DNA of 64,000 bases from Thermoproteota archaeon. GTDB lineage: Archaea > Thermoproteota > Thermoprotei_A > Sulfolobales > Pyrodictiaceae. Positions 1 to 64,000 of the stretch are shown here, piece by piece (within the stretch, counting starts at the first letter, position 1; each line of letters opens with the position of its first letter). A program made the translations under genes and the position numbers. The stretch lies in NCBI GenBank assembly GCA_013153145.1, contig JAADEY010000042.1, positions 1 through 64,000 on the forward strand. Direction: 5' to 3'. The notes under the pieces are model-generated. The model saw only the letters and a list, made by a program, of their open reading frames with translations, was not told the origin of the DNA and did not search any database.

Positions 1-7
1 TTTATGA

Positions 8-225
8 CTATAACATGCTGCGTATTGCTCTAAATACCTCTTCCTGTTGATCTTTGCCCTATTCATGGATCCGGTGTGTCTTGTTTATTTCTGCTAGGGG
101 TTTGGCTGCGTCCTCGGCTACTTTGTAGAGTTTTTCTGATGCTTGTATTGGGTCTCCCTTTGTCTATGGTGTTCTAGTGCTTCTTTGAGTAGTCTTCGTA
201 GTTTATCGGGTCCGTTGGTTGTCAT
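8..225 (-). pseudogene. Broken PaREP1-family (HEPN-like) gene
   Basis: An ATG at 225 opens a frame beginning MTTNGPDKLRRLLKEALEH that ends early at 118-120. At about 158-166 the reading continues in another frame as GDPIQASEKLYKVAEDAAK, the hallmark helical motif of PaREP1 proteins (small helical archaeal proteins related to HEPN domains). That frame meets a TAG at 59-61 and then reads on to a second TAG at 8-10. One frameshift plus one in-frame stop therefore separates this from an intact gene. Its ATG overlaps the TGA of the upstream gene (ATGA), so the two were translationally coupled. Family assignment is from memory of the motif; a sequencing error could mimic the frameshift. Confidence 0.65.
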
Positions 226-779
226 GTTGTCTTCCCTTTTTCTAGGCGGTGTAGCGCGTAGGTGAAGAGTCCTGCCGCTATTATGCCGAGGGCTATTGGT
301 TTCCATGGTGTTAGTGTGTTTGGTGGTCTTAGTTTCACGTTGAGGTGGTCTAGGATCTTTGTTATCCATTTGTCTGCGGGGGTGTATTTTATGTGGAGCT
401 TGTTGTAGGCTTCCCGGTAGTACTCGTATGCCTCGTAGACTACGTTGAGTCTTTTCCCTGCTGTGAGGTGTTCGAGGTATTCTCTTCTTACCTCGACCTC
501 GGCTTCTATGTAGCCCTCCCTATAGAGTCTTAGGTGGAGCTCCCATGTGTTGTCGAGGGGTTTCCTTAGGCTGTACTTCTCCCCCTTGCTCTTGGCGGGG
601 ACTGCTTTCTCGAATCCCTGCCTTACTAGGTGGCTGTATACCGTGTCGATGCATGGTACCCAGAGTAGGAAGAGGGTCTCTCTGGTGAGTCTCTCCTCCA
701 CGTCGCGTGCTGTGAGTGTGGCTTCTGTGCCGTCCTCTAGTATGAATCTCCTGGGGATTACTGTAGCGTATACTCCCAC
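222..779 (-). CDS. Uncharacterised protein with C-terminal membrane segment
   Basis: A 185-residue protein starting MGVYATVIPRRFILEDG. The body is mixed alpha/beta with many charged residues and several tyrosines; one hydrophobic helix (about residues 163-178, PIALGIIAAGLFTYAL) near the C-terminus would anchor it with the bulk on one side of the membrane. I do not recognise the family. Its stop codon overlaps the start of the decayed PaREP1-like gene, so the pair may once have acted together, for example as a toxin-antitoxin-like couple; that is inference only. No catalytic motif is evident. Confidence 0.65.
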   Translation of the reverse strand: MGVYATVIPRRFILEDGTEATLTARDVEERLTRETLFLLWVPCIDTVYSHLVRQGFEKAVPAKSKGEKYSLRKPLDNTWELHLRLYREGYIEAEVEVRREYLEHLTAGKRLNVVYEAYEYYREAYNKLHIKYTPADKWITKILDHLNVKLRPPNTLTPWKPIALGIIAAGLFTYALHRLEKGKTT

Positions 780-912
780 GCCGCGCCCCTCTAATCCTTC
801 TGCATGGTGTCTCCCTTCTTCGGGGTTGTCGTTCTCCCCGTGGCTGGGGATGGCCGGGAAAGCTATACTCTGGTGGCGTCGTCTCTACTGGTTTCTTGGA
901 GTGTGTGGGTTC

Positions 913-1563
913 TTGGCTGCTTTGTCTGGTGAGGAGAAGGAGAGGATTCTTAGGGCTGTTGAGGAGGATCGGGAGTTTCGTTATGCTTTGATGGGTTTGC
1001 TTGGGTTTAGGGAGGTGTTGGATAGGATTACCGTGCTTGAGGAGAGGCTTGCCAGGGTTGAGGAGAGGATGGTTAAGGTTGAGGAGGCGTTGGCGGGCGC
1101 GGTGAGGGCTCTCGAGAAGCTGCTTAGGGAGATGGACTCTGAGAAGAGGAGGCTGGAGAGGATTGAGAGGATACTTGGTAGTCTTGGTAGGAGGCATGGT
1201 CTTGGGCTTGAGAGGCTTGTGCTTGAGGCTTATCGCGACTTGTTGGAGAGGCTTGGTATTGATGTCTACCGTGTCGAGAAGTTGAGGCTTGTTGATAGGG
1301 AGGGGCGTGTTTTTGGTGTGCCGGGGCAGGTTGTTGATATCGATGTCTATCTTGGTGATGATGTGTGTTGGCTTGTTGAGGTGAAGAGCTTCGCTGATAG
1401 GGAGGATGTGCTACTCCATTATCATAAGGCTGTGTGGGCTTCTAGGCAGCTTGGTAGGAGGTGTAGGTTTGTCTTGGTCGCGGTCTATGTTACTGAGGAG
1501 GCTAGGAGGCTTGCGGAGAGGCTTGGTGTTGATATTGTTGCTGGCTATGTTGTTTCAGGGTAG
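913..1563 (+). CDS. Coiled-coil protein with PD-(D/E)XK nuclease-like domain
   Basis: 216 residues from a TTG at 913 (GTG at 901 is an alternative). Residues 5-95 are a long charged heptad-rich coiled coil (EEKERILRAVEEDREFRYA, then repeated E/R/L heptads). The C-terminal domain has the nuclease-like core VDIDVYL (D142, D144) followed by WLVEVKS (E156, K158), matching the D...E-x-K layout of PD-(D/E)XK folds. This architecture is common in crenarchaeal DUF3782-like proteins of unknown role, often in accessory regions. A longer upstream reading frame exists but lacks coding character. Its 3' end overlaps the convergent neighbour by 9 bp. DNA cleavage is inferred from the motif, not known. Confidence 0.7.
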   Translation: MAALSGEEKERILRAVEEDREFRYALMGLLGFREVLDRITVLEERLARVEERMVKVEEALAGAVRALEKLLREMDSEKRRLERIERILGSLGRRHGLGLERLVLEAYRDLLERLGIDVYRVEKLRLVDREGRVFGVPGQVVDIDVYLGDDVCWLVEVKSFADREDVLLHYHKAVWASRQLGRRCRFVLVAVYVTEEARRLAERLGVDIVAGYVVSG

Positions 1564-2754
1564 GGTGATGTATGTGTATGGTTTTAGTCCATGCTTGTTG
1601 CCTCGGTATATTCCCTTGGCTGTGTAGATGTCTGGTTTGTAGATTAGGGGTTTCTCTACGCCTAGCTCGGCCAGTGCTTCCTGCATGGCTTGTGCTGTTG
1701 CTGCTAGCTGTTTTGGTGCTAGTAGGCTTGGTGTCTGGATGATTACTGGCTTCTCTCCATGCTGGGGGTGGGCTGGCGTCTTTGCTGCGTAGTCTAGGTT
1801 GTTTGCCCTGAGTCTCCTGGTTATCTTTCTCATTGCTGGTCCTCGTAGTTCTGGCTTCACGAATACTATCCATTTGCCTCTCAGGGCGTCTATTGCTTCT
1901 AGTGGGTTTTGCTGGGCTATTAGGTTTAGGGCGTGTAGTGTCTCTCTCCATAGTAGTCTTACTCCTCTTGTCTCGAGGTGTCTCCTCAGTGTCTCTATTA
2001 GCTTCTCTGCTGCCTGGCTGTCTTGTCTTATTTTCTCTAGTGCCTCGTCTAGGTGTTTTACTCCTAGTGCTTCTTCTAGGGTTTCTTTTGTTTCTTTGAG
2101 TGCTTCCTCCTCTATTCTCTCTAGTTGTTTCTCGTCTGCCGTGTAGGTTATCCATTGCCTGTCTATGCTGTATCTCTCATCGTGCATCCTGTTGAGGAGC
2201 TGTTCCAGTGTTTCTCTTGTCTCTTCTCTTAGTCCTGGCTGGGGCTTGATCTTTATCCTCCAGTGCTTCTTTTTGCTCAGCTCCTCGTGGGTCTTGAAGG
2301 CCTTGGCTGCTAGTTGTCTCGCGGTGTCCTCGTCGACCATGTTTACGTGTGCTAGGTGGGTTATTGCTTCTCTTAGCTTCCCCGTTACGAGTGCGTAGCC
2401 TAGGTGTTTTGCTAGGTGGCATTTCCTGCATAGTGGCCTTATCGCCTCGAGCACGGCTGCTGGCTCCTCGTCTAGGTATAGCCATTCTTCGTCTATGTCG
2501 CTGGCGTTGGCTCCGCATGCTGTGCACCTTGTTCTTGGTAGTTGGAGCCACCAGTGGTGGAGTTCTTGGAGGGCTTCCATGCATTTCCTCTGCTCCTCCG
2601 GGTTGGTGTGTAGGAGGCTGCATAGTGTCTGTGGGTCTGTTCTTGAGAGTCTGGCTAGGCTTAGGCCCCATAGTGGGCTTGGGACTAGTCTTGGGCAGAG
2701 TCTTGGTAGTGCTAGGCATATTGGGGTGTAGGTGTCCGTGGCTGCCCTCTTCAT
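1555..2754 (-). CDS. Zinc-finger (HNH-like) protein with Bles03-like C-terminal domain
   Basis: 399 residues. An N-terminal half carries a CxxC pair at C77/C80 and a CxxCH at C109/C112/H113 with H117, the usual metal knuckles of HNH-type or zinc-ribbon domains. The middle (about 170-290) is a charged helical region. The C-terminal part contains WIVFVKPE and PLIYKPDIYTAKGIY, which resemble the Bles03/DUF1917 domain (putative phosphothreonine-lyase fold). The fusion of a zinc finger to such a domain is unusual to me and its function is unknown. It is the last gene of a minus-strand series beginning with the HEPN/MNT pair: its ATG (2754-2752) overlaps the stop of the MNT gene (2751-2753). Confidence 0.6.
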   Translation of the reverse strand: MKRAATDTYTPICLALPRLCPRLVPSPLWGLSLARLSRTDPQTLCSLLHTNPEEQRKCMEALQELHHWWLQLPRTRCTACGANASDIDEEWLYLDEEPAAVLEAIRPLCRKCHLAKHLGYALVTGKLREAITHLAHVNMVDEDTARQLAAKAFKTHEELSKKKHWRIKIKPQPGLREETRETLEQLLNRMHDERYSIDRQWITYTADEKQLERIEEEALKETKETLEEALGVKHLDEALEKIRQDSQAAEKLIETLRRHLETRGVRLLWRETLHALNLIAQQNPLEAIDALRGKWIVFVKPELRGPAMRKITRRLRANNLDYAAKTPAHPQHGEKPVIIQTPSLLAPKQLAATAQAMQEALAELGVEKPLIYKPDIYTAKGIYRGNKHGLKPYTYITLP

Positions 2755-3197
2755 GTCTGCCTGGGGCCTCGTGGTAGTTTTATTGTTGTCTTCGTCCTCT
2801 TTAGGCCTCTTCTGCGGAGCTCCTGGTACTCCTCTAGTAGCTTGTCGTACCAGGTTGTCTTGTGGAGGGGTATGCCTTCCTCGATGGCGTCTACTATGAT
2901 TGGGTTGCCTTGGTGGAGCATCTCTAGTGCCTCCCTGGGGGTGTATGGGTGTGGTTCTACTGGGAGCTTGGTGTCGGCTAGTAGGTCTAGTATCTTCTTT
3001 ATCCTCTCGAGGTAGGGTTCACTGTACCCTGCTATTACTAGGAGGTCGTAGTCGCTCCATGGGAGCCAGTCGCCGCGCGCCCTCGAGCCAAACAAGACCA
3101 CGGCCTTTACATCCTCTAGGTGCTCGACAAGTTTTCTAGTGATGTCTCTAAGCTCTTTCGGTATCCTCGCTTTCCTCTTCAAGCCTCTCCTCCACAT
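2751..3197 (-). CDS. MNT-type minimal nucleotidyltransferase (antitoxin of HEPN/MNT pair)
   Basis: 148 residues with the nucleotidyltransferase signature GSRARG (37-42) followed by SDYD (48-51), the metal-binding Asp pair of the pol-beta fold. Such MNT proteins, encoded next to a HEPN protein, act as antitoxins; in studied pairs they AMPylate a tyrosine of the HEPN toxin. The gene overlaps the preceding HEPN gene by about 50 bp if the ATG at 3197 is used; a TTG at 3182 would reduce the overlap. The tail is basic (KRTKTTIKLPRGPRQT). Confidence 0.85.
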   Translation of the reverse strand: MWRRGLKRKARIPKELRDITRKLVEHLEDVKAVVLFGSRARGDWLPWSDYDLLVIAGYSEPYLERIKKILDLLADTKLPVEPHPYTPREALEMLHQGNPIIVDAIEEGIPLHKTTWYDKLLEEYQELRRRGLKRTKTTIKLPRGPRQT

Positions 3198-3582
3198 ACT
3201 GTATGATTATCTTGGCTGCTCTTAGTGCTCTCTTTGCTGCTTCTTCGTCGTATGCTTCGTGTGGTGTTGTTCCGGGTGGATGCGCGTTGGGGTATCTGGC
3301 TGGTATGTAGTGTCTGTCTAGCTCTCTTGCGTGTGTCAGGAGTTCCTGCCTTCTAGGGGCCTTCTCGCCGGTTAGCTCGAAGTAGTGTTGTAGGAGCACT
3401 CTTATGCTATGGCCCCAGGGTGCTTCGTTGATGCTGTACAGTAGTGCTTTTACTGCTTTTTCGGCTGCCTGGTGTGCGTAGAAGCAGGCTGCGTTCCATC
3501 TACTGTGCTTGTAGAGGATTAGTGCTGTCTCGTAGTCCCATTTTGCCTCGCTGAGCCATCTTCTTGCTTCGTCTCTGGGCAT
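3148..3582 (-). CDS. HEPN domain protein (probable ribonuclease toxin)
   Basis: 144 residues, all-helical, with the typical HEPN opening (EARRWLSEAKWDYETA), a central AACFYAHQAAEKAVKALL helix, and RELDRHYIPARYPNAH near the C-terminus. R96-x4-H101 could be the RX4-6H RNase motif, although in this subfamily the RYP segment is conserved for other reasons, so the catalytic assignment is tentative. It lies 18 bp downstream of the acyl-CoA carboxylase beta gene on the same strand and overlaps the MNT gene, forming a two-gene toxin-antitoxin cassette. Confidence 0.85.
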   Translation of the reverse strand: MPRDEARRWLSEAKWDYETALILYKHSRWNAACFYAHQAAEKAVKALLYSINEAPWGHSIRVLLQHYFELTGEKAPRRQELLTHARELDRHYIPARYPNAHPPGTTPHEAYDEEAAKRALRAAKIIIQYVEERLEEESEDTERA

Positions 3583-3600
3583 GCTCAGGCGCCTCGCTGG

Positions 3601-5142
3601 TTATACTGGCATGTTTCCGTGTCTTGGTCTTGGTGGTGGTATGCGTTTTGGTAGTAGTGCTTGTAGTGCGTGGTAGAGCTTCCTCCTTGTCTCCTCTGGC
3701 TTGATTATGTCGTCTACTAGTCCTTGCTGGGCTGCGTAGAATGGGTTTGCTATCTCCTCCCTGTACCGCTGGGTTAGTTGTCTTAGGAGTTGTTGGGGGT
3801 TTTCGGCTTTTGCTAGTTCGCGGCGGTAGATTATCTTGATTGCTGCCTCGGGGCCCATGACTGCTATTTCTGCTGTTGGGTATGCGTATACTATGTCTGC
3901 TCCTAGTGCTTTGCTGCCCATTGCTATGTATGCTCCTCCGTAGGCCTTCCTTACTATGAGGGTTATCTTGGGTACTGTTGCCTCCCTGTAGGCGTATAGC
4001 ATTTTGGCTCCGTGTCTTATTATGCCCCGGTGTTCCTGGTCTACTCCCGGCATGTAGCCTGGGACGTCTACTAGCATTATTATTGGTAGGTTGAAGGCGT
4101 CGCATAGCCTTATGAACCTGGCTGCCTTGTCTGCCGCGTCTATGTCTATTACTCCCGCCATGTATGCTGGCTGGTTTGCTACTATGCATACTGGGTGGCC
4201 TGCTAGCCTTGCGAATGCTGTTATGATGTTTGTTGCCCATTCTGGGTGTAGTTCTAGTACTGTGCCTTGGTCGAATACCCTGGTTATTAGTTGCTTCATG
4301 TCGTATGGCTTCATGGGGTCGTCCGGGATTATTGATGCTATTTCTGGGCATTCCCTCTCGGGTGGGTCTGTTGGCTGTGTTACTGGTGGTGGTGCTAGGT
4401 GGTTGTCTGGTAGGTATGAGAGGACTTTCTTTGCTAGTCTTATTGCTTGTTCCTCGTCTCTTGCTCTTAGGTGTGCTACTCCGCTCTTGGATGCGTGTAC
4501 GTGTGCTCCTCCGAGCTGCTCGAATGACACCTCTTCGCCGGTGACCTGCTTGACTACCTGTGGGCCGGTTATGAACATGTATGATGTCTTGTCGACCATT
4601 ATCACTATGTCCATGAGTGCTGGAGCGTATGCTGCTCCTCCGGCGCATGGGCCGGCCATTATGGCTATTTGGGGTATTTGGCCGCTCGCGTCTATTATTG
4701 CTGAGAATATCCTGCCTACCGCGTGTAGTGCCTGCACCCCCTCCTGTATCCTTGCTCCTCCGGAGTCGAAGATGCCTATGACTGGTACTCCTACCTTGGC
4801 TGCCATCTTTATTGTTCTCCTTATCTTCTCGCCGTGTCTCTCCCCTATGCTTCCCCCTAGGACGGTGAAGTCTTGGGCGAATACGTAGACTAGTCTGCCG
4901 TCTATCCGGCCGTAGCCGGTTACTACGCCGTCTCCTGGGTAGCGTTTCTCTGCTAGACCGAAGAGTGTTGAGCGGTGGGTTGTTAGCCATTCTAGTTCCT
5001 CGAAGCTGCCGGGGTCTAGTAGCTTCTCCAGCCTCTCCCTGGCTGTGAGCTTCCCCTTGGCGTGCTGCTTCTCTATCCTCTCCCTGCCGCCGCCTAGCTG
5101 GGCCCTCTTCCTCCACTCCTCTAGCTCCTTGAGCCTCTTCAT
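3601..5142 (-). CDS. pccB: Acyl-CoA (propionyl/acetyl-CoA) carboxylase, carboxyltransferase subunit
   Basis: 513 residues from the ATG at 5142 (MKRLKELEEWRKRAQLGGG), which overlaps the TGA of HMG-CoA reductase. The frame extends further upstream but that part is shadow of the other gene. It has both crotonase-like halves of biotin-dependent carboxyltransferases: FDSGGARIQEGV and GPCAGGAAYAPALMD in the first half, DVPGYMPG and YGGAYIAMGSK in the second. It transfers CO2 from carboxybiotin to an acyl-CoA. The partner biotin carrier and biotin carboxylase lie about 9 kb upstream (14.1-16.0 kb). In archaea the holoenzyme carboxylates acetyl-CoA and propionyl-CoA; a membrane decarboxylase role cannot be excluded by sequence. 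Confidence 0.9.
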   Translation of the reverse strand: MKRLKELEEWRKRAQLGGGRERIEKQHAKGKLTARERLEKLLDPGSFEELEWLTTHRSTLFGLAEKRYPGDGVVTGYGRIDGRLVYVFAQDFTVLGGSIGERHGEKIRRTIKMAAKVGVPVIGIFDSGGARIQEGVQALHAVGRIFSAIIDASGQIPQIAIMAGPCAGGAAYAPALMDIVIMVDKTSYMFITGPQVVKQVTGEEVSFEQLGGAHVHASKSGVAHLRARDEEQAIRLAKKVLSYLPDNHLAPPPVTQPTDPPERECPEIASIIPDDPMKPYDMKQLITRVFDQGTVLELHPEWATNIITAFARLAGHPVCIVANQPAYMAGVIDIDAADKAARFIRLCDAFNLPIIMLVDVPGYMPGVDQEHRGIIRHGAKMLYAYREATVPKITLIVRKAYGGAYIAMGSKALGADIVYAYPTAEIAVMGPEAAIKIIYRRELAKAENPQQLLRQLTQRYREEIANPFYAAQQGLVDDIIKPEETRRKLYHALQALLPKRIPPPRPRHGNMPV

Positions 5143-6392
5143 CCCCTTCTTCTCCCCAGCTTCTCGTGTGCCCTGGCTAGGTGGCCTGCGGCTAGTGCTG
5201 CTAGTAGGCTTAGCTCCCCTGCTAGCACGGTTGATGCGACTATCTCTGCCAGCTTCCTCGCGTTGGCTCCTGGCGGGGTTCCTCCGCCTGCCACGCCTAG
5301 GATGCTTAGTGCCTCTCGCTGGGTTGGTAGCCTTGTGCCTCCCCCGACGGTTCCGAGCTCTAGGCTTGGGAGTGTTACTGAGATGTATAGGTCTCCGCCC
5401 CGTATCTCTGTCCATGTGTAGCCCATGCTGCTCTCAACTACCTGGGCTGGGTCTTGGCCGGTTGCGATGAATATTGCCGCTATTATGTTCGCGTAGTGGG
5501 CGTTGTAGCTTACTGAGCCCGCCCTGGCTGAGCCTAGGAGGTTCTTGGCCTTGTTCACCGTGTCTATCGCCTCCGGGGTTGTCTTCAACACTTCCTCGAC
5601 GACACGCCTCTTGACTATCGCCTCGGCTACCACTGTCTTGCCCCTGCCGCGTATCGCGTTTATGAGGGCTGGCTTCTTGTCCGTGCAGAGGTTGCCGCTG
5701 AGCGCAACCACCCTAACCTCTCCCGGGTAGTGCTGGAGGAGGTATTGCAGCGCCTTGTCGGTTGCTATGGTTGCCATGTTCATCCCCATTGCGTCGCCGG
5801 TGGTGTAGGTGAAGCGTAGCCACACCATGTTCCCGGCGTGGTACGGCTCTATCGCCACCAGCTTCCCATGCCTCGTGGTGGACTCCGCCGCCTCCTTGAG
5901 CTCCTCGTAGTGCTCCCGGACCCACTCGACGAGCCTCACCGCCTCCTCGATGCCTGGGGTCCAGAGCAGCGGGGCTCTGGTCATGCCGTCCCTCAGTATC
6001 TTTGCCCTCGCGCCCCCGGAGAGTGTTATTGCCTTGCAGCCCCTGTTTATGCTTGCTACTAGCGCTCCCTCGGTTGTCGCTAGTGGTATGTAGTATTCCC
6101 CGTCCGCGTAGTCCCCCTTTACGAGGAGGGGGCCTGCGACTCCGAGGGGTACCTGGACTGCTCCTATGGGGTTCTCGATGTTCCTCCCCCGGAGCTCCTC
6201 GAAGTCTATTATCGTCGAGCCTATCGATGATAGGTTTACCCCGAGCATCCTCTCGAGGGCGAGCCTCCTGGCTAGCGCTGCTGCGTTCTCGTTGCCGAGT
6301 ATCTCTGATGCCTTGTGGAGGCTTATCCTCCCCTCAACTATCCCCCTTACTACCTCCTCCAGCTTCTCCCTCTCCACCTTCATGCCCTGCAC
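5139..6392 (-). CDS. hmgA: Hydroxymethylglutaryl-CoA reductase
   Basis: 417 residues, class I archaeal length without the membrane domain. Motifs: ENPIGAVQVPLGVAGPL (substrate site), TTEGALVASINRG with catalytic E108, GDAMGMNMAT (cofactor), DKKPALINAIRGRGK with K239/K240, GQDPAQ with D314, and a C-terminal AAGHLARAH carrying the catalytic His. Reduces HMG-CoA to mevalonate with NADPH, the committed step to archaeal isoprenoid lipids. It overlaps the DUF35 gene upstream by about 58 bp if the ATG at 6392 is used; the ATG at 6383 is equally possible. Downstream it overlaps the carboxylase gene by 4 bp. Confidence 0.95.
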   Translation of the reverse strand: MQGMKVEREKLEEVVRGIVEGRISLHKASEILGNENAAALARRLALERMLGVNLSSIGSTIIDFEELRGRNIENPIGAVQVPLGVAGPLLVKGDYADGEYYIPLATTEGALVASINRGCKAITLSGGARAKILRDGMTRAPLLWTPGIEEAVRLVEWVREHYEELKEAAESTTRHGKLVAIEPYHAGNMVWLRFTYTTGDAMGMNMATIATDKALQYLLQHYPGEVRVVALSGNLCTDKKPALINAIRGRGKTVVAEAIVKRRVVEEVLKTTPEAIDTVNKAKNLLGSARAGSVSYNAHYANIIAAIFIATGQDPAQVVESSMGYTWTEIRGGDLYISVTLPSLELGTVGGGTRLPTQREALSILGVAGGGTPPGANARKLAEIVASTVLAGELSLLAALAAGHLARAHEKLGRRRG

Positions 6393-6798
6393 CCAGGCAT
6401 GGTCTTAGCTTAACCGCGTAGGCTATGACGCCGTATGGGTCTGTGCTCCTTATCCTGCGGAGCACGGGCTCAACGCACATCCCCGTCCTCAGCTCCTCGG
6501 GGTCTACGTCTGTCATTGAGGCGAGTATCCTTGCGCCCTCTATCTCGGCTATGCCTATGACTAGTGGTGCCTGCTCCCTGAACCCCGCCGGCACCGTGTA
6601 CTCGACCGTGTATGTTACAAGCTTGCCCTTCTTGCCTAGGAGGCTCAGCTTCTCTAGGTTCCGGGAGCCGCAGTATGGGCAGCGTGGCCTGGGCGGGTAG
6701 ATGGTCTTGCCGCAGTCCCTGCACCTGGCCGCCTCTAGGCGGTAGTGCTGTAGCCTCCTCCTCCAGAGCTTTGCGGGTGAGAGGGGTCTCAGGGGCAT
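6334..6798 (-). CDS. DUF35 zinc-ribbon/OB-fold protein of the thiolase-HMG-CoA synthase complex
   Basis: 154 residues: a rubredoxin-like zinc ribbon (CRDCGK at about 23-28, CPYCGS at 40-45) followed by an OB fold (GKLVTYTVEYTV, GIAEIEGARILASM). In archaea DUF35 proteins bridge acetoacetyl-CoA thiolase and HMG-CoA synthase and form a shared CoA-binding tunnel so that the unfavourable thiolase product is passed on directly. The gene order here (synthase, thiolase, DUF35) is the classic one. The last 20 or so residues (Gly/Glu rich) overlap the start of HMG-CoA reductase. Confidence 0.92.
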   Translation of the reverse strand: MPLRPLSPAKLWRRRLQHYRLEAARCRDCGKTIYPPRPRCPYCGSRNLEKLSLLGKKGKLVTYTVEYTVPAGFREQAPLVIGIAEIEGARILASMTDVDPEELRTGMCVEPVLRRIRSTDPYGVIAYAVKLRPCLGAGHEGGEGEAGGGSKGDS

Positions 6799-6802
6799 GC
6801 CT

Positions 6803-7960
6803 CTACATCCTCCTGGAGAGTATTACCACGGTTGTGGTTGAGCCGTCCCCGCCTATGTTTGAGGCTAGGCCGTGCCTGGGGTTGTCGACGCGTACTCCTG
6901 GGTAGTCTCCGCGTAGCTGCATCGTTATCTCGGCTACCTGGTAGACCCCGGTGGCTCCTACCGGGTGGCCTCTGGCCTTGAGGCCGCCGCTCGGGTTTAG
7001 TGTTGGCCGGTCTCCTGGGTGGAACCTGCCCCTGGCTAGGAGCTTGGCCGCCTCCCCGCGGCCCGCGAGGCCCAGTGCCTCTATGCTCAGCACTGCTGTT
7101 ATCGTGAAGGCGTCGTGTATCTCTGCTACGTCTATTTCTCTCGGCGTGACCCCTGCCATCTGGTAGGCCTGCTCGGCGGCCCTCTCCAGTGCTGGTATCC
7201 GGTCCAGCGCCTCACGGTTGCTCAGCTCCACGGTGTCTACTGCTAGTCCTAGGCCGGTGACCTCGACCGTTGCTCCCCAGTGTGTCTTCCTGGCCTCCTC
7301 CCCGGAGGCTAGGATTACTGCTGCTGCCCCGTCGCCTATGGGGCTGCTGTCTAGGAGCCTTATGGGGTCTGCTACGGGCTGGCTCTCGGCCACCATCCTC
7401 CTGGTTATCTTTTTGTGGAGCTGGGCGTACGGGTTCTTCAAAGCGTTTTCATGCATCATTACGGGCCACTCGCTCATCTCGTCCCTGGAGACGCCATACC
7501 TCTCCATGTAGTACCTCATCATGAGGGCGTTTAGGGCCGCGAAGCTGGCCCCGTAGAAGACCTCGTAGTCTGCGTCGGCTGCCTGCGCGAGCGCCTCTGT
7601 GACTATCGCTGTCGGGTAGTCCGTCATCTTCTCAACACCGATCACCATGACGCTTGGGAGGAGCCCGGAGGCTACTAGGCTGTAGGCGGTGTACACCGCC
7701 GCCCCGCCGCTCCCGCAGGCAGCCTCGACGTGGAGGGCTGGCCGGTAGCGTAGGCCTAGGCTTGAGGCTATGAGTGCTCCTAGGCTGTCCTGGCCCTGGA
7801 GGCTGCTGGCCATCATGTTCGAGACCACTATGCCTGCCGGCTCTATGCCTGCATCCTCAACCGCCTTCTCGTAGGCCTCTGCCGCGAGCTCTACTAGGCC
7901 CTTGTCGAAGTGCCTGCCTATCTTTGTCATGCCTACTCCTACGACGTATACGTGGGGCAT
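6803..7960 (-). CDS. Acetoacetyl-CoA thiolase (acetyl-CoA C-acetyltransferase)
   Basis: 385 residues starting MPHVYVVGVGMTKIGRHFD. Nucleophilic cysteine in EAACGSGGAAVYTA (C82); the EIHDAFTITA histidine and the C-terminal NPSGGLKARGHPVGATG histidine motif are present. The final catalytic Cys of bacterial biosynthetic thiolases is replaced, as in archaeal SCP-x-like thiolases. Condenses two acetyl-CoA to acetoacetyl-CoA for HMG-CoA synthase, encoded 6 bp upstream; the DUF35 scaffold gene follows after 4 bp. Confidence 0.93.
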   Translation of the reverse strand: MPHVYVVGVGMTKIGRHFDKGLVELAAEAYEKAVEDAGIEPAGIVVSNMMASSLQGQDSLGALIASSLGLRYRPALHVEAACGSGGAAVYTAYSLVASGLLPSVMVIGVEKMTDYPTAIVTEALAQAADADYEVFYGASFAALNALMMRYYMERYGVSRDEMSEWPVMMHENALKNPYAQLHKKITRRMVAESQPVADPIRLLDSSPIGDGAAAVILASGEEARKTHWGATVEVTGLGLAVDTVELSNREALDRIPALERAAEQAYQMAGVTPREIDVAEIHDAFTITAVLSIEALGLAGRGEAAKLLARGRFHPGDRPTLNPSGGLKARGHPVGATGVYQVAEITMQLRGDYPGVRVDNPRHGLASNIGGDGSTTTVVILSRRM

Positions 7961-7966
7961 GGGGTT

Positions 7967-9019
7967 TCACCACTCTATCCTCCTGTAGAGCCTCCTGTAC
8001 TTCGCGTAGAGGGAGTATGTTATCGTCTTCCTCCTCTCGATGTAGTCGATGACGCGTGGCGCTAGGGGCCTCTTCTCCTCGACTAGGTCGGTGACTATGA
8101 AGCTGTAGGCGTCTGCGCCGGCCCCGCTGCCGAATGGTGCCAGGAGTATCCTTGAGCCGGGCTTGGCCTCGTCGAGTACCTTGGCTAGGCCTAGGAGTGC
8201 TGAGGCGTTGTAGGTGTTGCCTATGTATTTCACTACTAGGCCTGGCTCGACCTTCTCGAGGGGTATGCCCAGCTTCTTCGCCGCCCTCCGTGGGAAGGAG
8301 GCGTTCGGCTGGTGGAAGACCGCGTAGTCTATGTCTGACGGCCTGAGGCCCAGCCTATCCATGAGGCCCTTGACTGCCGAGACTATGTGGTGGAAGTATG
8401 CAGGCTGCCCGGTGAAGGCCTCCCCGTGGAGGGGGTATGGGCTGCCGTCCCTCCTCCAGAAGTCCGGCGTGTCTGTCACGTAGGTGTAGACGCCCTCGAG
8501 TACGGCCACGGACTCGTTGTGGGGGCCTACGATGTATGCTGCTGCCCCGCTCGCGGCCGTGAAGTCTAGCACGTCTCCCGGGCTTGCCTGGGCAGTGTCG
8601 CTCCCTATTGCTAGGCCGTACTCTATCCTCCCCGCCTCGACGAGGCCTAGGGCTGCTCTTAGGCCCTCGCTGCCGGCCCTGCATGCAAACTCTAGATCCG
8701 ATGCCATTGTATCTGGTGTGGCGCCTATGGCCTCAGCTATTATTGTTGCTGAGGGCTTGACGGCGTATGGCTTTGACTCCGAGCCCACGAAGACAGCCCC
8801 TATCCTCGACGCGTCGATCCCCGCCCTCCTCAGGGCGTTGAGTGCAGCCTCGACGCCCATAGTTACTGAGTCCTCGTCGGGGCCCGCCACCGACTTCTCC
8901 CCGACGCCGAGCCTGGCGGGGACGGCGTCCGGGTAGCCCCATAGCCTCGAGGTCTCGGTTGAGGGGAGCCTGTAGCGTGGTATGTAGGCCCCCCAGCCGA
9001 CTATGCCGGGCTTTGCCAA
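7967..9019 (-). CDS. Hydroxymethylglutaryl-CoA synthase
   Basis: Start placed at the TTG at 9019 ([18 protein letters not shown]), which gives 350 residues, the usual archaeal length and N-terminus; a GTG at 9106 would add 29 residues without family resemblance. Thiolase fold with catalytic Glu in [12 protein letters not shown], acyl-accepting Cys in [16 protein letters not shown], and His in [13 protein letters not shown]. Condenses acetyl-CoA with acetoacetyl-CoA. First of the four mevalonate-entry genes and likely co-transcribed with the ATPase gene upstream. Confidence 0.93.
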
Positions 9020-9110
9020 GACTGGTCTTCCTTGGGGGCCTTGGCGGGCCGGGTAGGGGTTAAACGGGGTACGGGTTAGACTCTCGACGATGGGGCTGTT
9101 CGACACTTGT

Positions 9111-10073
9111 CTATGCGTAGAGCCAGCATGCCACGTAGTGGTCCTTCTCCACCTCGATGAGCGGGGGCTCCTCAGTCATGCAGCGCTTCCCGGCCCTGCT
9201 GCAGCGTGGGTGGAACCTGCACCCCTTTGGCGGGCGGCGGAGGTCTGGTGGTGAGCCTGGTATGTAGCTGAGCTTCCCCTTCGGCGCCCTTATGTCGGGC
9301 ACGGCTGCTATGAGGCCCCTCGTGTAGGGGTGGAGGGGGTTTGTGAAGACCTTTATGGAGTCGCCGTACTCTACTATCTTGCCGGCGTACATTATCGCTA
9401 TCTTGTCTGCCATCTCGGCTATTATGCTTAGGTCGTGGCTGATGAGTATGAGGCTCATGCCTATCTCCATCTTGAGTTTCTTGAGGAGGTTGAGTATCTG
9501 CGCCTGCACGACCACGTCGAGGGCGGTGGTGGGCTCGTCCGCTATGACTATGTCTGGTTTGAGGGCGAGCGCCATTGCTATGACTACACGCTGCTTCTGC
9601 CCCCCGCTGAGCTCGTGGGGGTACCTATCAGCTATTGAGGGTGGGAGGCCCATGAGCTGTATGAGTCTCCTCGCCTCCTCCAGCGCCTCCTTCTTCGGCA
9701 TGCCCTTGTGGTACATGAGGGGCTCGGCTATCTGGTAGCCGACCGTGTAGACTGGGTTCAGGGCGTTCATTGCTGCCTGGAAGACCATGCTTATCCTAGT
9801 CCACCGGAACTTCTTCCTCACCACCGGCTCGGGGAGCCCGACTATGTCGACCCCGTCTATGAGTATCCTCCCGCCCGTTATCCTCCCGGGAGGGGGGACT
9901 AGGCGTAGGAGGCCGTAGGCGAGCGTGGACTTCCCGCAGCCACTCTCCCCCGCAATCCCCAGCACCTCTCCCTTGCCCAGCGTGAAGCCCACGCCGTCGA
10001 CTGCCCGGACTATGCCGCGGAGCGTGTAGTAGTATATCTTTAGCTTCTCCACCTGCAGGACTGGCTCAGCCAT
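9111..10073 (-). CDS. Oligopeptide/dipeptide ABC transporter ATPase (DppD/OppD type), without partners
   Basis: 320 residues from the ATG at 10073 ([20 protein letters not shown]). Walker [11 protein letters not shown]-loop [10 protein letters not shown], signature [15 protein letters not shown], Walker [13 protein letters not shown], and the oligo/HPY extension [10 protein letters not shown] with a Cys cluster (CRFHPRC...CMTEEPPL...HYVACW) characteristic of DppD-like subunits. Only this ATPase is present; no binding protein, permease or second ATPase (DppF) is nearby, so it either serves a transporter encoded elsewhere or is a relic of a displaced operon. It leads the mevalonate operon, which is unexpected functionally. 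Confidence 0.88.
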
Positions 10074-10199
10074 GGAGCCACCTCGCCCAGCCACACTGTG
10101 AAGCTGGGCAGGGGCCTGGCGGCCTAAAACCCCATCCCCTGGACGGGGAGGCCTGGTGCATGTTTTCAAGCCCCCTGGCCGCGCCTCCCCCATCTCCTG

Positions 10200-10775
10200 G
10201 TGCGGTTGTTGGCGGGGGGTAAGCTTGCGCCGTGGATACCGACGCCGGTTGAGGTTATACGTGTCGCTTTGAGGCTTGCGTGGGTTGGGCCCGGCGACGT
10301 CCTCTATGACCTTGGCTGTGGTGATGGGAGGGTTGTTGTTATTGCTGCTCGTGATTTTGGTGTTAGGCTTGCAGTCGGTGTTGAGATAGATTCTCTGCTC
10401 GCGGAGGCTGCGAGGTATCATGCGAGGAGGTGTGGTGTCTCCGGGAGGGTGCGTATAGTTGAGGAGGATTTCAGGAGGGTTAGCTTGGCGCCGGCGACCG
10501 TGGTCTACCTCTACCTCTACCCGAGCATAAACGAGGCTCTGAGGCCTAAGCTTGAGGCCGAGCTTAGGCCTGGCTCGAGGGTCGTTACTATAGACTTCCC
10601 GGTGCCCGGCTGGGTGCCGGTGAGGATGAGGAGGGTTGAGGACTCCAGGGGGATTACGAGGACGGTCAGGGTGTACATGGTGGGGCTTAGTGATTATAGG
10701 TGGAGGAGGCCTGGGAGTGAGGTGTGCGGGGTTCCGGAGGCGTATAGCGTGCTGCTGGGGAGAGGCGGGTCTTGA
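10200..10775 (+). CDS. Class I SAM-dependent methyltransferase
   Basis: 191 residues from a GTG. The SAM-binding motif is YDLGCGDGRVVVIAA, followed by the acidic ribose-binding VGVEIDS and a motif II-like VEEDFRRV. Substrate unknown; small methyltransferases of this layout occur widely in archaea. The stop overlaps the TTG of the following radical SAM gene (TTGA), so the two are probably translated together and may act in one pathway. Confidence 0.8.
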   Translation: MRLLAGGKLAPWIPTPVEVIRVALRLAWVGPGDVLYDLGCGDGRVVVIAARDFGVRLAVGVEIDSLLAEAARYHARRCGVSGRVRIVEEDFRRVSLAPATVVYLYLYPSINEALRPKLEAELRPGSRVVTIDFPVPGWVPVRMRRVEDSRGITRTVRVYMVGLSDYRWRRPGSEVCGVPEAYSVLLGRGGS

Positions 10776-11821
10776 GCAGTGGTTTCAGGGTGTTGTCGAG
10801 GCTTGGTTTCCGGAGGGGTGCACCGCTATACCTCGTCTCTAGGCCCGCCCCCCTCCTCGGCTGCATAGCCTTCGGGGTCATCGACCGCGGCACCAACGTG
10901 CTGCAGGTCAGGCCTACCACTGTTTGCCCGCTGAGCTGCGTCTTCTGCAGCGTTGACGCCGGGCCTGCTAGTAGGAGGAGGTGGGCAGAGTACATTGTTG
11001 AGCCGGGCTGGCTCGTAGAGTGGGTTGATAGTGTCTCCAGGGTTAAGGGGTGCGGCGTCGAGGCCCTCATTGACGGCGTTGGTGAGCCCCTCTCCTACCC
11101 CTGGATAGCCGAGCTCGTCTCTGGGCTGAAGAGGCTTGGGAGGGTTGAGAGCGTGGCGGTCGAGACCCATGGGTCGACGTTGACGCGGAGGCTTGTCGAT
11201 AGGCTTGCAGAGGCCGGGCTTGACAGGATAAACTTCAGTATTGAGACCCTTGACCCGGAGAAGGCTAGGAGGCTTTACGGGGCTCCATGGTATGATCTTC
11301 GGAGGGCGTTGGACGCCGTAGAGTATGCTGCGAGGGAGACGTGCATCGACGTCCATGTAACGCCCGTCTGGCTCCCGGGCGTTAATGACGACGAGATACC
11401 CAGGATTATCGAGTGGGCTTTGAGGATTGGCGCTGGGAAGCGCTGGCCGCCGGTGACCGTGCAGAAGTATATCGCCCATAAGCATGGGAGGAGGCCGCCG
11501 GGGGTGAGGGAGGTTTCCTGGAGGGAGTTCTGGGAGTGGCTTGGGAGGCTCGAGGAGAGGCTGGGGGTTAGGCTCCACTATAGCATGGAGGAGTGGGGTA
11601 TGAGGCCCGCGCCTAGGGTTGAGTGTAGGCTCCGCCGCGGCGACGTCTTGAAGGTCGTTGTCGTTGCTGAGGGGTGGTTGAAGGGGGAGGTCTTGGCCGT
11701 GCCTACTAGGGGGCCGAGGCTCCTGGTCAGCGTCTCTGGGAGGGGCTTGGAGGAGGGGATGGTTGTGAGGGTTAGGGTTGTGAGGGCCAAGGACTGTATA
11801 ATAGTTGCGAGGCCCGTGTAG
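10772..11821 (+). CDS. Radical SAM protein with C-terminal beta (TRAM-like) domain
   Basis: 349 residues from a TTG overlapping the methyltransferase stop. CPLSCVFCSVDAG supplies the CxxxCxxC cysteines for the [4Fe-4S] cluster; DGVGEPLSYP and INFSIETLD are typical core-barrel motifs. The last 60 residues (KGEVLAVPTRGPRLLVSV...GMVVRVRVVRAKDCIIVARPV) look like a small beta-barrel of the TRAM/OB type, suggesting an RNA or nucleotide substrate. It belongs to a poorly characterised archaeal group related in the barrel to MoaA/NifB-like proteins. Coupling with a methyltransferase hints at a two-step modification; this is inference. Confidence 0.8.
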   Translation: MSSGFRVLSRLGFRRGAPLYLVSRPAPLLGCIAFGVIDRGTNVLQVRPTTVCPLSCVFCSVDAGPASRRRWAEYIVEPGWLVEWVDSVSRVKGCGVEALIDGVGEPLSYPWIAELVSGLKRLGRVESVAVETHGSTLTRRLVDRLAEAGLDRINFSIETLDPEKARRLYGAPWYDLRRALDAVEYAARETCIDVHVTPVWLPGVNDDEIPRIIEWALRIGAGKRWPPVTVQKYIAHKHGRRPPGVREVSWREFWEWLGRLEERLGVRLHYSMEEWGMRPAPRVECRLRRGDVLKVVVVAEGWLKGEVLAVPTRGPRLLVSVSGRGLEEGMVVRVRVVRAKDCIIVARPV

Positions 11822-11887
11822 CCGTTGACGCTAGGTTTAGGGAGGGGGTGCCGCTCCCCGGTCTTCTAGCCTGGTGCCGTGTGGTTG

Positions 11888-12718
11888 GTGCGTGTACTTG
11901 TTGTGGGTATGGGTGTTGTTGGTAGAGCCCTCTACGGCATGTGCGTCGCCTCGGGGTATGAGTGCTACGGGTATGACGTAGAGGAGTCTAGGAGGCTTCA
12001 TGGGCTGGGGGATGCCCGTGGGGCCGAGTACATGCATGTAGCCTTTCCATTCACCTCGATGGACTCCTTTGTATCGGCTGTTAAGGGGTATGTCGAGGAG
12101 GTCGAGCCGAGGATGGTGTTCATCCACTCAACTGTGCTGCCCGGAGCAAGCAGGAGGGTTTACAGGGAGGTGGGTGTGCCGGTCGCCTACACGCCGGTCC
12201 GGGGTGTTCATGGATGCATGCTGCGCCACATGCTGTTCTGGAGCAAGTGGGTCTCCACGATCCCGGGAGGGGTTGTGGATGAGGCTGTGAGGCACCTGGA
12301 GGGTATGGGTTTTAGGGTTAGGGTTTGTGGGTGTGAGCCGGAGTCGCTGGAGCTTGCTAAGCTCTGGGAGACCGTGTATAGGGCTGTTATGATTGCTGCC
12401 TGGCAGGAGCTTCACAGGTTTGCTGAGAGGTTTGGGGCTGACATCGGTGTTGTGGCCGAGTTCGTTGATGAGGTGCATAGGGTTCTCGGTGATAGGCCCG
12501 TCTACTACCCCGGGTTCATCGGGGGGCACTGCCTTATCCCGAATACGAGGATCCTCTACGAGGCTACCGGCTCCGAGTTGTTGAGGTTCGTGCTGGAGTC
12601 TAATGAGGCTAGGAGGGGGGAGTTGTTGAGGGATGAGGTTAGGCGTGGCGTTGAGAGGGTTAGGAGGGTTGCCGAGTCTGAGAGGCCTAGGGATTACTGT
12701 GTTAGTGGGGGCTCGTAG
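11888..12718 (+). CDS. Short UDP-glucose/GDP-mannose dehydrogenase-like protein
   Basis: About 276 residues from GTG 11888 (GTG 11879 also possible). N-terminal Rossmann motif VVGMGVVGRALYG; the middle helical domain and FIGGHCLIPN contain the active-site Cys segment of nucleotide-sugar dehydrogenases. These enzymes normally run to about 420 residues with a third, UDP-binding domain; that domain is missing here and the protein ends soon after the central domain. It may be a minimal dehydrogenase using another substrate. Its 3' end overlaps the convergent deaminase gene by 25 bp. Confidence 0.7.
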   Translation: MRVLVVGMGVVGRALYGMCVASGYECYGYDVEESRRLHGLGDARGAEYMHVAFPFTSMDSFVSAVKGYVEEVEPRMVFIHSTVLPGASRRVYREVGVPVAYTPVRGVHGCMLRHMLFWSKWVSTIPGGVVDEAVRHLEGMGFRVRVCGCEPESLELAKLWETVYRAVMIAAWQELHRFAERFGADIGVVAEFVDEVHRVLGDRPVYYPGFIGGHCLIPNTRILYEATGSELLRFVLESNEARRGELLRDEVRRGVERVRRVAESERPRDYCVSGGS

Positions 12719-14046
12719 GTGCGTGGTGTTGGTGGTGTTGGTGACTTCTCGCCCGCATACCTCTCAATGAACCTGTTTAGGTCTCTTGCTATGATTGCTG
12801 CGCGTCTCCTCCACCTCTCCCAGTCCCTCTGCCTATCGTAGACTATCTTTCCTGCCACTATCGTGTATCTCACCTCCCTCCCCGTGGCCGCGTATACTAG
12901 TGTTGACTCGATGTTGTCTATCCTTGTCGGCTGTATTAGTGGGTCTTCGGCGTCTATGAGGACTAGGTCTGCGGGGGCGCCCTCCTCTATCGTGCCGCAC
13001 CCCCTTGGGAGCTTCATTGCCCTCGCCGAGCCTGTTGTCGCCGCCTGTAGGGCGTGTCTTGCCTTTATCCTTGTGTCCCAGTAGCTGTGTCTCTGTAGGA
13101 GGACCATCTGCTTCATCTCTAGGAACATGTTGAGCGTGTTGTTGCTTGCCGGGCCGTCCGTGCCTAGTGCTAGGTTTACGCCTTTTTCTATGAGCTCGTA
13201 TGCTGGCATGTGGCCTGCTGTTGCAAGCTTCATGTTGCTTGTCGGGCAGTGTACTATGCTTGCCCCGGCCTCGGCGACTAGGTTTATCTCCCATGATGCT
13301 ATCCATCCCGCGTGTACTAGTACCGTGTACTTGTTGAGGGCGTTGAGCTTCTTGGCCATGAGCTCTACTGGGAAGAGGCCGTACTTCTTCTTTGCCTCGT
13401 AGACCTCTCTCCTTGTCTCGGAGACATGTATGTGCATTGGGAGGCCGTGCTGCCTGGCTGCCTCCGCCGCGTAGGTTACGGCGTCTAGCGGTGCGGCGTA
13501 TATGCTGTGTACGTTGATCACTCCCCCTATGTTCTTTAGGCCTTTGAGGCTCTTGGCGAAGTATATGCTGTGTTCGACTGCCTTGTATGGGTCTACATCA
13601 CCCATTATGACTGGGCCTAGTCTTGCCCTCAGCCCTAGGCTCGCAGCCGCCCTGGCTGTCTCGCCGGGGTAGAAGTACATGTCCATGAAGCCGCATGTAC
13701 CGGTTGAGGCCATCTCCATTGCTGCTAGGAGTGATGCCTCGCGGACTATGCGTGGTGTGAGGTGCTTCTCCACCGCCCACATGTACTGGAGCCATTCGCT
13801 GAGCTCGTAGTCGTCGCAGTAGCCGCGTAGGAGTGTCATGGCTGAGTGGGTGTGGGCGTTGTAGAGGCATGGTGCTGCTATGAGGGTGTCCCCCTCTATG
13901 ACGTAGCCGGTTTTCGAGAGGGGTGGGGGTTGTTCACCTATCCATGTTATCCTCCCGTCTTCGAGGAGTATGCTTGCCCCGGTCTCGACCCTCCCCGGCC
14001 TCCTTAGGAGTATCCTTAGGTTCTTTACTAGTATTGGCTCTGTCAA
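12694..14046 (-). CDS. Amidohydrolase, probable 5'-methylthioadenosine/S-adenosylhomocysteine deaminase
   Basis: 450 residues with the metal-dependent deaminase signature: HTHSAMTLLRG (metal His pair), HIHVSETRREV, VHAGWI, HCPTSNMKLATAG and LGTDGPASNN (metal Asp). The closest family is MtaD/DadD-like archaeal enzymes that deaminate methylthioadenosine, adenosylhomocysteine or 5'-deoxyadenosine, by-products of SAM chemistry; several SAM enzymes lie nearby. The family also contains chlorohydrolase-like members, so substrate remains open. Confidence 0.85.
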   Translation of the reverse strand: MTEPILVKNLRILLRRPGRVETGASILLEDGRITWIGEQPPPLSKTGYVIEGDTLIAAPCLYNAHTHSAMTLLRGYCDDYELSEWLQYMWAVEKHLTPRIVREASLLAAMEMASTGTCGFMDMYFYPGETARAAASLGLRARLGPVIMGDVDPYKAVEHSIYFAKSLKGLKNIGGVINVHSIYAAPLDAVTYAAEAARQHGLPMHIHVSETRREVYEAKKKYGLFPVELMAKKLNALNKYTVLVHAGWIASWEINLVAEAGASIVHCPTSNMKLATAGHMPAYELIEKGVNLALGTDGPASNNTLNMFLEMKQMVLLQRHSYWDTRIKARHALQAATTGSARAMKLPRGCGTIEEGAPADLVLIDAEDPLIQPTRIDNIESTLVYAATGREVRYTIVAGKIVYDRQRDWERWRRRAAIIARDLNRFIERYAGEKSPTPPTPRTYEPPLTQ

Positions 14047-14115
14047 TGAGCGTCACCCCTTGCTCTGTTGGCTTGCTTTTGTTAGTATGCTGGCGTCCTC
14101 CCTCTCCTTATTAAC

Positions 14116-14589
14116 TCAGCGCTGCCTGCATTCTAGAACCGCTATGCTCGTGCCTGGCTTCACGCCCTGGCCGGCAGTGACGTTTAGGGAGGTGATTCTC
14201 CCGGTGCAGGGGGCTTTGACCTCTCCGAGCATCTTCATTGTCTCGAAGAGGATTATCTTCTCGCCCTCCCTTACCTCTTCCCCGGGCTTCTTGTAGACCT
14301 CCACTATCTTCATCGATATCTTCGCCTTTATCTCGCCCGTCGACGGGGTGTAGAGTGTGGCCCAGTCCTCTACTCCCCTCTCTTCAGCCTCCTCCTCTAC
14401 CTGGGCGAGGGCTGTGAGGTCGTCGATGTGGTATACGCCGTAGGGGGTTTCTATGAAGCCGTCCTCGTCTATCCTTACCTCTATCCTCTCGGTCTCCCCG
14501 CCCGGCTTCTCGAGCACGATCTCGTACGTGTCTTCTCCGAGCCTCTTAATAGACAGGATGCGTGGTTGTTCTTGCCGCGAGCCATCCAT
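14116..14589 (-). CDS. Biotin carboxyl carrier protein subunit of acyl-CoA carboxylase
   Basis: 157 residues. The C-terminal biotinyl domain (about 85-157) has FETMKMLGEV with K119 as the biotinylated lysine; the common EAMKM reads ETMKM here, a variant found in archaeal carriers. Preceded by GEEVREGEKI and followed by GRITSLNVTAGQGVKPG. The N-terminal part is a charged beta/alpha linker. Overlaps the end of the biotin carboxylase gene by about 44 bp. Works with that subunit and the carboxyltransferase at 3.6-5.1 kb. Confidence 0.93.
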   Translation of the reverse strand: MDGSRQEQPRILSIKRLGEDTYEIVLEKPGGETERIEVRIDEDGFIETPYGVYHIDDLTALAQVEEEAEERGVEDWATLYTPSTGEIKAKISMKIVEVYKKPGEEVREGEKIILFETMKMLGEVKAPCTGRITSLNVTAGQGVKPGTSIAVLECRQR

Positions 14590-16012
14590 AGCTTAGCCAT
14601 GCCTCCACGCGGGGCTGTAGGAGGCGGCGTGTCCTCGTCCGCGCCCCTATGCGGGAGGCTATGCTGGCGAGTGTTCTTAGCCTATCCTGTATCCTCTTCT
14701 TCAACTCCCTGTATGTCTTCTCTAGGTGCTGCGTCGTGTACTCCGCCCTCCTGAAGACGGCGTCCCTTATCAGCTCCCTTAGGGCCTCGATGTTCGTCCT
14801 TACGCCCGCTATGTAGGTTGAGGCCAGTGCTAGTTCGAGTCTGCGGAGGGCTTCAGCCCTATCCATTCCCCACGCGATGACCTTTGCTAGGAGTGTGTCG
14901 TACTTCGGGTTGACGCGGAGGCCGCGGGCGAGTGCGTGGTCTATCCTTATCCAGGGGTTGTCTCTTGGGAGCTTGTAGTCTCTTACAACACCATCTGTTG
15001 GTGTGAAGTAGTTTAGGGGGTCTTCAGCGTAGATCCTCGCCTCTATCGCCCATCCCCTCAGAGTCACCTCGTACTGTCTTATGAGGAGGGGCTTGTCTAC
15101 CGCTATGAGTAGCTGTTGCTTCACGATATCTATTCCCGTCACCAGCTCCGTTACTGGGTGTTCTACTTGGAGCCTAGTGTTTGACTCGAGTATGTATGTT
15201 GTCTTGGAGGATGGGTCGTAGATGAACTCTATTGTGCCTGCATTGTCGTAGCTTGTCGCCTGCGCTATTCTCAGCGCGTAGCCCGTCACCGTCTCCCTTA
15301 TCTTCATCTTTTCTACGAGGGGGCTTGGGGCTTCCTCTATTATCTTCTGTCTCCTCCTCTGTATGCTGCACTCCCTCTCGTATAGGTGTATGACGTCTCC
15401 GTAGTGGTCGCCCAGTATCTGTACCTCTATGTGCCTCGCGTTGTTGATGTACTTCTCCACTATCACCTCTCCGCCGCCCGCCTCCCTGCTCGCCATTTCC
15501 AGTGCCTCTTCGAGCTCGTCGGGGTTATGGACTATCCTCTGGCCCCTGCCGCCGCCCGCGTTGACTGCCTTGACTATGACTGGGTATCCTATCTCCTCCA
15601 CGCATGACCTGAGGTTTACTTGTCTCGAGCTGCACCATGGTAGTACTGGTACTCCGAGCTTCTCTGCGATCTCCCTTATCCTCTGCTTGTCGGCTAGGAG
15701 GGCCATTACTTGTGGTGAGGGGCCTGCCCATGCTATTCCGTGGTCTAGTACCATTTTTGCGAAGGATGGGTTTTCGGAGAGGAAGCCGTATCCTGGGTGT
15801 ATTATGTCTGCCTCGGTTTTGAGTGCGGCGTCTATTATTGAGTGTGGGTTTGTGTAGCTGTCTATTTTGACTGCTTGTCTGCCTGCCTTTACGTGTGGTG
15901 ATGTCTTGTCCTCCTCCTCGTATACTGTTATTGGTATCCATCCTAGTTCTCTCACTGTCCTCGCTATCCTAACAGCTATTTCCCCCCGGTTGGCTATCAG
16001 TACACGCAGCAA
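14546..16012 (-). CDS. accC: Biotin carboxylase subunit of acyl-CoA carboxylase
   Basis: 488 residues starting MLRVLIANRGEIAVRIARTV. ATP-grasp hallmarks: GYGFLSENPSFA, NAGGGRGQRIV (Gly-rich loop), HIEVQILGDHYGDVIHLYERECSIQRR, ESNTRLQVEHPVTELVTGIDIV and RIYAEDP. Carboxylates the biotin on the carrier protein using ATP and bicarbonate. The C-terminal 50 residues (Arg-rich) extend beyond the usual catalytic core and overlap the carrier gene. Divergent from biotin protein ligase with about 65 bp between starts. Confidence 0.94.
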   Translation of the reverse strand: MLRVLIANRGEIAVRIARTVRELGWIPITVYEEEDKTSPHVKAGRQAVKIDSYTNPHSIIDAALKTEADIIHPGYGFLSENPSFAKMVLDHGIAWAGPSPQVMALLADKQRIREIAEKLGVPVLPWCSSRQVNLRSCVEEIGYPVIVKAVNAGGGRGQRIVHNPDELEEALEMASREAGGGEVIVEKYINNARHIEVQILGDHYGDVIHLYERECSIQRRRQKIIEEAPSPLVEKMKIRETVTGYALRIAQATSYDNAGTIEFIYDPSSKTTYILESNTRLQVEHPVTELVTGIDIVKQQLLIAVDKPLLIRQYEVTLRGWAIEARIYAEDPLNYFTPTDGVVRDYKLPRDNPWIRIDHALARGLRVNPKYDTLLAKVIAWGMDRAEALRRLELALASTYIAGVRTNIEALRELIRDAVFRRAEYTTQHLEKTYRELKKRIQDRLRTLASIASRIGARTRTRRLLQPRVEAWLSYGWLAARTTTHPVY

Positions 16013-16077
16013 AGCTGTACGCCGCCCTCACCCTGGTTTTGCGGGTGTGGTAGGGCTTCGTGAGGGGTTAAAGGGGG

Positions 16078-16869
16078 ATGGATCTTAGTCTATCGTCTAA
16101 ACTCGTTATCGACTCTTGTCGAAGTGTATGGTGTTGTGGGGGGTATGAGTTTTTCGAGTCCCTCTGTGTGGGCTCCTCCCTTAAGCCGGTGCTCCTCGAG
16201 AGAACTGTCTCCACTATGACTGAGGCTCTTACCTGCAGCGGTGCCTGCGCCGTCCTCGCCTTGGAGCAGGCTGCCGGGAGGGGTAGGAGGGGGAGGGTCT
16301 GGCTTAGTCCTCGTGGTGGTATCTGGCTCACGGTGCGTGCTAGGTGTGGTTGGTGGAGCCCCCTGGGGCTCCCGGTCTTCGTCGGCGCCGTGGTTGCCGA
16401 GTTGTTGGGGAGGCTTACCGGTGTCGAGGTGCTTGTCAAGTGGCCTAACGACCTCGTTACCGGTGGGGGGTTTAAGGTGGGTGGTGTACTTGTCGAGGAG
16501 GCTGATGGCTGGCTCCTGGTGGGCGTCGGGGTGGACTACTTGAACGAGCCGCCTGTTGAGGGCTCCACGAGCCTCTCCAGGCTCACCACCCTGCTCCCGG
16601 ATCTCTACGTGGCCGCCGGGCTGCTTGCATCCGCCGTCGCGAGGGCTGTTAGGGGCCCGAGGCCCCGGGGCATGCTGCTCCCACGCCGCCTAGACTACCT
16701 CGCCGGGAGGAGGGTGGTCGTCGAGACCGAGGAGGGGGTGGTTGCAGGCAGAGCAGCCGGGGTCGACGCGGATGGTAGGCTCATCATTCTCCTAGACAAC
16801 GGCCTCCTAAGGAGACTCGAGTGCTGCAGCGTGACGTGGGCTGAGGGGCTTAGGTATAAGGCTCAATAA
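16078..16869 (+). CDS. birA: Biotin-protein ligase
   Basis: 263 residues. Biotin/ATP site GRGRRGRVW (67-75), KWPNDLV (121-127), GGVLVEEADGWLLVGVGVDYLN, and a small C-terminal SH3-like domain (GRRVVVETEEGVVAGRAAGVDADG). No N-terminal DNA-binding winged helix is visible; the roughly 40 N-terminal residues are unassigned and Cys-containing. It would attach biotin to K119 of the carrier protein. The divergent placement against biotin carboxylase allows joint control from the 65-bp gap, where GGTTAAAGG at about 16067 is TATA-like. Confidence 0.9.
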   Translation: MDLSLSSKLVIDSCRSVWCCGGYEFFESLCVGSSLKPVLLERTVSTMTEALTCSGACAVLALEQAAGRGRRGRVWLSPRGGIWLTVRARCGWWSPLGLPVFVGAVVAELLGRLTGVEVLVKWPNDLVTGGGFKVGGVLVEEADGWLLVGVGVDYLNEPPVEGSTSLSRLTTLLPDLYVAAGLLASAVARAVRGPRPRGMLLPRRLDYLAGRRVVVETEEGVVAGRAAGVDADGRLIILLDNGLLRRLECCSVTWAEGLRYKAQ

Positions 16870-16899
16870 CACACTAGGACGCAACCCGGATGCTCCCGG

Positions 16900-16988
16900 G
16901 GGGATGACTGGTTTTCGGGGAGGGGGAGCCCTCCGGGGCAGGAGTGGGGCTGTGACCTGGCGGTTACCCCAACTGACCCCTCATCCCC
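16900..16988 (+). ncRNA. Candidate structured RNA (three-way junction) in the gap after birA
   Basis: The intergenic stretch folds on paper into a closed three-way junction: 16900-16907 (GGGGATGA) pairs perfectly with 16981-16988 (TCATCCCC); inside, 16919-16924 pairs with 16929-16934 (GGAGGG/CCCTCC, GGAG loop) and 16952-16957 with 16962-16967 (GTGACC/GGTTAC, TGGC loop), extended by GGG/CCC. It sits 75 bp before the next gene's start, so it could be an independent RNA, a leader element or a terminator for birA. No known family is recognised. The strand is assumed from its neighbours. Confidence 0.4.
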
Positions 16989-17062
16989 TTCTATGGGCTT
17001 AGTTTCGGCCTGCCCCCATGCCCGGGGCTCCCGTGTCTAGGGTTCCTAGCTGTCCTGGGGGG

Positions 17063-18769
17063 ATGTGTATGGGGCTGCCTCGTCTTGGTAGGCTTGTTAG
17101 GGGTGATAGTGTTGTGCTTTCAACGCTCATAGCTGGTACCGCGTTGATGTTGATGATGCTTGCCTTTGCCAGGTTCTATGGCACCATGTTTGCCGTCCAT
17201 GAGTCTAGGATGGCTGTGATAGCTGAGCAGTTGACGTATCCTACTATGAGTCTCACCGCTGGGAACCTTACGGCGAAGGGGTATGCGATGCTTCACTTGA
17301 GGATAGCGCCTATGGGGTATAGGATAGAGATGGTGGTTATACATTATAGGCATGGTAAGCCGCCCACCCTGCCGAGCGGCTGCAGGCTCGAGGGTGACGC
17401 CCTCGTATGCAGGCCTGTGTTCAACCAGACGAGCGGCTACTATACTGTAACGTTCCCCCTCGGCGAGAGGGAGGAGGTACTGATTGAGGCGTTGACTCCG
17501 CAGGGTGCGAGGTACTTCTACCGTCTGGACAAGGACCCGAGGCACCCGGATGCCCCGACGAAGTACTGGATAAGCCTAAAGGACCTCATGGACGACGATG
17601 AGCCGGGCGACGCCCCATCATCAAGCCAGCTGACTCCAACCGAGGAGGCTATAGTGTGCGGTGTGCTGCGAGCATACTACGGTATAGTCTGCGGCAGGGA
17701 CGTCAACCCGGCCAGCTTCAAGCCGGTGGTTGTTAGGGCCTCATGGAGCACCAGCGACCTGACCGATAAGCTCGGCTACTTCAGCTGGAGCATCTACCAG
17801 CTCAGGAGGATAGGCGTGTCGGCGCCCGGTAGCACGAGGGTCTCCGTTAGGCTCGGGGATACGAGGATATGGGCTAGGGCGAGCCTAACCGTGAGGGATG
17901 ACTCTGGCAGGACGCTGCTGAGTAAGAGAATAACCCTCTCCGCCGAGGGGGTGGAGACTCTCACCGCGTGGATGCAGAGGGTGGACACGGGGAGCATGGA
18001 TATATGGTATGCGCACCTAAGATACTACGTGTTATCGTCAACCGTGAGGAAGGCGTCAAAGACCATATTCACCGCCATCAAGGGCCCCCTATACCATAGG
18101 ATAGGCAACGCGAAGATGACCTACCTGCTGAGGCTCGAGAATGAGAGCGCGGCGCTCCTAGTGAACTACACCGCGTACGCCAGCGAAGACACAGACCCAT
18201 ACCCTACAGCACCCGCGATGCTGTGTAAGGGTGGAGGGTATGCGGTTCTCGCTATAAGGCTGCCCTGGCTAATCATACCCCTCTCCATCAAGGGCAGCGT
18301 CAACGGGTACAACTACGCGATAAGCTACAACAATACGCTCGGAGTATACTACGTCTACCCCGGCTCGGGGAGGCCCTTCAGGGCGGGTGTCGTCGAGCTA
18401 CCCGCGTTCAACGGCACCCACATACTGGCCTACGCCATCTACAAGGGGGTATGCACGGGGCCCGCATGGGGCCCGGAGGAGGACACTAGGAGGAGCACGA
18501 CACCTCCATGGATAAGCCTCGCGGGCAGCATTGAGGTCACCGGCGTGCTCGTACCCGTCAACGCGTCAAAGATACAGAGGAGCAGCTACACCTTCACCGT
18601 CCTCGGACAGTCATCGCCACCATCACTACTAAGCTTCGGCGAGAAGCTCATCGGGAGCAGCGGCTCGGGCTCCAGGAAGACCCTCGTCTACACACTGACC
18701 CTCACCGTCAAGCCGCGTGCAGCCGGCCCACCCGAGCCAACGGTGCAGGGCTCGGCGGGGCTCAGCTAG
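17063..18769 (+). CDS. Large exported/membrane-anchored protein of unknown function
   Basis: 568 residues from the ATG at 17063, preceded by a G-rich ribosome site; a longer frame to 17018 exists. A single N-terminal hydrophobic helix (VVLSTLIAGTALMLMMLAFA, about residues 17-36) is followed by a long beta-rich, Tyr/Ser/Thr-rich extracellular part with several Asn-Xaa-Ser/Thr sites, then a stretch rich in Ser/Gly/Pro. The N-terminus recalls archaeal pilin-like anchors. It lies directly upstream of a sugar transporter, so a role at the cell surface in the same substrate's handling is possible but unproven. Third-codon usage changes along the gene from G/T-ending to A/C-ending. Confidence 0.75.
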   Translation: MCMGLPRLGRLVRGDSVVLSTLIAGTALMLMMLAFARFYGTMFAVHESRMAVIAEQLTYPTMSLTAGNLTAKGYAMLHLRIAPMGYRIEMVVIHYRHGKPPTLPSGCRLEGDALVCRPVFNQTSGYYTVTFPLGEREEVLIEALTPQGARYFYRLDKDPRHPDAPTKYWISLKDLMDDDEPGDAPSSSQLTPTEEAIVCGVLRAYYGIVCGRDVNPASFKPVVVRASWSTSDLTDKLGYFSWSIYQLRRIGVSAPGSTRVSVRLGDTRIWARASLTVRDDSGRTLLSKRITLSAEGVETLTAWMQRVDTGSMDIWYAHLRYYVLSSTVRKASKTIFTAIKGPLYHRIGNAKMTYLLRLENESAALLVNYTAYASEDTDPYPTAPAMLCKGGGYAVLAIRLPWLIIPLSIKGSVNGYNYAISYNNTLGVYYVYPGSGRPFRAGVVELPAFNGTHILAYAIYKGVCTGPAWGPEEDTRRSTTPPWISLAGSIEVTGVLVPVNASKIQRSSYTFTVLGQSSPPSLLSFGEKLIGSSGSGSRKTLVYTLTLTVKPRAAGPPEPTVQGSAGLS

Positions 18770-18826
18770 ACTTGTTTACCGGGGCCCTAATCACATTATT
18801 CTAGGTGTTAGTCAACGCTTTAGAAT

Positions 18827-18838
18827 GCATATTTATGG
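18827..18838 (+). promoter_or_regulatory. TATA box for the sugar ABC transporter operon
   Basis: GCATATTTATGG in an AT-rich gap, about 50 bp before the binding-protein ATG at 18888. A ribosome-binding AGGAG lies at 18871-18875, so transcription starting near 18860 would give a short leader with that site. No other strong TATA element is seen up to 23626, consistent with one operon. Confidence 0.6.
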
Positions 18839-18887
18839 AACATTTTTTATTCGGCCACCAATCCTCTAATAGGAGCGGTGCTTCTCG

Positions 18888-20594
18888 ATGCCCAGCCGCC
18901 AGACCATAGCAGTTATAGCAGTCATAGTGATCATCGTAGCAGGCATAGCCGCCTACCTGGCAGTAACAAGCCACAAGCCCACACCCACCGCAACAACCCC
19001 GCAGACACCAACGGCAACCAAGACCCCGCAGGCAAAGCTGGAGCTGACGGGCAACCTCAAAGAAGACCTACTGAGAGTTGCAAAGGTGTTGACGAGCAAC
19101 GGCATACACACGGTCAAGTTCACCGTATGGGGCGCGGGAGACCCCAACAGCGTGATGAGGACGCTCGGCATAGTGGAGGCTGCTCATAGGCTCAACAAGA
19201 TACTCGAGGAGAACGGCGTCGACCTAAAGATAGTTGTTGAGCAGAGGTTCGAGAGGGGCGGCGGCAACGAGCTCTTCAAGGAGTTCCTGGCGGCATACGA
19301 GCAGAAGGCAAACCCCGACATAATGGCTAACAGCTACATACACCTAGCAGCGCTCGCGAGCCAGGGCCTACTACTAGACCTAACACCCTACGCCGAGAAG
19401 TACACAGGCCTACTCAACGACTTCTACCCAGCACTCCTAGACGCCGTCAAGTGGCATGGAAAGATCTACGCAATACCGCAGGATACTGAGGCGAGGCCGC
19501 TGTACTGGAGGAAGGACGTCGCACAATGCATATACAGGAAGACCGGCATCAACATCCTCAAGGACCTCGCCGAGCGCGTGAAGGAGGGGAAGGTGACCTG
19601 GAGCACCGTATACCACTACGCCGAGCTCGCCAAGAAGACCGGCTGCGCCGAGTGGGGCATGATACATAGGAAGGGCACAGCCCACCCAGACCTAATACAG
19701 TTCATCTACGCCTTCGGAGGCAGGCTCTACGACCCCAAGACGGGCAAGCTGGTGCTCGACGTACCCGCTGTCTACAAGTGGCTATCAGTAGAATACGCCT
19801 TTGCGAGGGCGGGGCTGACGCCGAAGAACATGATGTCCTGGGACTGGGCGAAGCAGATACACCCAACAGTTGTCGACGGGAAGACGCTCGTCTTCATAGG
19901 CGGTACATGGCACTGGACCGAGTGGCAGACAAAGCCATACTACACCGACCCCAAGACCGGGAAGAAGAGGCCACTAACACCGGAGGAGGTAGCCAAGTAC
20001 TTCTACTACACGCTCTTCCCCGCCGGCGAGGAGGGAGGGAAGCCCGTAACACTCAGCCAGCCCTTCGTCTGGTACGTGGCGGCGAACGCGGGCAAGGACA
20101 ACCCCAAGTACCAGCAGCTCAGCGACGCCTACCACGCGCTAGCATTCCTCCTCCTAGTCAAGGCATCAGACCCAGACATAAACGCCATACACAGCATAAT
20201 CAGCAGCCACCTACCAGTTAGGAGGGCCGCCGCCAAGCTGCTCCGCGACAAGGCATGGATAGAGAAGCTCGCCAAGCTCCAGCTAGACCTAGCACCCGAG
20301 GTGAAGAAGGCCATAGCACCCATAGTCAAGGCGACCGTGAACCCGATAAACATAGAGTTCCTGGCAAACGTCTCCTCATACCTAGAATACACGCACCTAA
20401 CACCCAAGCACCCATACTACGGCAAGCTCGCAAGCATCTTCGCCGACGCCGTGGACAAGGTGCTGAGGGGAGAGATGACGCCGGCAAAGGCGGTCAAGTA
20501 CATAATAGCCCAGGTGAAGGCAGACCCAGACCTCGCCAAGTCTGTCGAGATCGTCGGGAAGATACCCGAGAACTGGAAGTTCCCCACAAGCTAG
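18888..20594 (+). CDS. ABC transporter substrate-binding protein (CUT1 sugar type)
   Basis: 568 residues. N-terminal membrane helix (about 6-27, IAVIAVIVIIVAGIAAYLAV) followed by a Thr/Pro-rich stalk (about 30-48), the usual anchor of archaeal binding proteins, with no lipobox Cys. The rest is a family-1 extracellular solute-binding protein (VKFTVWGAGDPNS, YAIPQDTEARPLYWRKDV, LVFIGGTWHWTEWQ). Longer than bacterial MalE by roughly 150 residues, suggesting an oligosaccharide. Aromatic residues are abundant in the presumed cleft. First gene of a complete binding protein, two permeases, ATPase operon. Confidence 0.9.
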   Translation: MPSRQTIAVIAVIVIIVAGIAAYLAVTSHKPTPTATTPQTPTATKTPQAKLELTGNLKEDLLRVAKVLTSNGIHTVKFTVWGAGDPNSVMRTLGIVEAAHRLNKILEENGVDLKIVVEQRFERGGGNELFKEFLAAYEQKANPDIMANSYIHLAALASQGLLLDLTPYAEKYTGLLNDFYPALLDAVKWHGKIYAIPQDTEARPLYWRKDVAQCIYRKTGINILKDLAERVKEGKVTWSTVYHYAELAKKTGCAEWGMIHRKGTAHPDLIQFIYAFGGRLYDPKTGKLVLDVPAVYKWLSVEYAFARAGLTPKNMMSWDWAKQIHPTVVDGKTLVFIGGTWHWTEWQTKPYYTDPKTGKKRPLTPEEVAKYFYYTLFPAGEEGGKPVTLSQPFVWYVAANAGKDNPKYQQLSDAYHALAFLLLVKASDPDINAIHSIISSHLPVRRAAAKLLRDKAWIEKLAKLQLDLAPEVKKAIAPIVKATVNPINIEFLANVSSYLEYTHLTPKHPYYGKLASIFADAVDKVLRGEMTPAKAVKYIIAQVKADPDLAKSVEIVGKIPENWKFPTS

Positions 20595-20612
20595 CACCCC
20601 GAGGCGATAGAG

Positions 20613-21587
20613 ATGGGCGCCGAGAGGCTGAGGAGTTTTTTGACTAGCAGGAGGGGCCACCTGGCCTTCTTCCTAGCCCCCGCCCTCACACTCATAACGA
20701 TATTCTACCTAGTCCCCCTCATACTCTCAATATACATCAGCCTGACACCGCTCAAATACTGGCAGCTCAACCGCTACCTCACAGACCTAAGCCACCCACT
20801 CGAGAACTACTACCGCCTCTTCTACCTGGTCACCCACCACCCAGACATAGGCAAGGTCGTCATAACAACCATAGTCTTCACCGGGCTGACGCTAGTCGTG
20901 AACGTTGTAGGCGGACTACTCCTAGCCCTAGCAACATACCTCATGGAGGAACGCTTCTCACTCTTCTACAGGACGCTCTGGCTACTACCAAGGATGACCC
21001 CAATAGCAGTCTACTCCCTGCTCTGGTACTACTTCTTCCACGGCAGCAGGTTCGGGATACTAAACAGCATACTACTCTCACTGGGAGTCATACACAAGCC
21101 GGTCTGGTGGGGCGTCGACGAGAAACTCCTACCATGGGGCGCATGGATGATACTAGTCTACGTCAACGGCCTCGTCGGCGTAAGCTTCGGAATGATAATC
21201 TTCTACTCGGCGCTCCGCAGCATACCAAGAGAACAAGTCATGGCGGCGAGGGTTGACGGCGCGACGACAACGCAGCTGATAAGATACGTGCTGATACCAT
21301 CAATAAAATGGCACATAGTATTCGTGACCGTCTGGGAGCTCCTAAGCCTACTAACAACATACGCCCACATATTCCTCCTAGTCGAGTGGGGCCTCATAGA
21401 CAAGTGGTGGGGCACCACCTGGGCACTCTTCGTATTCAACACCGCGTTCACAGCCCAGGCCCTAGACCAGGGCCTAGCAGCCGCAGCCGCCACCGTGCTC
21501 GTAGCCATAGGCCTCGTCCTCGGCCTCATAACCCTCAAGATAATGGGCTTCAAGGAGCTCATGATCGAGCCAAGGGGTGAACTCTAG
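20613..21587 (+). CDS. Sugar ABC transporter permease (MalF/UgpA type)
   Basis: 324 residues, about six membrane helices beginning at HLAFFLAPALTLITIFYLVPLILS. The cytoplasmic EAA loop reads EQVMAARVDGATTTQLIRYVLIPSI, which docks onto the ATPase. 18 bp after the binding protein and 2 bp before the second permease, so clearly in the operon. Confidence 0.9.
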   Translation: MGAERLRSFLTSRRGHLAFFLAPALTLITIFYLVPLILSIYISLTPLKYWQLNRYLTDLSHPLENYYRLFYLVTHHPDIGKVVITTIVFTGLTLVVNVVGGLLLALATYLMEERFSLFYRTLWLLPRMTPIAVYSLLWYYFFHGSRFGILNSILLSLGVIHKPVWWGVDEKLLPWGAWMILVYVNGLVGVSFGMIIFYSALRSIPREQVMAARVDGATTTQLIRYVLIPSIKWHIVFVTVWELLSLLTTYAHIFLLVEWGLIDKWWGTTWALFVFNTAFTAQALDQGLAAAAATVLVAIGLVLGLITLKIMGFKELMIEPRGEL

Positions 21588-21589
21588 CC

Positions 21590-22543
21590 TTGAACCCGCT
21601 CCAGAGGCTACGGGCCAGGAGGAGGGAGAGGGAGGAGCCACTCATAGACGTCGAGACCATACCTAGGAGGAGGCTAACCATAGTCCTCGCCATAGCCGTC
21701 GGGCTCGCAAGCCTACCAATGCTAATAACATACATACTCCTCATACTGACGAGCTTCTCCAACACCGCTGGCATGCTGACTATAAGCGACCTAGCACACT
21801 ATGTGCCAACAATCCAGCCGTGGATAGACTTCCTCGAGGGGAAGGTCGAGCCGACCGCAGGCCACCTCTACACAACCATGGAGATCCTAGGAATAATACT
21901 CAACACACTCATAGTCGCCGCCGGCGTCTCCATCGTGGTCGTGCTGACGAGCACCATGGCCGGCTACGCCTTCTCAAGGATAAGGTTCCGCGGCAGGAAA
22001 GCACTAATGCAGCTGGTAATGATACTCCACGCATTCCCCGGCGTCGCACTCATAATAGCAGTCTACGCGCTCTACGTCTGGAGCCTGGCAGCCCTACCCC
22101 CCTCAGCCTGGAACACCTACGCATTCATATACGTGATATTGTCGAGGGCCTCACTCGAAATACCCATGAGTATATGGCTGATGAAGGGCTTCTTCGACAA
22201 GATACCATGGGAGGTCGAGTGGGCGGCGATAGTGGATGGCGCCTCGAGGATCAGGGTGTGGAGGGAGATAGTCCTCCCACTCGTCAAGCCAGGGATAGCG
22301 GCGCTCTCAATCTTCGCCTTCCTCGCAGGCTGGGAGGACTTCATCTACGTATGGGTCTTCCTGAAGCCCAGGGACATCTACACCCTTGCAACATTCATAG
22401 AAGAACAGGTTAGAAACCTGGAGACAGCATACTTCCCAGTAGTGGCCGCGGCAGGCACACTCTACCTCATACCAACAATAATCTTCTTCATAACAACCCA
22501 GCACCTACTCCTAGAAACCTACGCAGGAGGCATGAAGGCCTAG
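21590..22543 (+). CDS. Sugar ABC transporter permease (MalG/UgpE type)
   Basis: 317 residues from a TTG. A basic cytoplasmic N-terminus (RLRARRREREE) precedes about six membrane helices; EAA loop EVEWAAIVDGASRIRVWREIVLPLVKPGI. Partner of the preceding permease in a heterodimeric CUT1 channel. Confidence 0.9.
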   Translation: MNPLQRLRARRREREEPLIDVETIPRRRLTIVLAIAVGLASLPMLITYILLILTSFSNTAGMLTISDLAHYVPTIQPWIDFLEGKVEPTAGHLYTTMEILGIILNTLIVAAGVSIVVVLTSTMAGYAFSRIRFRGRKALMQLVMILHAFPGVALIIAVYALYVWSLAALPPSAWNTYAFIYVILSRASLEIPMSIWLMKGFFDKIPWEVEWAAIVDGASRIRVWREIVLPLVKPGIAALSIFAFLAGWEDFIYVWVFLKPRDIYTLATFIEEQVRNLETAYFPVVAAAGTLYLIPTIIFFITTQHLLLETYAGGMKA

Positions 22544-22558
22544 GAGAGGTGAATAGGA

Positions 22559-23626
22559 GTGGTCGAGGTAAGGCTCGAAAACGTGACAAAAAAGTTCGGC
22601 AGGGTAGTAGCACTGAGAGACATAAACCTAAGGTTCAGGGACGGCAAGTTCACCGTAGTCCTCGGCCCAAGCGGCTCCGGCAAATCAACACTCCTATACC
22701 TCATAGCAGGCATATACAAGCCGACAAGAGGCCGCATATACTTCGACGACAAGGACGTCACAAACCTACCCCCAAACAAGAGGAACGTCGGCCTAGTCTT
22801 CCAGAACTACGCCCTCTACCCACACATGACCGTCTACGAGAACATAGCATTCCCACTGAAGCTCCGGAAGACACCCCAGAGGAAGATAGACGAGAAGGTG
22901 CATGAAGTGGCGAAGCTCCTCCACATAGAGGAGCTCCTAGACCGCTACCCCCACCAGCTGAGCGGCGGACAGCAGCAGAGAGTAGCACTAGCAAGAGCAC
23001 TGGTGAAGGAGCCCGCCGTACTCCTCCTAGACGAGCCACTATCAAACCTAGACGCACTGCTAAGGGTCAAGATAAGGGCGGAGCTCAAGAAGCTGCAGGA
23101 GCAGCTAGGCATAACAGCGATCTACGTGACCCACGACCAGGCAGAGGCGATGGCGCTTGCGGACGAGATAATAGTCATACACCGCGGAGTCATACAGCAG
23201 AAGGCACCACCAAAGAAGATCTACGAGGAGCCCGCAAACCTCTTCGTAGCAGGCTTCATAGGAAACCCGCCGACGAACCTCCTGAAAGCCAGGCTCGTGG
23301 ACGGCGCCATAGAGCTCGGAGGCTCCAGGATAACCATCCCGGCCAGGCTCCCCCGCGACGGCTACATTGTAGTCGGGTTCCGCCCAGAACACGCGTCAGT
23401 GGATGCTGAGCCCCTCGAGAACCATGCATCGATCCCCGGCGAGGTCTACGTGGTCGAGGACATGGGCAAGGAGAAGATACTGACGATAATCATAGGGGGC
23501 GAGATGGTCAAGGTAATAGCGCCGCCGACAGCCGAGTTCAAGCCGGGAGACAAGGTATACGTAAACATACCGTACAGGAGGATAATGCTCTTCGACCCAG
23601 AGACCGGGGCCAGGATAGAAGCCTAG
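22559..23626 (+). CDS. Sugar ABC transporter ATPase (MalK/MsmK type)
   Basis: 355 residues from a GTG. Walker A GPSGSGKST, Q-loop VFQNYALYPH, signature LSGGQQQRVALARAL, Walker B LLLDEPLSNLDA, switch His in YVTHDQAEAMAL, and a C-terminal TOBE/OB regulatory domain (about 240-355). Powers the sugar importer encoded just upstream. Its TAG shares the tetranucleotide CTAG at 23623-23626 with the stop of the convergent RHH gene. Confidence 0.93.
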   Translation: MVEVRLENVTKKFGRVVALRDINLRFRDGKFTVVLGPSGSGKSTLLYLIAGIYKPTRGRIYFDDKDVTNLPPNKRNVGLVFQNYALYPHMTVYENIAFPLKLRKTPQRKIDEKVHEVAKLLHIEELLDRYPHQLSGGQQQRVALARALVKEPAVLLLDEPLSNLDALLRVKIRAELKKLQEQLGITAIYVTHDQAEAMALADEIIVIHRGVIQQKAPPKKIYEEPANLFVAGFIGNPPTNLLKARLVDGAIELGGSRITIPARLPRDGYIVVGFRPEHASVDAEPLENHASIPGEVYVVEDMGKEKILTIIIGGEMVKVIAPPTAEFKPGDKVYVNIPYRRIMLFDPETGARIEA

Positions 23627-23784
23627 TTCACATGCACGAGACAATCCCTATCCTCCGGGCCGCAGAGGAAGAGCCTCAACAAGTAGTTTATAGCCTCCCC
23701 GAGACTACTGAACCTGCCACTCCTCACAAGCTCCTCCAGAACCCTCACAGCTCCATCGGGAAGCTCCACCGCAACCCAGGCCAA
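23623..23784 (-). CDS. Small ribbon-helix-helix regulator
   Basis: 53 residues from a TTG at 23784: a beta strand WVAVELPDG followed by AVRVLEELVRSG, RFSSLGEAINYLLRLFL and a CGPEDRDCLVH tail. This is the beta-alpha-alpha pattern of CopG/Arc-like regulators with two C-terminal cysteines. A GGAGGTG ribosome site lies upstream of the TTG at good spacing, and a TTGTTTAGA-like promoter element at about 23830. Convergent with the transporter operon and beside two CCTGTCAGG palindromes that could be its operators. Too short and in the wrong start class for routine ORF calling. Confidence 0.7.
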   Translation of the reverse strand: MAWVAVELPDGAVRVLEELVRSGRFSSLGEAINYLLRLFLCGPEDRDCLVHVN

Positions 23785-23872
23785 GAGCAGCTACACCTCC
23801 CCACATACCAGTAGGCGCTGCATCCATCTAAACAATAGGCCAGGCCCGGGGTAAAAGCGGGTAGACCCCTAT

Positions 23873-23912
23873 AGCCTGTCAGGAATACCTAGGCGGGTCT
23901 AAGCCTGTCAGG
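23873..23912. repeat. Direct repeat AGCCTGTCAGG, two copies, possible operator
   Basis: AGCCTGTCAGG occurs at 23873-23883 and again at 23902-23912 (29-bp period). Its core CCTGTCAGG is an odd palindrome (CCTG-T-CAGG), the kind of half-site pair bound by ribbon-helix-helix dimers. The two copies lie between the promoter of the RHH gene and the promoter of the 77-residue gene (CGCATAAAGAT at about 23919). Confidence 0.5.
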
Positions 23913-23973
23913 TAACACGCATAAAGATCCCCAGCCGAGGCGAAGAATACCCGGCTGCACAGGGCTGTCCTCC

Positions 23974-24207
23974 ATGACACGCAGGAGAGAATACATCCGC
24001 AGCATAGCCAGGCAGCTCCTACAAGAGGAAGACCTCTACGATAGAGATGGATGCCTAAACAGCGACGGCAGGAAACTCCTCAACCTACTCATAAGGCAGG
24101 CGGCCGAGGAGAAGCCCTGGCTCACCAGAGCCGCCCAGAAGGCTAGGAGAAACCCATGCAGAGAGGAGGTCGCCAGGCTCATAGCAAGGATACTGGAGGA
24201 GGTGTAG
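23974..24207 (+). CDS. Small conserved-looking helical protein
   Basis: 77 residues, strongly charged and helical, starting MTRRREYIRSIARQLL with a CLNSDGRKLLNLLIRQA middle and two Cys (C29, C60). No family recognised. Has its own TATA-like CGCATAAAGAT about 50 bp upstream, behind the CCTGTCAGG repeats. Its stop codon abuts the GC-rich structured element at 24207-24304. Confidence 0.6.
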   Translation: MTRRREYIRSIARQLLQEEDLYDRDGCLNSDGRKLLNLLIRQAAEEKPWLTRAAQKARRNPCREEVARLIARILEEV

Positions 24208-24304
24208 GCCGCGGGGGAACCCGCCGCCCACCAGGCCCCCCGAGACGCCCGCCTAGAGGGGCCCTTGGAGGCGCGTCGCGGCGGAGCGGGGGCAGCCCGC
24301 GGCC
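24207..24304 (+). ncRNA. Candidate structured RNA, very GC-rich, three nested helices
   Basis: A 98-base segment, far richer in G and C than its surroundings, folds into one long arm with three nested helices: 24207-24215 with 24296-24304 (GGCCGCGGG/CCCGCGGCC, 9 of 9), 24221-24227 with 24278-24284 (CCGCCGC/GCGGCGG, 7 of 7), and 24231-24239 with 24258-24268 (CCAGGCCCC/GGGGCC-ct-TGG, 2-nt bulge). Asymmetric internal loops (GGAAC opposite AGCGGGGGCAG) separate them. No open reading frame is likely. In hyperthermophiles such GC islands often mark functional RNA. It does not match a tRNA (no T-loop) and I do not recognise the family; a terminator for the upstream gene is the alternative. Confidence 0.45.
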
Positions 24305-24390
24305 CGTGGATCCTCCCTGTTAGAGGGTGTGGCGGGGGTTAGAGATATGCGTGTAGCGTTGCTGGTAGGCTTCCCCGGGTAGCTAGGGCC

Positions 24391-25167
24391 GTGAGCATAG
24401 AGCTGGCGCCCGGCGTCTATACTGTTGGTGAGGGTAAGCCTGCGGTCTTCGTGGCGCCTCTCCGTGCAGTGGTGCTCGCCGACCTCCACCTCGGCTTTGA
24501 GGAGGAGGCTGCGAGCCAGGGGTATTATGTGCCTAGGATACAGCTGCGCCGCAGCCTTGAGATCCTGCGCTCCGTTCTCGATGAGACCGGGGCTGACTGG
24601 GTCATCTTCGCCGGGGATGTTAAGCATTGCTTCTCGAGGCTCCTGTGGAGCGAGAGGAGGGAGCTGGAGGAGCTCTTCAGCTTCCTCGAGAAGCGTGGTG
24701 TGAGGGTTACTGTGGTTAGGGGTAACCACGACAACTACCTGCCGATCGTCGCGAAGAAGCATGGTGTTGAGATCGTGCAGGAGCTGTATGTCGACGGCTA
24801 CCTAGTCATACACGGCCACAAGAAGCCGGCCGGAGGCTACCCCGGCCCGGTCAAGGCAGTTATAATGGGGCATGAGCACCCGAGCATAAGGCTTAGGGAT
24901 AGGCTCGGCTACGTGACGAAGATGCCGTGCTTCCTAACAGCACCCTACAGGCCTCTATCAGCCACACTAGTGGTGCTCCCGGCCATAGGCCAGTACCAGA
25001 CCGGGACCAGCGTCACCCTCGACCCCTCAACATACCTCTCCCCCCTACTGAGGGAGGAGGTAGACCTATCAAGGGTGAAGCCCTACGTGCTGGCGGAGGA
25101 CTTCGGGGTCTTCGAGTTCCCGGAGCTAGGGCTCCTCGAAGACCTCCTCGCCGAGATCACCCTCTAG
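24391..25167 (+). CDS. Metallophosphoesterase (ICC-like)
   Basis: 258 residues from a GTG. Calcineurin-like metal motifs: VLADLHLGFEE (D-x-H), VIFAGDVKH (GD), VVRGNHDNYLP (GNHD), VIHGHK and IMGHEHPS (GH-x-H). Archaeal members of this family are often annotated as predicted phosphoesterases sometimes linked to DNA repair; substrate unknown. Its stop and that of the convergent neighbour share one CTAG. Confidence 0.88.
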   Translation: MSIELAPGVYTVGEGKPAVFVAPLRAVVLADLHLGFEEEAASQGYYVPRIQLRRSLEILRSVLDETGADWVIFAGDVKHCFSRLLWSERRELEELFSFLEKRGVRVTVVRGNHDNYLPIVAKKHGVEIVQELYVDGYLVIHGHKKPAGGYPGPVKAVIMGHEHPSIRLRDRLGYVTKMPCFLTAPYRPLSATLVVLPAIGQYQTGTSVTLDPSTYLSPLLREEVDLSRVKPYVLAEDFGVFEFPELGLLEDLLAEITL

Positions 25168-25589
25168 GCCTCGCCACCCGCTCCTCCCCTAACACCCCTC
25201 CTAGCCTGGTACAGCGGGCAGAACGCACACAGCTCCGGCGCCTCGGATACACGGAGCCTGAGCACACCGTCAACCTCAACGACGCTCTCCCCGAAGCCCT
25301 CCGGGCTCCGGATCCTCCACGCGACGCACACACCCTCCCTGTTAAACATGCATGTAGAGGCCTTCCACGACCCTATAAGCGCGGCCGCCGCCGCAACCCT
25401 CCCAGACGCCTCAACGGCTGATGCAAGCCCCTTAAACAGCTCCTCGAGGGCCTCTACCCTGGACTCGAGGCCCGATACGCGCTCATCTATCGATGAGACC
25501 CTCTCCCCCAGCTTCAATACCTCCTCCGCCAGGCTCGAGGTGGACGACACCTCAACCTCCGGCTCTATGATGGGCTCCTCCCCGCTCAA
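25164..25589 (-). CDS. Coiled-coil protein with four-cysteine C-terminal motif
   Basis: 141 residues. Residues 18-60 form a coiled coil (LAEEVLKLGERVSSIDERVSGLESRVEALEEL in heptads). The C-terminal half has STCMFNREGVCVAW and ELCAFCPLY, i.e. four cysteines able to hold zinc or an iron-sulfur cluster. I do not recognise a characterised family. Likely cytoplasmic and oligomeric. Confidence 0.65.
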   Translation of the reverse strand: MSGEEPIIEPEVEVSSTSSLAEEVLKLGERVSSIDERVSGLESRVEALEELFKGLASAVEASGRVAAAAALIGSWKASTCMFNREGVCVAWRIRSPEGFGESVVEVDGVLRLRVSEAPELCAFCPLYQARRGVRGGAGGEA

Positions 25590-25717
25590 GACACGCTACA
25601 CCCCACGCTCTCCGCGTAGAGCTATCGGTTGCTGTGCGGTGATACGGGCGGGGGCATGTTAATACCGTCTAGATGCCGGCTATAGGCCCTCTGCATGCAG
25701 GCGTGCAGCGGGGCCGA

Positions 25718-25726
25718 GTATTTAAC
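25718..25726 (+). promoter_or_regulatory. TATA box before the DUF2341 surface protein
   Basis: GTATTTAAC in a short AT-rich stretch. Transcription would start near 25746, giving either a leader of about 58 bases to the ATG at 25804 or a nearly leaderless message using the GTG at 25744. Confidence 0.5.
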
Positions 25727-25803
25727 CCATTATTTACACGGCAGTGATATACGTGGAAGTGTGTTCGGCTCCGCCTGAATGCATCCCGGGGGTGTGTCGC
25801 GGC

Positions 25804-27441
25804 ATGGTGCTTAGGGGTGTCGAGCACCTGGCCGCAGTGGTCCTGCTCATGCTTGTCGCGGTGTCGGCGGGCGTGCTCCTCTACTACTGGCTCACCGGCT
25901 CCGCCTCGGCGACGGCGTCGGCTGAGAGGCCGCTGGTTAGGATCGAGGCTGTGGAGGCTAACTCCTCCACGCTCAGGGTGTATGTGAGGAATGTCGGTGA
26001 CACACCGGTCAACATCACGACCATCTACCTGCTGCACAACGGCGTCCTTGTAGCCGCCATGAACACCACCGGCTACGCGCCCCCACGCGGACTGGCTGTG
26101 GTGGAGGCGCCCCTACCACCCCTGCCAGCCGCAACCTATACCGTGAGGGTCGCGGGAACCGCTGGTGCATCGGCGTCAAGCATCCTTGTCCTCTCCTCGA
26201 GAACCGGGTGGCTTAAGGGCTGGAGCTACCGCATACCAATAATATTCTACAACCCCAGCGCAGTCTACCTAGACTACACGGTCAACGTCACCCTCAACGC
26301 GACTAACTTCAACGGATGGAGCATAGTGAAGCCCGACGGCTCCGATATAAGGTTCACAGCCTCCGACGGCGTCACCCTCCTCCCCTTCAGGATAGTGTAC
26401 TGGAACCCCGCTGCAAGGAAAGCCATCATAACCGTTAACATCGGCGACCTCCCTCCCCACAGCAGCAAGCTAATCTACATGTACTACGGGAACCCCTCAG
26501 CCGAGCCCCCCTACTACAGCAGCTCACAGCTCTACGAGCTCATAGGCGAGGCCGGCACGATAAACATCAACAACACCGGCGGATGGGTCCACTTCACCGT
26601 ACACTTCAGGGAGACGCCCGTGGTGATAGCATCGATAATGACCTTCCACGGCCGCCAGCCGGCGGTCGTGAGGATAATGAACCTGTCGAGGAACGGGTTC
26701 TTCATAAGGATAGAGGAGTACCCCAAGCAGTACTACTGGGATGGCGGCATACACCTAAACGAGACCGTCGGCTGGATAGCGTTAAGGCCTGGTATATGGC
26801 TCATAGGGGGTAAGATCTGGGTTGTCGGAAGGACAATCGCCAACTCCACCTACCGCCACGTAGAGCTACCCTATAGGTTCAAGACCCTGCCGGCAATACT
26901 AACGTTCATAGACTCCTACAACCAGGGTGGCGTGCCGCCGAACCCCCACGCCGGGAGCCATACGAGGGAGAATAACCCATCCACAAGCGGCTTTGACGTA
27001 AAGATAGAGGAGCAGGGCGACACTCCTCATGTAGACGAGACCATAGGCTATGTGGCTGTAGAGCCTGGAACCGGTAGAACCGTTAATGGCCACCTCTTCG
27101 AGGCCGGGGTCCTCCGGGACGTGGAGTATGTAGGCATATTCGGGCCCGGCTACATCTACTACTGGGACTGGAGGTACCACTCCTTCGCGAGGACGTTCCC
27201 CGAGACCCCGGTGATAGTCTTCAAGATAATGACGGAGTATGGGCCGAACCACTGCCATGAGAGGATGATGGCCCCCTCCCGGAGCGGCTTCTACTACGCG
27301 CTCCAGGAGACCCCGGCGTTCGATGGCTGGCACGTGACTGAGTGGGGAGGCTACATAGCTATCGAGCCTGGCCCAATCTATGGCATCCAGTACGCCCCTG
27401 TCAGCGTATCGGTCGTCTTCGGGGCGCCGGAGCACCGGTAG
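25804..27441 (+). CDS. Pilin-like anchored surface protein with DUF2341 domain
   Basis: 545 residues from ATG 25804 (MVLRGVEHLAAVVLLMLVAV), a class III signal-peptide-like N-terminus: short basic head then a long hydrophobic helix as in archaeal pilins. A GGGGGTG element lies just upstream; a GTG at 25744 would add 20 residues. A Rad/CARDB-like beta domain (RIEAVEANSSTLRVYVRNVGDTPVN) precedes a DUF2341 domain (GWSYRIPIIFYNPS...SKLIYMYYGNPSA), and the remaining half has two related stretches (GWVHFTVHFRETPVVI and YHSFARTFPETPVIV). Many potential N-glycosylation sites. Likely part of the cell envelope or a filament. Confidence 0.78.
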   Translation: MVLRGVEHLAAVVLLMLVAVSAGVLLYYWLTGSASATASAERPLVRIEAVEANSSTLRVYVRNVGDTPVNITTIYLLHNGVLVAAMNTTGYAPPRGLAVVEAPLPPLPAATYTVRVAGTAGASASSILVLSSRTGWLKGWSYRIPIIFYNPSAVYLDYTVNVTLNATNFNGWSIVKPDGSDIRFTASDGVTLLPFRIVYWNPAARKAIITVNIGDLPPHSSKLIYMYYGNPSAEPPYYSSSQLYELIGEAGTININNTGGWVHFTVHFRETPVVIASIMTFHGRQPAVVRIMNLSRNGFFIRIEEYPKQYYWDGGIHLNETVGWIALRPGIWLIGGKIWVVGRTIANSTYRHVELPYRFKTLPAILTFIDSYNQGGVPPNPHAGSHTRENNPSTSGFDVKIEEQGDTPHVDETIGYVAVEPGTGRTVNGHLFEAGVLRDVEYVGIFGPGYIYYWDWRYHSFARTFPETPVIVFKIMTEYGPNHCHERMMAPSRSGFYYALQETPAFDGWHVTEWGGYIAIEPGPIYGIQYAPVSVSVVFGAPEHR

Positions 27442-27499
27442 CGCGTGACCCAGTATATAGTCCCCCGCTGAGGCCTGCTGGAGCCTGGGCTCCAGTGTC

Positions 27500-28729
27500 T
27501 TGGATGGACTGCATAGGAGGCTTGAAGCCGCCTACAGGGTTTCGAGGCTGCTTAGGCTTAGCCTTGTGGTGCTCGGCGCGGGTATAGCTGCTAGCCTCGC
27601 GGCCGTGCTCTTCCTGGCCAGGATGGTTGGCAGGGAGGCGTATTACTGGTCTACACTCTACCTTGGCTCCGGCCTGATAGCCGCCTTCGCGACCCTCGTG
27701 ACGATACCCTTCGCTATATGGGTGCTGGTCATACAGTCTAGGTTCGGCTCCCTCCTGGCCAGGCTCTTCCTCACGCGCGCCATAAACCTCTTCATCTTCC
27801 TCCTACTCTCAGTCCTCGTCACCTCGGTCGCGATGGTTGCCTCCTTCACCAGGCAGTACTACACCGCGTGCTACGCCCTACTGATAGTCGAGGCGGGCTT
27901 CTTCATACCGGTTATAGGGGGCTACGTGTTCAGGCTGATGAGCCTCCAGCCGAGGGAGGTCGTCAAGATAGTGTTGAGTGTCGCCGAGACACCGATAGAG
28001 AGGATAGCGGCGCTCCTAAGGCTGGCCGGCGTCTACCTGCGCTCGGAGGACATAGAGGAGGAGCAGGCGGGTATGCAGGCGTTGAGGATACTCCTCGGGA
28101 CGCTGCAGAGGGAGGGCTTCATGAAGAACGTTAAGCCGGAGCCGAGGGCGTGGCACGAGTTCAGGTCGTTCCTGCTGATGATATCGAGGAGGGATGTCCA
28201 CCTACCCATGCTGCCCAGCAGGAGGCTCCTCGGCGAGCTGATGCAGAGGTTCATGGAGTGGGTGCTGCTCCACGGCAGGGACCGGGCCGCGGCCACGCTG
28301 ATAAGGAGCTACCGTAGGGTCGTCCTACGCTACATCGAGGCGAGGCTGCCCTCGGAGGTGGTGCTAGACCTCTTCCTAGTACCCGTGCTGGAGCCCCTAC
28401 GCAAGCTGCAGGCACCATACGAGCTACTGGTATACGCCTACGAGCAGGTGGAGCTCCTAGTAATGAACCTCTACAGGCTGGCGAGGAGGGGGGAGGTCAC
28501 GAGGAGGGAGGCATGCATAACGCTGATGCTGATAAGGAGGTTCGTGTCGAGAATGGGGCCGGAGGAGCTCGCTGGCAGCATAGTTAGGCTCTCAGCGAGG
28601 CTCTCGAGGAGCCTGGGCTGCCAGGGCCGTAGGAGGGCGGCTGCCCAGCAGGCCAGGGAGGCTGCTGCTCCTCAGCCCTCCTCCCCCGCCGCCGCGCCGG
28701 AGCCCGGCACTGGCACCAGCGAGGCCTGA
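27500..28729 (+). CDS. Membrane protein with four helices and cytoplasmic helical domain
   Basis: 409 residues from a TTG. Four membrane helices lie within residues 18-155, followed by about 230 residues of amphipathic helices rich in Arg/Glu/Leu (ETPIERIAALLRLAGVYLRSEDIEEEQAG...) and an Ala/Pro-rich tail. No characterised family recognised; it resembles DUF2254-like topology only loosely. Begins 58 bp after the surface protein on the same strand, so co-transcription is likely. Its 3' end overlaps the NikR-like gene by 58 bp. Confidence 0.7.
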   Translation: MDGLHRRLEAAYRVSRLLRLSLVVLGAGIAASLAAVLFLARMVGREAYYWSTLYLGSGLIAAFATLVTIPFAIWVLVIQSRFGSLLARLFLTRAINLFIFLLLSVLVTSVAMVASFTRQYYTACYALLIVEAGFFIPVIGGYVFRLMSLQPREVVKIVLSVAETPIERIAALLRLAGVYLRSEDIEEEQAGMQALRILLGTLQREGFMKNVKPEPRAWHEFRSFLLMISRRDVHLPMLPSRRLLGELMQRFMEWVLLHGRDRAAATLIRSYRRVVLRYIEARLPSEVVLDLFLVPVLEPLRKLQAPYELLVYAYEQVELLVMNLYRLARRGEVTRREACITLMLIRRFVSRMGPEELAGSIVRLSARLSRSLGCQGRRRAAAQQAREAAAPQPSSPAAAPEPGTGTSEA

Positions 28730-29109
28730 ACCGAGACGACGCCGCGGAGCCTTATAGCCTCCTTGTATAGCTGCTTCACCCTCGAGCCGTCGCCCGCGAC
28801 CGCTATGATCCTCAACTGGAACTCCGGGGACGGGTTTAGGAGGAGCTCGGCCCTCACCACGTCGCTGTACCTGCGGACTAGATCCCCTATCTGCTGGGCT
28901 GTCGAGGCGGAGCGGGAGCTGCAGAGCACTAGCAGGGCGCCGGTGACCGGGCCCCCATGCATCCACCACCTATTAAACGCTATGAAGAGCTCCACGGCGT
29001 CCCTCATAGCCTTGGATACGCTCGAGTACCCCATCTTAGAGGCTATCTCGACCAACTGCCTATACACTGGGTCGGGGAGCGCGACACCCGTCTTCACGAC
29101 CAGGGGCAT
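28672..29109 (-). CDS. NikR-like ribbon-helix-helix/ACT regulator
   Basis: 145 residues. N-terminal RHH (VVKTGVALPDPVYRQLVEIAS, YSSVSKAMRDAVELFI) and a C-terminal ACT-like ligand domain (GALLVLCSSRS...SPEFQLRIIAVAGDGSRVKQLYKEAIRLRGVVSV), the NikR arrangement. The HxH...C nickel ligands of NikR are not obvious, only a single H and C in HGGPVTGALLVLC, so the metal or ligand may differ. It lies 87 bp downstream of the nickel chaperone gene hypA on the same strand, which supports a metal-linked role. Confidence 0.75.
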   Translation of the reverse strand: MPLVVKTGVALPDPVYRQLVEIASKMGYSSVSKAMRDAVELFIAFNRWWMHGGPVTGALLVLCSSRSASTAQQIGDLVRRYSDVVRAELLLNPSPEFQLRIIAVAGDGSRVKQLYKEAIRLRGVVSVQASLVPVPGSGAAAGEEG

Positions 29110-29196
29110 CCACCCCCATGCAGCTTCCGGTGGGGCGCGTGTTTTGGGAGAGGAGGCTCCATGGTGGAGGCCGGGCTCCTGCCCATGGGGTGTGGT

Positions 29197-29607
29197 CTAT
29201 GCGAACTCTACCCTGCCGAGCCTTATCCTCGCCCCGGCTAGTGCCTCGACCTCGCTGCTGCCGCAGCGTGGGCACTTGATGTATGGGAGTGCTGTGTCGG
29301 CGTCGAGGTGTAGTAGTGTGCCTAGCCTGGGGTGGTTCTTGACGAGCTCCTCTACGTCGCCCGGCTCCATGACCCATTCGTGGCCGCAGCTCCTGCACCT
29401 CAGCCTTGCAGGCTCCCTGACTATCCTCACCTCTATCCTTGGGAAGGCGTCCCGCGCCGCCGCCTTGAAGGCGTTGACGAGGGCGTCCGTGTCTATGACG
29501 TTTAGTGCGCCGACGATTATCTCTACCGCCTTCACGGGCCTCGACGCCCTTGAGGCTACGTCCTCGAGTTCCGCTAGCAGGCTTAACGCTATACTGGACT
29601 CATGCAC
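29197..29607 (-). CDS. hypA: Hydrogenase nickel incorporation protein HypA
   Basis: 136 residues starting MHESSIALSLLAELE; His2 is the nickel ligand. Zinc site CRSCGHEW and CPRCGSSEV, with an insertion between the two knuckles as in archaeal HypA. Delivers nickel to [NiFe]-hydrogenase precursors. No hydrogenase or other hyp gene is in the window, so its targets lie elsewhere. A TATA element CTATATAC (29645-29652, minus strand) lies about 40 bp upstream. Confidence 0.93.
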   Translation of the reverse strand: MHESSIALSLLAELEDVASRASRPVKAVEIIVGALNVIDTDALVNAFKAAARDAFPRIEVRIVREPARLRCRSCGHEWVMEPGDVEELVKNHPRLGTLLHLDADTALPYIKCPRCGSSEVEALAGARIRLGRVEFA

Positions 29608-29644
29608 CGCCCGGCATCCCCCAGGTGCACAAGGCCTAGGCGTC

Positions 29645-29692
29645 CTATATACATCTCCGCGGGGCCTGGGATGCAGCGCTCAGCCTATATGC
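29645..29692. promoter_or_regulatory. Two TATA elements between hypA and the FUN14 gene
   Basis: CTATATAC at 29645-29652 is placed for the minus-strand hypA (ATG at 29607), and CTATATGC at 29685-29692 for the plus-strand FUN14 gene (ATG at 29727). Both lie about 35-40 bp before their start codons, as expected with short leaders. Confidence 0.55.
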
Positions 29693-29726
29693 CGGCATAG
29701 CCTTGTGGTATGCTGGTGGGAGGGGG

Positions 29727-30029
29727 ATGGTGGACATATACTCAATCGTGTTGTCCAGCTCGGTGGGGTTCATAGCGGGCTACGCCACCGGCTACGCCGT
29801 GAAGAAGGCGCTCAAGGCAGTCATGACGCTGATGGGGGGTATACTCGCAGTACTACTCTACCTAGACTACCTGCAGGTCATAACGATAAACTGGGCCAGG
29901 CTACAGCTCCTCCTCAGCGAGGCCATCGGAGCCATACAGTCGGGGCTAAGCGGCATACAGGCCGTGGCCCTCTCAGCACCCCTAGTCGGGTTCGCAGCCG
30001 GCTTCATGCTAGGCCTGCAGCAGGGCTGA
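29727..30029 (+). CDS. FUN14-family membrane protein
   Basis: 100 residues from ATG 29727, preceded by GGGAGGGGG. Two to three hydrophobic helices with Gly-rich faces (SSVGFIAGYATGYAVKKALK at the N-terminus, PLVGFAAGFMLGLQQ at the end), the pattern of archaeal FUN14 proteins. Function in archaea unknown. It is the one gene in the window whose convergent partner does not overlap it. Confidence 0.75.
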   Translation: MVDIYSIVLSSSVGFIAGYATGYAVKKALKAVMTLMGGILAVLLYLDYLQVITINWARLQLLLSEAIGAIQSGLSGIQAVALSAPLVGFAAGFMLGLQQG

Positions 30030-30078
30030 AGAAGGAGGAAGGGGAGGAGCTAGGCGCCCGGCTCCCCGTCAAAACCCC

Positions 30079-31254
30079 CTACGGCTTTGTGAAGATGAGT
30101 AGTGCTGCTGTTAGGTTGTTGTGGGCTGGCCAGACGCCGTAGTCGTAGTAGCCCCACTGCTCCCCGTAGGCTGCTAGGCCGGCGAAGGGTGCCCTGAGCG
30201 CCTCGGAGAGTTTTGCTGCTAGGCTCCTTCTCCCCTCCTCGCCGATGTATGCTGCTGCGCCGGCGCAGTGTATGAGTAGTGCTCCTGCAGCCTCCCTGCC
30301 CAGCTTCCTCTCCGCCTCCCTGGCTAGCTCGGCTGGCAGGTTGACCGCCCTCTCCCTGTCATGCCTCATGAGGTGTATTGTCTGCTTGGCTGGTATTGAG
30401 GCGAAGCATGTTATGCCCTCCCCTTTCTTGGCGAAGGCTGGGTGTTTTATGTATGGCCTGCCGGTCACAGGGTCGTAGACGGCCAGGGGGTTCGCGAGGC
30501 CTAGGGAGAGCATCTCGGCCTCAACCCTCCCGACCTCCTCGCCTATCCATGAAGCGTACACTTCGACCGCGTCCCTGGAGTCTATCTCGACGAGCCTCTC
30601 ACCCCTGACACCAGCCACGCTTGTCGCCACCCCGTAGCTCCCGGTCGGGGTGCAGGCGTGGCCCCCGACGACTATCATCCTCGTCATGGATTCTATGCTG
30701 GCTGCGACGGCTATCCCGGAGCCAGAGGCCTCGGAGGACACCTGGTAGCCTAGGGGAGGCTTTAGCTGGAAGTCGTCCCCACTGCTCCCACCGACTAGGA
30801 GGAGGTCTGACGGCATGCGGGTGCGGAGCGAGTATAGCAGCTCCTCCTCCCTGCCCGGGGCCGAGTGTAGGAGCACGATGCCGCGGCCCGGCAGCCTCGA
30901 GGCGAGCCTCTCACCAGCCCTGCCGGGGTCATCCTGGGCGGCCTCCGCCGCCGCCACCGTCGCCCTGAACGCCTTGTCTGATAGGAGGGCTAGTACTAGG
31001 GAGCCGGTGTACGCCTCGCCCTGGGCGTACTCGCCGGCCGTCGAGACGCCTATGAATGGTGCGCCGCCCGAGACGCTGCGGAGCGCGCCTTCAAGCTTGT
31101 AGGGGTTGGGGTACTTGGTGTACGAGGCGTAGCATATCATGAGGGCCGGCTTCCCGTACAGCCTTCTTATGGCCTGCTCGTACGCCTCCTCCACCGCCTC
31201 TGAGGCGGAGGGGGCCGAGCTCACGCCCGTCGAGAAAATGTTCTTCTCCTGCAA
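30079..31254 (-). CDS. FIST domain protein
   Basis: 391 residues with FIST N (FIGVSTAGEYAQGEAYTGSLVLALLS, LLVGGSSGDDFQ) and FIST C domains (VYASWIGEEVGR..., CFASIPAKQTIHLMRHD, ALLIHCAGAAAYIGEE, PFAGLAAYGEQWGYYDYG). FIST proteins are predicted small-ligand sensors, possibly for amino acids. No kinase or methyl-accepting domain is fused and none is adjacent, so the output is unknown. Divergent from the flavin reductase-like gene. Confidence 0.88.
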   Translation of the reverse strand: MQEKNIFSTGVSSAPSASEAVEEAYEQAIRRLYGKPALMICYASYTKYPNPYKLEGALRSVSGGAPFIGVSTAGEYAQGEAYTGSLVLALLSDKAFRATVAAAEAAQDDPGRAGERLASRLPGRGIVLLHSAPGREEELLYSLRTRMPSDLLLVGGSSGDDFQLKPPLGYQVSSEASGSGIAVAASIESMTRMIVVGGHACTPTGSYGVATSVAGVRGERLVEIDSRDAVEVYASWIGEEVGRVEAEMLSLGLANPLAVYDPVTGRPYIKHPAFAKKGEGITCFASIPAKQTIHLMRHDRERAVNLPAELAREAERKLGREAAGALLIHCAGAAAYIGEEGRRSLAAKLSEALRAPFAGLAAYGEQWGYYDYGVWPAHNNLTAALLIFTKP

Positions 31255-31389
31255 GACCCGTACGCCTATGCTATACGGGTTAACGCTCCTAAATTAACGC
31301 ATCAACCCGGGGGAGAGGCGGGGGCTCCCCCTAGGGTGGGGTTTTTGGCCCTCCACAGCGTCTTCCCGGGCACCGGGTAGGTGGTGTCT

Positions 31390-31944
31390 ATGGCTGGTGA
31401 GTGGAGGAGCCTGGAGCCGAGGAGCTGGGTCTACCTGCTGCACCCCAGGCCGGTCGCCGTCATAGTCGCCGGCACCATGGAGAGGTACAGCGCCATGCCG
31501 GCTTCATGGATAATGCCTGCCTCCAGGGATCCACCGGTAGTCGCAGTAGCGATAGCCAGGTCTAGGTATACCTACCACTTCCTCGCGAGGCTACGGGAGT
31601 TCAACGTATGTATACTTGGGGTCGACCACCTCCGCTCAATACACATGATGGGTACTGTGAGCGGGAGGGACGTGGAGGACAAGATAACATGGGCAGGCCT
31701 GACCAAGACCACCGCGAAGAGAACCAAGGCGCCGGTAATAGCTGAGTCCCTAGCAGTAATAGAGGCGGCACTAGACATGGTCGTGGAGGCCGGAGACCAC
31801 GACATAGTACTAGGCAAGGTGCTAGAAGCCTACGTTAGGGAGGGCGTCGAGCCGGGAGACCCGGCGAGCTACCGGGTACCACTCCACATAAAGAGGAACA
31901 TGTACACAGTCCCGGCCAAGACGGTCTTCAGAGTCCAGGCCTAG
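31390..31944 (+). CDS. Flavin reductase-like (FMN-binding split-barrel) protein
   Basis: 184 residues from ATG 31390 (GTG 31381 also possible). Split-barrel pattern: RPVAVIVAGTMERYSAMPASWIMPASRDPPVVAVAIARSRYTYHF, then EFNVCILGVDHLRSIHMMGTVSGRD and a terminal VPLHIKRNMYTVP. Binds FMN and probably reduces it with NAD(P)H; the partner is unknown. Confidence 0.85.
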   Translation: MAGEWRSLEPRSWVYLLHPRPVAVIVAGTMERYSAMPASWIMPASRDPPVVAVAIARSRYTYHFLARLREFNVCILGVDHLRSIHMMGTVSGRDVEDKITWAGLTKTTAKRTKAPVIAESLAVIEAALDMVVEAGDHDIVLGKVLEAYVREGVEPGDPASYRVPLHIKRNMYTVPAKTVFRVQA

Positions 31945-32042
31945 AACCCAGCCACTCCCCGACACAGGGGGATGAGGATCCCCCTCTCCGGGGCGTGCGT
32001 CCCCAAGCGCATGGCGGGTGGGGGTCGGGCTCCGCCCGGCCT

Positions 32043-33383
32043 ATGGGTCGTGTGCTTGGAGTGAGGGGTGGTGTGGTGGTGGCTGAGGCTAGCTATGGCT
32101 ATAGTATTGAGCCCGTGCCTGCTGAGAAGAGGCATTACAGCTTCTGGGATAACTTCGCCATCTGGTTCGGGGCTGGTGTATCGATAGCGGAGTTCTGGGC
32201 TGGGGCGCTCCTGGTGCCGTACCTCTCCCTGCCGGCAGCCCTGGCGGCGATCATCATTGGGCATGCGATAGGTAACCTCCTCCTAAGCATCATTGCATGG
32301 ATGGGCGTTGAGTCCGGCGTGCCGACGATGGTGTTGTCGCGCGGCTCTCTGGGGAGGAGGGGTAGCTATCTCCCCTCGATACTCAACTATCTCCAGTTGA
32401 TAGGCTGGACCGCCGTCATGCTCGTCGTGGGCGCTGAGGCCATGCAGGCTGTGACGTCCAGCTTCATCCATGCAGACCTCTACCTATTATGGATAGTTGT
32501 GCTCGGCTTCCTCGTCACCGTCTGGAGCCTCATTGGGCCGGAGAAGTGGAGGGGGTTGGAGAAGGTCTCGGCGGCGCTCCTGCTGGTGCTCACTGCGTGG
32601 CTGACGTACGTGACTATATCGAGGTTTGGCTTCTGGAGGCTCTGGAGCATGCCGGGTAAGGGTGGTATGAGCTGGTGGGTGGGCCTAGACCTGGTCGTCG
32701 CGATGCCCGTTTCGTGGGCGCCCCTAGTAGCCGACTATGCGAGGTTCTCGAGGAGTAGTGGCGGCGGCTTCTGGGGCACCTATGTGGGGTACTTCATCTC
32801 GAGCGGCCTCTTCTACTTCATAGGCGCGTTGACTAACATGGCTGTCGGGAAGCCGGACCCCATATCGATTATAGCGTCGTATGGGCTTGGGATACCAGCC
32901 ATGCTTATAATAGTGTTCTCGACGACTACCACGACGTTCCTCGATGTATACTCGGCCGCGATAACGTTCAAGAACATCAAGCCCGACGCGGACGCGAGGA
33001 AACAGATAATCCTCGTAGGCGTTCTCGGCACGCTCCTAGCCATGGTGTTCCCCGTCGAGCAGTACGAGTGGTTCCTACTGCTGATCGGCGGGGCCTTCGT
33101 ATCGCTCACAGCGATAATGGTTGCCGACTTCCTCGCCAGGAGGTGGCTGTATAGGGATGGATGGAGGGTGATAAGGGTTGGCGTGGACGTGGACTGGGCC
33201 TCAATAGTGATATGGGGGGTTGGCTTCGCGTTCTACATGCTGCTGGCCGCCGTAAGCCTCCTGGGGCTCAGGATACCGGTGGTTGACTGGATAGCCGATA
33301 ACTTCGGCTCAACGATACCGACACTGATACTAGTCACGGCGCTGTACGTGGCGAAGCTCGCAGCTGAGAGGGGGAGGGGCTAG
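32043..33383 (+). CDS. NCS1-family nucleobase/cation permease
   Basis: 446 residues from ATG 32043; a GTG at 32073 is an alternative after a GGAGTGAGGGG element. About twelve membrane helices; FWDNFAIWFGAGVSIAEFWAGALLVP and PVSWAPLVADYARFSRS are typical of cytosine/allantoin/thiamine-precursor permeases. Substrate cannot be told. The stop shares a CTAG with the convergent gene. Confidence 0.88.
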   Translation: MGRVLGVRGGVVVAEASYGYSIEPVPAEKRHYSFWDNFAIWFGAGVSIAEFWAGALLVPYLSLPAALAAIIIGHAIGNLLLSIIAWMGVESGVPTMVLSRGSLGRRGSYLPSILNYLQLIGWTAVMLVVGAEAMQAVTSSFIHADLYLLWIVVLGFLVTVWSLIGPEKWRGLEKVSAALLLVLTAWLTYVTISRFGFWRLWSMPGKGGMSWWVGLDLVVAMPVSWAPLVADYARFSRSSGGGFWGTYVGYFISSGLFYFIGALTNMAVGKPDPISIIASYGLGIPAMLIIVFSTTTTTFLDVYSAAITFKNIKPDADARKQIILVGVLGTLLAMVFPVEQYEWFLLLIGGAFVSLTAIMVADFLARRWLYRDGWRVIRVGVDVDWASIVIWGVGFAFYMLLAAVSLLGLRIPVVDWIADNFGSTIPTLILVTALYVAKLAAERGRG

Positions 33384-34021
33384 GCCATCGAGGCAACCCT
33401 CCTCGCCAGCCTCAACCCAGTTTCTGCAAGCCTCTCCAACTCCCCCCTCTCATGCGGGAGCTGGGCGTGTATGAAGAGGCGCGGGGGCTCGGGGTAGGCT
33501 GCTAGGTGCCTAACATACCTTGCACCGAGGAGCCTCAGCCCCTCGAGGAGCCTCTCGGCCAGCCTCTCGTCGCCGTAGACGCGGTAGGTGTAGCCGTCAA
33601 CCCTCCTAACACCTATCAATGGGCCGTGGACGCCCGCCCTACGGTCTCCTAGAAGGTAGGTGTATTTTCTCACGAGGTGCGCCTCGCCGGGTGGTTTTAG
33701 GGATAGGTCGTAGACCAGGTAGATGCGGTCGTAGCGCCTCGTGGCGAGCGAGAACGGCATGTATAGGAGGCTCTGCCTTGGGAGCGTTGTGACCGCCGCG
33801 TAGGCTTTGGGGACGAGGCTGTCCCTCAACCGGTACTCGGCCGTATAGCCGACGTAGAGCCCGACCATAGTATACTCCTTGTCCACGGGCCTGAGGCCTG
33901 CCTCGAGCGCCTTGACGCTCTCCTCGAGGATGCGCAGGTTCCTCCTCCTGCCGCGGAAGAACTGGAAGGTCGAGGCTACAGCGACACCCACCAGGCCCCA
34001 GAAAACCAGCACCGGTATCAT
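33380..34021 (-). CDS. Membrane-anchored protein downstream of ArsA ATPase
   Basis: 213 residues with an N-terminal membrane helix (IPVLVFWGLVGVAVASTFQF) and a soluble domain facing the cytoplasm if the RGRRR following the helix obeys the positive-inside rule. Family unknown. The ATG overlaps the stop of the ArsA gene by 4 bp, indicating close functional coupling, perhaps as a membrane partner of that ATPase. Confidence 0.7.
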   Translation of the reverse strand: MIPVLVFWGLVGVAVASTFQFFRGRRRNLRILEESVKALEAGLRPVDKEYTMVGLYVGYTAEYRLRDSLVPKAYAAVTTLPRQSLLYMPFSLATRRYDRIYLVYDLSLKPPGEAHLVRKYTYLLGDRRAGVHGPLIGVRRVDGYTYRVYGDERLAERLLEGLRLLGARYVRHLAAYPEPPRLFIHAQLPHERGELERLAETGLRLARRVASMA

Positions 34022-34947
34022 GGCAGGAGCGCCTCCAGCCTCGCTGCGACCTCGCGGAGCCTATCGATCCCGCGCGGCTCCCTTGGGAGTAGTGGTATCG
34101 TCGCGAAGGGCTCCTCTTTGAAGAAGCTCCTCGCCTCCTCAAGCACCCTCCTACCCTCCTCCCGGTACTTATTGACGACCACACCGCCGACCCTCGCCCC
34201 TATCGACTTGAGGAACCGGTACGTCCTCTCGGCCTCCAGGAGCGGGAGCGTCTCCGGGTTTATCACGAGTATTATAGTTGACCCCTTCACGAGCCGCTCG
34301 ATCGCCTCCCTGTACGTCTCCTCGAGGCCCGCAAGCTCCCTGTAAACGGGGTCGTCGCCCGGGCTTGAGGGGAGGACGTACTCCTCCCCGCCCAGCCTAA
34401 CCCTGATCTCCTCCCCGGTCGCGTTCACTATCATCCTCCTCCTCTTCAGTATCTCCATCCTCAGCCGCATCAACCCCCTGACCCATTGAAGGGCCGAGAG
34501 TGGGAGGCTGAGTATCCTCAGCAGCATCCCGGTCGGGGGAGGGTCTATGACTATGTCGTCGAAGCCTCCCCCGCTGCGGAGCATGCGCAGCAGCTCCTCG
34601 AGCACCGCGTTCTCCTCCACTCCCGGGGCGTACCTCATAACCCTCAACGTGCCCTCGAGGTTGAACGCCTTGAGATGCCTGTAGAGGTATGAGAGTTTCT
34701 CGGTGAGCCCGGACATGTACCTCTCCACTACCGCCTCATAGTCCACCTCGGCCGCGTATAGGTTCCTCCAAACCCTCCTCGGCTCACCCCCAAGCTCCAC
34801 CCCCAACACGTCACCGAGGTTGTGGGCGGGGTCTATGCTGGCCACGAGAACCCTCCTGCCAAGCCTCTCCGCCAACAGCACCGCGAACGCCGCCGACGAA
34901 GTCGTCTTCCCGACCCCACCCTTGCCAGCGAACACGTAGACTGCCAA
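34018..34947 (-). CDS. ArsA/Get3-family ATPase (first copy)
   Basis: 309 residues. Deviant Walker A GKGGVGKTT (8-16), SIDPAHNLGDVLG (switch I), DDIVIDPPPTG (Walker B-like), LVINPETLPLLEAERT. Dimeric ATPase family that includes arsenite pump ATPases and tail-anchored protein targeting factors; no CxxC or ArsB partner is seen, so targeting or an unknown role is more likely. Residues encoded by 34745-34815 are identical, to the nucleotide, with the second ArsA-like gene at 42.7 kb. Confidence 0.85.
   Translation of the reverse strand: MAVYVFAGKGGVGKTTSSAAFAVLLAERLGRRVLVASIDPAHNLGDVLGVELGGEPRRVWRNLYAAEVDYEAVVERYMSGLTEKLSYLYRHLKAFNLEGTLRVMRYAPGVEENAVLEELLRMLRSGGGFDDIVIDPPPTGMLLRILSLPLSALQWVRGLMRLRMEILKRRRMIVNATGEEIRVRLGGEEYVLPSSPGDDPVYRELAGLEETYREAIERLVKGSTIILVINPETLPLLEAERTYRFLKSIGARVGGVVVNKYREEGRRVLEEARSFFKEEPFATIPLLPREPRGIDRLREVAARLEALLP
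34745..34815 (-). repeat. 71-bp inverted identical segment, copy A (inside ArsA gene)
   Basis: Read on the minus strand this segment is base-for-base identical with 42782-42852 on the plus strand. It encodes GDVLGVELGGEPRRVWRNLY followed by AAE in both genes. Immediately outside it both DNA and protein diverge sharply. Confidence 0.95.
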
Positions 34948-34986
34948 GGCTCGGAACCCCGGATGAACGGGAGGCTCATGGCGGCC

Positions 34987-35262
34987 TTAAGTTGGCTCGA
35001 AGAGGCCGCCTATCTCGCCGATTAGGTCGTCAAGCCTCCCGGCCTCCTCGAGCATAGCCATTATCTCGGGCAGCATGTATGGGGCTAGCCGGGCGGCCGC
35101 CCCGCTGAGGGGTGTCGGCATCCCGGCCAGGCTCCCCAGCACCAGGGTCGCAAAGACGGTCTCGAGCTGCCTGAGCTCCGCCTCGATATACTCTACCGCT
35201 TGGCCTGCGAGGGCTAGGCGTAGGTGTTCTAAAAACCGGTTGAGTGGGGCTGGGAGCCTCAA
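34987..35262 (-). CDS. Small helical protein between cstA and the ArsA gene
   Basis: 91 residues from a TTG, all helical (AVEYIEAELRQLETVFATLVLG...LPEIMAMLEEAGRLDDLIGEIGGLF). No family recognised. Placed 6 bp after cstA and 39 bp before the ArsA gene, so part of the same minus-strand operon. An AGGAGTGG element lies in the end of cstA. Confidence 0.65.
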   Translation of the reverse strand: MRLPAPLNRFLEHLRLALAGQAVEYIEAELRQLETVFATLVLGSLAGMPTPLSGAAARLAPYMLPEIMAMLEEAGRLDDLIGEIGGLFEPT

Positions 35263-35268
35263 CCCTAT

Positions 35269-37143
35269 TCATCCACTCCTTGCCTCTGCAGGAACCATTC
35301 TCTTAACCCTAACCTCTCTGAGCCAGAGGGCGAACAGCATCAGGTTTAGTGCTAGGCCGAGGGCCGTTATGCCTCCCACGGCGAGCCCGGTTACGGTATG
35401 AGTCCCTCCCTTGGCTAGGTAGACCGGCACCACCGCCGCCTCGTACCATAGCAGGGCGAGCGTCACCGTCGCCCACATGAACACCGCCGGCGCGACGACC
35501 AGCGCCTTCCCGAGCCTGGTGGCCCTGGTTGCCCTTATCACCCAGACAGCTATCGTCATGAGGGCCAGGCTGCTGAGCAGCTGGTTCATGCCGGCGAACG
35601 CGGGCCATATGACGAGGAACTGCTTGGTGGCGGCCAGCGACATGCCTAGGGCCACTGCTAGTATCGAGGCGAACCACTTGTTCGACACAACCCTGTACAG
35701 GCCGGGGCTCCTCTGCCGGAGGGGCTCGACGAGCTCCTGCCAGGTGAACCTGGCCAGCCTCGTCGCGGTGTCGAGGCTGGTGAGGGCGAACGCCGTTATC
35801 CAGATCGTCGCGAAGACTGTTCCCACGGCGACGGGTATGCCGAAGGCAGCGTTGAGCGTGTAGCCGTAGCTGCCGGGTATGACGACCCACTTAACCTTGC
35901 TGGCCAGTATAGCGTAGTACTTCCCGAAGACCGCCGGGTTAGCAGCCATGGCCTTCAGGACCTCGCTGGGCGGGGCGCCGGCGGGGAGGTGGAGGCTGGC
36001 GGCGATCGAGGAGAGCAGCTTCGCCAGGGCACCATTACTCTTAACAGCCGCCGAGACCGCCGAGATGAATGCAGGCAGGCCGAAGGCAGCCATGGTGCCG
36101 ACAACCATCGTCGCCAGGAACCCCTCAGTCTCCATACCGCCATAGGCTATGAGGAGGCCGTGGAGCTCGTTGTCCAGCTGCTTGCTCGTAGTACCGGAGC
36201 TGACGAGGCTATGGAAGCCCGATAGGGCGCCGCAGGCTATTATCAGTGGAACCGCGGGCCAGAACGGGGACGGCTGCCCGCCAACAACATTGGCTGAGAA
36301 CATGGTGAACGCCGGGAACGTCATAGCTCCACCGCCGGTCGCCAGGAGGGCTATCAGCGCGACGCCGCCGAGGACGAGGCTCGCCCATAGTATGAAGGCG
36401 TTCATGTAGTCCCTGGGCTGTAGGAGCACCCAGACCGGCAGGCTGGCTGCGAGGATTATGTAGACAGTCAGTATGCCGAGCCACTCGTAGAAGCCTAGGC
36501 TGAAGACCCCCGCCGTCTGTATTATGAAGCCAACCCATATCGACAATATGATGAATATTATTGATAGTATGGTGCCAGCCGCGTAGCCCAGCTTGGTCCT
36601 GTACATGACGAGGCCCACGGGCACGGCGAGGAATATCAGCAGGAACGCCGCGACACCCGCGCCGGGGACCTTCGCGAAGAGCGCTGATATTACGAAGCCG
36701 AACGCCGCTATGACTAGCAGCAGTGAGAACCAGATATACGTGTTGAACGCGTAGAAGGCGCTCCTCCCGAGATACTTGCCCGCAACCCAGCCTATGCTAC
36801 GCCCCTCATGCCTGACGCTGACCATCAGTGATAGGTAGTCGTGGACTACTCCTATGAAGACGTTGCCGAACCATATCCAGAGCAGTGCAGGCAGCCATCC
36901 CCATGCAAGCGCTATCGCTGGCCCGACTATGGGGCCGGCGCCCGCTATCGAGGCGAAGTGGTGGCCGTATAGGACGTACTTGTTGGCAGGCACATAGTCT
37001 ACTCCATCATACATCCTGTGGGCTGGCGTCTGCTGCCGCGGGCTGGCGCCTACGACCTTGTACTGGAGGTACCTGCCGTGGGTGTAGTAGAATATCACGT
37101 AGAGGGCTATCGCTAGTAGTATGAGCCAGCCCGCTTGGAACAA
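35269..37143 (-). CDS. cstA: Carbon starvation protein CstA (peptide/pyruvate transporter)
   Basis: 624 residues with about sixteen membrane helices. Typical N-terminal region YDGVDYVPANKYVLYGHHFASIAGAGPIVGPAIA and the WIWFGNVFIGVVHDYLSLMVSVRHEG stretch, plus a central SSGTTSKQLDNE motif. CstA proteins take up peptides or pyruvate when preferred carbon is scarce, fitting a peptide-fermenting life. First gene of a minus-strand operon with the 91-residue protein, ArsA ATPase and membrane-anchored protein. Confidence 0.93.
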   Translation of the reverse strand: MFQAGWLILLAIALYVIFYYTHGRYLQYKVVGASPRQQTPAHRMYDGVDYVPANKYVLYGHHFASIAGAGPIVGPAIALAWGWLPALLWIWFGNVFIGVVHDYLSLMVSVRHEGRSIGWVAGKYLGRSAFYAFNTYIWFSLLLVIAAFGFVISALFAKVPGAGVAAFLLIFLAVPVGLVMYRTKLGYAAGTILSIIFIILSIWVGFIIQTAGVFSLGFYEWLGILTVYIILAASLPVWVLLQPRDYMNAFILWASLVLGGVALIALLATGGGAMTFPAFTMFSANVVGGQPSPFWPAVPLIIACGALSGFHSLVSSGTTSKQLDNELHGLLIAYGGMETEGFLATMVVGTMAAFGLPAFISAVSAAVKSNGALAKLLSSIAASLHLPAGAPPSEVLKAMAANPAVFGKYYAILASKVKWVVIPGSYGYTLNAAFGIPVAVGTVFATIWITAFALTSLDTATRLARFTWQELVEPLRQRSPGLYRVVSNKWFASILAVALGMSLAATKQFLVIWPAFAGMNQLLSSLALMTIAVWVIRATRATRLGKALVVAPAVFMWATVTLALLWYEAAVVPVYLAKGGTHTVTGLAVGGITALGLALNLMLFALWLREVRVKRMVPAEARSG

Positions 37144-37183
37144 GCTTCTACTTCACCCGTCAACCAAGGGCCATGCCCTCCCA

Positions 37184-37195
37184 CGTTAAAAATAG
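37184..37195 (-). promoter_or_regulatory. TATA box for the cstA operon
   Basis: TATTTTTAACG on the minus strand, about 45 bp before the cstA start at 37143, in the only AT-rich patch of the intergenic gap. Confidence 0.55.
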
Positions 37196-37248
37196 TATAG
37201 CCGGATACGTACTAGTCAGTACCAGGCCTTACATACACGTGTACGGCC

Positions 37249-39408
37249 CTAACCACGGCGGAGACGGAGCCCGGCCAAAACACCCGCCTCGGCCACGACG
37301 AGGAGGAGCAGCAGTGGTACGAGGATGTTAAAGCCTGGAGCAGCCTCCCCGACGCGCTCACCTACGCGGCCCCCGGGAGGCAGTATCGACTTGAGGCCCT
37401 CACCTCCACCGGGAGACCCTATCGTGACGGTGAACGCCTTCACAAGCTTCTCAACGCTCCTCCCGACACCCTCCACGACGAGGCCCGGGGAGTACATGAA
37501 CGGCTTCACGGTCATCGTGCCGGCCTCCACTGGGAGCGCTGCGTAGTCGACGCCCCCGGGCAGTATTGAGACCATCTTCCCGTCGACCAGCACCTCTACC
37601 GGCTGGTCGCCGGTGATGCTTAGGAGGCTCAGCCCGTAGGCTGTTACGCCGCGGCTTGAGACGAGCAGGCCTCCCCTAGCAGCTATGAAGTGGTAGTAGT
37701 GCTTGCCGTCGACGACTCCTATCGACAGCAGGCCGGAGACGTCGGGGCTCGCTATGGCCGTGGAGTTGACGGGTGATGGCCTAAGCCCGACCAGGTACTC
37801 GGAGTAAACCCTCCTCATGGAAACTATCTTTGCGTCGCCGCCGACACTAGCCATGATGGTCTCATCGGGCTTCGAGAAGGGCACCGAGCCGGAGACGATA
37901 TCGTACTCCATGGGGTAGAAGAGGCGGGCGTCAAGCCACTCCGGGGCCTTAATGTAGGGCTTCGAGACGCTGCCATGGCCGCTGAGGGGCACGGGGAGTG
38001 CAGGTGTTCCCAGCAGCTCCTGCTCTAGGAGGTTGAGGACTGCCAGGTCGTCCCACCCCTGCGTCGTCGTTATAACGTAGTGTGCCTTGCGGTCACGCAG
38101 GTACTCGGCCGCTGCCGTGGCGAAGGCGTCTCCAAGCCTCCCGGTCTTGTAGAGGTTGCGGAGGGTCAGCATCTGCAGCTCAACCACGCCGTGGAGATCC
38201 AGGCTTACAAGCCCCCTCTCGATGTCGACGCCGCCTATGAGGAGCACTGATATCCTTGAGGAGCCTAGGTAGGCTGCGGCCTTCCCGTGGCTTAGGAGGT
38301 ACTCGGCCATCGACGGCGGGTTGAACGGGGGTTTGAGGAGCCTGGTGTCCCAGGCGGCGTTTATGCATGCGGGTGTTATGACCAGCATGGGTGACTCGGC
38401 TGAGGCGAAGTCCTTCCTTGTTAGGAGGTCTGTGTACGCGGAGCCGAGGGCGCCGCGGGGCTCGTAGTCGACGAAGCTCTTCCCCGAGCCGTGCATGAAC
38501 GGTATGAATACCGTGCCCGGCCCTATGCTTGAGAGTATCTTCTTGCCGGCCATGTTGCCCAGGGTGAGGGTGTGGAAGCTAACACTCCTGAACCCGTCCG
38601 TGAGCCCGGCCGTCGAGAGCATTGAGGCGTAGGTGTCCCCGGTCATGAGCGTCCAGGCGAAGGGGGCTCCGCCGGCGTAGACTAGGCTTATCGAGTTCGT
38701 AGCCGCCCTAGACATCCAGGCGTTCAACGCGTCTATGTAGTTCTTCAGCAGCGTCGCGTTGCTGAAGGGTATCCTGCCGACCGCGACCTCCGGGCACCAG
38801 TCATAGTCCGGGTCCATGTAGAAGTAGTCTGTCGGGACTAGGCTGAACCAGCGGCCCACCTCTCCCCCGACCGCGCTGTGGTAGTAGGCTGAGGGCGGCA
38901 CCTCCGAGGCCGAGCCGACTATGAGGAGGTAGTGCAGGCCCCTGCCGAGCATGCTTCGCTCGAAGGCTATTATCGCTTCTGAGAGGGTCTCGTTGAACCC
39001 CTTGATCCTCGAGGCGTTGACTGAGAATGGTGGCGGGGGTGCGGGCTTGTAGTGCCTAGCTATATAGCCCGTATCATAGACCACCACCCTGAGCCCCATG
39101 GACTGGTGCATCGAGGCTAGGCGCCCGACGAGCTTCATTGTCTCGCTGGTGGCGTTCGCCGGCACTATTATCACCATTAAGTCTCCATGGGGAGGGCTGC
39201 ACGCGCCGCTGGGCATGGCCCTCGGGGACTCCATGTAGCCCCCGGGGAGGCTGGAGAGGAGCTTGTTCAGCCTCATACTAGGATAGAAAGCCTTAACCAC
39301 GACGTGGGCTGTCGGCTTGAAACCCAGGCCCAGCGCGGGGGCGGCTGGTAGGAGCAGCAGGGCGATGAGGATTGGTGGGAGCAGCCTCCTCCACTCCACC
39401 CGGCGCAC
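37249..39408 (-). CDS. Secreted gingipain-like (C25) cysteine peptidase with C-terminal anchor
   Basis: 719 residues. Signal peptide (about 10-27, LPPILIALLLLPAAPALG) and a terminal membrane helix (NILVPLLLLLVVAEAGVLAGL) followed by RLRRG. The peptidase C25 fold is indicated by LHYLLIVGSASEVPPS, VPTDYFYMDPDYDWCPEVAVGRIPF, FIPFMHGSGKSF (His near residue 305) and MLVITPACINAAWD (Cys near 348), the His-Cys dyad of the family. Probably a cell-surface peptidase feeding peptide uptake, consistent with nearby cstA. Divergent from the next gene. Confidence 0.78.
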   Translation of the reverse strand: MRRVEWRRLLPPILIALLLLPAAPALGLGFKPTAHVVVKAFYPSMRLNKLLSSLPGGYMESPRAMPSGACSPPHGDLMVIIVPANATSETMKLVGRLASMHQSMGLRVVVYDTGYIARHYKPAPPPPFSVNASRIKGFNETLSEAIIAFERSMLGRGLHYLLIVGSASEVPPSAYYHSAVGGEVGRWFSLVPTDYFYMDPDYDWCPEVAVGRIPFSNATLLKNYIDALNAWMSRAATNSISLVYAGGAPFAWTLMTGDTYASMLSTAGLTDGFRSVSFHTLTLGNMAGKKILSSIGPGTVFIPFMHGSGKSFVDYEPRGALGSAYTDLLTRKDFASAESPMLVITPACINAAWDTRLLKPPFNPPSMAEYLLSHGKAAAYLGSSRISVLLIGGVDIERGLVSLDLHGVVELQMLTLRNLYKTGRLGDAFATAAAEYLRDRKAHYVITTTQGWDDLAVLNLLEQELLGTPALPVPLSGHGSVSKPYIKAPEWLDARLFYPMEYDIVSGSVPFSKPDETIMASVGGDAKIVSMRRVYSEYLVGLRPSPVNSTAIASPDVSGLLSIGVVDGKHYYHFIAARGGLLVSSRGVTAYGLSLLSITGDQPVEVLVDGKMVSILPGGVDYAALPVEAGTMTVKPFMYSPGLVVEGVGRSVEKLVKAFTVTIGSPGGGEGLKSILPPGGRVGERVGEAAPGFNILVPLLLLLVVAEAGVLAGLRLRRG

Positions 39409-39464
39409 CCGGTGGGCGTCTGGCGGGTAGAGGGTTAAACCATGCTGCGGCCCTAGCCCTCCTA

Positions 39465-39929
39465 GTGGCTGCCGGCTACTCGGCAGGGTTCATCGCCGGG
39501 GTTGCTGTGAGCCCCCCGGCTTACGGGGTGTGCAGCTTCCTCCCGGTTCTCCGGCGGGCCTCCAGCAGGCCCCCCATCGGGCTTCTCCCGGTGATACTCT
39601 CCAGGAACACGTTGACTGTTGTGACGGTCTACCTCGTGTCGTGGCTGAGCAGTATGCTCGGCTACCTGGCCGCCGCCGGGGTCTCCGCTGTCACGGGCTT
39701 CCTGTGCGGCTATGGGTTCACCCCCCTCCCCCTGACCGCCTGCCTCACGCTGCCACAGAGCGTCGTTGAGCTGGCTGCACTGTACCTTGCATGCCTGGCT
39801 GGTAGGAGGAAGCGTGCAGGGTTGAAGATGCTTGCAGTATGCATAATACTCTTATGCGTTGCCGCCGTCATAGAGGTGTTCGCAACCCCCAGACTTTGCT
39901 TCCTCTTAACCTCTGCATACTGCGGGTAG
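39465..39929 (+). CDS. Small polytopic membrane protein (SpoIIM-like)
   Basis: About 154 residues from GTG 39465, which sits about 30 bp after a TTAAA element at 39431-39437 and would be nearly leaderless; a TTG at 39372 would add 31 residues overlapping the divergent peptidase gene. Four hydrophobic segments; SAGFIAGVAV, FLPVLRRASSRPP, ILSRNTLTVVTVYLVSW recall the SpoIIM/DUF95 family of stage II sporulation M-like proteins, which are common in archaea. Confidence in the family is moderate. Confidence 0.55.
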   Translation: MAAGYSAGFIAGVAVSPPAYGVCSFLPVLRRASSRPPIGLLPVILSRNTLTVVTVYLVSWLSSMLGYLAAAGVSAVTGFLCGYGFTPLPLTACLTLPQSVVELAALYLACLAGRRKRAGLKMLAVCIILLCVAAVIEVFATPRLCFLLTSAYCG

Positions 39930-39934
39930 CACGA

Positions 39935-39964
39935 AGTATTAATTATCACCAGTACAGTATTAAT
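39935..39964. repeat. Tandem AGTATTAAT elements, operator or double TATA
   Basis: AGTATTAAT occurs at 39935-39943 and 39956-39964, exactly 21 bp apart (two helical turns), upstream of the ATG at 40004. Either may serve as the TATA box; the exact spacing on one face of the helix suggests a bound regulator. Confidence 0.5.
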
Positions 39965-40003
39965 GCTGTATCTCCATGGCCCCTGCCATGGGGGTGCCCT
40001 AGG

Positions 40004-40549
40004 ATGGAGGAGCCCGCCAAGAGGATAGAAATGGTTCTCAGGGCGTACCAGGCGTATTTTCGGAGCCTAGCCTTCCAGGAGCTACCGAAGATGGCCTACC
40101 AGTACCTCGGCGAGGCGGGCTTCGTCGAGGTAGCTGAGGCACTGGCCAGGGCGACCATAGCCGCACTACCAGCACTCATAGAGGCGACGAAGGGGCTGGT
40201 AGAGATGCCGGAGTCCAAGGACCCGCTCGACGTGCTCCCGCTCCACTTCCAGTGCCACAGCAAGGCGATAGAGATAACGGGCGACCAGAGCATAGGACTG
40301 TTCAGGGCTGTGAGGGAGTCGCCTAACAGGCTTGTGTTCGAGGCAGTGCACTGCCCCTACGGGATAGAGAACCCCCTAGTCCTAGCCAGCTACGTAGGCA
40401 TCGTGGTCGGCGTGCTGAGGGCGCTGGGGGCCAAGGCATATGCATTGAGCAAGCCTGAGTCCAAGAAGTATATACGGGAGGGCTACGTTGTCTGGGGAGA
40501 GAAGACTGATGAGACCTGCAGGATCGTTGTAGAGAAAATAGAGAGGTAA
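40004..40549 (+). CDS. Uncharacterised soluble protein
   Basis: 181 residues from ATG 40004 with GGGGTG just upstream; the longer open frame to 39839 lacks coding character. N-terminal helices (RIEMVLRAYQAYFRSLAFQELPKMAYQYLGEAGFVEVAEALARA) then an alpha/beta part with conserved-looking LHFQCHSKAIEITGD and FEAVHCPYGIENPLVLASYVG. The layout recalls V4R-like or hydrocarbon-binding sensor proteins but I cannot assign it. Two adjacent elements AGTATTAAT may control it. Confidence 0.65.
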   Translation: MEEPAKRIEMVLRAYQAYFRSLAFQELPKMAYQYLGEAGFVEVAEALARATIAALPALIEATKGLVEMPESKDPLDVLPLHFQCHSKAIEITGDQSIGLFRAVRESPNRLVFEAVHCPYGIENPLVLASYVGIVVGVLRALGAKAYALSKPESKKYIREGYVVWGEKTDETCRIVVEKIER

Positions 40550-40608
40550 TGCTCACCGCCGGTGACTAAAGGGGTAATAAGTTGGGGGCCGGTAGAGACG
40601 GGAGAGAC

Positions 40609-41019
40609 ATGGAGCAAGCCTTGAGCAGCAGGGTGCATGCGAGCCGAATACTCTACGGCCGCCTCCTCGACTTCTTCGTAGAAGACTGTAGGGGTAGGAG
40701 GATCCTCGCCGCCGCGAGGCCGCACGGCGGCATGGGGGGAGGCTGGGGCTACCTAGACATTGTCGCCGCCGGCCTAGCAGCATGCATAGCATCGCAGGCC
40801 GACACCCCGAAGCCGCCCGCCGCGGGGAGGCTAGACGTCTCAGTCACCATAGACTGGTCGTCGAAGACGGTCACCGTGGAGCTCGACGCTAGGAACACGA
40901 GCATCGACTCCCTCGACTTGTCGGGCTGCATACTCTACCACCTCCTATCCTCAATGGGGTTCAGGTTTAGGATTGTTAGGAGGGAGGCTGAGGCGGCCAG
41001 GCTGCCGACGGCTAGGTAG
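40609..41019 (+). CDS. Uncharacterised protein, possibly OsmC-like
   Basis: 136 residues from ATG 40609 (TTG 40582 possible). GGWGYLDIVAAGLAACIASQAD loosely resembles the OsmC helix carrying a reactive Cys, followed by LDVSVTIDWSSKTVTVELDA strands and SGCILYHLLSSMGFRFRI. The similarity is weak and the usual second motif is not clear. Confidence 0.45.
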   Translation: MEQALSSRVHASRILYGRLLDFFVEDCRGRRILAAARPHGGMGGGWGYLDIVAAGLAACIASQADTPKPPAAGRLDVSVTIDWSSKTVTVELDARNTSIDSLDLSGCILYHLLSSMGFRFRIVRREAEAARLPTAR

Positions 41020-41055
41020 CCCCGGCCACCCCACCCACCCGATATAGGCTCCCTT

Positions 41056-41757
41056 TTGCCCCTAGCAGACCGGGTAGGGGCTGACTTGCACTGGAGTATT
41101 GAGGATAGGCCTGCGTATAGCGTGTTGAAGGTCGGGCTTGATCCTGGGGAGGAGGTTGTCGCTGAGCCGGGGGCCATGATGCTTATACGCGGCGATGTGA
41201 GCGTCGTCCCCAAGACTGGTGGCCTGCTGAAGGGGCTGCTTAGGAAGGCGCTTGGCGGGGAGAGCATCTTCCTGACTCATTACCGTGCCGGGCCTGGTGG
41301 TGGGGAGGTCTGGTTTGTGCCGCCGCTCCCCGGCGATATAGCTGCCGTGGAGCTTGACGGTTCTAGGGACTGGGTTGTGCAGGACACCAGCTACCTGGCT
41401 CACTACGGCGAGGTGGATGTAGGGGTTGCGTGGAGGGGTGGTAGGGGCCTCCTGGCTGAGGGGGAGTTGTTCTGGCTTAGGCTGAGTGGTAGGGGTGTTG
41501 CGTGGGTCAATGCCTATGGTGCTCTTGAGAGGGTTGTGGTGGGGGATGGGGAGAGGATGGTTGTCGACAACTTCCACTTCGTCGCTATGCCTGCGGACAC
41601 CAGGTACCGTATAAGGACTATCGGTGGACTCAAGGCAACCCTGTTCAGCGGGGAGGGGCTGGTCGTGGAGGTTGAGGGGCCTGCGGAGGTGTATGTGCAG
41701 ACCCGTATACTGCCGGAGCTTGCTAGGCTGCTGCGCCGCTTCATAAGGGCGAGGTAG
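41056..41757 (+). CDS. AIM24/TIGR00266-family protein
   Basis: 233 residues from a TTG; TTG 41089 is a plausible later start. Tryptophan-RNA-attenuator-like beta fold: AYSVLKVGLDPGEEVVAEPGAMMLIRGDVSV, GESIFLTHYRAGPGGGEVWF, GDIAAVELDG, WVNAYGALERVVVGDGERMVVDN. Conserved across archaea and bacteria; biochemical role unknown. Confidence 0.85.
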   Translation: MPLADRVGADLHWSIEDRPAYSVLKVGLDPGEEVVAEPGAMMLIRGDVSVVPKTGGLLKGLLRKALGGESIFLTHYRAGPGGGEVWFVPPLPGDIAAVELDGSRDWVVQDTSYLAHYGEVDVGVAWRGGRGLLAEGELFWLRLSGRGVAWVNAYGALERVVVGDGERMVVDNFHFVAMPADTRYRIRTIGGLKATLFSGEGLVVEVEGPAEVYVQTRILPELARLLRRFIRAR

Positions 41758-41808
41758 GGCATGATAGTATTCTATTGATTGTGGTAGAGGTAGGGAAATG
41801 GTTAAAGC

Positions 41809-41818
41809 CTTTATACAT
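41809..41818 (+). promoter_or_regulatory. TATA box for the V4R gene
   Basis: CTTTATACAT about 40 bp before the TTG start at 41854. A TGGAGAT ribosome site at about 41840 would lie at the very start of the message. Confidence 0.6.
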
Positions 41819-41853
41819 TCGCTACCTTTTTCTAAACCAATGGAGATCCCGCC

Positions 41854-42333
41854 TTGGCTAACACTCCAGTGCCCGGGAGGCCCGGGCTGCGAGAGATAAT
41901 AGAGAAGAACTCGATCCTCGTCGCCAAGGACATACTCGTAGACCTGTACGACAGCTCAAAGAAGCTCCTAAAGTTCGTTGGCGGATTCCTCTACAACGTG
42001 TCCAAGAAGGCCGGCAAGATGATGGCTAAGAGGCTCATGGAGCAGGGCTACATGACTAGGGAGACCTGCCTCGATGTCCTCGCCGAGTCCTTTGTCATCT
42101 CCGGCTACGCCGAGGAGGTGAAGGTGGAGGGAGACACGATAAAGATGAAGGGGACTATCTTCGGGTCTAGGATGAAGGGGGAGAAGAAGCCGGTCGACAC
42201 GCCGATAGCAGGCTTCATAGCCGGCTGGGTCGAGGAGTGCACGGGGAAGCGCGTCAAGGTCGTCGAGGAGAAGTGCATAGCTAAGGGAGACGAGTACTGT
42301 GAGTTCCGGATACAGAGTAGCCGGTTCTTCTAG
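41854..42333 (+). CDS. V4R (4-vinyl reductase) domain protein
   Basis: 159 residues from a TTG. Helical N-terminus (REIIEKNSILVAKDILVDLYDSSKKLLKFVG) then a V4R domain ending GFIAGWVEECTGKRVKVVEEKCIAKGDEYCEFRI, which shows the typical CxxxGDxxCxF small-ligand pocket. Such proteins are stand-alone sensors of hydrocarbon-like ligands. Overlaps the convergent small gene by 53 bp. Confidence 0.82.
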   Translation: MANTPVPGRPGLREIIEKNSILVAKDILVDLYDSSKKLLKFVGGFLYNVSKKAGKMMAKRLMEQGYMTRETCLDVLAESFVISGYAEEVKVEGDTIKMKGTIFGSRMKGEKKPVDTPIAGFIAGWVEECTGKRVKVVEEKCIAKGDEYCEFRIQSSRFF

Positions 42334-42541
42334 CCCCAGGCTCCTCCCCAAGGGGGGCAGCCGAGACGACCAGCGTCACCAGCAGGGTAAGGACTACGAG
42401 CACGACGACTATGCCTGGGAAGCCCCCTGCACCACCCCCATCACCCCTCACCCCTGCATGGGCAGCCGCCAGGAGGGGTGGTAGGCTGAGGAGTGCTGCT
42501 GGGAGGAGTATCCGTTTCGGGTGGATCAATAAGTGTTGCAC
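42281..42541 (-). CDS. Small exported membrane protein
   Basis: 86 residues: signal peptide (KRILLPAALLSLPPLLAAAHA), a Gly-rich linker and one membrane helix (PGIVVVLVVLTLLVTLVVSA). The hydrophobic pattern argues it is real; the last 16 residues overlap the V4R gene. No family recognised. Confidence 0.5.
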   Translation of the reverse strand: MQHLLIHPKRILLPAALLSLPPLLAAAHAGVRGDGGGAGGFPGIVVVLVVLTLLVTLVVSAAPLGEEPGARRTGYSVSGTHSTRLP

Positions 42542-42661
42542 CGTTTACTAGTTGGTTTAGGGGCTGAATAATTGCCTTCCGGCCCATATACACTCCCCTC
42601 AAATTAGCCCTCCCACCCCTCCGGCCCCCGCCTACCTGGGGGATGCGGGTTAGGCAGGCTT

Positions 42662-43567
42662 GTGAGCTTCTGGGGCAAGGGCGGTGCTGGTAAGACTACG
42701 CTGAGCGCGGCGGTTGCTGTCGCGCTGGCTGAGTCTGGGTCCAGGGTCTTGGTCTTCTCGAGTGACCCGACGCCGACGCTTGGTGACGTGTTGGGGGTGG
42801 AGCTTGGGGGTGAGCCGAGGAGGGTTTGGAGGAACCTATACGCGGCCGAGGTCTCCGAGGAGGATGTGTTGAGGATGTGGAGGGAGAGGTTCGGCAGGGA
42901 GGTCTACGAGGTCTTGTCGAGCTTCCTGCCGGTCGACGAGACAATCATAGACTATATAGCGGGCGCCCCCGGTATAGCCGATGAGTTCCTCATGTACTAT
43001 GTCTACGTCCTCCTTGGCAGCGGGGTCTACGACTACATCGTCTGGGATACGCCGGCCGCCGGGGGGAGTATAAGGCTGCTGAGGCTTGAGAGGGAGTTCT
43101 ATAGGCATCTTGGCGAGGCGGCAAGCCTCGTCCTAAGGCTGAAGACGGTGCTTGATAGGCTGCGGGGGAGGAGGCCTGGTAGGAGCCCCCTCGAGCTCAT
43201 AGAGGAGTGGAGGAGGCTCGCCGAGGACATACTCTCAATGCTGTCCTCCACGAGCCACCTACTGCACATAGTCGCTCAGCCGGATGAGCTCAGCCTATCT
43301 GTCACCGAGAGGATTGTGAGGGAGTTCGGCGAGATAGGGGCTAGGCCTAGGAGGGTGATCGTCAACATGGTGCCCGATGCCTCGATGTGCCCGGATTGCA
43401 GGCCCCTCGTCGCGGAGGCCGAGAGGTGTGGGAGGATTGTCGATGAGTTTAGGAGGCGTTATGGCGGCATAGTCTACACGGTTCCCTTCCTCGTGGAGAG
43501 GCCGCGTGGTGTTGAGAGGCTTAGGAGGCTTGGCTCGATGCTGCTTGGGGGAGTTGTGGCGGTGTAG
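42662..43567 (+). CDS. ArsA/Get3-family ATPase (second, divergent copy)
   Basis: 301 residues from a GTG. Walker A GKGGAGKTT (5-13), SSDPTPTLGDVLG, DYIVWDTPAAGGS, and a CPDC near the C-terminus (NMVPDASMCPDCRPL) that recalls the Cys pair of some Get3-like proteins. Outside the shared 71-bp block it is strongly diverged from the copy at 34 kb. No partner genes adjacent. Confidence 0.83.
   Translation: MSFWGKGGAGKTTLSAAVAVALAESGSRVLVFSSDPTPTLGDVLGVELGGEPRRVWRNLYAAEVSEEDVLRMWRERFGREVYEVLSSFLPVDETIIDYIAGAPGIADEFLMYYVYVLLGSGVYDYIVWDTPAAGGSIRLLRLEREFYRHLGEAASLVLRLKTVLDRLRGRRPGRSPLELIEEWRRLAEDILSMLSSTSHLLHIVAQPDELSLSVTERIVREFGEIGARPRRVIVNMVPDASMCPDCRPLVAEAERCGRIVDEFRRRYGGIVYTVPFLVERPRGVERLRRLGSMLLGGVVAV
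42782..42852 (+). repeat. 71-bp inverted identical segment, copy B (inside second ArsA gene)
   Basis: Identical to the reverse complement of 34745-34815 at every base, including all synonymous positions. First differing bases are immediately outside (CTT versus CTC before, CTCC versus GGAC after). Confidence 0.95.
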
Positions 43568-43608
43568 CCCACGGTTGATTGTTTGTGCCGGGTAAATGAT
43601 TGCAGAAT

Positions 43609-43619
43609 AGTTTAATTAT
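43609..43619 (+). promoter_or_regulatory. TATA box for the six-helix membrane protein
   Basis: AGTTTAATTAT in an AT-rich stretch, about 50 bp before the GTG at 43664. Confidence 0.5.
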
Positions 43620-43663
43620 TCGCTCAAACACGGCACACAGAAGCGGAGCAGCTGTCTAGTTGG

Positions 43664-44218
43664 GTGAGAGTAGTGCCTGTAACCCCCGTGGCTTACGGGT
43701 TGTTCGGCTACGGAACAGCCGCGCTGACCTACGGCCTCCACCTGGTAACCGGGTTTCCACGCGCATCCGGCGAGGACGCGAAACGCGTCAAGGCAGCGCT
43801 GGCCGCCAACGGCTTCTGCTTCGGCGGCATCGCCCAGCTCCTGACAAGCATACTGCTCTTCGTGTTCTCGACGGACATACTGGCAGCCACCACCTTCGGC
43901 ATCTTCGGCGTACTATGGACAGCCATATGGCTCATAGACTACTTCGACATGGATCCAAGACCCCTAGTCTTCCTAGACATAGCGATAATCTTCTGGACGA
44001 TAATCAGCGGCGGCTGGAGCCTAGCCCTAGGACACCCAGTACTAGCAGCACTACTATGGAGCATAACCGTCCTCTGCATCCTGCTATGCCTAGTCCACGG
44101 CAAGGGACAGGCACTGAAAGCAGCCGGCATCATGGCGCTCGAGAACACGATACTAGCCTACTACATCTCGGCGGCCGTGGTCTTCAACGTAGCCCTGCAC
44201 TTCCCACTACCATTCTAA
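43664..44218 (+). CDS. Six-helix membrane protein, possibly GPR1/FUN34/YaaH (acetate channel) type
   Basis: 184 residues from a GTG. Six hydrophobic helices; TPVAYGLFGYGTAALTYGLH near the N-terminus resembles the NPxPLGLxxF signature of acetate/succinate transporters in position and composition but not exactly. Length matches that family (about 190). Acetate is a likely end product of a peptide fermenter, so export is a reasonable guess only. Codon choice is A/C-rich compared with its upstream neighbour. Confidence 0.6.
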   Translation: MRVVPVTPVAYGLFGYGTAALTYGLHLVTGFPRASGEDAKRVKAALAANGFCFGGIAQLLTSILLFVFSTDILAATTFGIFGVLWTAIWLIDYFDMDPRPLVFLDIAIIFWTIISGGWSLALGHPVLAALLWSITVLCILLCLVHGKGQALKAAGIMALENTILAYYISAAVVFNVALHFPLPF

Positions 44219-44227
44219 GCACACGCC

Positions 44228-44251
44228 GGCCCCAAGCCCTCGGAGGGGGCC
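44228..44251 (+). terminator. Hairpin followed by T-rich tract
   Basis: GGCCCC (44228-44233) pairs with GGGGCC (44246-44251), followed by TCTTCTTTTC at 44261-44270. It lies 10 bp after the stop of the six-helix membrane gene; pyrimidine-rich tracts are the usual archaeal termination signal. Confidence 0.45.
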
Positions 44252-44390
44252 ACCACCCACTCTTCTTTTCCCACCACCACACTAATGGCCGGGACCTCTC
44301 CCCTCCCGCCGGATCCATCCCCGAATGGCCCGCGTGTAGGGTGAGTAATGATACCCTCTCCGTCCCCTTGTAGAGTGTTGAGGAGCGGGC

Positions 44391-45881
44391 TTGAGGCTCG
44401 TTGTTGCTCCTTGGGGTTGGCCTTGGGGGTGGAGGAGTGTCAACTATAGGCTTGGAGGCTGCAGTGTCGGTGGGGTTAGGTGCTCGCTGAGCTGTATCCT
44501 CCGCTGCATAGGCGGTGATGACGCGAGAGTGTTGGTCATAGTTGCTGACTCGCTTATCACTGGGCTTGGTGTTGATGAGGCTGGGTCTGTAGCGGGTTAC
44601 GGTGATATTGTCTCGCGTGTCGAGAAGCTTGTCGACGACTGGATTAATGGGCTAGGTGATGGCGACGACGTGAAGGCTGCTTATAGGGAGGGGAGGCTTG
44701 TTGTAAGGGTTGCTCCGAATATAGGCTTCTATCAGGGTAGGAGGGATAGGAGTACTGGTAGGCAATTGACTGTTGATGCGAGGCTTAGCCTCTCCCGGGG
44801 CCTTGTGGATGCCATCAGCCCGTTAGGGCTCTACATGAGCTATGTGCTGTACTATATCCTGGAGGAGCTTCTCGGCGGCGGGGAGTCCTTTGAAGAGCTG
44901 GTATTAGACACGAGTCATGGGGTTAACTTCATGCCGCTCGCAGTCTTCAACGCTGCGAGGCTGGCCGCGCTCGCCTATGCCGCCTCCAGGGGCTCTGGGA
45001 TAGGGTTTACAGTCTACAACTCCGAGCCGGTTGTCGGCAGCCCGCCCGGCAGGCATGTCTTCAACGTGCATAGGGTGTTTAGCGCCGAGTATGGGGCTGC
45101 TGATGCAGCCAGGCTGCTAGCCTATGAGATAAGCTACGGGGATAGGGTCTACCTTCTAAAGCAGGCCGGCAAGCTGGAGGAGGAGCTGCAGCACAGAGTC
45201 AATGGGGTGCGTGGTAAGGCTAGAAGACTGTATGGGGAGGCTTTACCCGCCGTCGGCATCTATAAGGCGTGTGCAGCGCTCGCCGCAGCCTACTACGCCG
45301 CGGATCACGGGGATGGAGGGGCCTTCCTGGGGGAGGCGCTGGGGGTGTTGAGGGAGGCCCTTCGCGTCTCGAGGGACGCCGTCAGCGTCGGCATCGAGGA
45401 TGACGGGGGTAGGGCTGTGGTTGCTGAGTGGAGGCTGGTGCCCCGTGTGGATGGCTTTGAGCGCCTCGTAGCTGCTGCTGCGCTCGCCGACTATATTGTC
45501 GAGGCTGGCTCCGCTGCTAGGGGTGGCGATGGGTTCACCATAGATGAGCTGGACAGCGTGGTTGGGAGGATTTGCTCGCCGAACTGCTTCACCAGCCTCA
45601 ATGAGCATGACAGGATAGCTGGTAGGCTTAGGGCCGGGGAGCCCTACATAGCGTTCGCCGTGGGCTCGTGGCCCGGTGAGGGCTGCATGTATTCATCCAT
45701 GGATGTCAGGAACTTTGTGGCTCATGGAGGGCTTGAGAGGAACCTTGTCGAGGCGAGGGTGGACGATGGCGTTGTGAGGCTGAGGTACCGGGAGGGCTGC
45801 TGGCGGAAGGTCAGGGAGGGAGTGCTGGTCGACGTAGCTATCGACAAGTATGCTGGTGGGGGCAAGTACTGCTTGAGGTGA
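44391..45881 (+). CDS. csx1: Csx1-type CARF-HEPN ribonuclease (CRISPR type III ancillary), orphan
   Basis: 496 residues from a TTG. N-terminal CARF domain opens RLVVAPWGWPWGW and contains VLDTSHGVNFMPL (173-177, the DxTHG signature of this family), the pocket for cyclic oligoadenylate. The C-terminal HEPN domain has VRNFVAHGG with R440-x4-H445, the RX4-6H ribonuclease site. Csx1 enzymes cut RNA when type III CRISPR complexes make cyclic oligoadenylate. No cas gene or CRISPR array is in the window, so it must respond to a complex elsewhere or act alone. The shikimate kinase gene starts 4 bp after its stop. Confidence 0.87.
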   Translation: MRLVVAPWGWPWGWRSVNYRLGGCSVGGVRCSLSCILRCIGGDDARVLVIVADSLITGLGVDEAGSVAGYGDIVSRVEKLVDDWINGLGDGDDVKAAYREGRLVVRVAPNIGFYQGRRDRSTGRQLTVDARLSLSRGLVDAISPLGLYMSYVLYYILEELLGGGESFEELVLDTSHGVNFMPLAVFNAARLAALAYAASRGSGIGFTVYNSEPVVGSPPGRHVFNVHRVFSAEYGAADAARLLAYEISYGDRVYLLKQAGKLEEELQHRVNGVRGKARRLYGEALPAVGIYKACAALAAAYYAADHGDGGAFLGEALGVLREALRVSRDAVSVGIEDDGGRAVVAEWRLVPRVDGFERLVAAAALADYIVEAGSAARGGDGFTIDELDSVVGRICSPNCFTSLNEHDRIAGRLRAGEPYIAFAVGSWPGEGCMYSSMDVRNFVAHGGLERNLVEARVDDGVVRLRYREGCWRKVREGVLVDVAIDKYAGGGKYCLR

Positions 45882-45885
45882 GTGC

Positions 45886-46782
45886 TTGGAGTATAGGGGT
45901 AGGAGTCACGGGGCCCTCGGGGTAGTCAATGCGATTGGCTCCGGGGGGTATGGCGCGGCTGTAGCCCTTGACCTGCCGGTTGAGGTTGTTGTTAGGGTTG
46001 TTGAGGGTGTCTGGGAGGGTGTCGTGCGTACTCGTGGTGTGAGTAGGCGTGTTGACCCATCGCTCCTGCAGGCCGTTGCGTGGGCTGTGTCTAGGCTTGG
46101 GGGGTGTAGGGTTCCGGGGCTTAGTGTTGAGGGTGTTAGCGAGGTGCCTTACGCCGCGGGGCTTAAGGGTAGTAGCGCGTTGATAGATGCTATCCTCGAC
46201 GCCCTGCTCGGCTACTGTGGGGTCGAGGTTGGTGTCTATGAGAGGGCTTTGCTGGGGGTCGCCGCCGCCAGGAGGGCTGGCCTGACCGTCACCGGTGCAT
46301 TGGACGACCACCTCGCGGTGGCCGGCTGCGGGGCCTACGCGACGATCAACCCCTCCAGCCTTGTTAGGCATGACCCCTGCATGGGTGGGGGCGTCTACGT
46401 GGGTGTTGTTGTGCCCGGGTCGCTGGAGATTGGGAGGGTTAGGGCCGAGGTGTATAGGAGGTTTAGGCCCCTCTACATGGCTGCGTGGAGGCTCGCGGTG
46501 GAGGGCCTCTGGTGGGACGCCGCCGTGGTTAATGGGGCTGCTGGGCTCCTAAGCCTCGGCATCGACCCGGGCGAGGTCTACTCTAGGCTCCGCGGATACG
46601 ACCTGCTCGCCGTAGGCGTCACCGGGAAGGGGCCCGGCGTCTACACGGTCTCCGAGTCGGCGAGGACGGCTGAGGAGGCTGCCAAGAGCCTCGCCGAGCT
46701 CCTGGGAGGCTACGTGTTCACCGTCAAGCCCCTGCCATGCGGGGACGAGGAGCTATGCAGGGCCAGGCAGTCTTCAGGCTGA
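45886..46782 (+). CDS. aroK: Archaeal shikimate kinase (GHMP type)
   Basis: 298 residues from a TTG with GAGGTGAG just upstream. GHMP-kinase motifs: GALGVVNAIGSGGYGAAVALDLP, VPYAAGLKGSSALIDAILDAL (ATP loop), TVTGALDDHLAVAGCGAY (catalytic Asp region) and GVTGKGPGVYTV. Phosphorylates shikimate; this GHMP form replaces the bacterial P-loop AroK in archaea. Usually sits inside the aro cluster; here it is separated from it by a DNA glycosylase and attached to csx1. Confidence 0.92.
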   Translation: MEYRGRSHGALGVVNAIGSGGYGAAVALDLPVEVVVRVVEGVWEGVVRTRGVSRRVDPSLLQAVAWAVSRLGGCRVPGLSVEGVSEVPYAAGLKGSSALIDAILDALLGYCGVEVGVYERALLGVAAARRAGLTVTGALDDHLAVAGCGAYATINPSSLVRHDPCMGGGVYVGVVVPGSLEIGRVRAEVYRRFRPLYMAAWRLAVEGLWWDAAVVNGAAGLLSLGIDPGEVYSRLRGYDLLAVGVTGKGPGVYTVSESARTAEEAAKSLAELLGGYVFTVKPLPCGDEELCRARQSSG

Positions 46783-47696
46783 GGCCCAGCCCGCCATACA
46801 CGGTCACACCCCACCTCGAGTCCTTCACGCTGCCGGGGAGGCCGACACCATGCATCTACAACCCCTCCACGAGGACATGCAGGAGGCTTGTCAGGAGGTG
46901 GCGGGGCGGCCACGCCCCCGTAGCGTATAGTGTTAGGGTTGCCGGTGAGGGGTGGAGCCCGCTCCTAGAGGTCAGCGTCTACATGGGCTCCCTGGAGGAT
47001 GCTCGTAGGCTTGTCGAGCACATCTACAACACCGCCTACAGGTACCCCGATGTAGGCCTGCTTGCGGAGGCCTGCCCGGGGCTCCGCCCCCTCCTCGACA
47101 AGGCCCCCGGGCTTAGACCCCTCCTGGCCCCGAGCCTCTGGGAGGCATTGTTGAGGGCTATTGTCTCCCAGCAGGTGCCCCTAAGGCTCGCCAACAGGTT
47201 TATGGCGTGCCTGGTGGAGAGTCTTGGGGGCCGTGTGGTTGTCGGGGGAGTCTCGTTCTATGACGTCCCTCTCCCAGGCGAAGTCCTCGGCGCCGGCGCC
47301 GAGGCTTTGAGGAGGTGTGGGCTTAGCCGCAGGAAGGCCGAGTACATAACCGGCCTGGCCGGCATCGTCCTTGGGGGCTACGACCTCGAGGGGGTCGCGG
47401 ACATGGAGCCATGGGAGGCTGTGAGGGAGCTCTGCAGGATAAGGGGCGTTGGGCCCTGGACCGCGAAGCTCGCCTACATGGCTGCTACCGGGCGCCTCGA
47501 CATACTCCTCGGAGAGGATAGGAGCGTCTCTAGGGGCCTCGTGCTAGCAGGGTGTAGGCTCCCGCTCCCGGAGGGTTTGAGGGGCGTGGAGGGGCTCATC
47601 TCCTACCTGGCCGCAAGCCTCTACGAGTCCTCGCGGGGGGCTAGAGGTGCTGGGCGCCGGTCTTCTCCAGCCTCCCTATCCCCTTCCCCCTCCTAG
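46755..47696 (+). CDS. HhH-GPD DNA glycosylase (AlkA/OGG-like)
   Basis: 313 residues from ATG 46755. Helix-hairpin-helix ELCRIRGVGPWTAKLAYMAA followed by LGEDRSVSRG holding the catalytic Asp of the HhH-GPD superfamily; WEALLRAIVSQQVPLRLANRFM is the typical helix before it. Removes damaged bases (alkylated or oxidised purines) in base excision repair. The start overlaps the aroK gene by 28 bp. Overlaps the convergent transketolase gene by 56 bp. Confidence 0.87.
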   Translation: MQGQAVFRLRPSPPYTVTPHLESFTLPGRPTPCIYNPSTRTCRRLVRRWRGGHAPVAYSVRVAGEGWSPLLEVSVYMGSLEDARRLVEHIYNTAYRYPDVGLLAEACPGLRPLLDKAPGLRPLLAPSLWEALLRAIVSQQVPLRLANRFMACLVESLGGRVVVGGVSFYDVPLPGEVLGAGAEALRRCGLSRRKAEYITGLAGIVLGGYDLEGVADMEPWEAVRELCRIRGVGPWTAKLAYMAATGRLDILLGEDRSVSRGLVLAGCRLPLPEGLRGVEGLISYLAASLYESSRGARGAGRRSSPASLSPSPS

Positions 47697-48390
47697 TGTA
47701 GGCTATGATTACCGTCGGCCTCCTCGACTCCTCGGCCGCCTTGACGGCGTCTAGTATGGCTGAGTGGTTGTGGCCATCGCACTCGACCACCCTCCAGCCG
47801 AGGCTCCTCCACCTACCGGGTATGTCCCACTTCCTCTTCACCTTCTCCGTTGGCCCGTCAAGCTGGAACCCGTTCACATCGACTATCGGTATGACGTTGT
47901 ATATGTTGTAGTGCGTTATCGTGCCCGCGGCCTCCCATACCTGGCCCTCGTCGAGCTCCCCGTCGCCGAGTATGACGAAGACCTTGTACTGGTCAGCCGT
48001 CCCGTCGAGGATCATTGCATAGGCTATCCCGGCACCTATGCTTAGGCCCTGGCCAAGGCTCCCGGTCGAGACGTCGACGCCTGGTATGCTTATCGAGGGG
48101 TGGCCCTCCAGCCCGTCGATGCTCCTTATCCTCGGCAGGAGCGATCTATCTATGACCCCTAGTTCTGCGAGCACAGCGTATAGTGCCGGCGCTGCGTGGC
48201 CCTTGCTGAGTATCAGCCAATCCCTCCTCGTCGGGGCGCCGTCGTCTCTTAGGCCCCTGCCGAAGTAGAGGCTTACGAGTATATCCGCTACGCTGAGCGA
48301 TGCCCCTACATGAACCGACCTCTCTATCCTCCCCATCTCGACTATGCTGCGGTAGACCCTCCTCGATACCTCTCGTAGCCACTGCATCAA
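47641..48390 (-). CDS. Transketolase, N-terminal (TPP-binding) subunit
   Basis: 249 residues. GHAAPALYAVLAE, STGSLGQGLSIGAGIAYAM and the TPP motif GDGELDEGQVWEAA...IVDVNGFQLDG. Pairs with the C-terminal subunit encoded at 51.4-52.4 kb; archaeal split transketolases make erythrose 4-phosphate for the aromatic pathway. Overlaps the end of aroE by 4 bp (aroE stop at 48387). Confidence 0.92.
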   Translation of the reverse strand: MMQWLREVSRRVYRSIVEMGRIERSVHVGASLSVADILVSLYFGRGLRDDGAPTRRDWLILSKGHAAPALYAVLAELGVIDRSLLPRIRSIDGLEGHPSISIPGVDVSTGSLGQGLSIGAGIAYAMILDGTADQYKVFVILGDGELDEGQVWEAAGTITHYNIYNVIPIVDVNGFQLDGPTEKVKRKWDIPGRWRSLGWRVVECDGHNHSAILDAVKAAEESRRPTVIIAYTRRGKGIGRLEKTGAQHL

Positions 48391-49232
48391 CTCTTCTCAG
48401 CCTCCCCAAGCGCGTTGAGAGCGTATGACCTGAGCCTCTCGGGGGGTATGGCCAGGCCGAACCATATCTCTATGTTCCTGGAGGCCTGGTATGCGAGCAT
48501 CCATAGGCCGTCGACGACCGTGTAGCCTAGGCGCTCGGCCTCCATTAGGAGCCTCGTCTTCGGGGGCGTGTAGACCATGTCCATTACTATGGCTCCGCTC
48601 GGCAGGCGTTTGATGAGGCGGACTGGTATCGGGCACGCCCTGCTCCCGCTCGCCGGGCTGGCGTTTATGAGGAGGCCCACCCTCGGGACTATGACCTCGT
48701 AGAACTCGGGCCTAGCCCTCCCAGCCACAGCCTCCATGCCTAGCTTCTCCGCGTAGGCGGCCAGCCTCACCGCGCTGGTGCCAGTCCTGCTGGTTATGTA
48801 GACCCTTCCAACCGTGTCCTTCAGGGCGTATACGGCCGCCCTCGCCGCGCCGCCCGCCCCTATGATTAGGGCCTCGTCGACGCCCCGGTAGCCGTGGAGG
48901 CGTAGGGGGCCTATGACGCCGTACCAGTCGGTGTTGTAGCCTATCAGCCTCCCCCTCCTCTTGGCGACAGTGTTGACAGCGCCTATCTCCTCAGCCTCCC
49001 CCTCGACCCCGTCTATGTAGTCTATTATGGCCACCTTGTATGGCTTCGTGACGTTGAACCCTATGCAGGCGGGATCCTCCCTGCAGTCCTCGACGGCTGC
49101 CGCGGCCTCCTCTATGTCGCCTGCATCGACGACCCCGTAGTCGATGCTGCTGTTCAGCGCCTTCGTGTATATGGCGGGGGAGAGCGTGTAGCCTATGTCC
49201 CTGCCTATTATGAAGAGCCTTGCCCGGCGCAA
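48387..49232 (-). CDS. aroE: Shikimate dehydrogenase
   Basis: 281 residues from TTG 49232 (MRRARLFIIGRDIGYTLSP), supported by a TATA box 40 bp upstream; the open frame continues to 49421 but this would pass the promoter. Catalytic Lys in GFNVTKPYKVAI, NTDWYG, Rossmann IIGAGGAARAAVYAL, TSRTG, and a terminal LAYQASRNIEIWFG. Reduces 3-dehydroshikimate. Confidence 0.92.
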   Translation of the reverse strand: MRRARLFIIGRDIGYTLSPAIYTKALNSSIDYGVVDAGDIEEAAAAVEDCREDPACIGFNVTKPYKVAIIDYIDGVEGEAEEIGAVNTVAKRRGRLIGYNTDWYGVIGPLRLHGYRGVDEALIIGAGGAARAAVYALKDTVGRVYITSRTGTSAVRLAAYAEKLGMEAVAGRARPEFYEVIVPRVGLLINASPASGSRACPIPVRLIKRLPSGAIVMDMVYTPPKTRLLMEAERLGYTVVDGLWMLAYQASRNIEIWFGLAIPPERLRSYALNALGEAEKS

Positions 49233-49271
49233 GGCCTGGCCGCATCCCTGGAGGCGTGCGTGTGGCGGCAC

Positions 49272-49279
49272 CTTATAAA
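49272..49279. promoter_or_regulatory. Shared near-palindromic TATA box between aroE and aroC
   Basis: CTTATAAA reads as a TATA box on both strands. It lies 40 bp before the aroE TTG (49232) and 39-46 bp before the aroC GTG (49318), almost symmetrical, so one element may drive both divergent genes. Confidence 0.6.
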
Positions 49280-49317
49280 CTGGTGGGATTTTCGTGGGAG
49301 TAGCAGGTGTTAGACCG

Positions 49318-50424
49318 GTGGGAATAGGCCACCTCCTCAAAATGACCATCTTCGGCGAGAGCCACGGAGCATGCATAGGAGTAGTCCTGGAGGGGGTGCC
49401 GCCGGGGATAAGGGTCGACAAGGAGGAGCTTGAGAGGGAGCTATCATACCGGAGGCCCGGAGGCCCCTACACGAGCCCGAGGAGGGAGAGGGACGAGGCC
49501 TTCATAGCATCCGGCGTCTACAACGGCTACACCACCGGGGCACCCATAGCAGTCATAATATGGAACCGGGATGTCGACAGCAGCTTCTACAGGAGGGTTG
49601 TGAGGTTCAAGCCGAGGCCCGGGCACGCGGACATAACAGCCCTCATGGCCTACCTGGGCTTCAACGACTACCGTGGGGGAGGCTTCCACTCCGGGAGGCT
49701 GACGGCAGGCATGGTCGCCGCGGGCTACTTCGCGAGGAAGATACTCGAGCTGCACGGCGTAAGGGTCGCCGCCTACCTAAAGAGGCTCGACGGGGTGGAG
49801 TGCAGGGCCAGCAGGCCGGGGAGGGAAATGGTCTACCGGAGCCCCCTCCGCTGCCCCGACAAGGACTCCGAGGAGGAGATGGCTAGGGTGCTGAGGAGGG
49901 CCATGGAGGAGGGGGTGAGTGTTGGAGGCGTCGTCGAGGCCTACACGGAGGGGCTCCCACCGGGCCTCGGTATGCCGCACTTCCACGGCCTAGACGCGGA
50001 CATAGCAGCCGCGATGTTCGCCATACCCGGCGTCGTGGGCGTGGAGTTCGGCGACGGGTTCCAGGGAGCAGTGGCCCCGCCAGGGGAGGATGAGGAGGCC
50101 CTCGGCATCGATGACTGCAGGCTGAGGGTGGAGACGCGGTGGGGAGGCATACTGGGAGGCTTCAGCGCCGGCGACATACTGGTAAGGGTGGCTTTCAAGC
50201 CGACCCCAACGGTTAGGAGGCCTAGGAGGACGCTGGATCTCCGGGGGCTTGCAAACACGCTCATTGAGGGGAGGGGGAGGCATGACCCCGCGATAGTCGT
50301 CCGGGGGGTCGCGGTTGTTGACGCGGTGCTGGCCTTCGTGCTTGCAGACCACCTGCTGGTGTGGCTCTCTAGGAGGTATGGCCACTACCACCTAGCTGAG
50401 AGGCTAGCCTCTCAACAACCCTGA
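49318..50424 (+). CDS. aroC: Chorismate synthase
   Basis: 368 residues from GTG 49318 (GIGHLLKMTIFGESHGACIG); GTG 49294 lies ahead of the expected transcription start. Flavin/EPSP motifs: FGESHG, SYRRPGGPYTSPRRERDE, RPGHADITALMAYLGFNDYRGGGFHSGRLTA, FKPTPTV, GRGRHDPAIVVRG. Forms chorismate from EPSP using reduced FMN. The 3' end overlaps the chorismate mutase-prephenate dehydrogenase gene by 56 bp. Confidence 0.94.
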   Translation: MGIGHLLKMTIFGESHGACIGVVLEGVPPGIRVDKEELERELSYRRPGGPYTSPRRERDEAFIASGVYNGYTTGAPIAVIIWNRDVDSSFYRRVVRFKPRPGHADITALMAYLGFNDYRGGGFHSGRLTAGMVAAGYFARKILELHGVRVAAYLKRLDGVECRASRPGREMVYRSPLRCPDKDSEEEMARVLRRAMEEGVSVGGVVEAYTEGLPPGLGMPHFHGLDADIAAAMFAIPGVVGVEFGDGFQGAVAPPGEDEEALGIDDCRLRVETRWGGILGGFSAGDILVRVAFKPTPTVRRPRRTLDLRGLANTLIEGRGRHDPAIVVRGVAVVDAVLAFVLADHLLVWLSRRYGHYHLAERLASQQP

Positions 50425-51430
50425 CGAACGCCTCGATGGCCTTCGAGGAGTACGGGTTCTCCCTCCTTATCTCCTCCACAACCCTCTCCAGGGACTCGAG
50501 CCTATCTATCAGTGAGAGCGTCCTCCGGAGGCTGTGGGTCGTCAGCTCCTTGAGGTCTGCCGGCTCCACTCCAAGCATCTTGGCCGCCTCCCTCATCGCC
50601 TCCCTGACTGCCTGTAGGGCGAAGTGGTGCAGCACCTGGTTCACTGCCATCACCTTGTCGTGTGTCTCAGCGTCAACATACACTATGCGTGCAGCCAGCG
50701 CGTTTGAGAGCAGGTCCTCCAGCTTCTCCTTCCACGCGTCGAGGTTCACGGGGGTCACTGCTATCGTCTCCCCGGCCGGGCACTCCAGGGGCCCGTAGAG
50801 TGGGTGGAGGCTGGCGTACTCGGGTGGCTCGCGGCTGGCTGCAAGCCTCTTGTAGGCCTCGACGACAGGCTTCTTGACTGATGATATGTCTAGTATGAGC
50901 ATTGATTCTCTTAGGCGGCTCCAGTGCCTCTCGAGCACCTCCGGGAAGGCTGTTGAGGGTATCGCGTAGAGCATTATGTCCGCCCACTCTATCGCGTCGA
51001 CGTCCTCCATGGCCTCGGCGCCCAGCTTCTCGGCCAGTGCCGCGGCCTTGGAGTAGTCTCTCCCGGTGACAGCCAGCCAGCACCCAGCCCTCGCGAGCAT
51101 CGATGCTATCATGGAGGCCATGGAGCCGTAGCCGTAGATCGCTATCCTCGACTTCAACGGGCAGTATACCTGCATGCACTTGGACCATCTCGCCAGCTCG
51201 AAGTATATGTCCCTTACAAGGCCTGCCGGGAGCCCCTTCCTCTCCGCCTCCTCGGCCAGTATGCTCGCCACTATTATCTCTCGGAGCTCGTCCTGGACGG
51301 GTGCGTGTATCCTTGACTTCAGCGTCCCCAGTATCTTTACTAGGTTCATGCGTGCTGCTATGAGGTCGACGAGGCTCCTATCAATGCTTATTAGGCCTGC
51401 CCGTAGCTTGCCTACGCCCTCCTCCTCCAC
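50369..51430 (-). CDS. tyrA: Chorismate mutase-prephenate dehydrogenase fusion
   Basis: 353 residues from GTG 51430. Residues 1-90 are an AroQ-type chorismate mutase (SIDRSLVDLIAARMNLVKILGTLKSR...VQDELREIIVASILAEEAERKGL). Then a Rossmann domain AIYGYGSMASMIASMLARAG and prephenate dehydrogenase regions (SVKKPVVEAYK, SLHPLYGP, AVNQVLHHFALQAV). The Gly-rich loop reads GYGSMAS rather than the common GLGLMG, so cofactor preference may differ. Converts chorismate to 4-hydroxyphenylpyruvate. The start overlaps the transketolase C gene by 19 bp. Confidence 0.9.
   Translation of the reverse strand: MEEEGVGKLRAGLISIDRSLVDLIAARMNLVKILGTLKSRIHAPVQDELREIIVASILAEEAERKGLPAGLVRDIYFELARWSKCMQVYCPLKSRIAIYGYGSMASMIASMLARAGCWLAVTGRDYSKAAALAEKLGAEAMEDVDAIEWADIMLYAIPSTAFPEVLERHWSRLRESMLILDISSVKKPVVEAYKRLAASREPPEYASLHPLYGPLECPAGETIAVTPVNLDAWKEKLEDLLSNALAARIVYVDAETHDKVMAVNQVLHHFALQAVREAMREAAKMLGVEPADLKELTTHSLRRTLSLIDRLESLERVVEEIRRENPYSSKAIEAFVRVVERLASQLGGSGHTS
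50397..50414. repeat. 18-bp perfect palindrome at the aroC/tyrA 3' overlap
   Basis: TGAGAGGCTAGCCTCTCA is self-complementary. In both genes it is read in the same phase and encodes ERLASQ, once near the C-terminus of each protein. As RNA either strand would form a hairpin, so it could act as a two-way terminator. Confidence 0.8.
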
Positions 51431-52392
51431 TCCATGACCACCTCCAGTATCCTCCTGGCTATAGCCTCTGGTGTTAGGTCGTGGAGCGTGTAGAGGTCTT
51501 GGACGCTCCTGGCGCTCCTCCCGTAGCCCTTCGCGGTTATCGGGTGTACTGGGGCCGGGTACCTCTCGGCTAGCGTCTCGGTCACCGCGCCGTAGACGCC
51601 TCCCCTCCTGCCGTGCTCCTCGACTACGAATAGTAGGCCCGTCTCCCTGGCGAGCTTCTCGAGGCCCTCTGCGTCGACCGGCTTGACTGTATGCATGTTC
51701 GCGACAGCTATGTCGAGGGAGTAGTTGTGCCTCAGCATCTCGGCCGCCTTGAGGCTGTGTGCTAGCAGTGGGCCGCATGAGACTATGGCCGCGTCGCTCC
51801 CCTCCCTCAGCAGCTGGAGCCTGCCAGGGTGGAATGGGGTGTCTATGCTGGTTACCCGCGGCGAGTAGTCCCTGCCTATCCTGAAGTAGACGGGCCCCCT
51901 CCACCGGTGCATTGCCTTAACGGCGTTGTATGCCTGGGGCGCGTCTGCGGGGACTATGACTGTCATGTTGTGGAGGCTCCTCATGAGGGCTATGTCTTCG
52001 AGTGACTGGTGGCTCTCCCCGTCGGCGTGGTCGCTGAAGCCGCTGTGGGTTGCTATGAGCCTCACGTCTAGGTTCATGCGGTCTATTGTGTTCCTTATCT
52101 GCTCCCATGCCCTCATCATGAACATTGAGAAGGCGAGGGCGTAGGGCTTCTTCCCCGCCAGGGCTAGGCCTGCCGCGAAGCATACGAGATCCTGCTCCGC
52201 TATCCCGACGTTGACGAAGCGCTCCGGGTACCTCTCGGCGAAGAAGGTCGCCCTGGTGCTGTGGGCGACGTCCGCGGTCACCACGACCATGCCTTCATCA
52301 ACTCCTCCGAGCTCTACGAGGGCCAGTCCCACTGCATCCCTCATGGACGAGTCCTCGGGGCTGCGGGGGCAGGATACAATAATCTCGCCCAC
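51412..52392 (-). CDS. Transketolase, C-terminal (pyrimidine-binding) subunit
   Basis: 326 residues from GTG 52392 (GTG at the start of GEIIVSCPRSPEDS); ATG 52347 is possible. Motifs RFVNVGIAEQDLVCFAAGLALAGKKPYALAFSMFMMRAWEQIRNTI, THSGFSDHADGESHQSLEDIALMR, and VYFRIGRD. Carries the catalytic Glu (GIAEQ). Partner of the N-terminal subunit four kb away; in the usual archaeal cluster the two are adjacent. Confidence 0.92.
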   Translation of the reverse strand: MGEIIVSCPRSPEDSSMRDAVGLALVELGGVDEGMVVVTADVAHSTRATFFAERYPERFVNVGIAEQDLVCFAAGLALAGKKPYALAFSMFMMRAWEQIRNTIDRMNLDVRLIATHSGFSDHADGESHQSLEDIALMRSLHNMTVIVPADAPQAYNAVKAMHRWRGPVYFRIGRDYSPRVTSIDTPFHPGRLQLLREGSDAAIVSCGPLLAHSLKAAEMLRHNYSLDIAVANMHTVKPVDAEGLEKLARETGLLFVVEEHGRRGGVYGAVTETLAERYPAPVHPITAKGYGRSARSVQDLYTLHDLTPEAIARRILEVVMEWRRRA

Positions 52393-52412
52393 CCTAGCCC
52401 CACCGGCTGGAG

Positions 52413-52420
52413 GCTTAAAC
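52413..52420 (+). promoter_or_regulatory. TATA box for the DAHP synthase-aroB-aroD operon
   Basis: GCTTAAAC 24-26 bp before the GTG at 52439, the spacing expected between a TATA box and the transcription start, so the message is probably leaderless. Confidence 0.55.
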
Positions 52421-52438
52421 CCTTCCGGTGAGGAGGCC

Positions 52439-53263
52439 GTGCCAGGGAAATGCAGGCTCGTAAGACAGGGGCCTCGTAGGCCGATAAGCATAGGCGGGGT
52501 TATGGTGGGCGAGCAGGGGAAACCAGTAGTCATAGCAGGCCCCTGCAGCGTCGAGGACAGGGAGATGATAAGGGAGACCGCAGACTACATAGCCAGGGAG
52601 ATAGTCGACGGCCTAGGCTTCAAGAGGATAATCCTCCGGGGCGGCTGCTGGAAGCCCCGCACAAGCCCATACAGCTTCCAGGGCCACGGCTGGAGGGCTG
52701 TGGAGTGGCTCCGGGAGGCCGGGGATAGGGCCGGGCTACCGGTCATAACAGAGGTCATGGACCCGAGGCACGTCGCCGGCCTGGCAGGGATGGTTGACGC
52801 CGTCTGGGTCGGCGCCAGGAACATGCAGAACACGCCACTACTCCTCGAGCTAGCCTCAGGCTTCCCCGGCCCGGTGCTGCTGAAGAGGCACTTCGGCGCA
52901 CTGATAGAGGAGTGGCTATGCGCGGCGGAGTACCTGCTGGCGAACGGGAAGGAGGACGTCGCCCTAATAGAGAGGGGGACGAGGGGCATCAACGAGTACG
53001 CCAGGTTCACCCTCGACGTGACGGTTATACCGATAGTGAAGCAGGAGGCCCGGCTACCACTCGTCGTCGACGTGAGCCACCCGGCCGGGAAGAGGAGCCT
53101 CGTACCAGCCCTCGCGAGGGCTGCACTGGCCGCGGGGGCCGACGGCATAATGGTGGAGGTGCACCCCGAGCCGGGAAGGGCTCTAAGTGATAAAGACCAG
53201 CAGCTTGGACTGGAGGAGTTCCGGAGACTCCTGGAAAGCCTTATGGAGATGAAGCTGCTTTGA
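52439..53263 (+). CDS. aroG: 3-deoxy-7-phosphoheptulonate (DAHP) synthase
   Basis: 274 residues from GTG 52439; the segment RRPISIGGVMVGEQGKPVVIAG matches the usual N-terminal strand of this class, so a start at ATG 52502 would cut into the fold. Motifs AGPCSVED, RGGCWKPRTSPYSFQG, WVGARNMQN, LLKRHFGALIEEW, VDVSHPAGKRSLV, VEVHPEPGRALSD: the short Pyrococcus/Aquifex-type enzyme without a regulatory domain. Condenses erythrose 4-phosphate with phosphoenolpyruvate. The stop overlaps the TTG of aroB by 4 bp. Confidence 0.93.
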   Translation: MPGKCRLVRQGPRRPISIGGVMVGEQGKPVVIAGPCSVEDREMIRETADYIAREIVDGLGFKRIILRGGCWKPRTSPYSFQGHGWRAVEWLREAGDRAGLPVITEVMDPRHVAGLAGMVDAVWVGARNMQNTPLLLELASGFPGPVLLKRHFGALIEEWLCAAEYLLANGKEDVALIERGTRGINEYARFTLDVTVIPIVKQEARLPLVVDVSHPAGKRSLVPALARAALAAGADGIMVEVHPEPGRALSDKDQQLGLEEFRRLLESLMEMKLL

Positions 53264-54354
53264 AGAGGATAGAGGCCCACATAGTAGACTTCCTCGACAC
53301 AGTAGTCCTCATAGGCTCCGGGTCTACACGCGTCCTCGGGAGGCTCCTCCACGGCCTAAACACGGAGAGAGTCTTCATAGTCGCTGATAGGGCTGTGGCT
53401 GGGAAGGCGCTGGAGATCCGGAGGAGCGTCGAGGAGGCCGGCCTCGAGACCGTCTACATGGAGGTTGAGGCGGGGGAGGCGTTCAAATCCCTGGATAGCA
53501 TAGTGGGGCTGTGGAGGTGGATGATAGAGAACAGTGTCTCCAGGAGCGACTTCCTGGTGGCCATCGGTGGCGGGACGCTGAGCGATGCAGCCGGCTTCGC
53601 CGCGGCCACAATCCTCCGGGGTATAAGGTGGTGTAACGTGCCGACAACCCTCCTCGGCATGGCAGACGCGTGTGTGGGCGGGAAGACGGGGATAGACTTC
53701 GACGGCAAGAACCTCGTCGGCGCCTTCCACCACCCAACCATAGTGCTCTGCGACACATCCTTCCTAGAGACGCTCCCCGAGAGGATCTACAGGATGGGGT
53801 TCTCGGAGATCGTCAAGCACGGGCTGCTCGCCGGCCACGCGTTCTACAAGTGGCTGAGGGACCACTCACACGAGCTTAGGAGGAGGGTTATGGATGCCGT
53901 GGAGGAGGCTATAGCGAGGAGCCTGCGGTTCAAGCTAGGGGTTGTGCAGAGGGATTACAGGGAGGTGTCGGGGTACAGGATGATACTCAACCTCGGCCAC
54001 ACCGTGGCACACGCTATTGAGCATGCCTCGGGCTACACGATCCCGCACGGGGAGGCGGTATCAATGGGGCTCGTGGTCGAGCTCGAGGCTTCAAGGATGC
54101 TGCTCGGATTCGAGGAGAAGAGGGTTGCCGAGACCCGGAGGCTCCTGGAAGACCTCGGGCTGCCCTCCACCCCTCCGAGGGAGATAGATGCTGCAGAGGC
54201 TCTGAAGGCAATAATGCTCGACAAGAAGAGGAGGGGAGGGATGATAGTCCTGCCCCTCCTCGAGGCCCTCGGCAGGCCCAGGCTGATGAGGATGCCCGTG
54301 GAGGATGCCTACAGGATCCTGCTCGACGCCTGGAGGAGGGTTATGGCATGCTAG
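53260..54354 (+). CDS. aroB: 3-dehydroquinate synthase
   Basis: 364 residues from a TTG overlapping the DAHP synthase stop. NAD-binding AIGGGTLSDAAGFAAAT, VPTTLLGMADACVGGKTGIDFDGKNLVGAFHHP, zinc ligands in GFSEIVKHGLL, LNLGHTVAHAIEH and IPHGEAVSMG, and the LDKKRRGGMIVLPLL segment. Cyclises DAHP to 3-dehydroquinate. Confidence 0.95.
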   Translation: MKRIEAHIVDFLDTVVLIGSGSTRVLGRLLHGLNTERVFIVADRAVAGKALEIRRSVEEAGLETVYMEVEAGEAFKSLDSIVGLWRWMIENSVSRSDFLVAIGGGTLSDAAGFAAATILRGIRWCNVPTTLLGMADACVGGKTGIDFDGKNLVGAFHHPTIVLCDTSFLETLPERIYRMGFSEIVKHGLLAGHAFYKWLRDHSHELRRRVMDAVEEAIARSLRFKLGVVQRDYREVSGYRMILNLGHTVAHAIEHASGYTIPHGEAVSMGLVVELEASRMLLGFEEKRVAETRRLLEDLGLPSTPPREIDAAEALKAIMLDKKRRGGMIVLPLLEALGRPRLMRMPVEDAYRILLDAWRRVMAC

Positions 54355-55028
54355 GCATGGATAGGGTATGCTGCGTGCTGACCCGGGAGTCCAGCCTCGG
54401 CGAGGCTATAAGGTGTGGCTGCAGGCTGGTCGAGGTCAGGCTCGACCATACGGGCGTCGCTGAGGGGCTCAGCCTGGTCGAGGAGGCCGCCTCGGCTGGC
54501 ATGAGGGTTGTCGCGACGCTCCGGGAGGCGGGGGAGGGTGGTGAGTGGAGGGGTGGCGTGGGGGAGAAGGTCGACGCCCTACTGAGGGCCCTCGATGCAG
54601 GCGCGTGGATGATTGACTCCGAGTATGGCTTCAGGGGCTTTGATGAGCTCGTCTCCTCGGCCCCGGGCAGGGTTATTGCCAGCATGCATGTGATGGACTG
54701 TACCCCTGAGCCCACCGAGCTCCTCGCAGGCCTGGTCGGGGCGATGCTTAGGGATGGTGCAGCGATAGCTAAGATGGTCACCATGGCTAGGAGCGTCGGC
54801 GACGCTGTGAGGGTTCTCGGGCTCAACAGCCTCAACCCTGGAAGGGTCATAGCCTTCGCCATGGGCGGCAGGGGTGTGTTGTCGAGGATCCTGGCGCCAC
54901 TCTACGGGGCCCCATTCACCTACGCGCACCTAGGCGAGTCGGTCGCCCCGGGCCAGCTCAGCGTCGGCGAGCTGCTGGAGCTGTGGGGGAGGCTGGGGCT
55001 ACTCGAACCTGACACGCCCAATCCTTGA
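54348..55028 (+). CDS. aroD: 3-dehydroquinate dehydratase, type I
   Basis: 226 residues from ATG 54348, overlapping aroB by 7 bp; ATG 54357 also fits. TIM-barrel motifs: LVEVRLDH, VVATLRE, WMIDSEYG, VIASMHVMD (catalytic His), AIAKMVTMA (Schiff-base Lys), IAFAMGGRGVLSRI, FTYAHL. Dehydrates 3-dehydroquinate. 3' end overlaps convergent aroA by 30 bp. Confidence 0.93.
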   Translation: MLGMDRVCCVLTRESSLGEAIRCGCRLVEVRLDHTGVAEGLSLVEEAASAGMRVVATLREAGEGGEWRGGVGEKVDALLRALDAGAWMIDSEYGFRGFDELVSSAPGRVIASMHVMDCTPEPTELLAGLVGAMLRDGAAIAKMVTMARSVGDAVRVLGLNSLNPGRVIAFAMGGRGVLSRILAPLYGAPFTYAHLGESVAPGQLSVGELLELWGRLGLLEPDTPNP

Positions 55029-56273
55029 GAGGGCGTCCCAGAAGCCTGGATAGGACTTCGCGACCGCTGATGCAGAGTGTATCCTCACGGGGTGGCTTGA
55101 CGCCGCCGCGAGAACCGCCGCCGCCATGACTATGCGGTGGTCGGGCACGGGGTGAAGGTCTCCCGGCGGGTTTAGGCTGCCGCAGACGCCCTCAATGACT
55201 ATGCAGTCGCCGTCAACCCCCGCCTCCACCCCCGCCTCGGCCAGGAGGCGTATTATCGCGTCAACCCTGTCCGACTCCTTCAGCCTCAGCCTGGAGATGC
55301 AGCATATCCTTGACTCGCCGCACGCCGTCGCCGCGAGTGCTGCGAGTACTGGTGCGAGGTCGGGGTGGGGGTCTATGCAGGCCCTCAGTGGCCGGAGGGG
55401 CTCGGGCGGCTTGGAGGACTCGACGAGCCTCCCCCTAACCTCGACCAAGGCCCCCATGGAGCGCAGGTAGTCGATGACAGCCCTGTCCGGCTGCGGGTCG
55501 TCGGGGTCTAGTCCACGTACAGCCACCCTGCCTGCGACCGCCCCTATCGCTAGGAGGGGGGCTGCGCTCGACCAGTCGCCGGGAACCCTGTACGTCGAGG
55601 GCTTCGGGGGGCCCTCGACGCCGTATATGTCTCCCTTGACCCACGTGTCCACGGAGAATGCCTCTAGAACCCTTATGGTTACCTCGACGTAGCCCCTGGA
55701 GGAGAGGCCCAGCACCCTTATCGTTGATGGTGGGCGCCTGGAGAGGGCTATGAGGAGGGCTGTGAGGTACTGGCTGCTCTCCGTGGCGTCGAGCTCGGTG
55801 TAGCCTCCCTCCATGGGCCCCATCACGGCCGCCGGTGGGCAGCAGCCGCGGTGGAGCAGGGTCTTCGCGCCGAGGGCCTCCATGGATCTCGCTAGGGGTG
55901 CTAGGGGTCTCTCGTGGAGCCTCCCCCTGCCGTGGAGGAGTATTGGCTTGTCCTGCAGGCCTGCTATGGCGTAGAAGACCCTGAGTGTTGTCCCGGACTC
56001 CCTGCAGTCTATCGCGGGTGTCCAGCCCGGCTCGCCCGCCGAGTACACCTCGAGCATGCCGGGCGACTCCTCTATCCTTGCGCCGAGGAGCCTTGCCGCT
56101 GTTATGGTGGCGCGTGTGTCGTCGCTGTATAGGGGGTTGATTATCCTTGAGACGCCCCTGGCGAGCAGTGCTACTGCTATGGCTCGGTGCGTGTAGCTCT
56201 TTGATGGAGGGGCGTCTACCACGCCCTCCATCCTGGAGGGGTAGATGGTTGCGGCCGCCAAGACGCTGCCCAC
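54999..56273 (-). CDS. aroA: 5-enolpyruvylshikimate-3-phosphate synthase
   Basis: 424 residues. PPSKSYTHRAIAVALLA (shikimate phosphate site), DCRESGTTLRVFYAIAG, LDATESSQYLTALLIAL, YRVPGDWSSAAPLLAIGA, LRLKESDRVDAIIRLL, DHRIVMAAAVLAAAS. Joins shikimate 3-phosphate and phosphoenolpyruvate. Stands alone on the minus strand while its usual operon partners lie on the plus strand. Confidence 0.95.
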   Translation of the reverse strand: MGSVLAAATIYPSRMEGVVDAPPSKSYTHRAIAVALLARGVSRIINPLYSDDTRATITAARLLGARIEESPGMLEVYSAGEPGWTPAIDCRESGTTLRVFYAIAGLQDKPILLHGRGRLHERPLAPLARSMEALGAKTLLHRGCCPPAAVMGPMEGGYTELDATESSQYLTALLIALSRRPPSTIRVLGLSSRGYVEVTIRVLEAFSVDTWVKGDIYGVEGPPKPSTYRVPGDWSSAAPLLAIGAVAGRVAVRGLDPDDPQPDRAVIDYLRSMGALVEVRGRLVESSKPPEPLRPLRACIDPHPDLAPVLAALAATACGESRICCISRLRLKESDRVDAIIRLLAEAGVEAGVDGDCIVIEGVCGSLNPPGDLHPVPDHRIVMAAAVLAAASSHPVRIHSASAVAKSYPGFWDALSRIGRVRFE

Positions 56274-56353
56274 CTTGAGCCCACCAGGGTAGGGGGCCGC
56301 GAGGTATTACACCCCTACCCCGCAGAGAACCTACTCCATAGGCGAGAAGAGCC

Positions 56354-57217
56354 TTGAAGCCAGTCCTACGCTCACGGGACTACACGGTCTACGAGCTCGA
56401 CCCATCCCCCTGGGGCTATGAAGGGGTGACCTCAGCCTACATAGTCGCGAGGGGCTCCAGGGGCTTCATAGTAGACCCGGGGTTCCAGTCCACCGCGGGC
56501 AGGGTTCTCGAGGCAGCCCGTAGCCTCGGTGTACGGGTAGAGGCAGTCCTCGTGACACACATCCACCTAGACCATGCAGGGGGAGCGGCATACATAGCGT
56601 TGGCGGAGGACGCGCCGGTCTACGTGCATCCACGCGGCGCCAGGCACCTAGCCTGGCCCGGCAGGCTCTTCGAGGCTGCATGCAGCGTCGTGGGCCCCGA
56701 CGCGGCTGCATCCGGCAGGCCCCTAGACCTACCACCCTCCATGATAATCGAGACCAGGGATGGGGGCTGCGAGCACATAGCAGGCGTCGAGGTCTGCTTC
56801 CACCACACACCCGGCCACGCAAGCCACCACCAGGCAATAAGCATCGGTGATGCCGTCTTCACCGGCGACGCGATGGGGCTCCACTACGGCGGCTGCTACG
56901 CGCCCTCAACGCCGCCGCCACTCCACCTAGACAAGTACATCGACAGCGTCATGCTCATAGCCGGCGATCTAAGGCCGAGAGTGCTCCTCTACACCCATCA
57001 TGGGGCCTCCTGGGAGCCGAGGAGGGCTGCCGTAGGGCTCCTGGAGGAGCTGGCCGTGTGGGCCTCCGCCGGCAGCCTCGGGGAGCTGTTGGAGAGGAGT
57101 AGGTGCGCTAGGATGGTCTACGAGGCATTGAAGACTGTGCCGTATTTCCGCGGGGAGGTCGAGAGGAGCCTCGAGGGCATAAGGCTCTACGTCACCCGCC
57201 GAGGAGGACGAGGCTGA
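56354..57217 (+). CDS. Metallo-beta-lactamase-fold hydrolase
   Basis: 287 residues from a TTG. THIHLDHAGGAAYIAL (HxHxDH zinc site), HHTPGHASHHQAI, FTGDAMGLHYGG, and a late YTHHGAS. Resembles glyoxalase II-like and N-acyl hydrolase members of the fold; substrate unknown. 3' end overlaps the convergent exporter gene by 26 bp. Confidence 0.87.
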   Translation: MKPVLRSRDYTVYELDPSPWGYEGVTSAYIVARGSRGFIVDPGFQSTAGRVLEAARSLGVRVEAVLVTHIHLDHAGGAAYIALAEDAPVYVHPRGARHLAWPGRLFEAACSVVGPDAAASGRPLDLPPSMIIETRDGGCEHIAGVEVCFHHTPGHASHHQAISIGDAVFTGDAMGLHYGGCYAPSTPPPLHLDKYIDSVMLIAGDLRPRVLLYTHHGASWEPRRAAVGLLEELAVWASAGSLGELLERSRCARMVYEALKTVPYFRGEVERSLEGIRLYVTRRGGRG

Positions 57218-58058
57218 CTATACCCGCCACTATGAGGCACGCCCCTAGAAGCTCCCATATGCTAGGCTTCTCCCGGAGGGCGAGCGCCGAGAGCAGCATG
57301 GAGGTGGGGAGGCTTATCGTCGACACGACCGTCGCCCTCGCAGCGCCTATCAGTGGGAGGCCTGCATAGAAGAAGAGATCCCCGATGCCGATGCCGAGCA
57401 CGCCGCCGGCCACAACCCAGCCAACACCCCTCCCGCGGAGCATCCTCGCGAGCCTCGGTGCAGCGTAGGGTGCGAGGAGGAGTAGGATGACTAGGAGCTT
57501 GACTATGTTGAGCTGCAGGGGCCCCGCCTCGACCGCCGCGACCTTGGCCGCCAGCACACCAAGGCCCCAGGAGACGCTCGCGCCGAGCACCTCCAGTACG
57601 CCGCGCAGCCTCGTACCTCCTCCCCCGCCTCCACTCTCCCTGGATGCGGCGTAGACGCCCGCCATCACCAGGGCTACCGCCGCTACGAGGCCGGGGGTCA
57701 GCCTCTCCCCGAGGACTAGTACTGCAGCCGCCGACGCTATCACTATGTACGTGTATGCTATAGGGTAGACTGTTGAGACCGAGGCATCCCTCAACGCGGC
57801 CATGTATAGGCCGTCGCCCGTCACGCCTATGAGGATCCCGGCGGCAATGCAGACCGGCAGGCTCTGGAGCGGCGGGGGACGCGGGTCTATGAGGAGCCAG
57901 GCTATGGTCATGACTAGCAGTGCTAGGGGTGCCCTGGCCCAGCACCCGGTCAGGGGGTCGGCTAGCCTGGTCATCCCGCGGCGGTAGAGTATGGCTGCAG
58001 CCGCCCAGCACACTGCAGCCGCTGCGACGAGCAGGCCGCCTAGAAGCTCCGAGTCCAC
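57192..58058 (-). CDS. EamA (DMT superfamily) transporter
   Basis: 288 residues with ten membrane helices in two EamA repeats (LLVAAAAVCWAAAAILYRRGM at the start of the first; VLEVLGASVSWGLGVLAAKVAAV at the start of the second). Usually exports metabolites or amino acids; substrate unknown. Confidence 0.85.
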   Translation of the reverse strand: MDSELLGGLLVAAAAVCWAAAAILYRRGMTRLADPLTGCWARAPLALLVMTIAWLLIDPRPPPLQSLPVCIAAGILIGVTGDGLYMAALRDASVSTVYPIAYTYIVIASAAAVLVLGERLTPGLVAAVALVMAGVYAASRESGGGGGGTRLRGVLEVLGASVSWGLGVLAAKVAAVEAGPLQLNIVKLLVILLLLAPYAAPRLARMLRGRGVGWVVAGGVLGIGIGDLFFYAGLPLIGAARATVVSTISLPTSMLLSALALREKPSIWELLGACLIVAGIVSLVLLGG

Positions 58059-58093
58059 CTAGCGCCCCTGGGGCGGGGACGCCTCCAGGTGTG

Positions 58094-59302
58094 CTAGGCT
58101 TTAACCCCGAGGCTGCCTAGCAGCCGTAGCACCTCGTCCTCGAGGGCCACGTCGTATGAGACTAGTATCGCGTCGCCTGGCTCCACTGTGAGTCCGTGGA
58201 TGTTGTATGGTGTTACGGCTATCCATTCGCTCCCCCTCCTCACGGCGAGTATCGAGGCTCCGAGATCCTCCAGTTTCTCGGCGAGCTCGTCCAGGCTTGC
58301 CCTCCTCCAGCACCTGAACACCCTTATCCTCTCACTACCCTCCTCCAGTATCGCCGACAATAGCTCCCTGCACTCCTCCTCCGCCGGCATCATTATGATG
58401 TATGTCAGCGAGTCCGAGGTATCCTCCAGCCTAGTTATGAGTGTTAGGAGGGCGAGCTTGTCTGTCTCGTCGAGGCCCTGCAGCCCTATTATCTTCTTCG
58501 AGGCGTCTACGCGTAGGTCGTCGAGGAAGACCTCCATCTCGAGGAGCTCCTCAGCCAGCATGGGGTCCTGGGCCTTGAGCTGGTAGTGGGCGAGGTCGTT
58601 CATGACTAGGAGGAAGTCTATCATCGATGTTATGCTTGAAAGTATCTTCTCCATCCCCTCCGGGGGCTTGAGCTCCGCCGGCCTCTCCTCCCCTATGTCC
58701 TCGAGGAGGTCGCCGACGTTGTCCTTGAAGCCCTTCACGTATATCACGTCATACTCCCTCACGACCTCGTCCTGGGGGTTGAGTATCCACTTACCCCCGC
58801 GCAGTATCGCTAAGACCTCTACGGCGTACTTCTCCCTCAGCTCCTCGACGCTCCTCCCGGCTAGCCTGTCACCGCGTATCCTGGTGACGACCACGTTGCT
58901 TATGGCTACGAGCTGGTGGTATAGCTCCTTGCTTGGCGCGACTCCCTTTATGACCAGCGAGGCGAGGTCCTTGAATGCATCCATTATCTTGTCTACGCCG
59001 AAGACGTACATGTATATCGGGGCCGCCTTTGGCGCACTGTCTATGTCGTGGCCGACGACCACAGCCATGTGTATTAGGAGCTGGTACGCCAGCTCGTCGA
59101 CGACGCTCTCGAGCTCTATTATGTGGCGTGCGGCTAGCTCGTCGCCGGATAGGTAGGTGAAGCTCCCCAGCTCTATGACTGTGTGGAGGTATAGGCGGAG
59201 CTTCTTGAGCACCTCAGCGACGCTGACAGGCTGGTATCTTACGAGCTTCAGTTTCGCGTGGATGCGTTTATGGATATCCCTCTCCTCAAGGGTAGAGGAC
59301 AT
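58094..59302 (-). CDS. PhoU/TrkA-C domain protein, probable cation-channel regulator
   Basis: 402 residues. Order: PhoU-like helices (about 20-125), a TrkA_C/RCK_C domain (EVLAILRGGKWILNPQDEVVREYDVIYVKG), a second PhoU-like helical segment (about 215-300), and a second TrkA_C domain (ILAVRRGSEWIAVTPYNIHGLTVEPGDAILVSY). This duplicated PhoU-TrkA_C layout is found in archaeal proteins that regulate cation transport. Divergent from an MgtE/SLC41-like transporter, its likely target. Confidence 0.82.
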   Translation of the reverse strand: MSSTLEERDIHKRIHAKLKLVRYQPVSVAEVLKKLRLYLHTVIELGSFTYLSGDELAARHIIELESVVDELAYQLLIHMAVVVGHDIDSAPKAAPIYMYVFGVDKIMDAFKDLASLVIKGVAPSKELYHQLVAISNVVVTRIRGDRLAGRSVEELREKYAVEVLAILRGGKWILNPQDEVVREYDVIYVKGFKDNVGDLLEDIGEERPAELKPPEGMEKILSSITSMIDFLLVMNDLAHYQLKAQDPMLAEELLEMEVFLDDLRVDASKKIIGLQGLDETDKLALLTLITRLEDTSDSLTYIIMMPAEEECRELLSAILEEGSERIRVFRCWRRASLDELAEKLEDLGASILAVRRGSEWIAVTPYNIHGLTVEPGDAILVSYDVALEDEVLRLLGSLGVKA

Positions 59303-59342
59303 CGCCTCGGCTAACCTAGTCTCTCTGTCTGAGTGGGTGCAC

Positions 59343-59353
59343 CCCTATAAAAC
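59343..59353. promoter_or_regulatory. TATA element between the divergent cation-transport genes
   Basis: CCCTATAAAAC lies 41 bp before the PhoU/TrkA-C gene (minus) and 56 bp before the MgtE-like gene (plus). It is the only AT-rich element in the gap and may serve one or both directions. Confidence 0.45.
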
Positions 59354-59408
59354 ATCTAAACTCCGGGGCGGTGGTGGTGCTGGAGAGGCGGCGGGGAGAG
59401 GCGGGATA

Positions 59409-60632
59409 GTGGCATGGCTGAGGATGAGCAGGGAGACGAGGAAGGATCTACTAGAGGGCACCGCGTCGCTGATGCTCTGCAACGTAGGCGACTATATATC
59501 GGGCTTCTTCCTCCAGCTCTCAGAGCCCATCATAAGGAGCGCGCACGCGCTCCTCGCACTCCTCCCCGCCGCCAGTGATGCGCGCGGCGACGTCTACTCG
59601 AGCTATGGGTCGAGGCTTGGGACGCTCCTCCACCTAGGCCTCTTCAAGAGGCATTACCGGGGCGAGCTACTGGCCCTCATCACCCTCCTCATAGCCGTGA
59701 ACCTCTGGGTCGGCCTCCTCGTGGTAGTGATAAACGACCTCCTAGCCGGGCAGAAGATGAACCCGATAGACATACCATTCATAGCCCTCTTCTCAGCGAG
59801 CCTCGCGGCACTAATGATGATACCATCCACTACATGGCTCGCAGTAACATCGTTTAGGAGGGGGCTTGACCCGGACAACCTCGTGTCACCCATAGCAACC
59901 CTATTCGGCGACATGGTAACAATACCGACGATAATCGCCGGCTACCTCGTGGCAGTCAACACCCCCACGGAGGGAAAGATAGCCTTCATCGCCGCCTCCG
60001 CCGCCGCGCTGCTAACGGTGACAGCTTACCTAGTCCTGGGCGCCAGGAGGGGGAGACAGGAGATGAGGAGGGCTGTCAGGATAATCAAGGAGAACCTCAC
60101 AGTCATAATGATCTCGACGCTGCTGAGCGCGCTCGCAGGCGTAGTACTGGTGGATAACATACAGTCGATACTCTCCTGGAAGGGGGTGCTGGCCGTAGTC
60201 CCAGCCTTCCTCGAGGACGGCGGCGCCATAGCATGCAGGTTCTCCTCGAGGCTCGCGACAATGCTCCACCTAGGCAGGGTGAGGCTGAGCAGACTTCCAA
60301 GGGACCGCTGGGTGCTGGTGCAGTTCGGCATAAACATGTTCCACGCACTCCTCATATTCACCTCCCTCGGGGCATTCGGCGCATTCATCTCGATCGCCTC
60401 GGGAGGCTCCATAGGCGAGGCAGCCGCCGTCTTCACCGTCGTCCTAGCGGCGGGCATCGTGCTCGCCGCGACAGTCTCACTACTCACCTACTACCTCGCA
60501 ATGGCGTCCTTCATACTAGGCATAGACCCGGACAACACCCTCGCCCCGATACTGACAAGCATAGCCGACATACTAGGCACGACAAGCCTAGCAGCAATGA
60601 TAATCCTGGCATCCGGCGCCCTACTGGTCTAG
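59409..60632 (+). CDS. MgtE/SLC41-like divalent cation transporter, duplicated membrane domain
   Basis: 407 residues from GTG 59409 (ATG 59424 also fits). Two homologous halves: LPAASDARGDVYSSYGSRLGTLLHLG in the first and VPAFLEDGGAIACRFSSRLATMLHLG in the second; each is followed by five or so membrane helices and a GLDPDNLVSPIATLFGD / GIDPDNTLAPILTSIAD segment. No cytoplasmic N or CBS domains as in bacterial MgtE, so this is the eukaryote-like SLC41 arrangement; gating is probably supplied by the divergent PhoU/TrkA-C protein. Confidence 0.85.
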   Translation: MAWLRMSRETRKDLLEGTASLMLCNVGDYISGFFLQLSEPIIRSAHALLALLPAASDARGDVYSSYGSRLGTLLHLGLFKRHYRGELLALITLLIAVNLWVGLLVVVINDLLAGQKMNPIDIPFIALFSASLAALMMIPSTTWLAVTSFRRGLDPDNLVSPIATLFGDMVTIPTIIAGYLVAVNTPTEGKIAFIAASAAALLTVTAYLVLGARRGRQEMRRAVRIIKENLTVIMISTLLSALAGVVLVDNIQSILSWKGVLAVVPAFLEDGGAIACRFSSRLATMLHLGRVRLSRLPRDRWVLVQFGINMFHALLIFTSLGAFGAFISIASGGSIGEAAAVFTVVLAAGIVLAATVSLLTYYLAMASFILGIDPDNTLAPILTSIADILGTTSLAAMIILASGALLV

Positions 60633-60679
60633 GGCTGCAACCAGCGCCGAGCAGCTCCACCGGGCGGGGCTGGGGCTGA

Positions 60680-61774
60680 TTGACCAGCGTCCTCGACGCC
60701 TTCGTCATAAAGCCTAGTAGCTACATCTCGGGGCTGTGCTACTCGGTTTTCCGCGTCGAGCCGTATAGTAGCTGTGGGTTCGGCTGCCTCTACTGCTACG
60801 CCAGGTGGTACCGCTCCGGCGGCGGTGTTGAACCTCAGTGGAGGGTTGTGGCTGCGTGGCGTAGGCTTGCCCGGGCCGTGGCCCGGCTGCCGGCGTCGTT
60901 CTTCTTCAGGCTTGCAACGCTCTCGGAGCCTTTCCAGGGTGCTGAGCGGCTATACTATGCCTCCCTCGATGTCCTGAGGACGGCGCTCCGGCTGCGGGTA
61001 CCCCTGGTGGTCAATACCAAGTCCCTGCTCGTCACCATGGAGCCGTGGGTGGGTGTGCTGGAGGCTCTCGCGGGCATGGGGCTTGTAGTGGTGCAGGTGA
61101 GCATCGGGTTCCCCGACAAGTACTCCGTTGTCGTCGAGCCCGGCGCCCCGCCTGCCTCGTCTAGGCTTAGGGTTGTCGAGGAGTTGTCGAGGCGCGGGAT
61201 ACCCGTCGTGGTGCGTGTTCAGCCGCTTGTGCCTGGGCTTGAGGAGGAGCAGGTGGGGTTGGCTGAGGAGGCTGTGGTGAGGGGTGCTGTTGGGGTTATA
61301 GGTGAGTCTCTCCGCTGCACTAGGAGCGACTTGGGGTTGTTGAGGCGGCTCCTCCCGCTCGACGAGTCCGTGGAGTGGGTGGATTACCAGCTTGGCAGGG
61401 CTCCCGGCAGGGAGGGCCTCCTCCACCCAGCGAGGGAGTGGAGGAGATGGATTCACGGGGAGTTGAGGGGGGTGGTCGAGTCCTATGGGGCGGTGTATAC
61501 TGCGTGCAAGGAGGGTGTCGCGCCGCCTCCCGGTGTCGACTGCTGCCAGGCCTCGATCCATCTCCGTGTACCGGTTGCTTTGAGGCCTACGCTTTACGAG
61601 CTCGCACGCCTAGGCGTAGATGACCCTATCGAGGCGTGCAGGAGGCTTGGGGCCCCCTACACGTGCTCGATTCATCATAGGGGCTTGTTTAGGAGGTGGC
61701 TGCGCATGCACGAGGGCATGCTCCGGAGGCTTGCAGGGAGGAGTGGGGCTGCTAGGAGACTACTCCTCCTATGA
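60680..61774 (+). CDS. Radical SAM protein, spore photoproduct lyase-like
   Basis: 364 residues from a TTG. Cluster motif SSCGFGCLYCYARWYRSG (CxxxCxxC), FFFRLATLSEPFQGAE, VQVSIGFPDK, PVVVRVQPLVPGLEEEQV. The layout fits the SplB/DNA repair photolyase-like group (COG1533). A cysteine cluster near the C-terminus (YTACKEGV...VDCCQAS...YTCSIHH) may hold another metal site. Substrate unknown. Confidence 0.8.
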   Translation: MTSVLDAFVIKPSSYISGLCYSVFRVEPYSSCGFGCLYCYARWYRSGGGVEPQWRVVAAWRRLARAVARLPASFFFRLATLSEPFQGAERLYYASLDVLRTALRLRVPLVVNTKSLLVTMEPWVGVLEALAGMGLVVVQVSIGFPDKYSVVVEPGAPPASSRLRVVEELSRRGIPVVVRVQPLVPGLEEEQVGLAEEAVVRGAVGVIGESLRCTRSDLGLLRRLLPLDESVEWVDYQLGRAPGREGLLHPAREWRRWIHGELRGVVESYGAVYTACKEGVAPPPGVDCCQASIHLRVPVALRPTLYELARLGVDDPIEACRRLGAPYTCSIHHRGLFRRWLRMHEGMLRRLAGRSGAARRLLLL

Positions 61775-62201
61775 GGAGTGTCGGGGCCGCCGTCACCGCC
61801 AGGCCTGCGAGGCCCCCGGCGAGCAGGGCTAGTGTTGCAGCCCTGCCCTCGAACCCTATGAGGTATGCGAGGAGCGCCCCGGTCCAGACGCCGGTGCCGG
61901 GTAGGGGTACTGCTATGAAGCCTACTAGGCCGAGCATGGTTAGCCCCTGGTGCTTCTCGGCTATCCTCTCAACCCTAGCCCTATACCTCATGTAGAGCCT
62001 GCCCAGCCTGGTTGATGGGAGTAGCTTGTCGAGTATCCTCATGAGGCCTGGGAGTAGGAGGGCGAGTATGGCGACGTCTGCGATGCCGACCGCTATGCAT
62101 GCCGCCGGCGGCTCCCCGGATGCTATGCATAGGGGCACCGCGTACCTCGGCTCTATGCTTGGCAGGAGGCCTGCCAGCATGAAGTAGATGAGGCTCCTCA
62201 A
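61752..62201 (-). CDS. Small multidrug export-type membrane protein (COG2426)
   Basis: 149 residues from TTG 62201 (MRSLIYFMLAGLLPSIEPRYAVPL); the longer open frame has no hydrophobic character. LPSIEPRYAVPLCIASG, FIAVPLPGTGVWTGALLAYLIG are diagnostic of the sm_multidrug_ex family, whose function is unproven. Three to four helices. Overlaps the radical SAM gene by 23 bp. Confidence 0.82.
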   Translation of the reverse strand: MRSLIYFMLAGLLPSIEPRYAVPLCIASGEPPAACIAVGIADVAILALLLPGLMRILDKLLPSTRLGRLYMRYRARVERIAEKHQGLTMLGLVGFIAVPLPGTGVWTGALLAYLIGFEGRAATLALLAGGLAGLAVTAAPTLLIGGVVS

Positions 62202-62288
62202 TACATGCCTGCCCTCTGCAGGGGCTGCGGGGAGGCTTGTGGGTTGGGGTTGGAAGCTCTTATCCTCTTCGCGTAACACTCCCTGCCG

Positions 62289-63374
62289 GTGTGCTGGTTG
62301 CGTAGGGCCGTCGTCCTCCTTGGAGTGGTTGCCGCCGCCCTGCTCAGCCTCGCCGCCAGGGTGCTTGGAGACGCCCTGCACCTGCCGGGCTTCTATGACC
62401 TCACCGGCGTCTACATGGCGTGCATGATGCTTCCTTGGTGGGGAGGCCTCCTTGCAGGCGTCCTTGCACCGTTACTCCTCATAGCCTACTACAAGGTGTA
62501 CATAGTCGCTCTCTGGATATACCCGTTGACAGCCATAGTATTCCTAGCCTCGAGGAGGGCTTGGAGGAGGCTCCCCGCGGTCACCGTGCTCGCGCCCGCC
62601 TTCACCTATGCGACTGCATGGTTCCTGCTCTACGCCGCCTTCGGACACCTCTGGAGCTACCTACCACTACTCCTACACTCAAGGGGCTACGTGACCCTCT
62701 TCATGGACTCCATGGCCTCAATGGCGATAGGCTATACGCTGTACAGGCTGCTGGAGGGGAGTGGTGCCAGGGGGCTCGCGGCAGCATGCATAGTCTTCGC
62801 AGCCGTGGCGGCAGGCTCCTACGCGGCGGTCTACAGCAATGGCTGGGGCTCAGCATCCTGGTTCCCGAGCATCCACGGCTACCTAGAGTTCCACCACAAG
62901 ATGGACTTCGTGTGGCTCCCCCTGGGCGCGAAGGGCATCAACAACTACTACTACCCCGTCACGAGGTTCCAGCGCGGGGCCCCAGGCTACCAGGTATGGG
63001 TCGGCATGTACTGGGTGCAGGGACGCTACGACCCCGCAGACGTTGGCGTTGTATCATCGTTCGCTGTATGGGATCAGAACTTCTGGCTAGGAACCCATGG
63101 ATGCCCCAACCCCTACACCTACGTCGACCTAGTCAGGAACGTCACCGTCATAGACTTCCACGGCCACAAGGCATACCTCATGTACGGCGGCATGGTGAGT
63201 AGGAGCGACGTCAAGCCGTACGAGGAGGTGAGGCTAAGGGGCTTCTTCATAACATACTACGACGCGGCGCGCGACCGCACAGCAATAATCTATGCATGCG
63301 CCACCGAGAAGAACATACCGGTCATGATGAGGCAGCTATGGAGCATAGTCAAGGCCTGGAGGATACCCGGATAA
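62289..63374 (+). CDS. Polytopic membrane protein with extracellular C-terminal domain
   Basis: 361 residues from a GTG. Six or so helices in residues 8-185, then a soluble part (SWFPSIHGYLEFHHKMDFVWLPLGAKGINNYYYPVTRF...) rich in Trp and Tyr, likely outside the cell. No family recognised. The rest of the chain has a beta-rich character (VTVIDFHGHKAYLMYGGMVS). Confidence 0.65.
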   Translation: MCWLRRAVVLLGVVAAALLSLAARVLGDALHLPGFYDLTGVYMACMMLPWWGGLLAGVLAPLLLIAYYKVYIVALWIYPLTAIVFLASRRAWRRLPAVTVLAPAFTYATAWFLLYAAFGHLWSYLPLLLHSRGYVTLFMDSMASMAIGYTLYRLLEGSGARGLAAACIVFAAVAAGSYAAVYSNGWGSASWFPSIHGYLEFHHKMDFVWLPLGAKGINNYYYPVTRFQRGAPGYQVWVGMYWVQGRYDPADVGVVSSFAVWDQNFWLGTHGCPNPYTYVDLVRNVTVIDFHGHKAYLMYGGMVSRSDVKPYEEVRLRGFFITYYDAARDRTAIIYACATEKNIPVMMRQLWSIVKAWRIPG

Positions 63375-63463
63375 AGGGAGTGGCTAGGGGAGTGGAAACG
63401 TAGATACGCTCCACGAAGCCAGCCCATACCAGCAGCCTCGAGGGGAGGAGGAGCCACCATCCC

Positions 63464-64000
63464 TTGACACGCGCCCCGAGGGCCACCACAGCCCTACTAG
63501 TCGTACTAGTCCTCATAGCAGTGGTCGCCGCTGCTGTACTACTCCTACACCCCCGCCACCCCGTCCCTGGTAGGCGTCATCCCCTAACCGCCCACGAGTA
63601 TGCAGGGATGCTTGGAGTCGGGGTAGACGTCGACTGGCTAAGCTTCAGGCACGTTGAGGCAGCATACTTCCATTGGCGGAGCCTCGGGGTCTGCATACCC
63701 TGCCTCTTCAAGAAGAGGGGCTTCGACACGGTCAGGATAAGGGTTAGCTTCGACGTCACTAGGAACCAGACCCTACTCATGCTCCTAAAGGAGGTCGTCG
63801 ACGACTCGCTCCGGGCAGGCCTAAACCCCGTCATAGCCTACGGGGCACCGGAGCTGAGGGAGCACCCCCTCGACCCGGCAGCCCAGAGGCACTTCGTTGA
63901 ATGGTGGATCCGCGTAGCCGAGGCGTTGAAGGATGAGCCCTACAGGGTAGCCTACGACCTACTCATAGAGTCGAGCGGCCCCATTAAAGACCACCCAGAG
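63464..64000 (+). CDS. GH5-like (cellulase family) secreted glycosidase, cut by window end
   Basis: 179 residues visible from TTG 63464, preceded by GGGGAGGAGGAG. N-terminal membrane helix (ALLVVLVLIAVVAAAVLLL) then MLGVGVDVDWL and KKRGFDTVRIRVSFDV, the first strands of GH5 TIM barrels, and PYRVAYDLLIESSGP where GH5 normally has the acid/base NEP motif. The Glu is kept but the Asn and Pro are not, so activity is uncertain. The reading frame is open to the last base; the rest lies beyond the window. Overlapping frames on the other strand are shadows. Confidence 0.6.
   Translation, partial: MTRAPRATTALLVVLVLIAVVAAAVLLLHPRHPVPGRRHPLTAHEYAGMLGVGVDVDWLSFRHVEAAYFHWRSLGVCIPCLFKKRGFDTVRIRVSFDVTRNQTLLMLLKEVVDDSLRAGLNPVIAYGAPELREHPLDPAAQRHFVEWWIRVAEALKDEPYRVAYDLLIESSGPIKDHPE

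Follow-up and report, generated by a model that had tools for sequence, protein, structure and literature searches.

Gene conversion is ordinarily associated with DNA stretches that are nearly identical, and hyperthermophiles often lack standard mismatch repair. Archibald and Roger reportedly found, in 2002, that chaperonin (thermosome) paralogues of archaea had undergone partial conversion, a case that bears a likeness to the one presented here. The chaperonin subunits involved are said to be far more alike than the two genes of interest in this study, A1 and A2, both of which encode Get3/ArsA-type ATPases.

In bacteria, the release-factor genes for RF1 and RF2 exemplify part-gene, non-reciprocal conversion between old paralogues (PMC4530459). 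As in that system, A1 and A2 are functionally distinct paralogues residing in one genome, they give conflicting signals inside and outside of a segment, and a direction can be assigned to the transfer. However, the RF1-RF2 event is old and covers nearly a whole domain (71 amino acid positions), whereas the segment shared by A1 and A2 spans 24 codons and is equal at every base. Short, patchy conversion tracts have also been documented in Sulfolobus acidocaldarius (PMC4471258), another hyperthermophilic archaeon in which tracts are very short and the flanks are not exchanged. Unlike A1 and A2, which share 45% of their bases, the donor DNA in those experiments is nearly identical to the recipient. 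Finally, a Thermococcus integrase demonstrates that short identical inverted stretches can recombine in a hyperthermophilic archaeon (PMC5495485), although in that system a reciprocal crossover flips the DNA, whereas the ATPase genes show transfer in one direction only and nothing that points to a flip.

We consider it very likely that the 71-bp block shared by A1 and A2 is a short ectopic gene-conversion tract, in which at most 71 bp of A1 were copied over A2. The process is known, and the pair adds a further example of it; the tract is unusually small, clean and recent, and the paralogues are unusually distant. The pair offers a clean, directional and recent conversion, viewed at single-base resolution, between genes that share only 45% of their DNA. 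It also cautions that the history recorded in a short part of an old gene may be that of another gene.

The shared block and the genes that carry it

The DNA analyzed, here called the window, is a 64-kb stretch corresponding to contig C16 of a draft genome (G000) that totals 1.19 Mb in 47 contigs, with a completeness of 79%. An earlier, sequence-only reading had drawn attention to a perfect inverted identity of 71 bp within two otherwise diverged ArsA-type ATPase genes located 8 kb apart, and our alignments bear this out. The two copies are equal at all 71 bases, and identity breaks off sharply at both ends. When A1 and A2 are aligned by codon, 71 of 72 bases match over the 24 block codons, compared to 348 of 765 (45%) in the remainder. 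Furthermore, the two copies occupy the same reading frame and the equivalent aligned place in both genes (Table 1).

Table 1. Features of the A1 and A2 loci, with positions given for the 64-kb window
Feature	Coordinates	Strand	Basis
A1, Get3/ArsA-type ATPase, probable patch donor	34018..34947	-	PF02374 9.5e-49; TIGR00345 169 bits (cut-off 135); orthologues with conserved neighbours
71-bp block in A1, native	34745..34815	-	A1-type sequence in the block as in the rest of the gene
Walker A (P-loop) GKGGVGKTT of A1, outside the block	34900..34926	-	sequence
A2, Get3/ArsA-type ATPase of another subfamily, probable patch recipient	42662..43567	+	PF02374 1.5e-39; TIGR00345 136 bits (cut-off 135); orthologues
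Walker A (P-loop) GKGGAGKTT of A2, outside the block	42674..42700	+	sequence
71-bp block in A2, foreign to A2 subfamily; probable converted tract of at most 71 bp	42782..42852	+	7/22 residues shared with A2 of G002 inside the block versus 150/265 outside; 24/24 shared with A1 of this genome
213-aa protein downstream of A1, conserved gene set	33380..34021	-	homologues adjoin A1 in other genomes
91-aa protein upstream of A1, conserved gene set	34987..35262	-	homologues adjoin A1 in other genomes
CstA-family carbon starvation protein, head of conserved gene set	35269..37143	-	PF02554 2.7e-129; adjoins A1 in other genomes

A repeat scan of the region between 30 and 48 kb recovered the block pair as the sole inverted pair, and in the entire window the next-longest exact repeats measure 20 bp (a palindrome) and 19 bp (a direct repeat). 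A search of 29 genomes located full copies of the 71-bp sequence only at the A1 and A2 sites, and a search of IMG/VR yielded no full copies. With no further full copy in the genome, its relatives or IMG/VR, the idea of a mobile or viral repeat was rejected.

Outside of the block, A1 and A2 are ordinary members of two old Get3/ArsA subfamilies; each matches the family profile along its full length and carries a deviant Walker A motif (GKGGxGKT). The A1 gene belongs to a conserved set (33380-37143, minus strand) in which the order cstA, 91-aa protein, A1 and 213-aa protein is kept in several families of the order; within the Pyrodictiaceae, a close copy of A1 was found only in G002, a genome of the sister genus. 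Neither the 213-aa nor the 91-aa protein that flank A1 gave any Pfam match, and a scan of contigs with A1 as the query returned a single match, to an unrelated bacterial locus. Whether the CstA-type transporter and the Get3-like ATPase are linked would be worth testing. Beside cstA lies a gene for a 719-aa protein (37249-39408, minus strand) with a match to peptidase family C25 (PF01364, 4e-26). Members of the A2 subfamily are found in the same archaeal family, where the gene stands alone with no neighbours common to all.

The block had been placed in the switch I region, a location that is approximately correct: the block begins just past the DPxxxL of switch I and reaches the next conserved strand. 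The canonical switch I sequence is DPAHxxxD; A1 reads DPAHNLGD at this place and A2 reads DPTPTLGD. The orthologues of A2 have no LGD, and the patch appears to have supplied or completed these three residues in A2.

Direction and date of the transfer

Comparison with orthologues separates the block from the remainder of A2. Specifically, outside of the block A2 shares 150 of 265 residues with its orthologue in G002 and 151 of 265 with its orthologue in genome G007. Inside the block, the corresponding values are 7 of 22 and 4 of 24, whereas A2 shares 24 of 24 residues with A1 of the same genome and 16 of 24 with A1 of G002. The two A1 orthologues are alike throughout, with 16 of 24 residues shared in the block and 140 of 279 outside. 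In the relatives, A1 and A2 carry distinct, subfamily-specific sequences at the block position, and perfect equality between the two genes is confined to this genome, in agreement with the earlier suggestion of a recent short-patch gene conversion.

Trees follow the same division. When the block is omitted, A2 groups with A2 of G002 (SH-aLRT 96) and A1 with A1 of G002 (SH-aLRT 99). In a tree of the block only, A2 nests within A1 with a modest support of 82, a result that is weak by itself because the alignment has only 26 columns. Hence the segment groups by genome and the remainder of each gene groups by orthology. An AU test of a grouping of A1 plus this A2 outside of the block gave a p value of 0.48, but this topology merely shifts the gene to the base of A2.

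Could an old motif, held in place by purifying selection and codon bias, account for the identity with no transfer at all? The block does adjoin switch I, which is conserved in Get3/ArsA ATPases (PMC10248533). If constraint were the cause, both genes would be expected to carry these 71 bp, codon for codon, in all relatives. Instead, the A1 orthologues differ at most codons of the block (43 of 72 bases equal between this genome and G002), and the A2 orthologues do not keep the block sequence at all (24 of 66 bases equal between A2 of this genome and A2 of G002). In addition, even if the amino acids are taken to be the same, the probability that all synonymous positions would be equal by chance under the codon usage of the genome is approximately 10^-9. 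Constraint with codon bias is rejected by the orthologue comparison, and we assign it practically no probability.

All eight of the block residues that separate A1 from its counterpart in G002 recur in A2. Since the A2 block equals the A1 block of the same genome, including these distinguishing residues, the donor was the lineage's own A1 and the recipient A2. Comparison of the orthologues shows a direction from A1 to A2, and an event that postdates the split from the sister genus to which G002 belongs. The nearest relatives compared belong to that sister genus, and the genome itself is an incomplete draft. The observation of zero differences over 71 sites sets an upper 95% limit of approximately 4% divergence since the event, as calculated from a simple binomial.

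Flanks, edges and possible routes of formation

The residues of A2 that lie directly before the block (DPTPTL) and directly after it (SEE) are of the A2 type, and therefore the tract can be at most 71 bp in length. The flanks are as diverged as the remainder of the two genes: A1 and A2 match at 65 of 120 bases in the section containing the P-loop and at 73 of 168 bases in the next 60 columns, with no long exact run. The native A2 sequence was probably unlike A1 at the block position as well, judging from G002, whose A2 matches the A1 block at 24 of 66 bases. With flanks and target both this diverged, classical homology-driven pairing would have found little to use. The process is of a known kind, and what is unusual is the small tract, its sharp edges and the apparent absence of flanking homology. 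A tract of 71 bp or less that seems to lack flanking homology narrows the possible routes by which it could have formed.

We propose that a segment of A1 was copied non-reciprocally, and in register, onto the matching part of A2, an inverted paralogue at a distance of 8 kb. Reading frame and register are preserved, and the patch has the same length as the segment between equivalent landmarks in A2 of G002. The transfer appears one-way, in that A1 keeps the signature of its subfamily, the flanks of A1 and A2 are non-hybrid, and there is no sign of a crossover. Such a patch could arise by short-patch, non-crossover repair as in Sulfolobus (PMC4471258). Alternatively, microhomology could guide a template switch at a replication fork, and selection would then remove the products that are out of register. 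A third route would be renewed conversion of an older A1-like patch. We infer that either short-patch conversion or a template switch is the preferred molecular route. Among the relatives of A2, the segment at the block position varies in both length and sequence, which suggests that A2 tolerates exchange there; an in-frame swap of equal length would have survived in A2 for this reason.

The third route is best seen as a variant of the favoured explanation and not as an alternative to conversion. It supposes that A2 had long carried an A1-like patch, the sole homology between the two genes, which was re-homogenized repeatedly, such that the present identity reflects only the latest round. Such a history would remove the problem of missing homology, and it might leave a pattern like that of a pair of hydrogenase genes elsewhere in the genome, which share several perfect runs (71, 55, 34, 30 and 29 bp). 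Nevertheless, a single event is simpler, and one round looks the same as several when the relatives compared belong to a sister genus. We give repeated conversion a small chance.

The arms of the block pair are identical and inverted, and the sequence-only reading had raised the possibility that recombination between them flips the intervening 8 kb. The genome carries one tyrosine recombinase gene, and for the Thermococcus integrase identical stretches of as little as 104 bp suffice for inversion (PMC5495485). However, the 71-bp arms fall below the shortest stretch tested for that enzyme, and nothing ties the recombinase gene to the arms. Moreover, a flip would yield hybrid ATPases, whereas neither A1 nor A2 is a hybrid on either side of the block and A1 retains its ancestral neighbours, which together indicate that the present order is the parental one. 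In the assembled sequence, neither the structure of A1 and A2 nor the gene order reveals a product of site-specific inversion. The idea of an inversion switch thus finds no support, and we regard it as very improbable.

Further shared runs and the reliability of the assembly

In the 671 kb of G000 that were surveyed, three further pairs of diverged paralogues contain perfect runs, ranging from 71 bp to at least 91 bp. The hydrogenase pair noted above consists of large-subunit genes from two hydrogenase clusters (L109:5965-7821, plus strand, and L122:14700-16603, minus strand), and their runs stand on a background of approximately 66% identity. Two genes for aconitase-type dehydratases are equal over 91 bp (L110:1-91 and L177:4436-4526) and 54% identical outside of this run, and two glycosyltransferase genes are equal at 168 of 169 bp (L115:1-169 and L188:6199-6367) and 58% identical outside; for both of these pairs, the two contigs end inside the shared sequence. 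The names hydrogenase, aconitase-type and glycosyltransferase derive from reading motifs and not from a profile search.

These runs also bear on whether chimeric reads or a wrong join could have put the A1 block into A2, in which case the real A2 would have its own sequence there. The genome is a draft in 47 contigs, and in two unrelated paralogue pairs a perfect run measures exactly 71 bp; an assembly parameter could account for such a coincidence. The contig ends argue otherwise. Four pairs of contigs have terminal overlaps of exactly 91 bp; a fifth pair has one of 77 bp, which also exceeds the block. The glycosyltransferase contigs stop exactly 91 bp past their last difference, and each of the two repeats that were traced through the genome forms the end of two contigs. 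The 91-bp overlaps indicate that the final assembly k-mer was most likely 91, which is longer than the block, and therefore the 91-mers that support the path through each gene should reach into unique flank. Likewise, A1 and A2 are coherent on either side of the block and in frame, and an artefact would require a pair of false joins, both at exactly homologous positions. We regard an assembly error as unlikely and give it only a slight chance.

Short transfers may recur in G000. Paralogue pairs with runs of at least 40 bp number 4 of 252 in the 671 kb from this genome, 1 of 252 in an 800-kb control sample from genome G003 (a pair that is 78% identical), and 0 of 31 in a 400-kb control sample from G007. 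The excess in G000 over the controls is not significant (Fisher p = 0.19). With respect to mismatch surveillance, 15 of 19 genomes of the family have NucS and 10 of the 19 have a MutS-type domain; neither was found in the 79%-complete G000. These observations should be read as a lead.

It is conceivable that this lineage swaps very short patches between strongly diverged paralogues unusually often, with little or no flanking homology and perhaps as a consequence of lost mismatch surveillance (NucS, MutS-type). We consider this doubtful, with a minor but appreciable chance of being correct. If true, the block shared by A1 and A2 would be one of several tracts, along with those of the hydrogenase, aconitase-type and glycosyltransferase pairs, and would form part of a record of recombination at less than 50% identity. 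Should the other tracts hold up, the lineage would represent a natural system for studying how far sequences can diverge and still recombine in hyperthermophiles.

ABC ATPase genes also contain runs of 39 and 48 bp, which were dropped as candidates since they sit in conserved motifs. Conserved motifs may explain the perfect runs, 48 and 32 bp long, in two ABC-transporter ATPase genes (positions 22799-23001 of the window and L186:2400-2614) that are otherwise approximately 68% identical.
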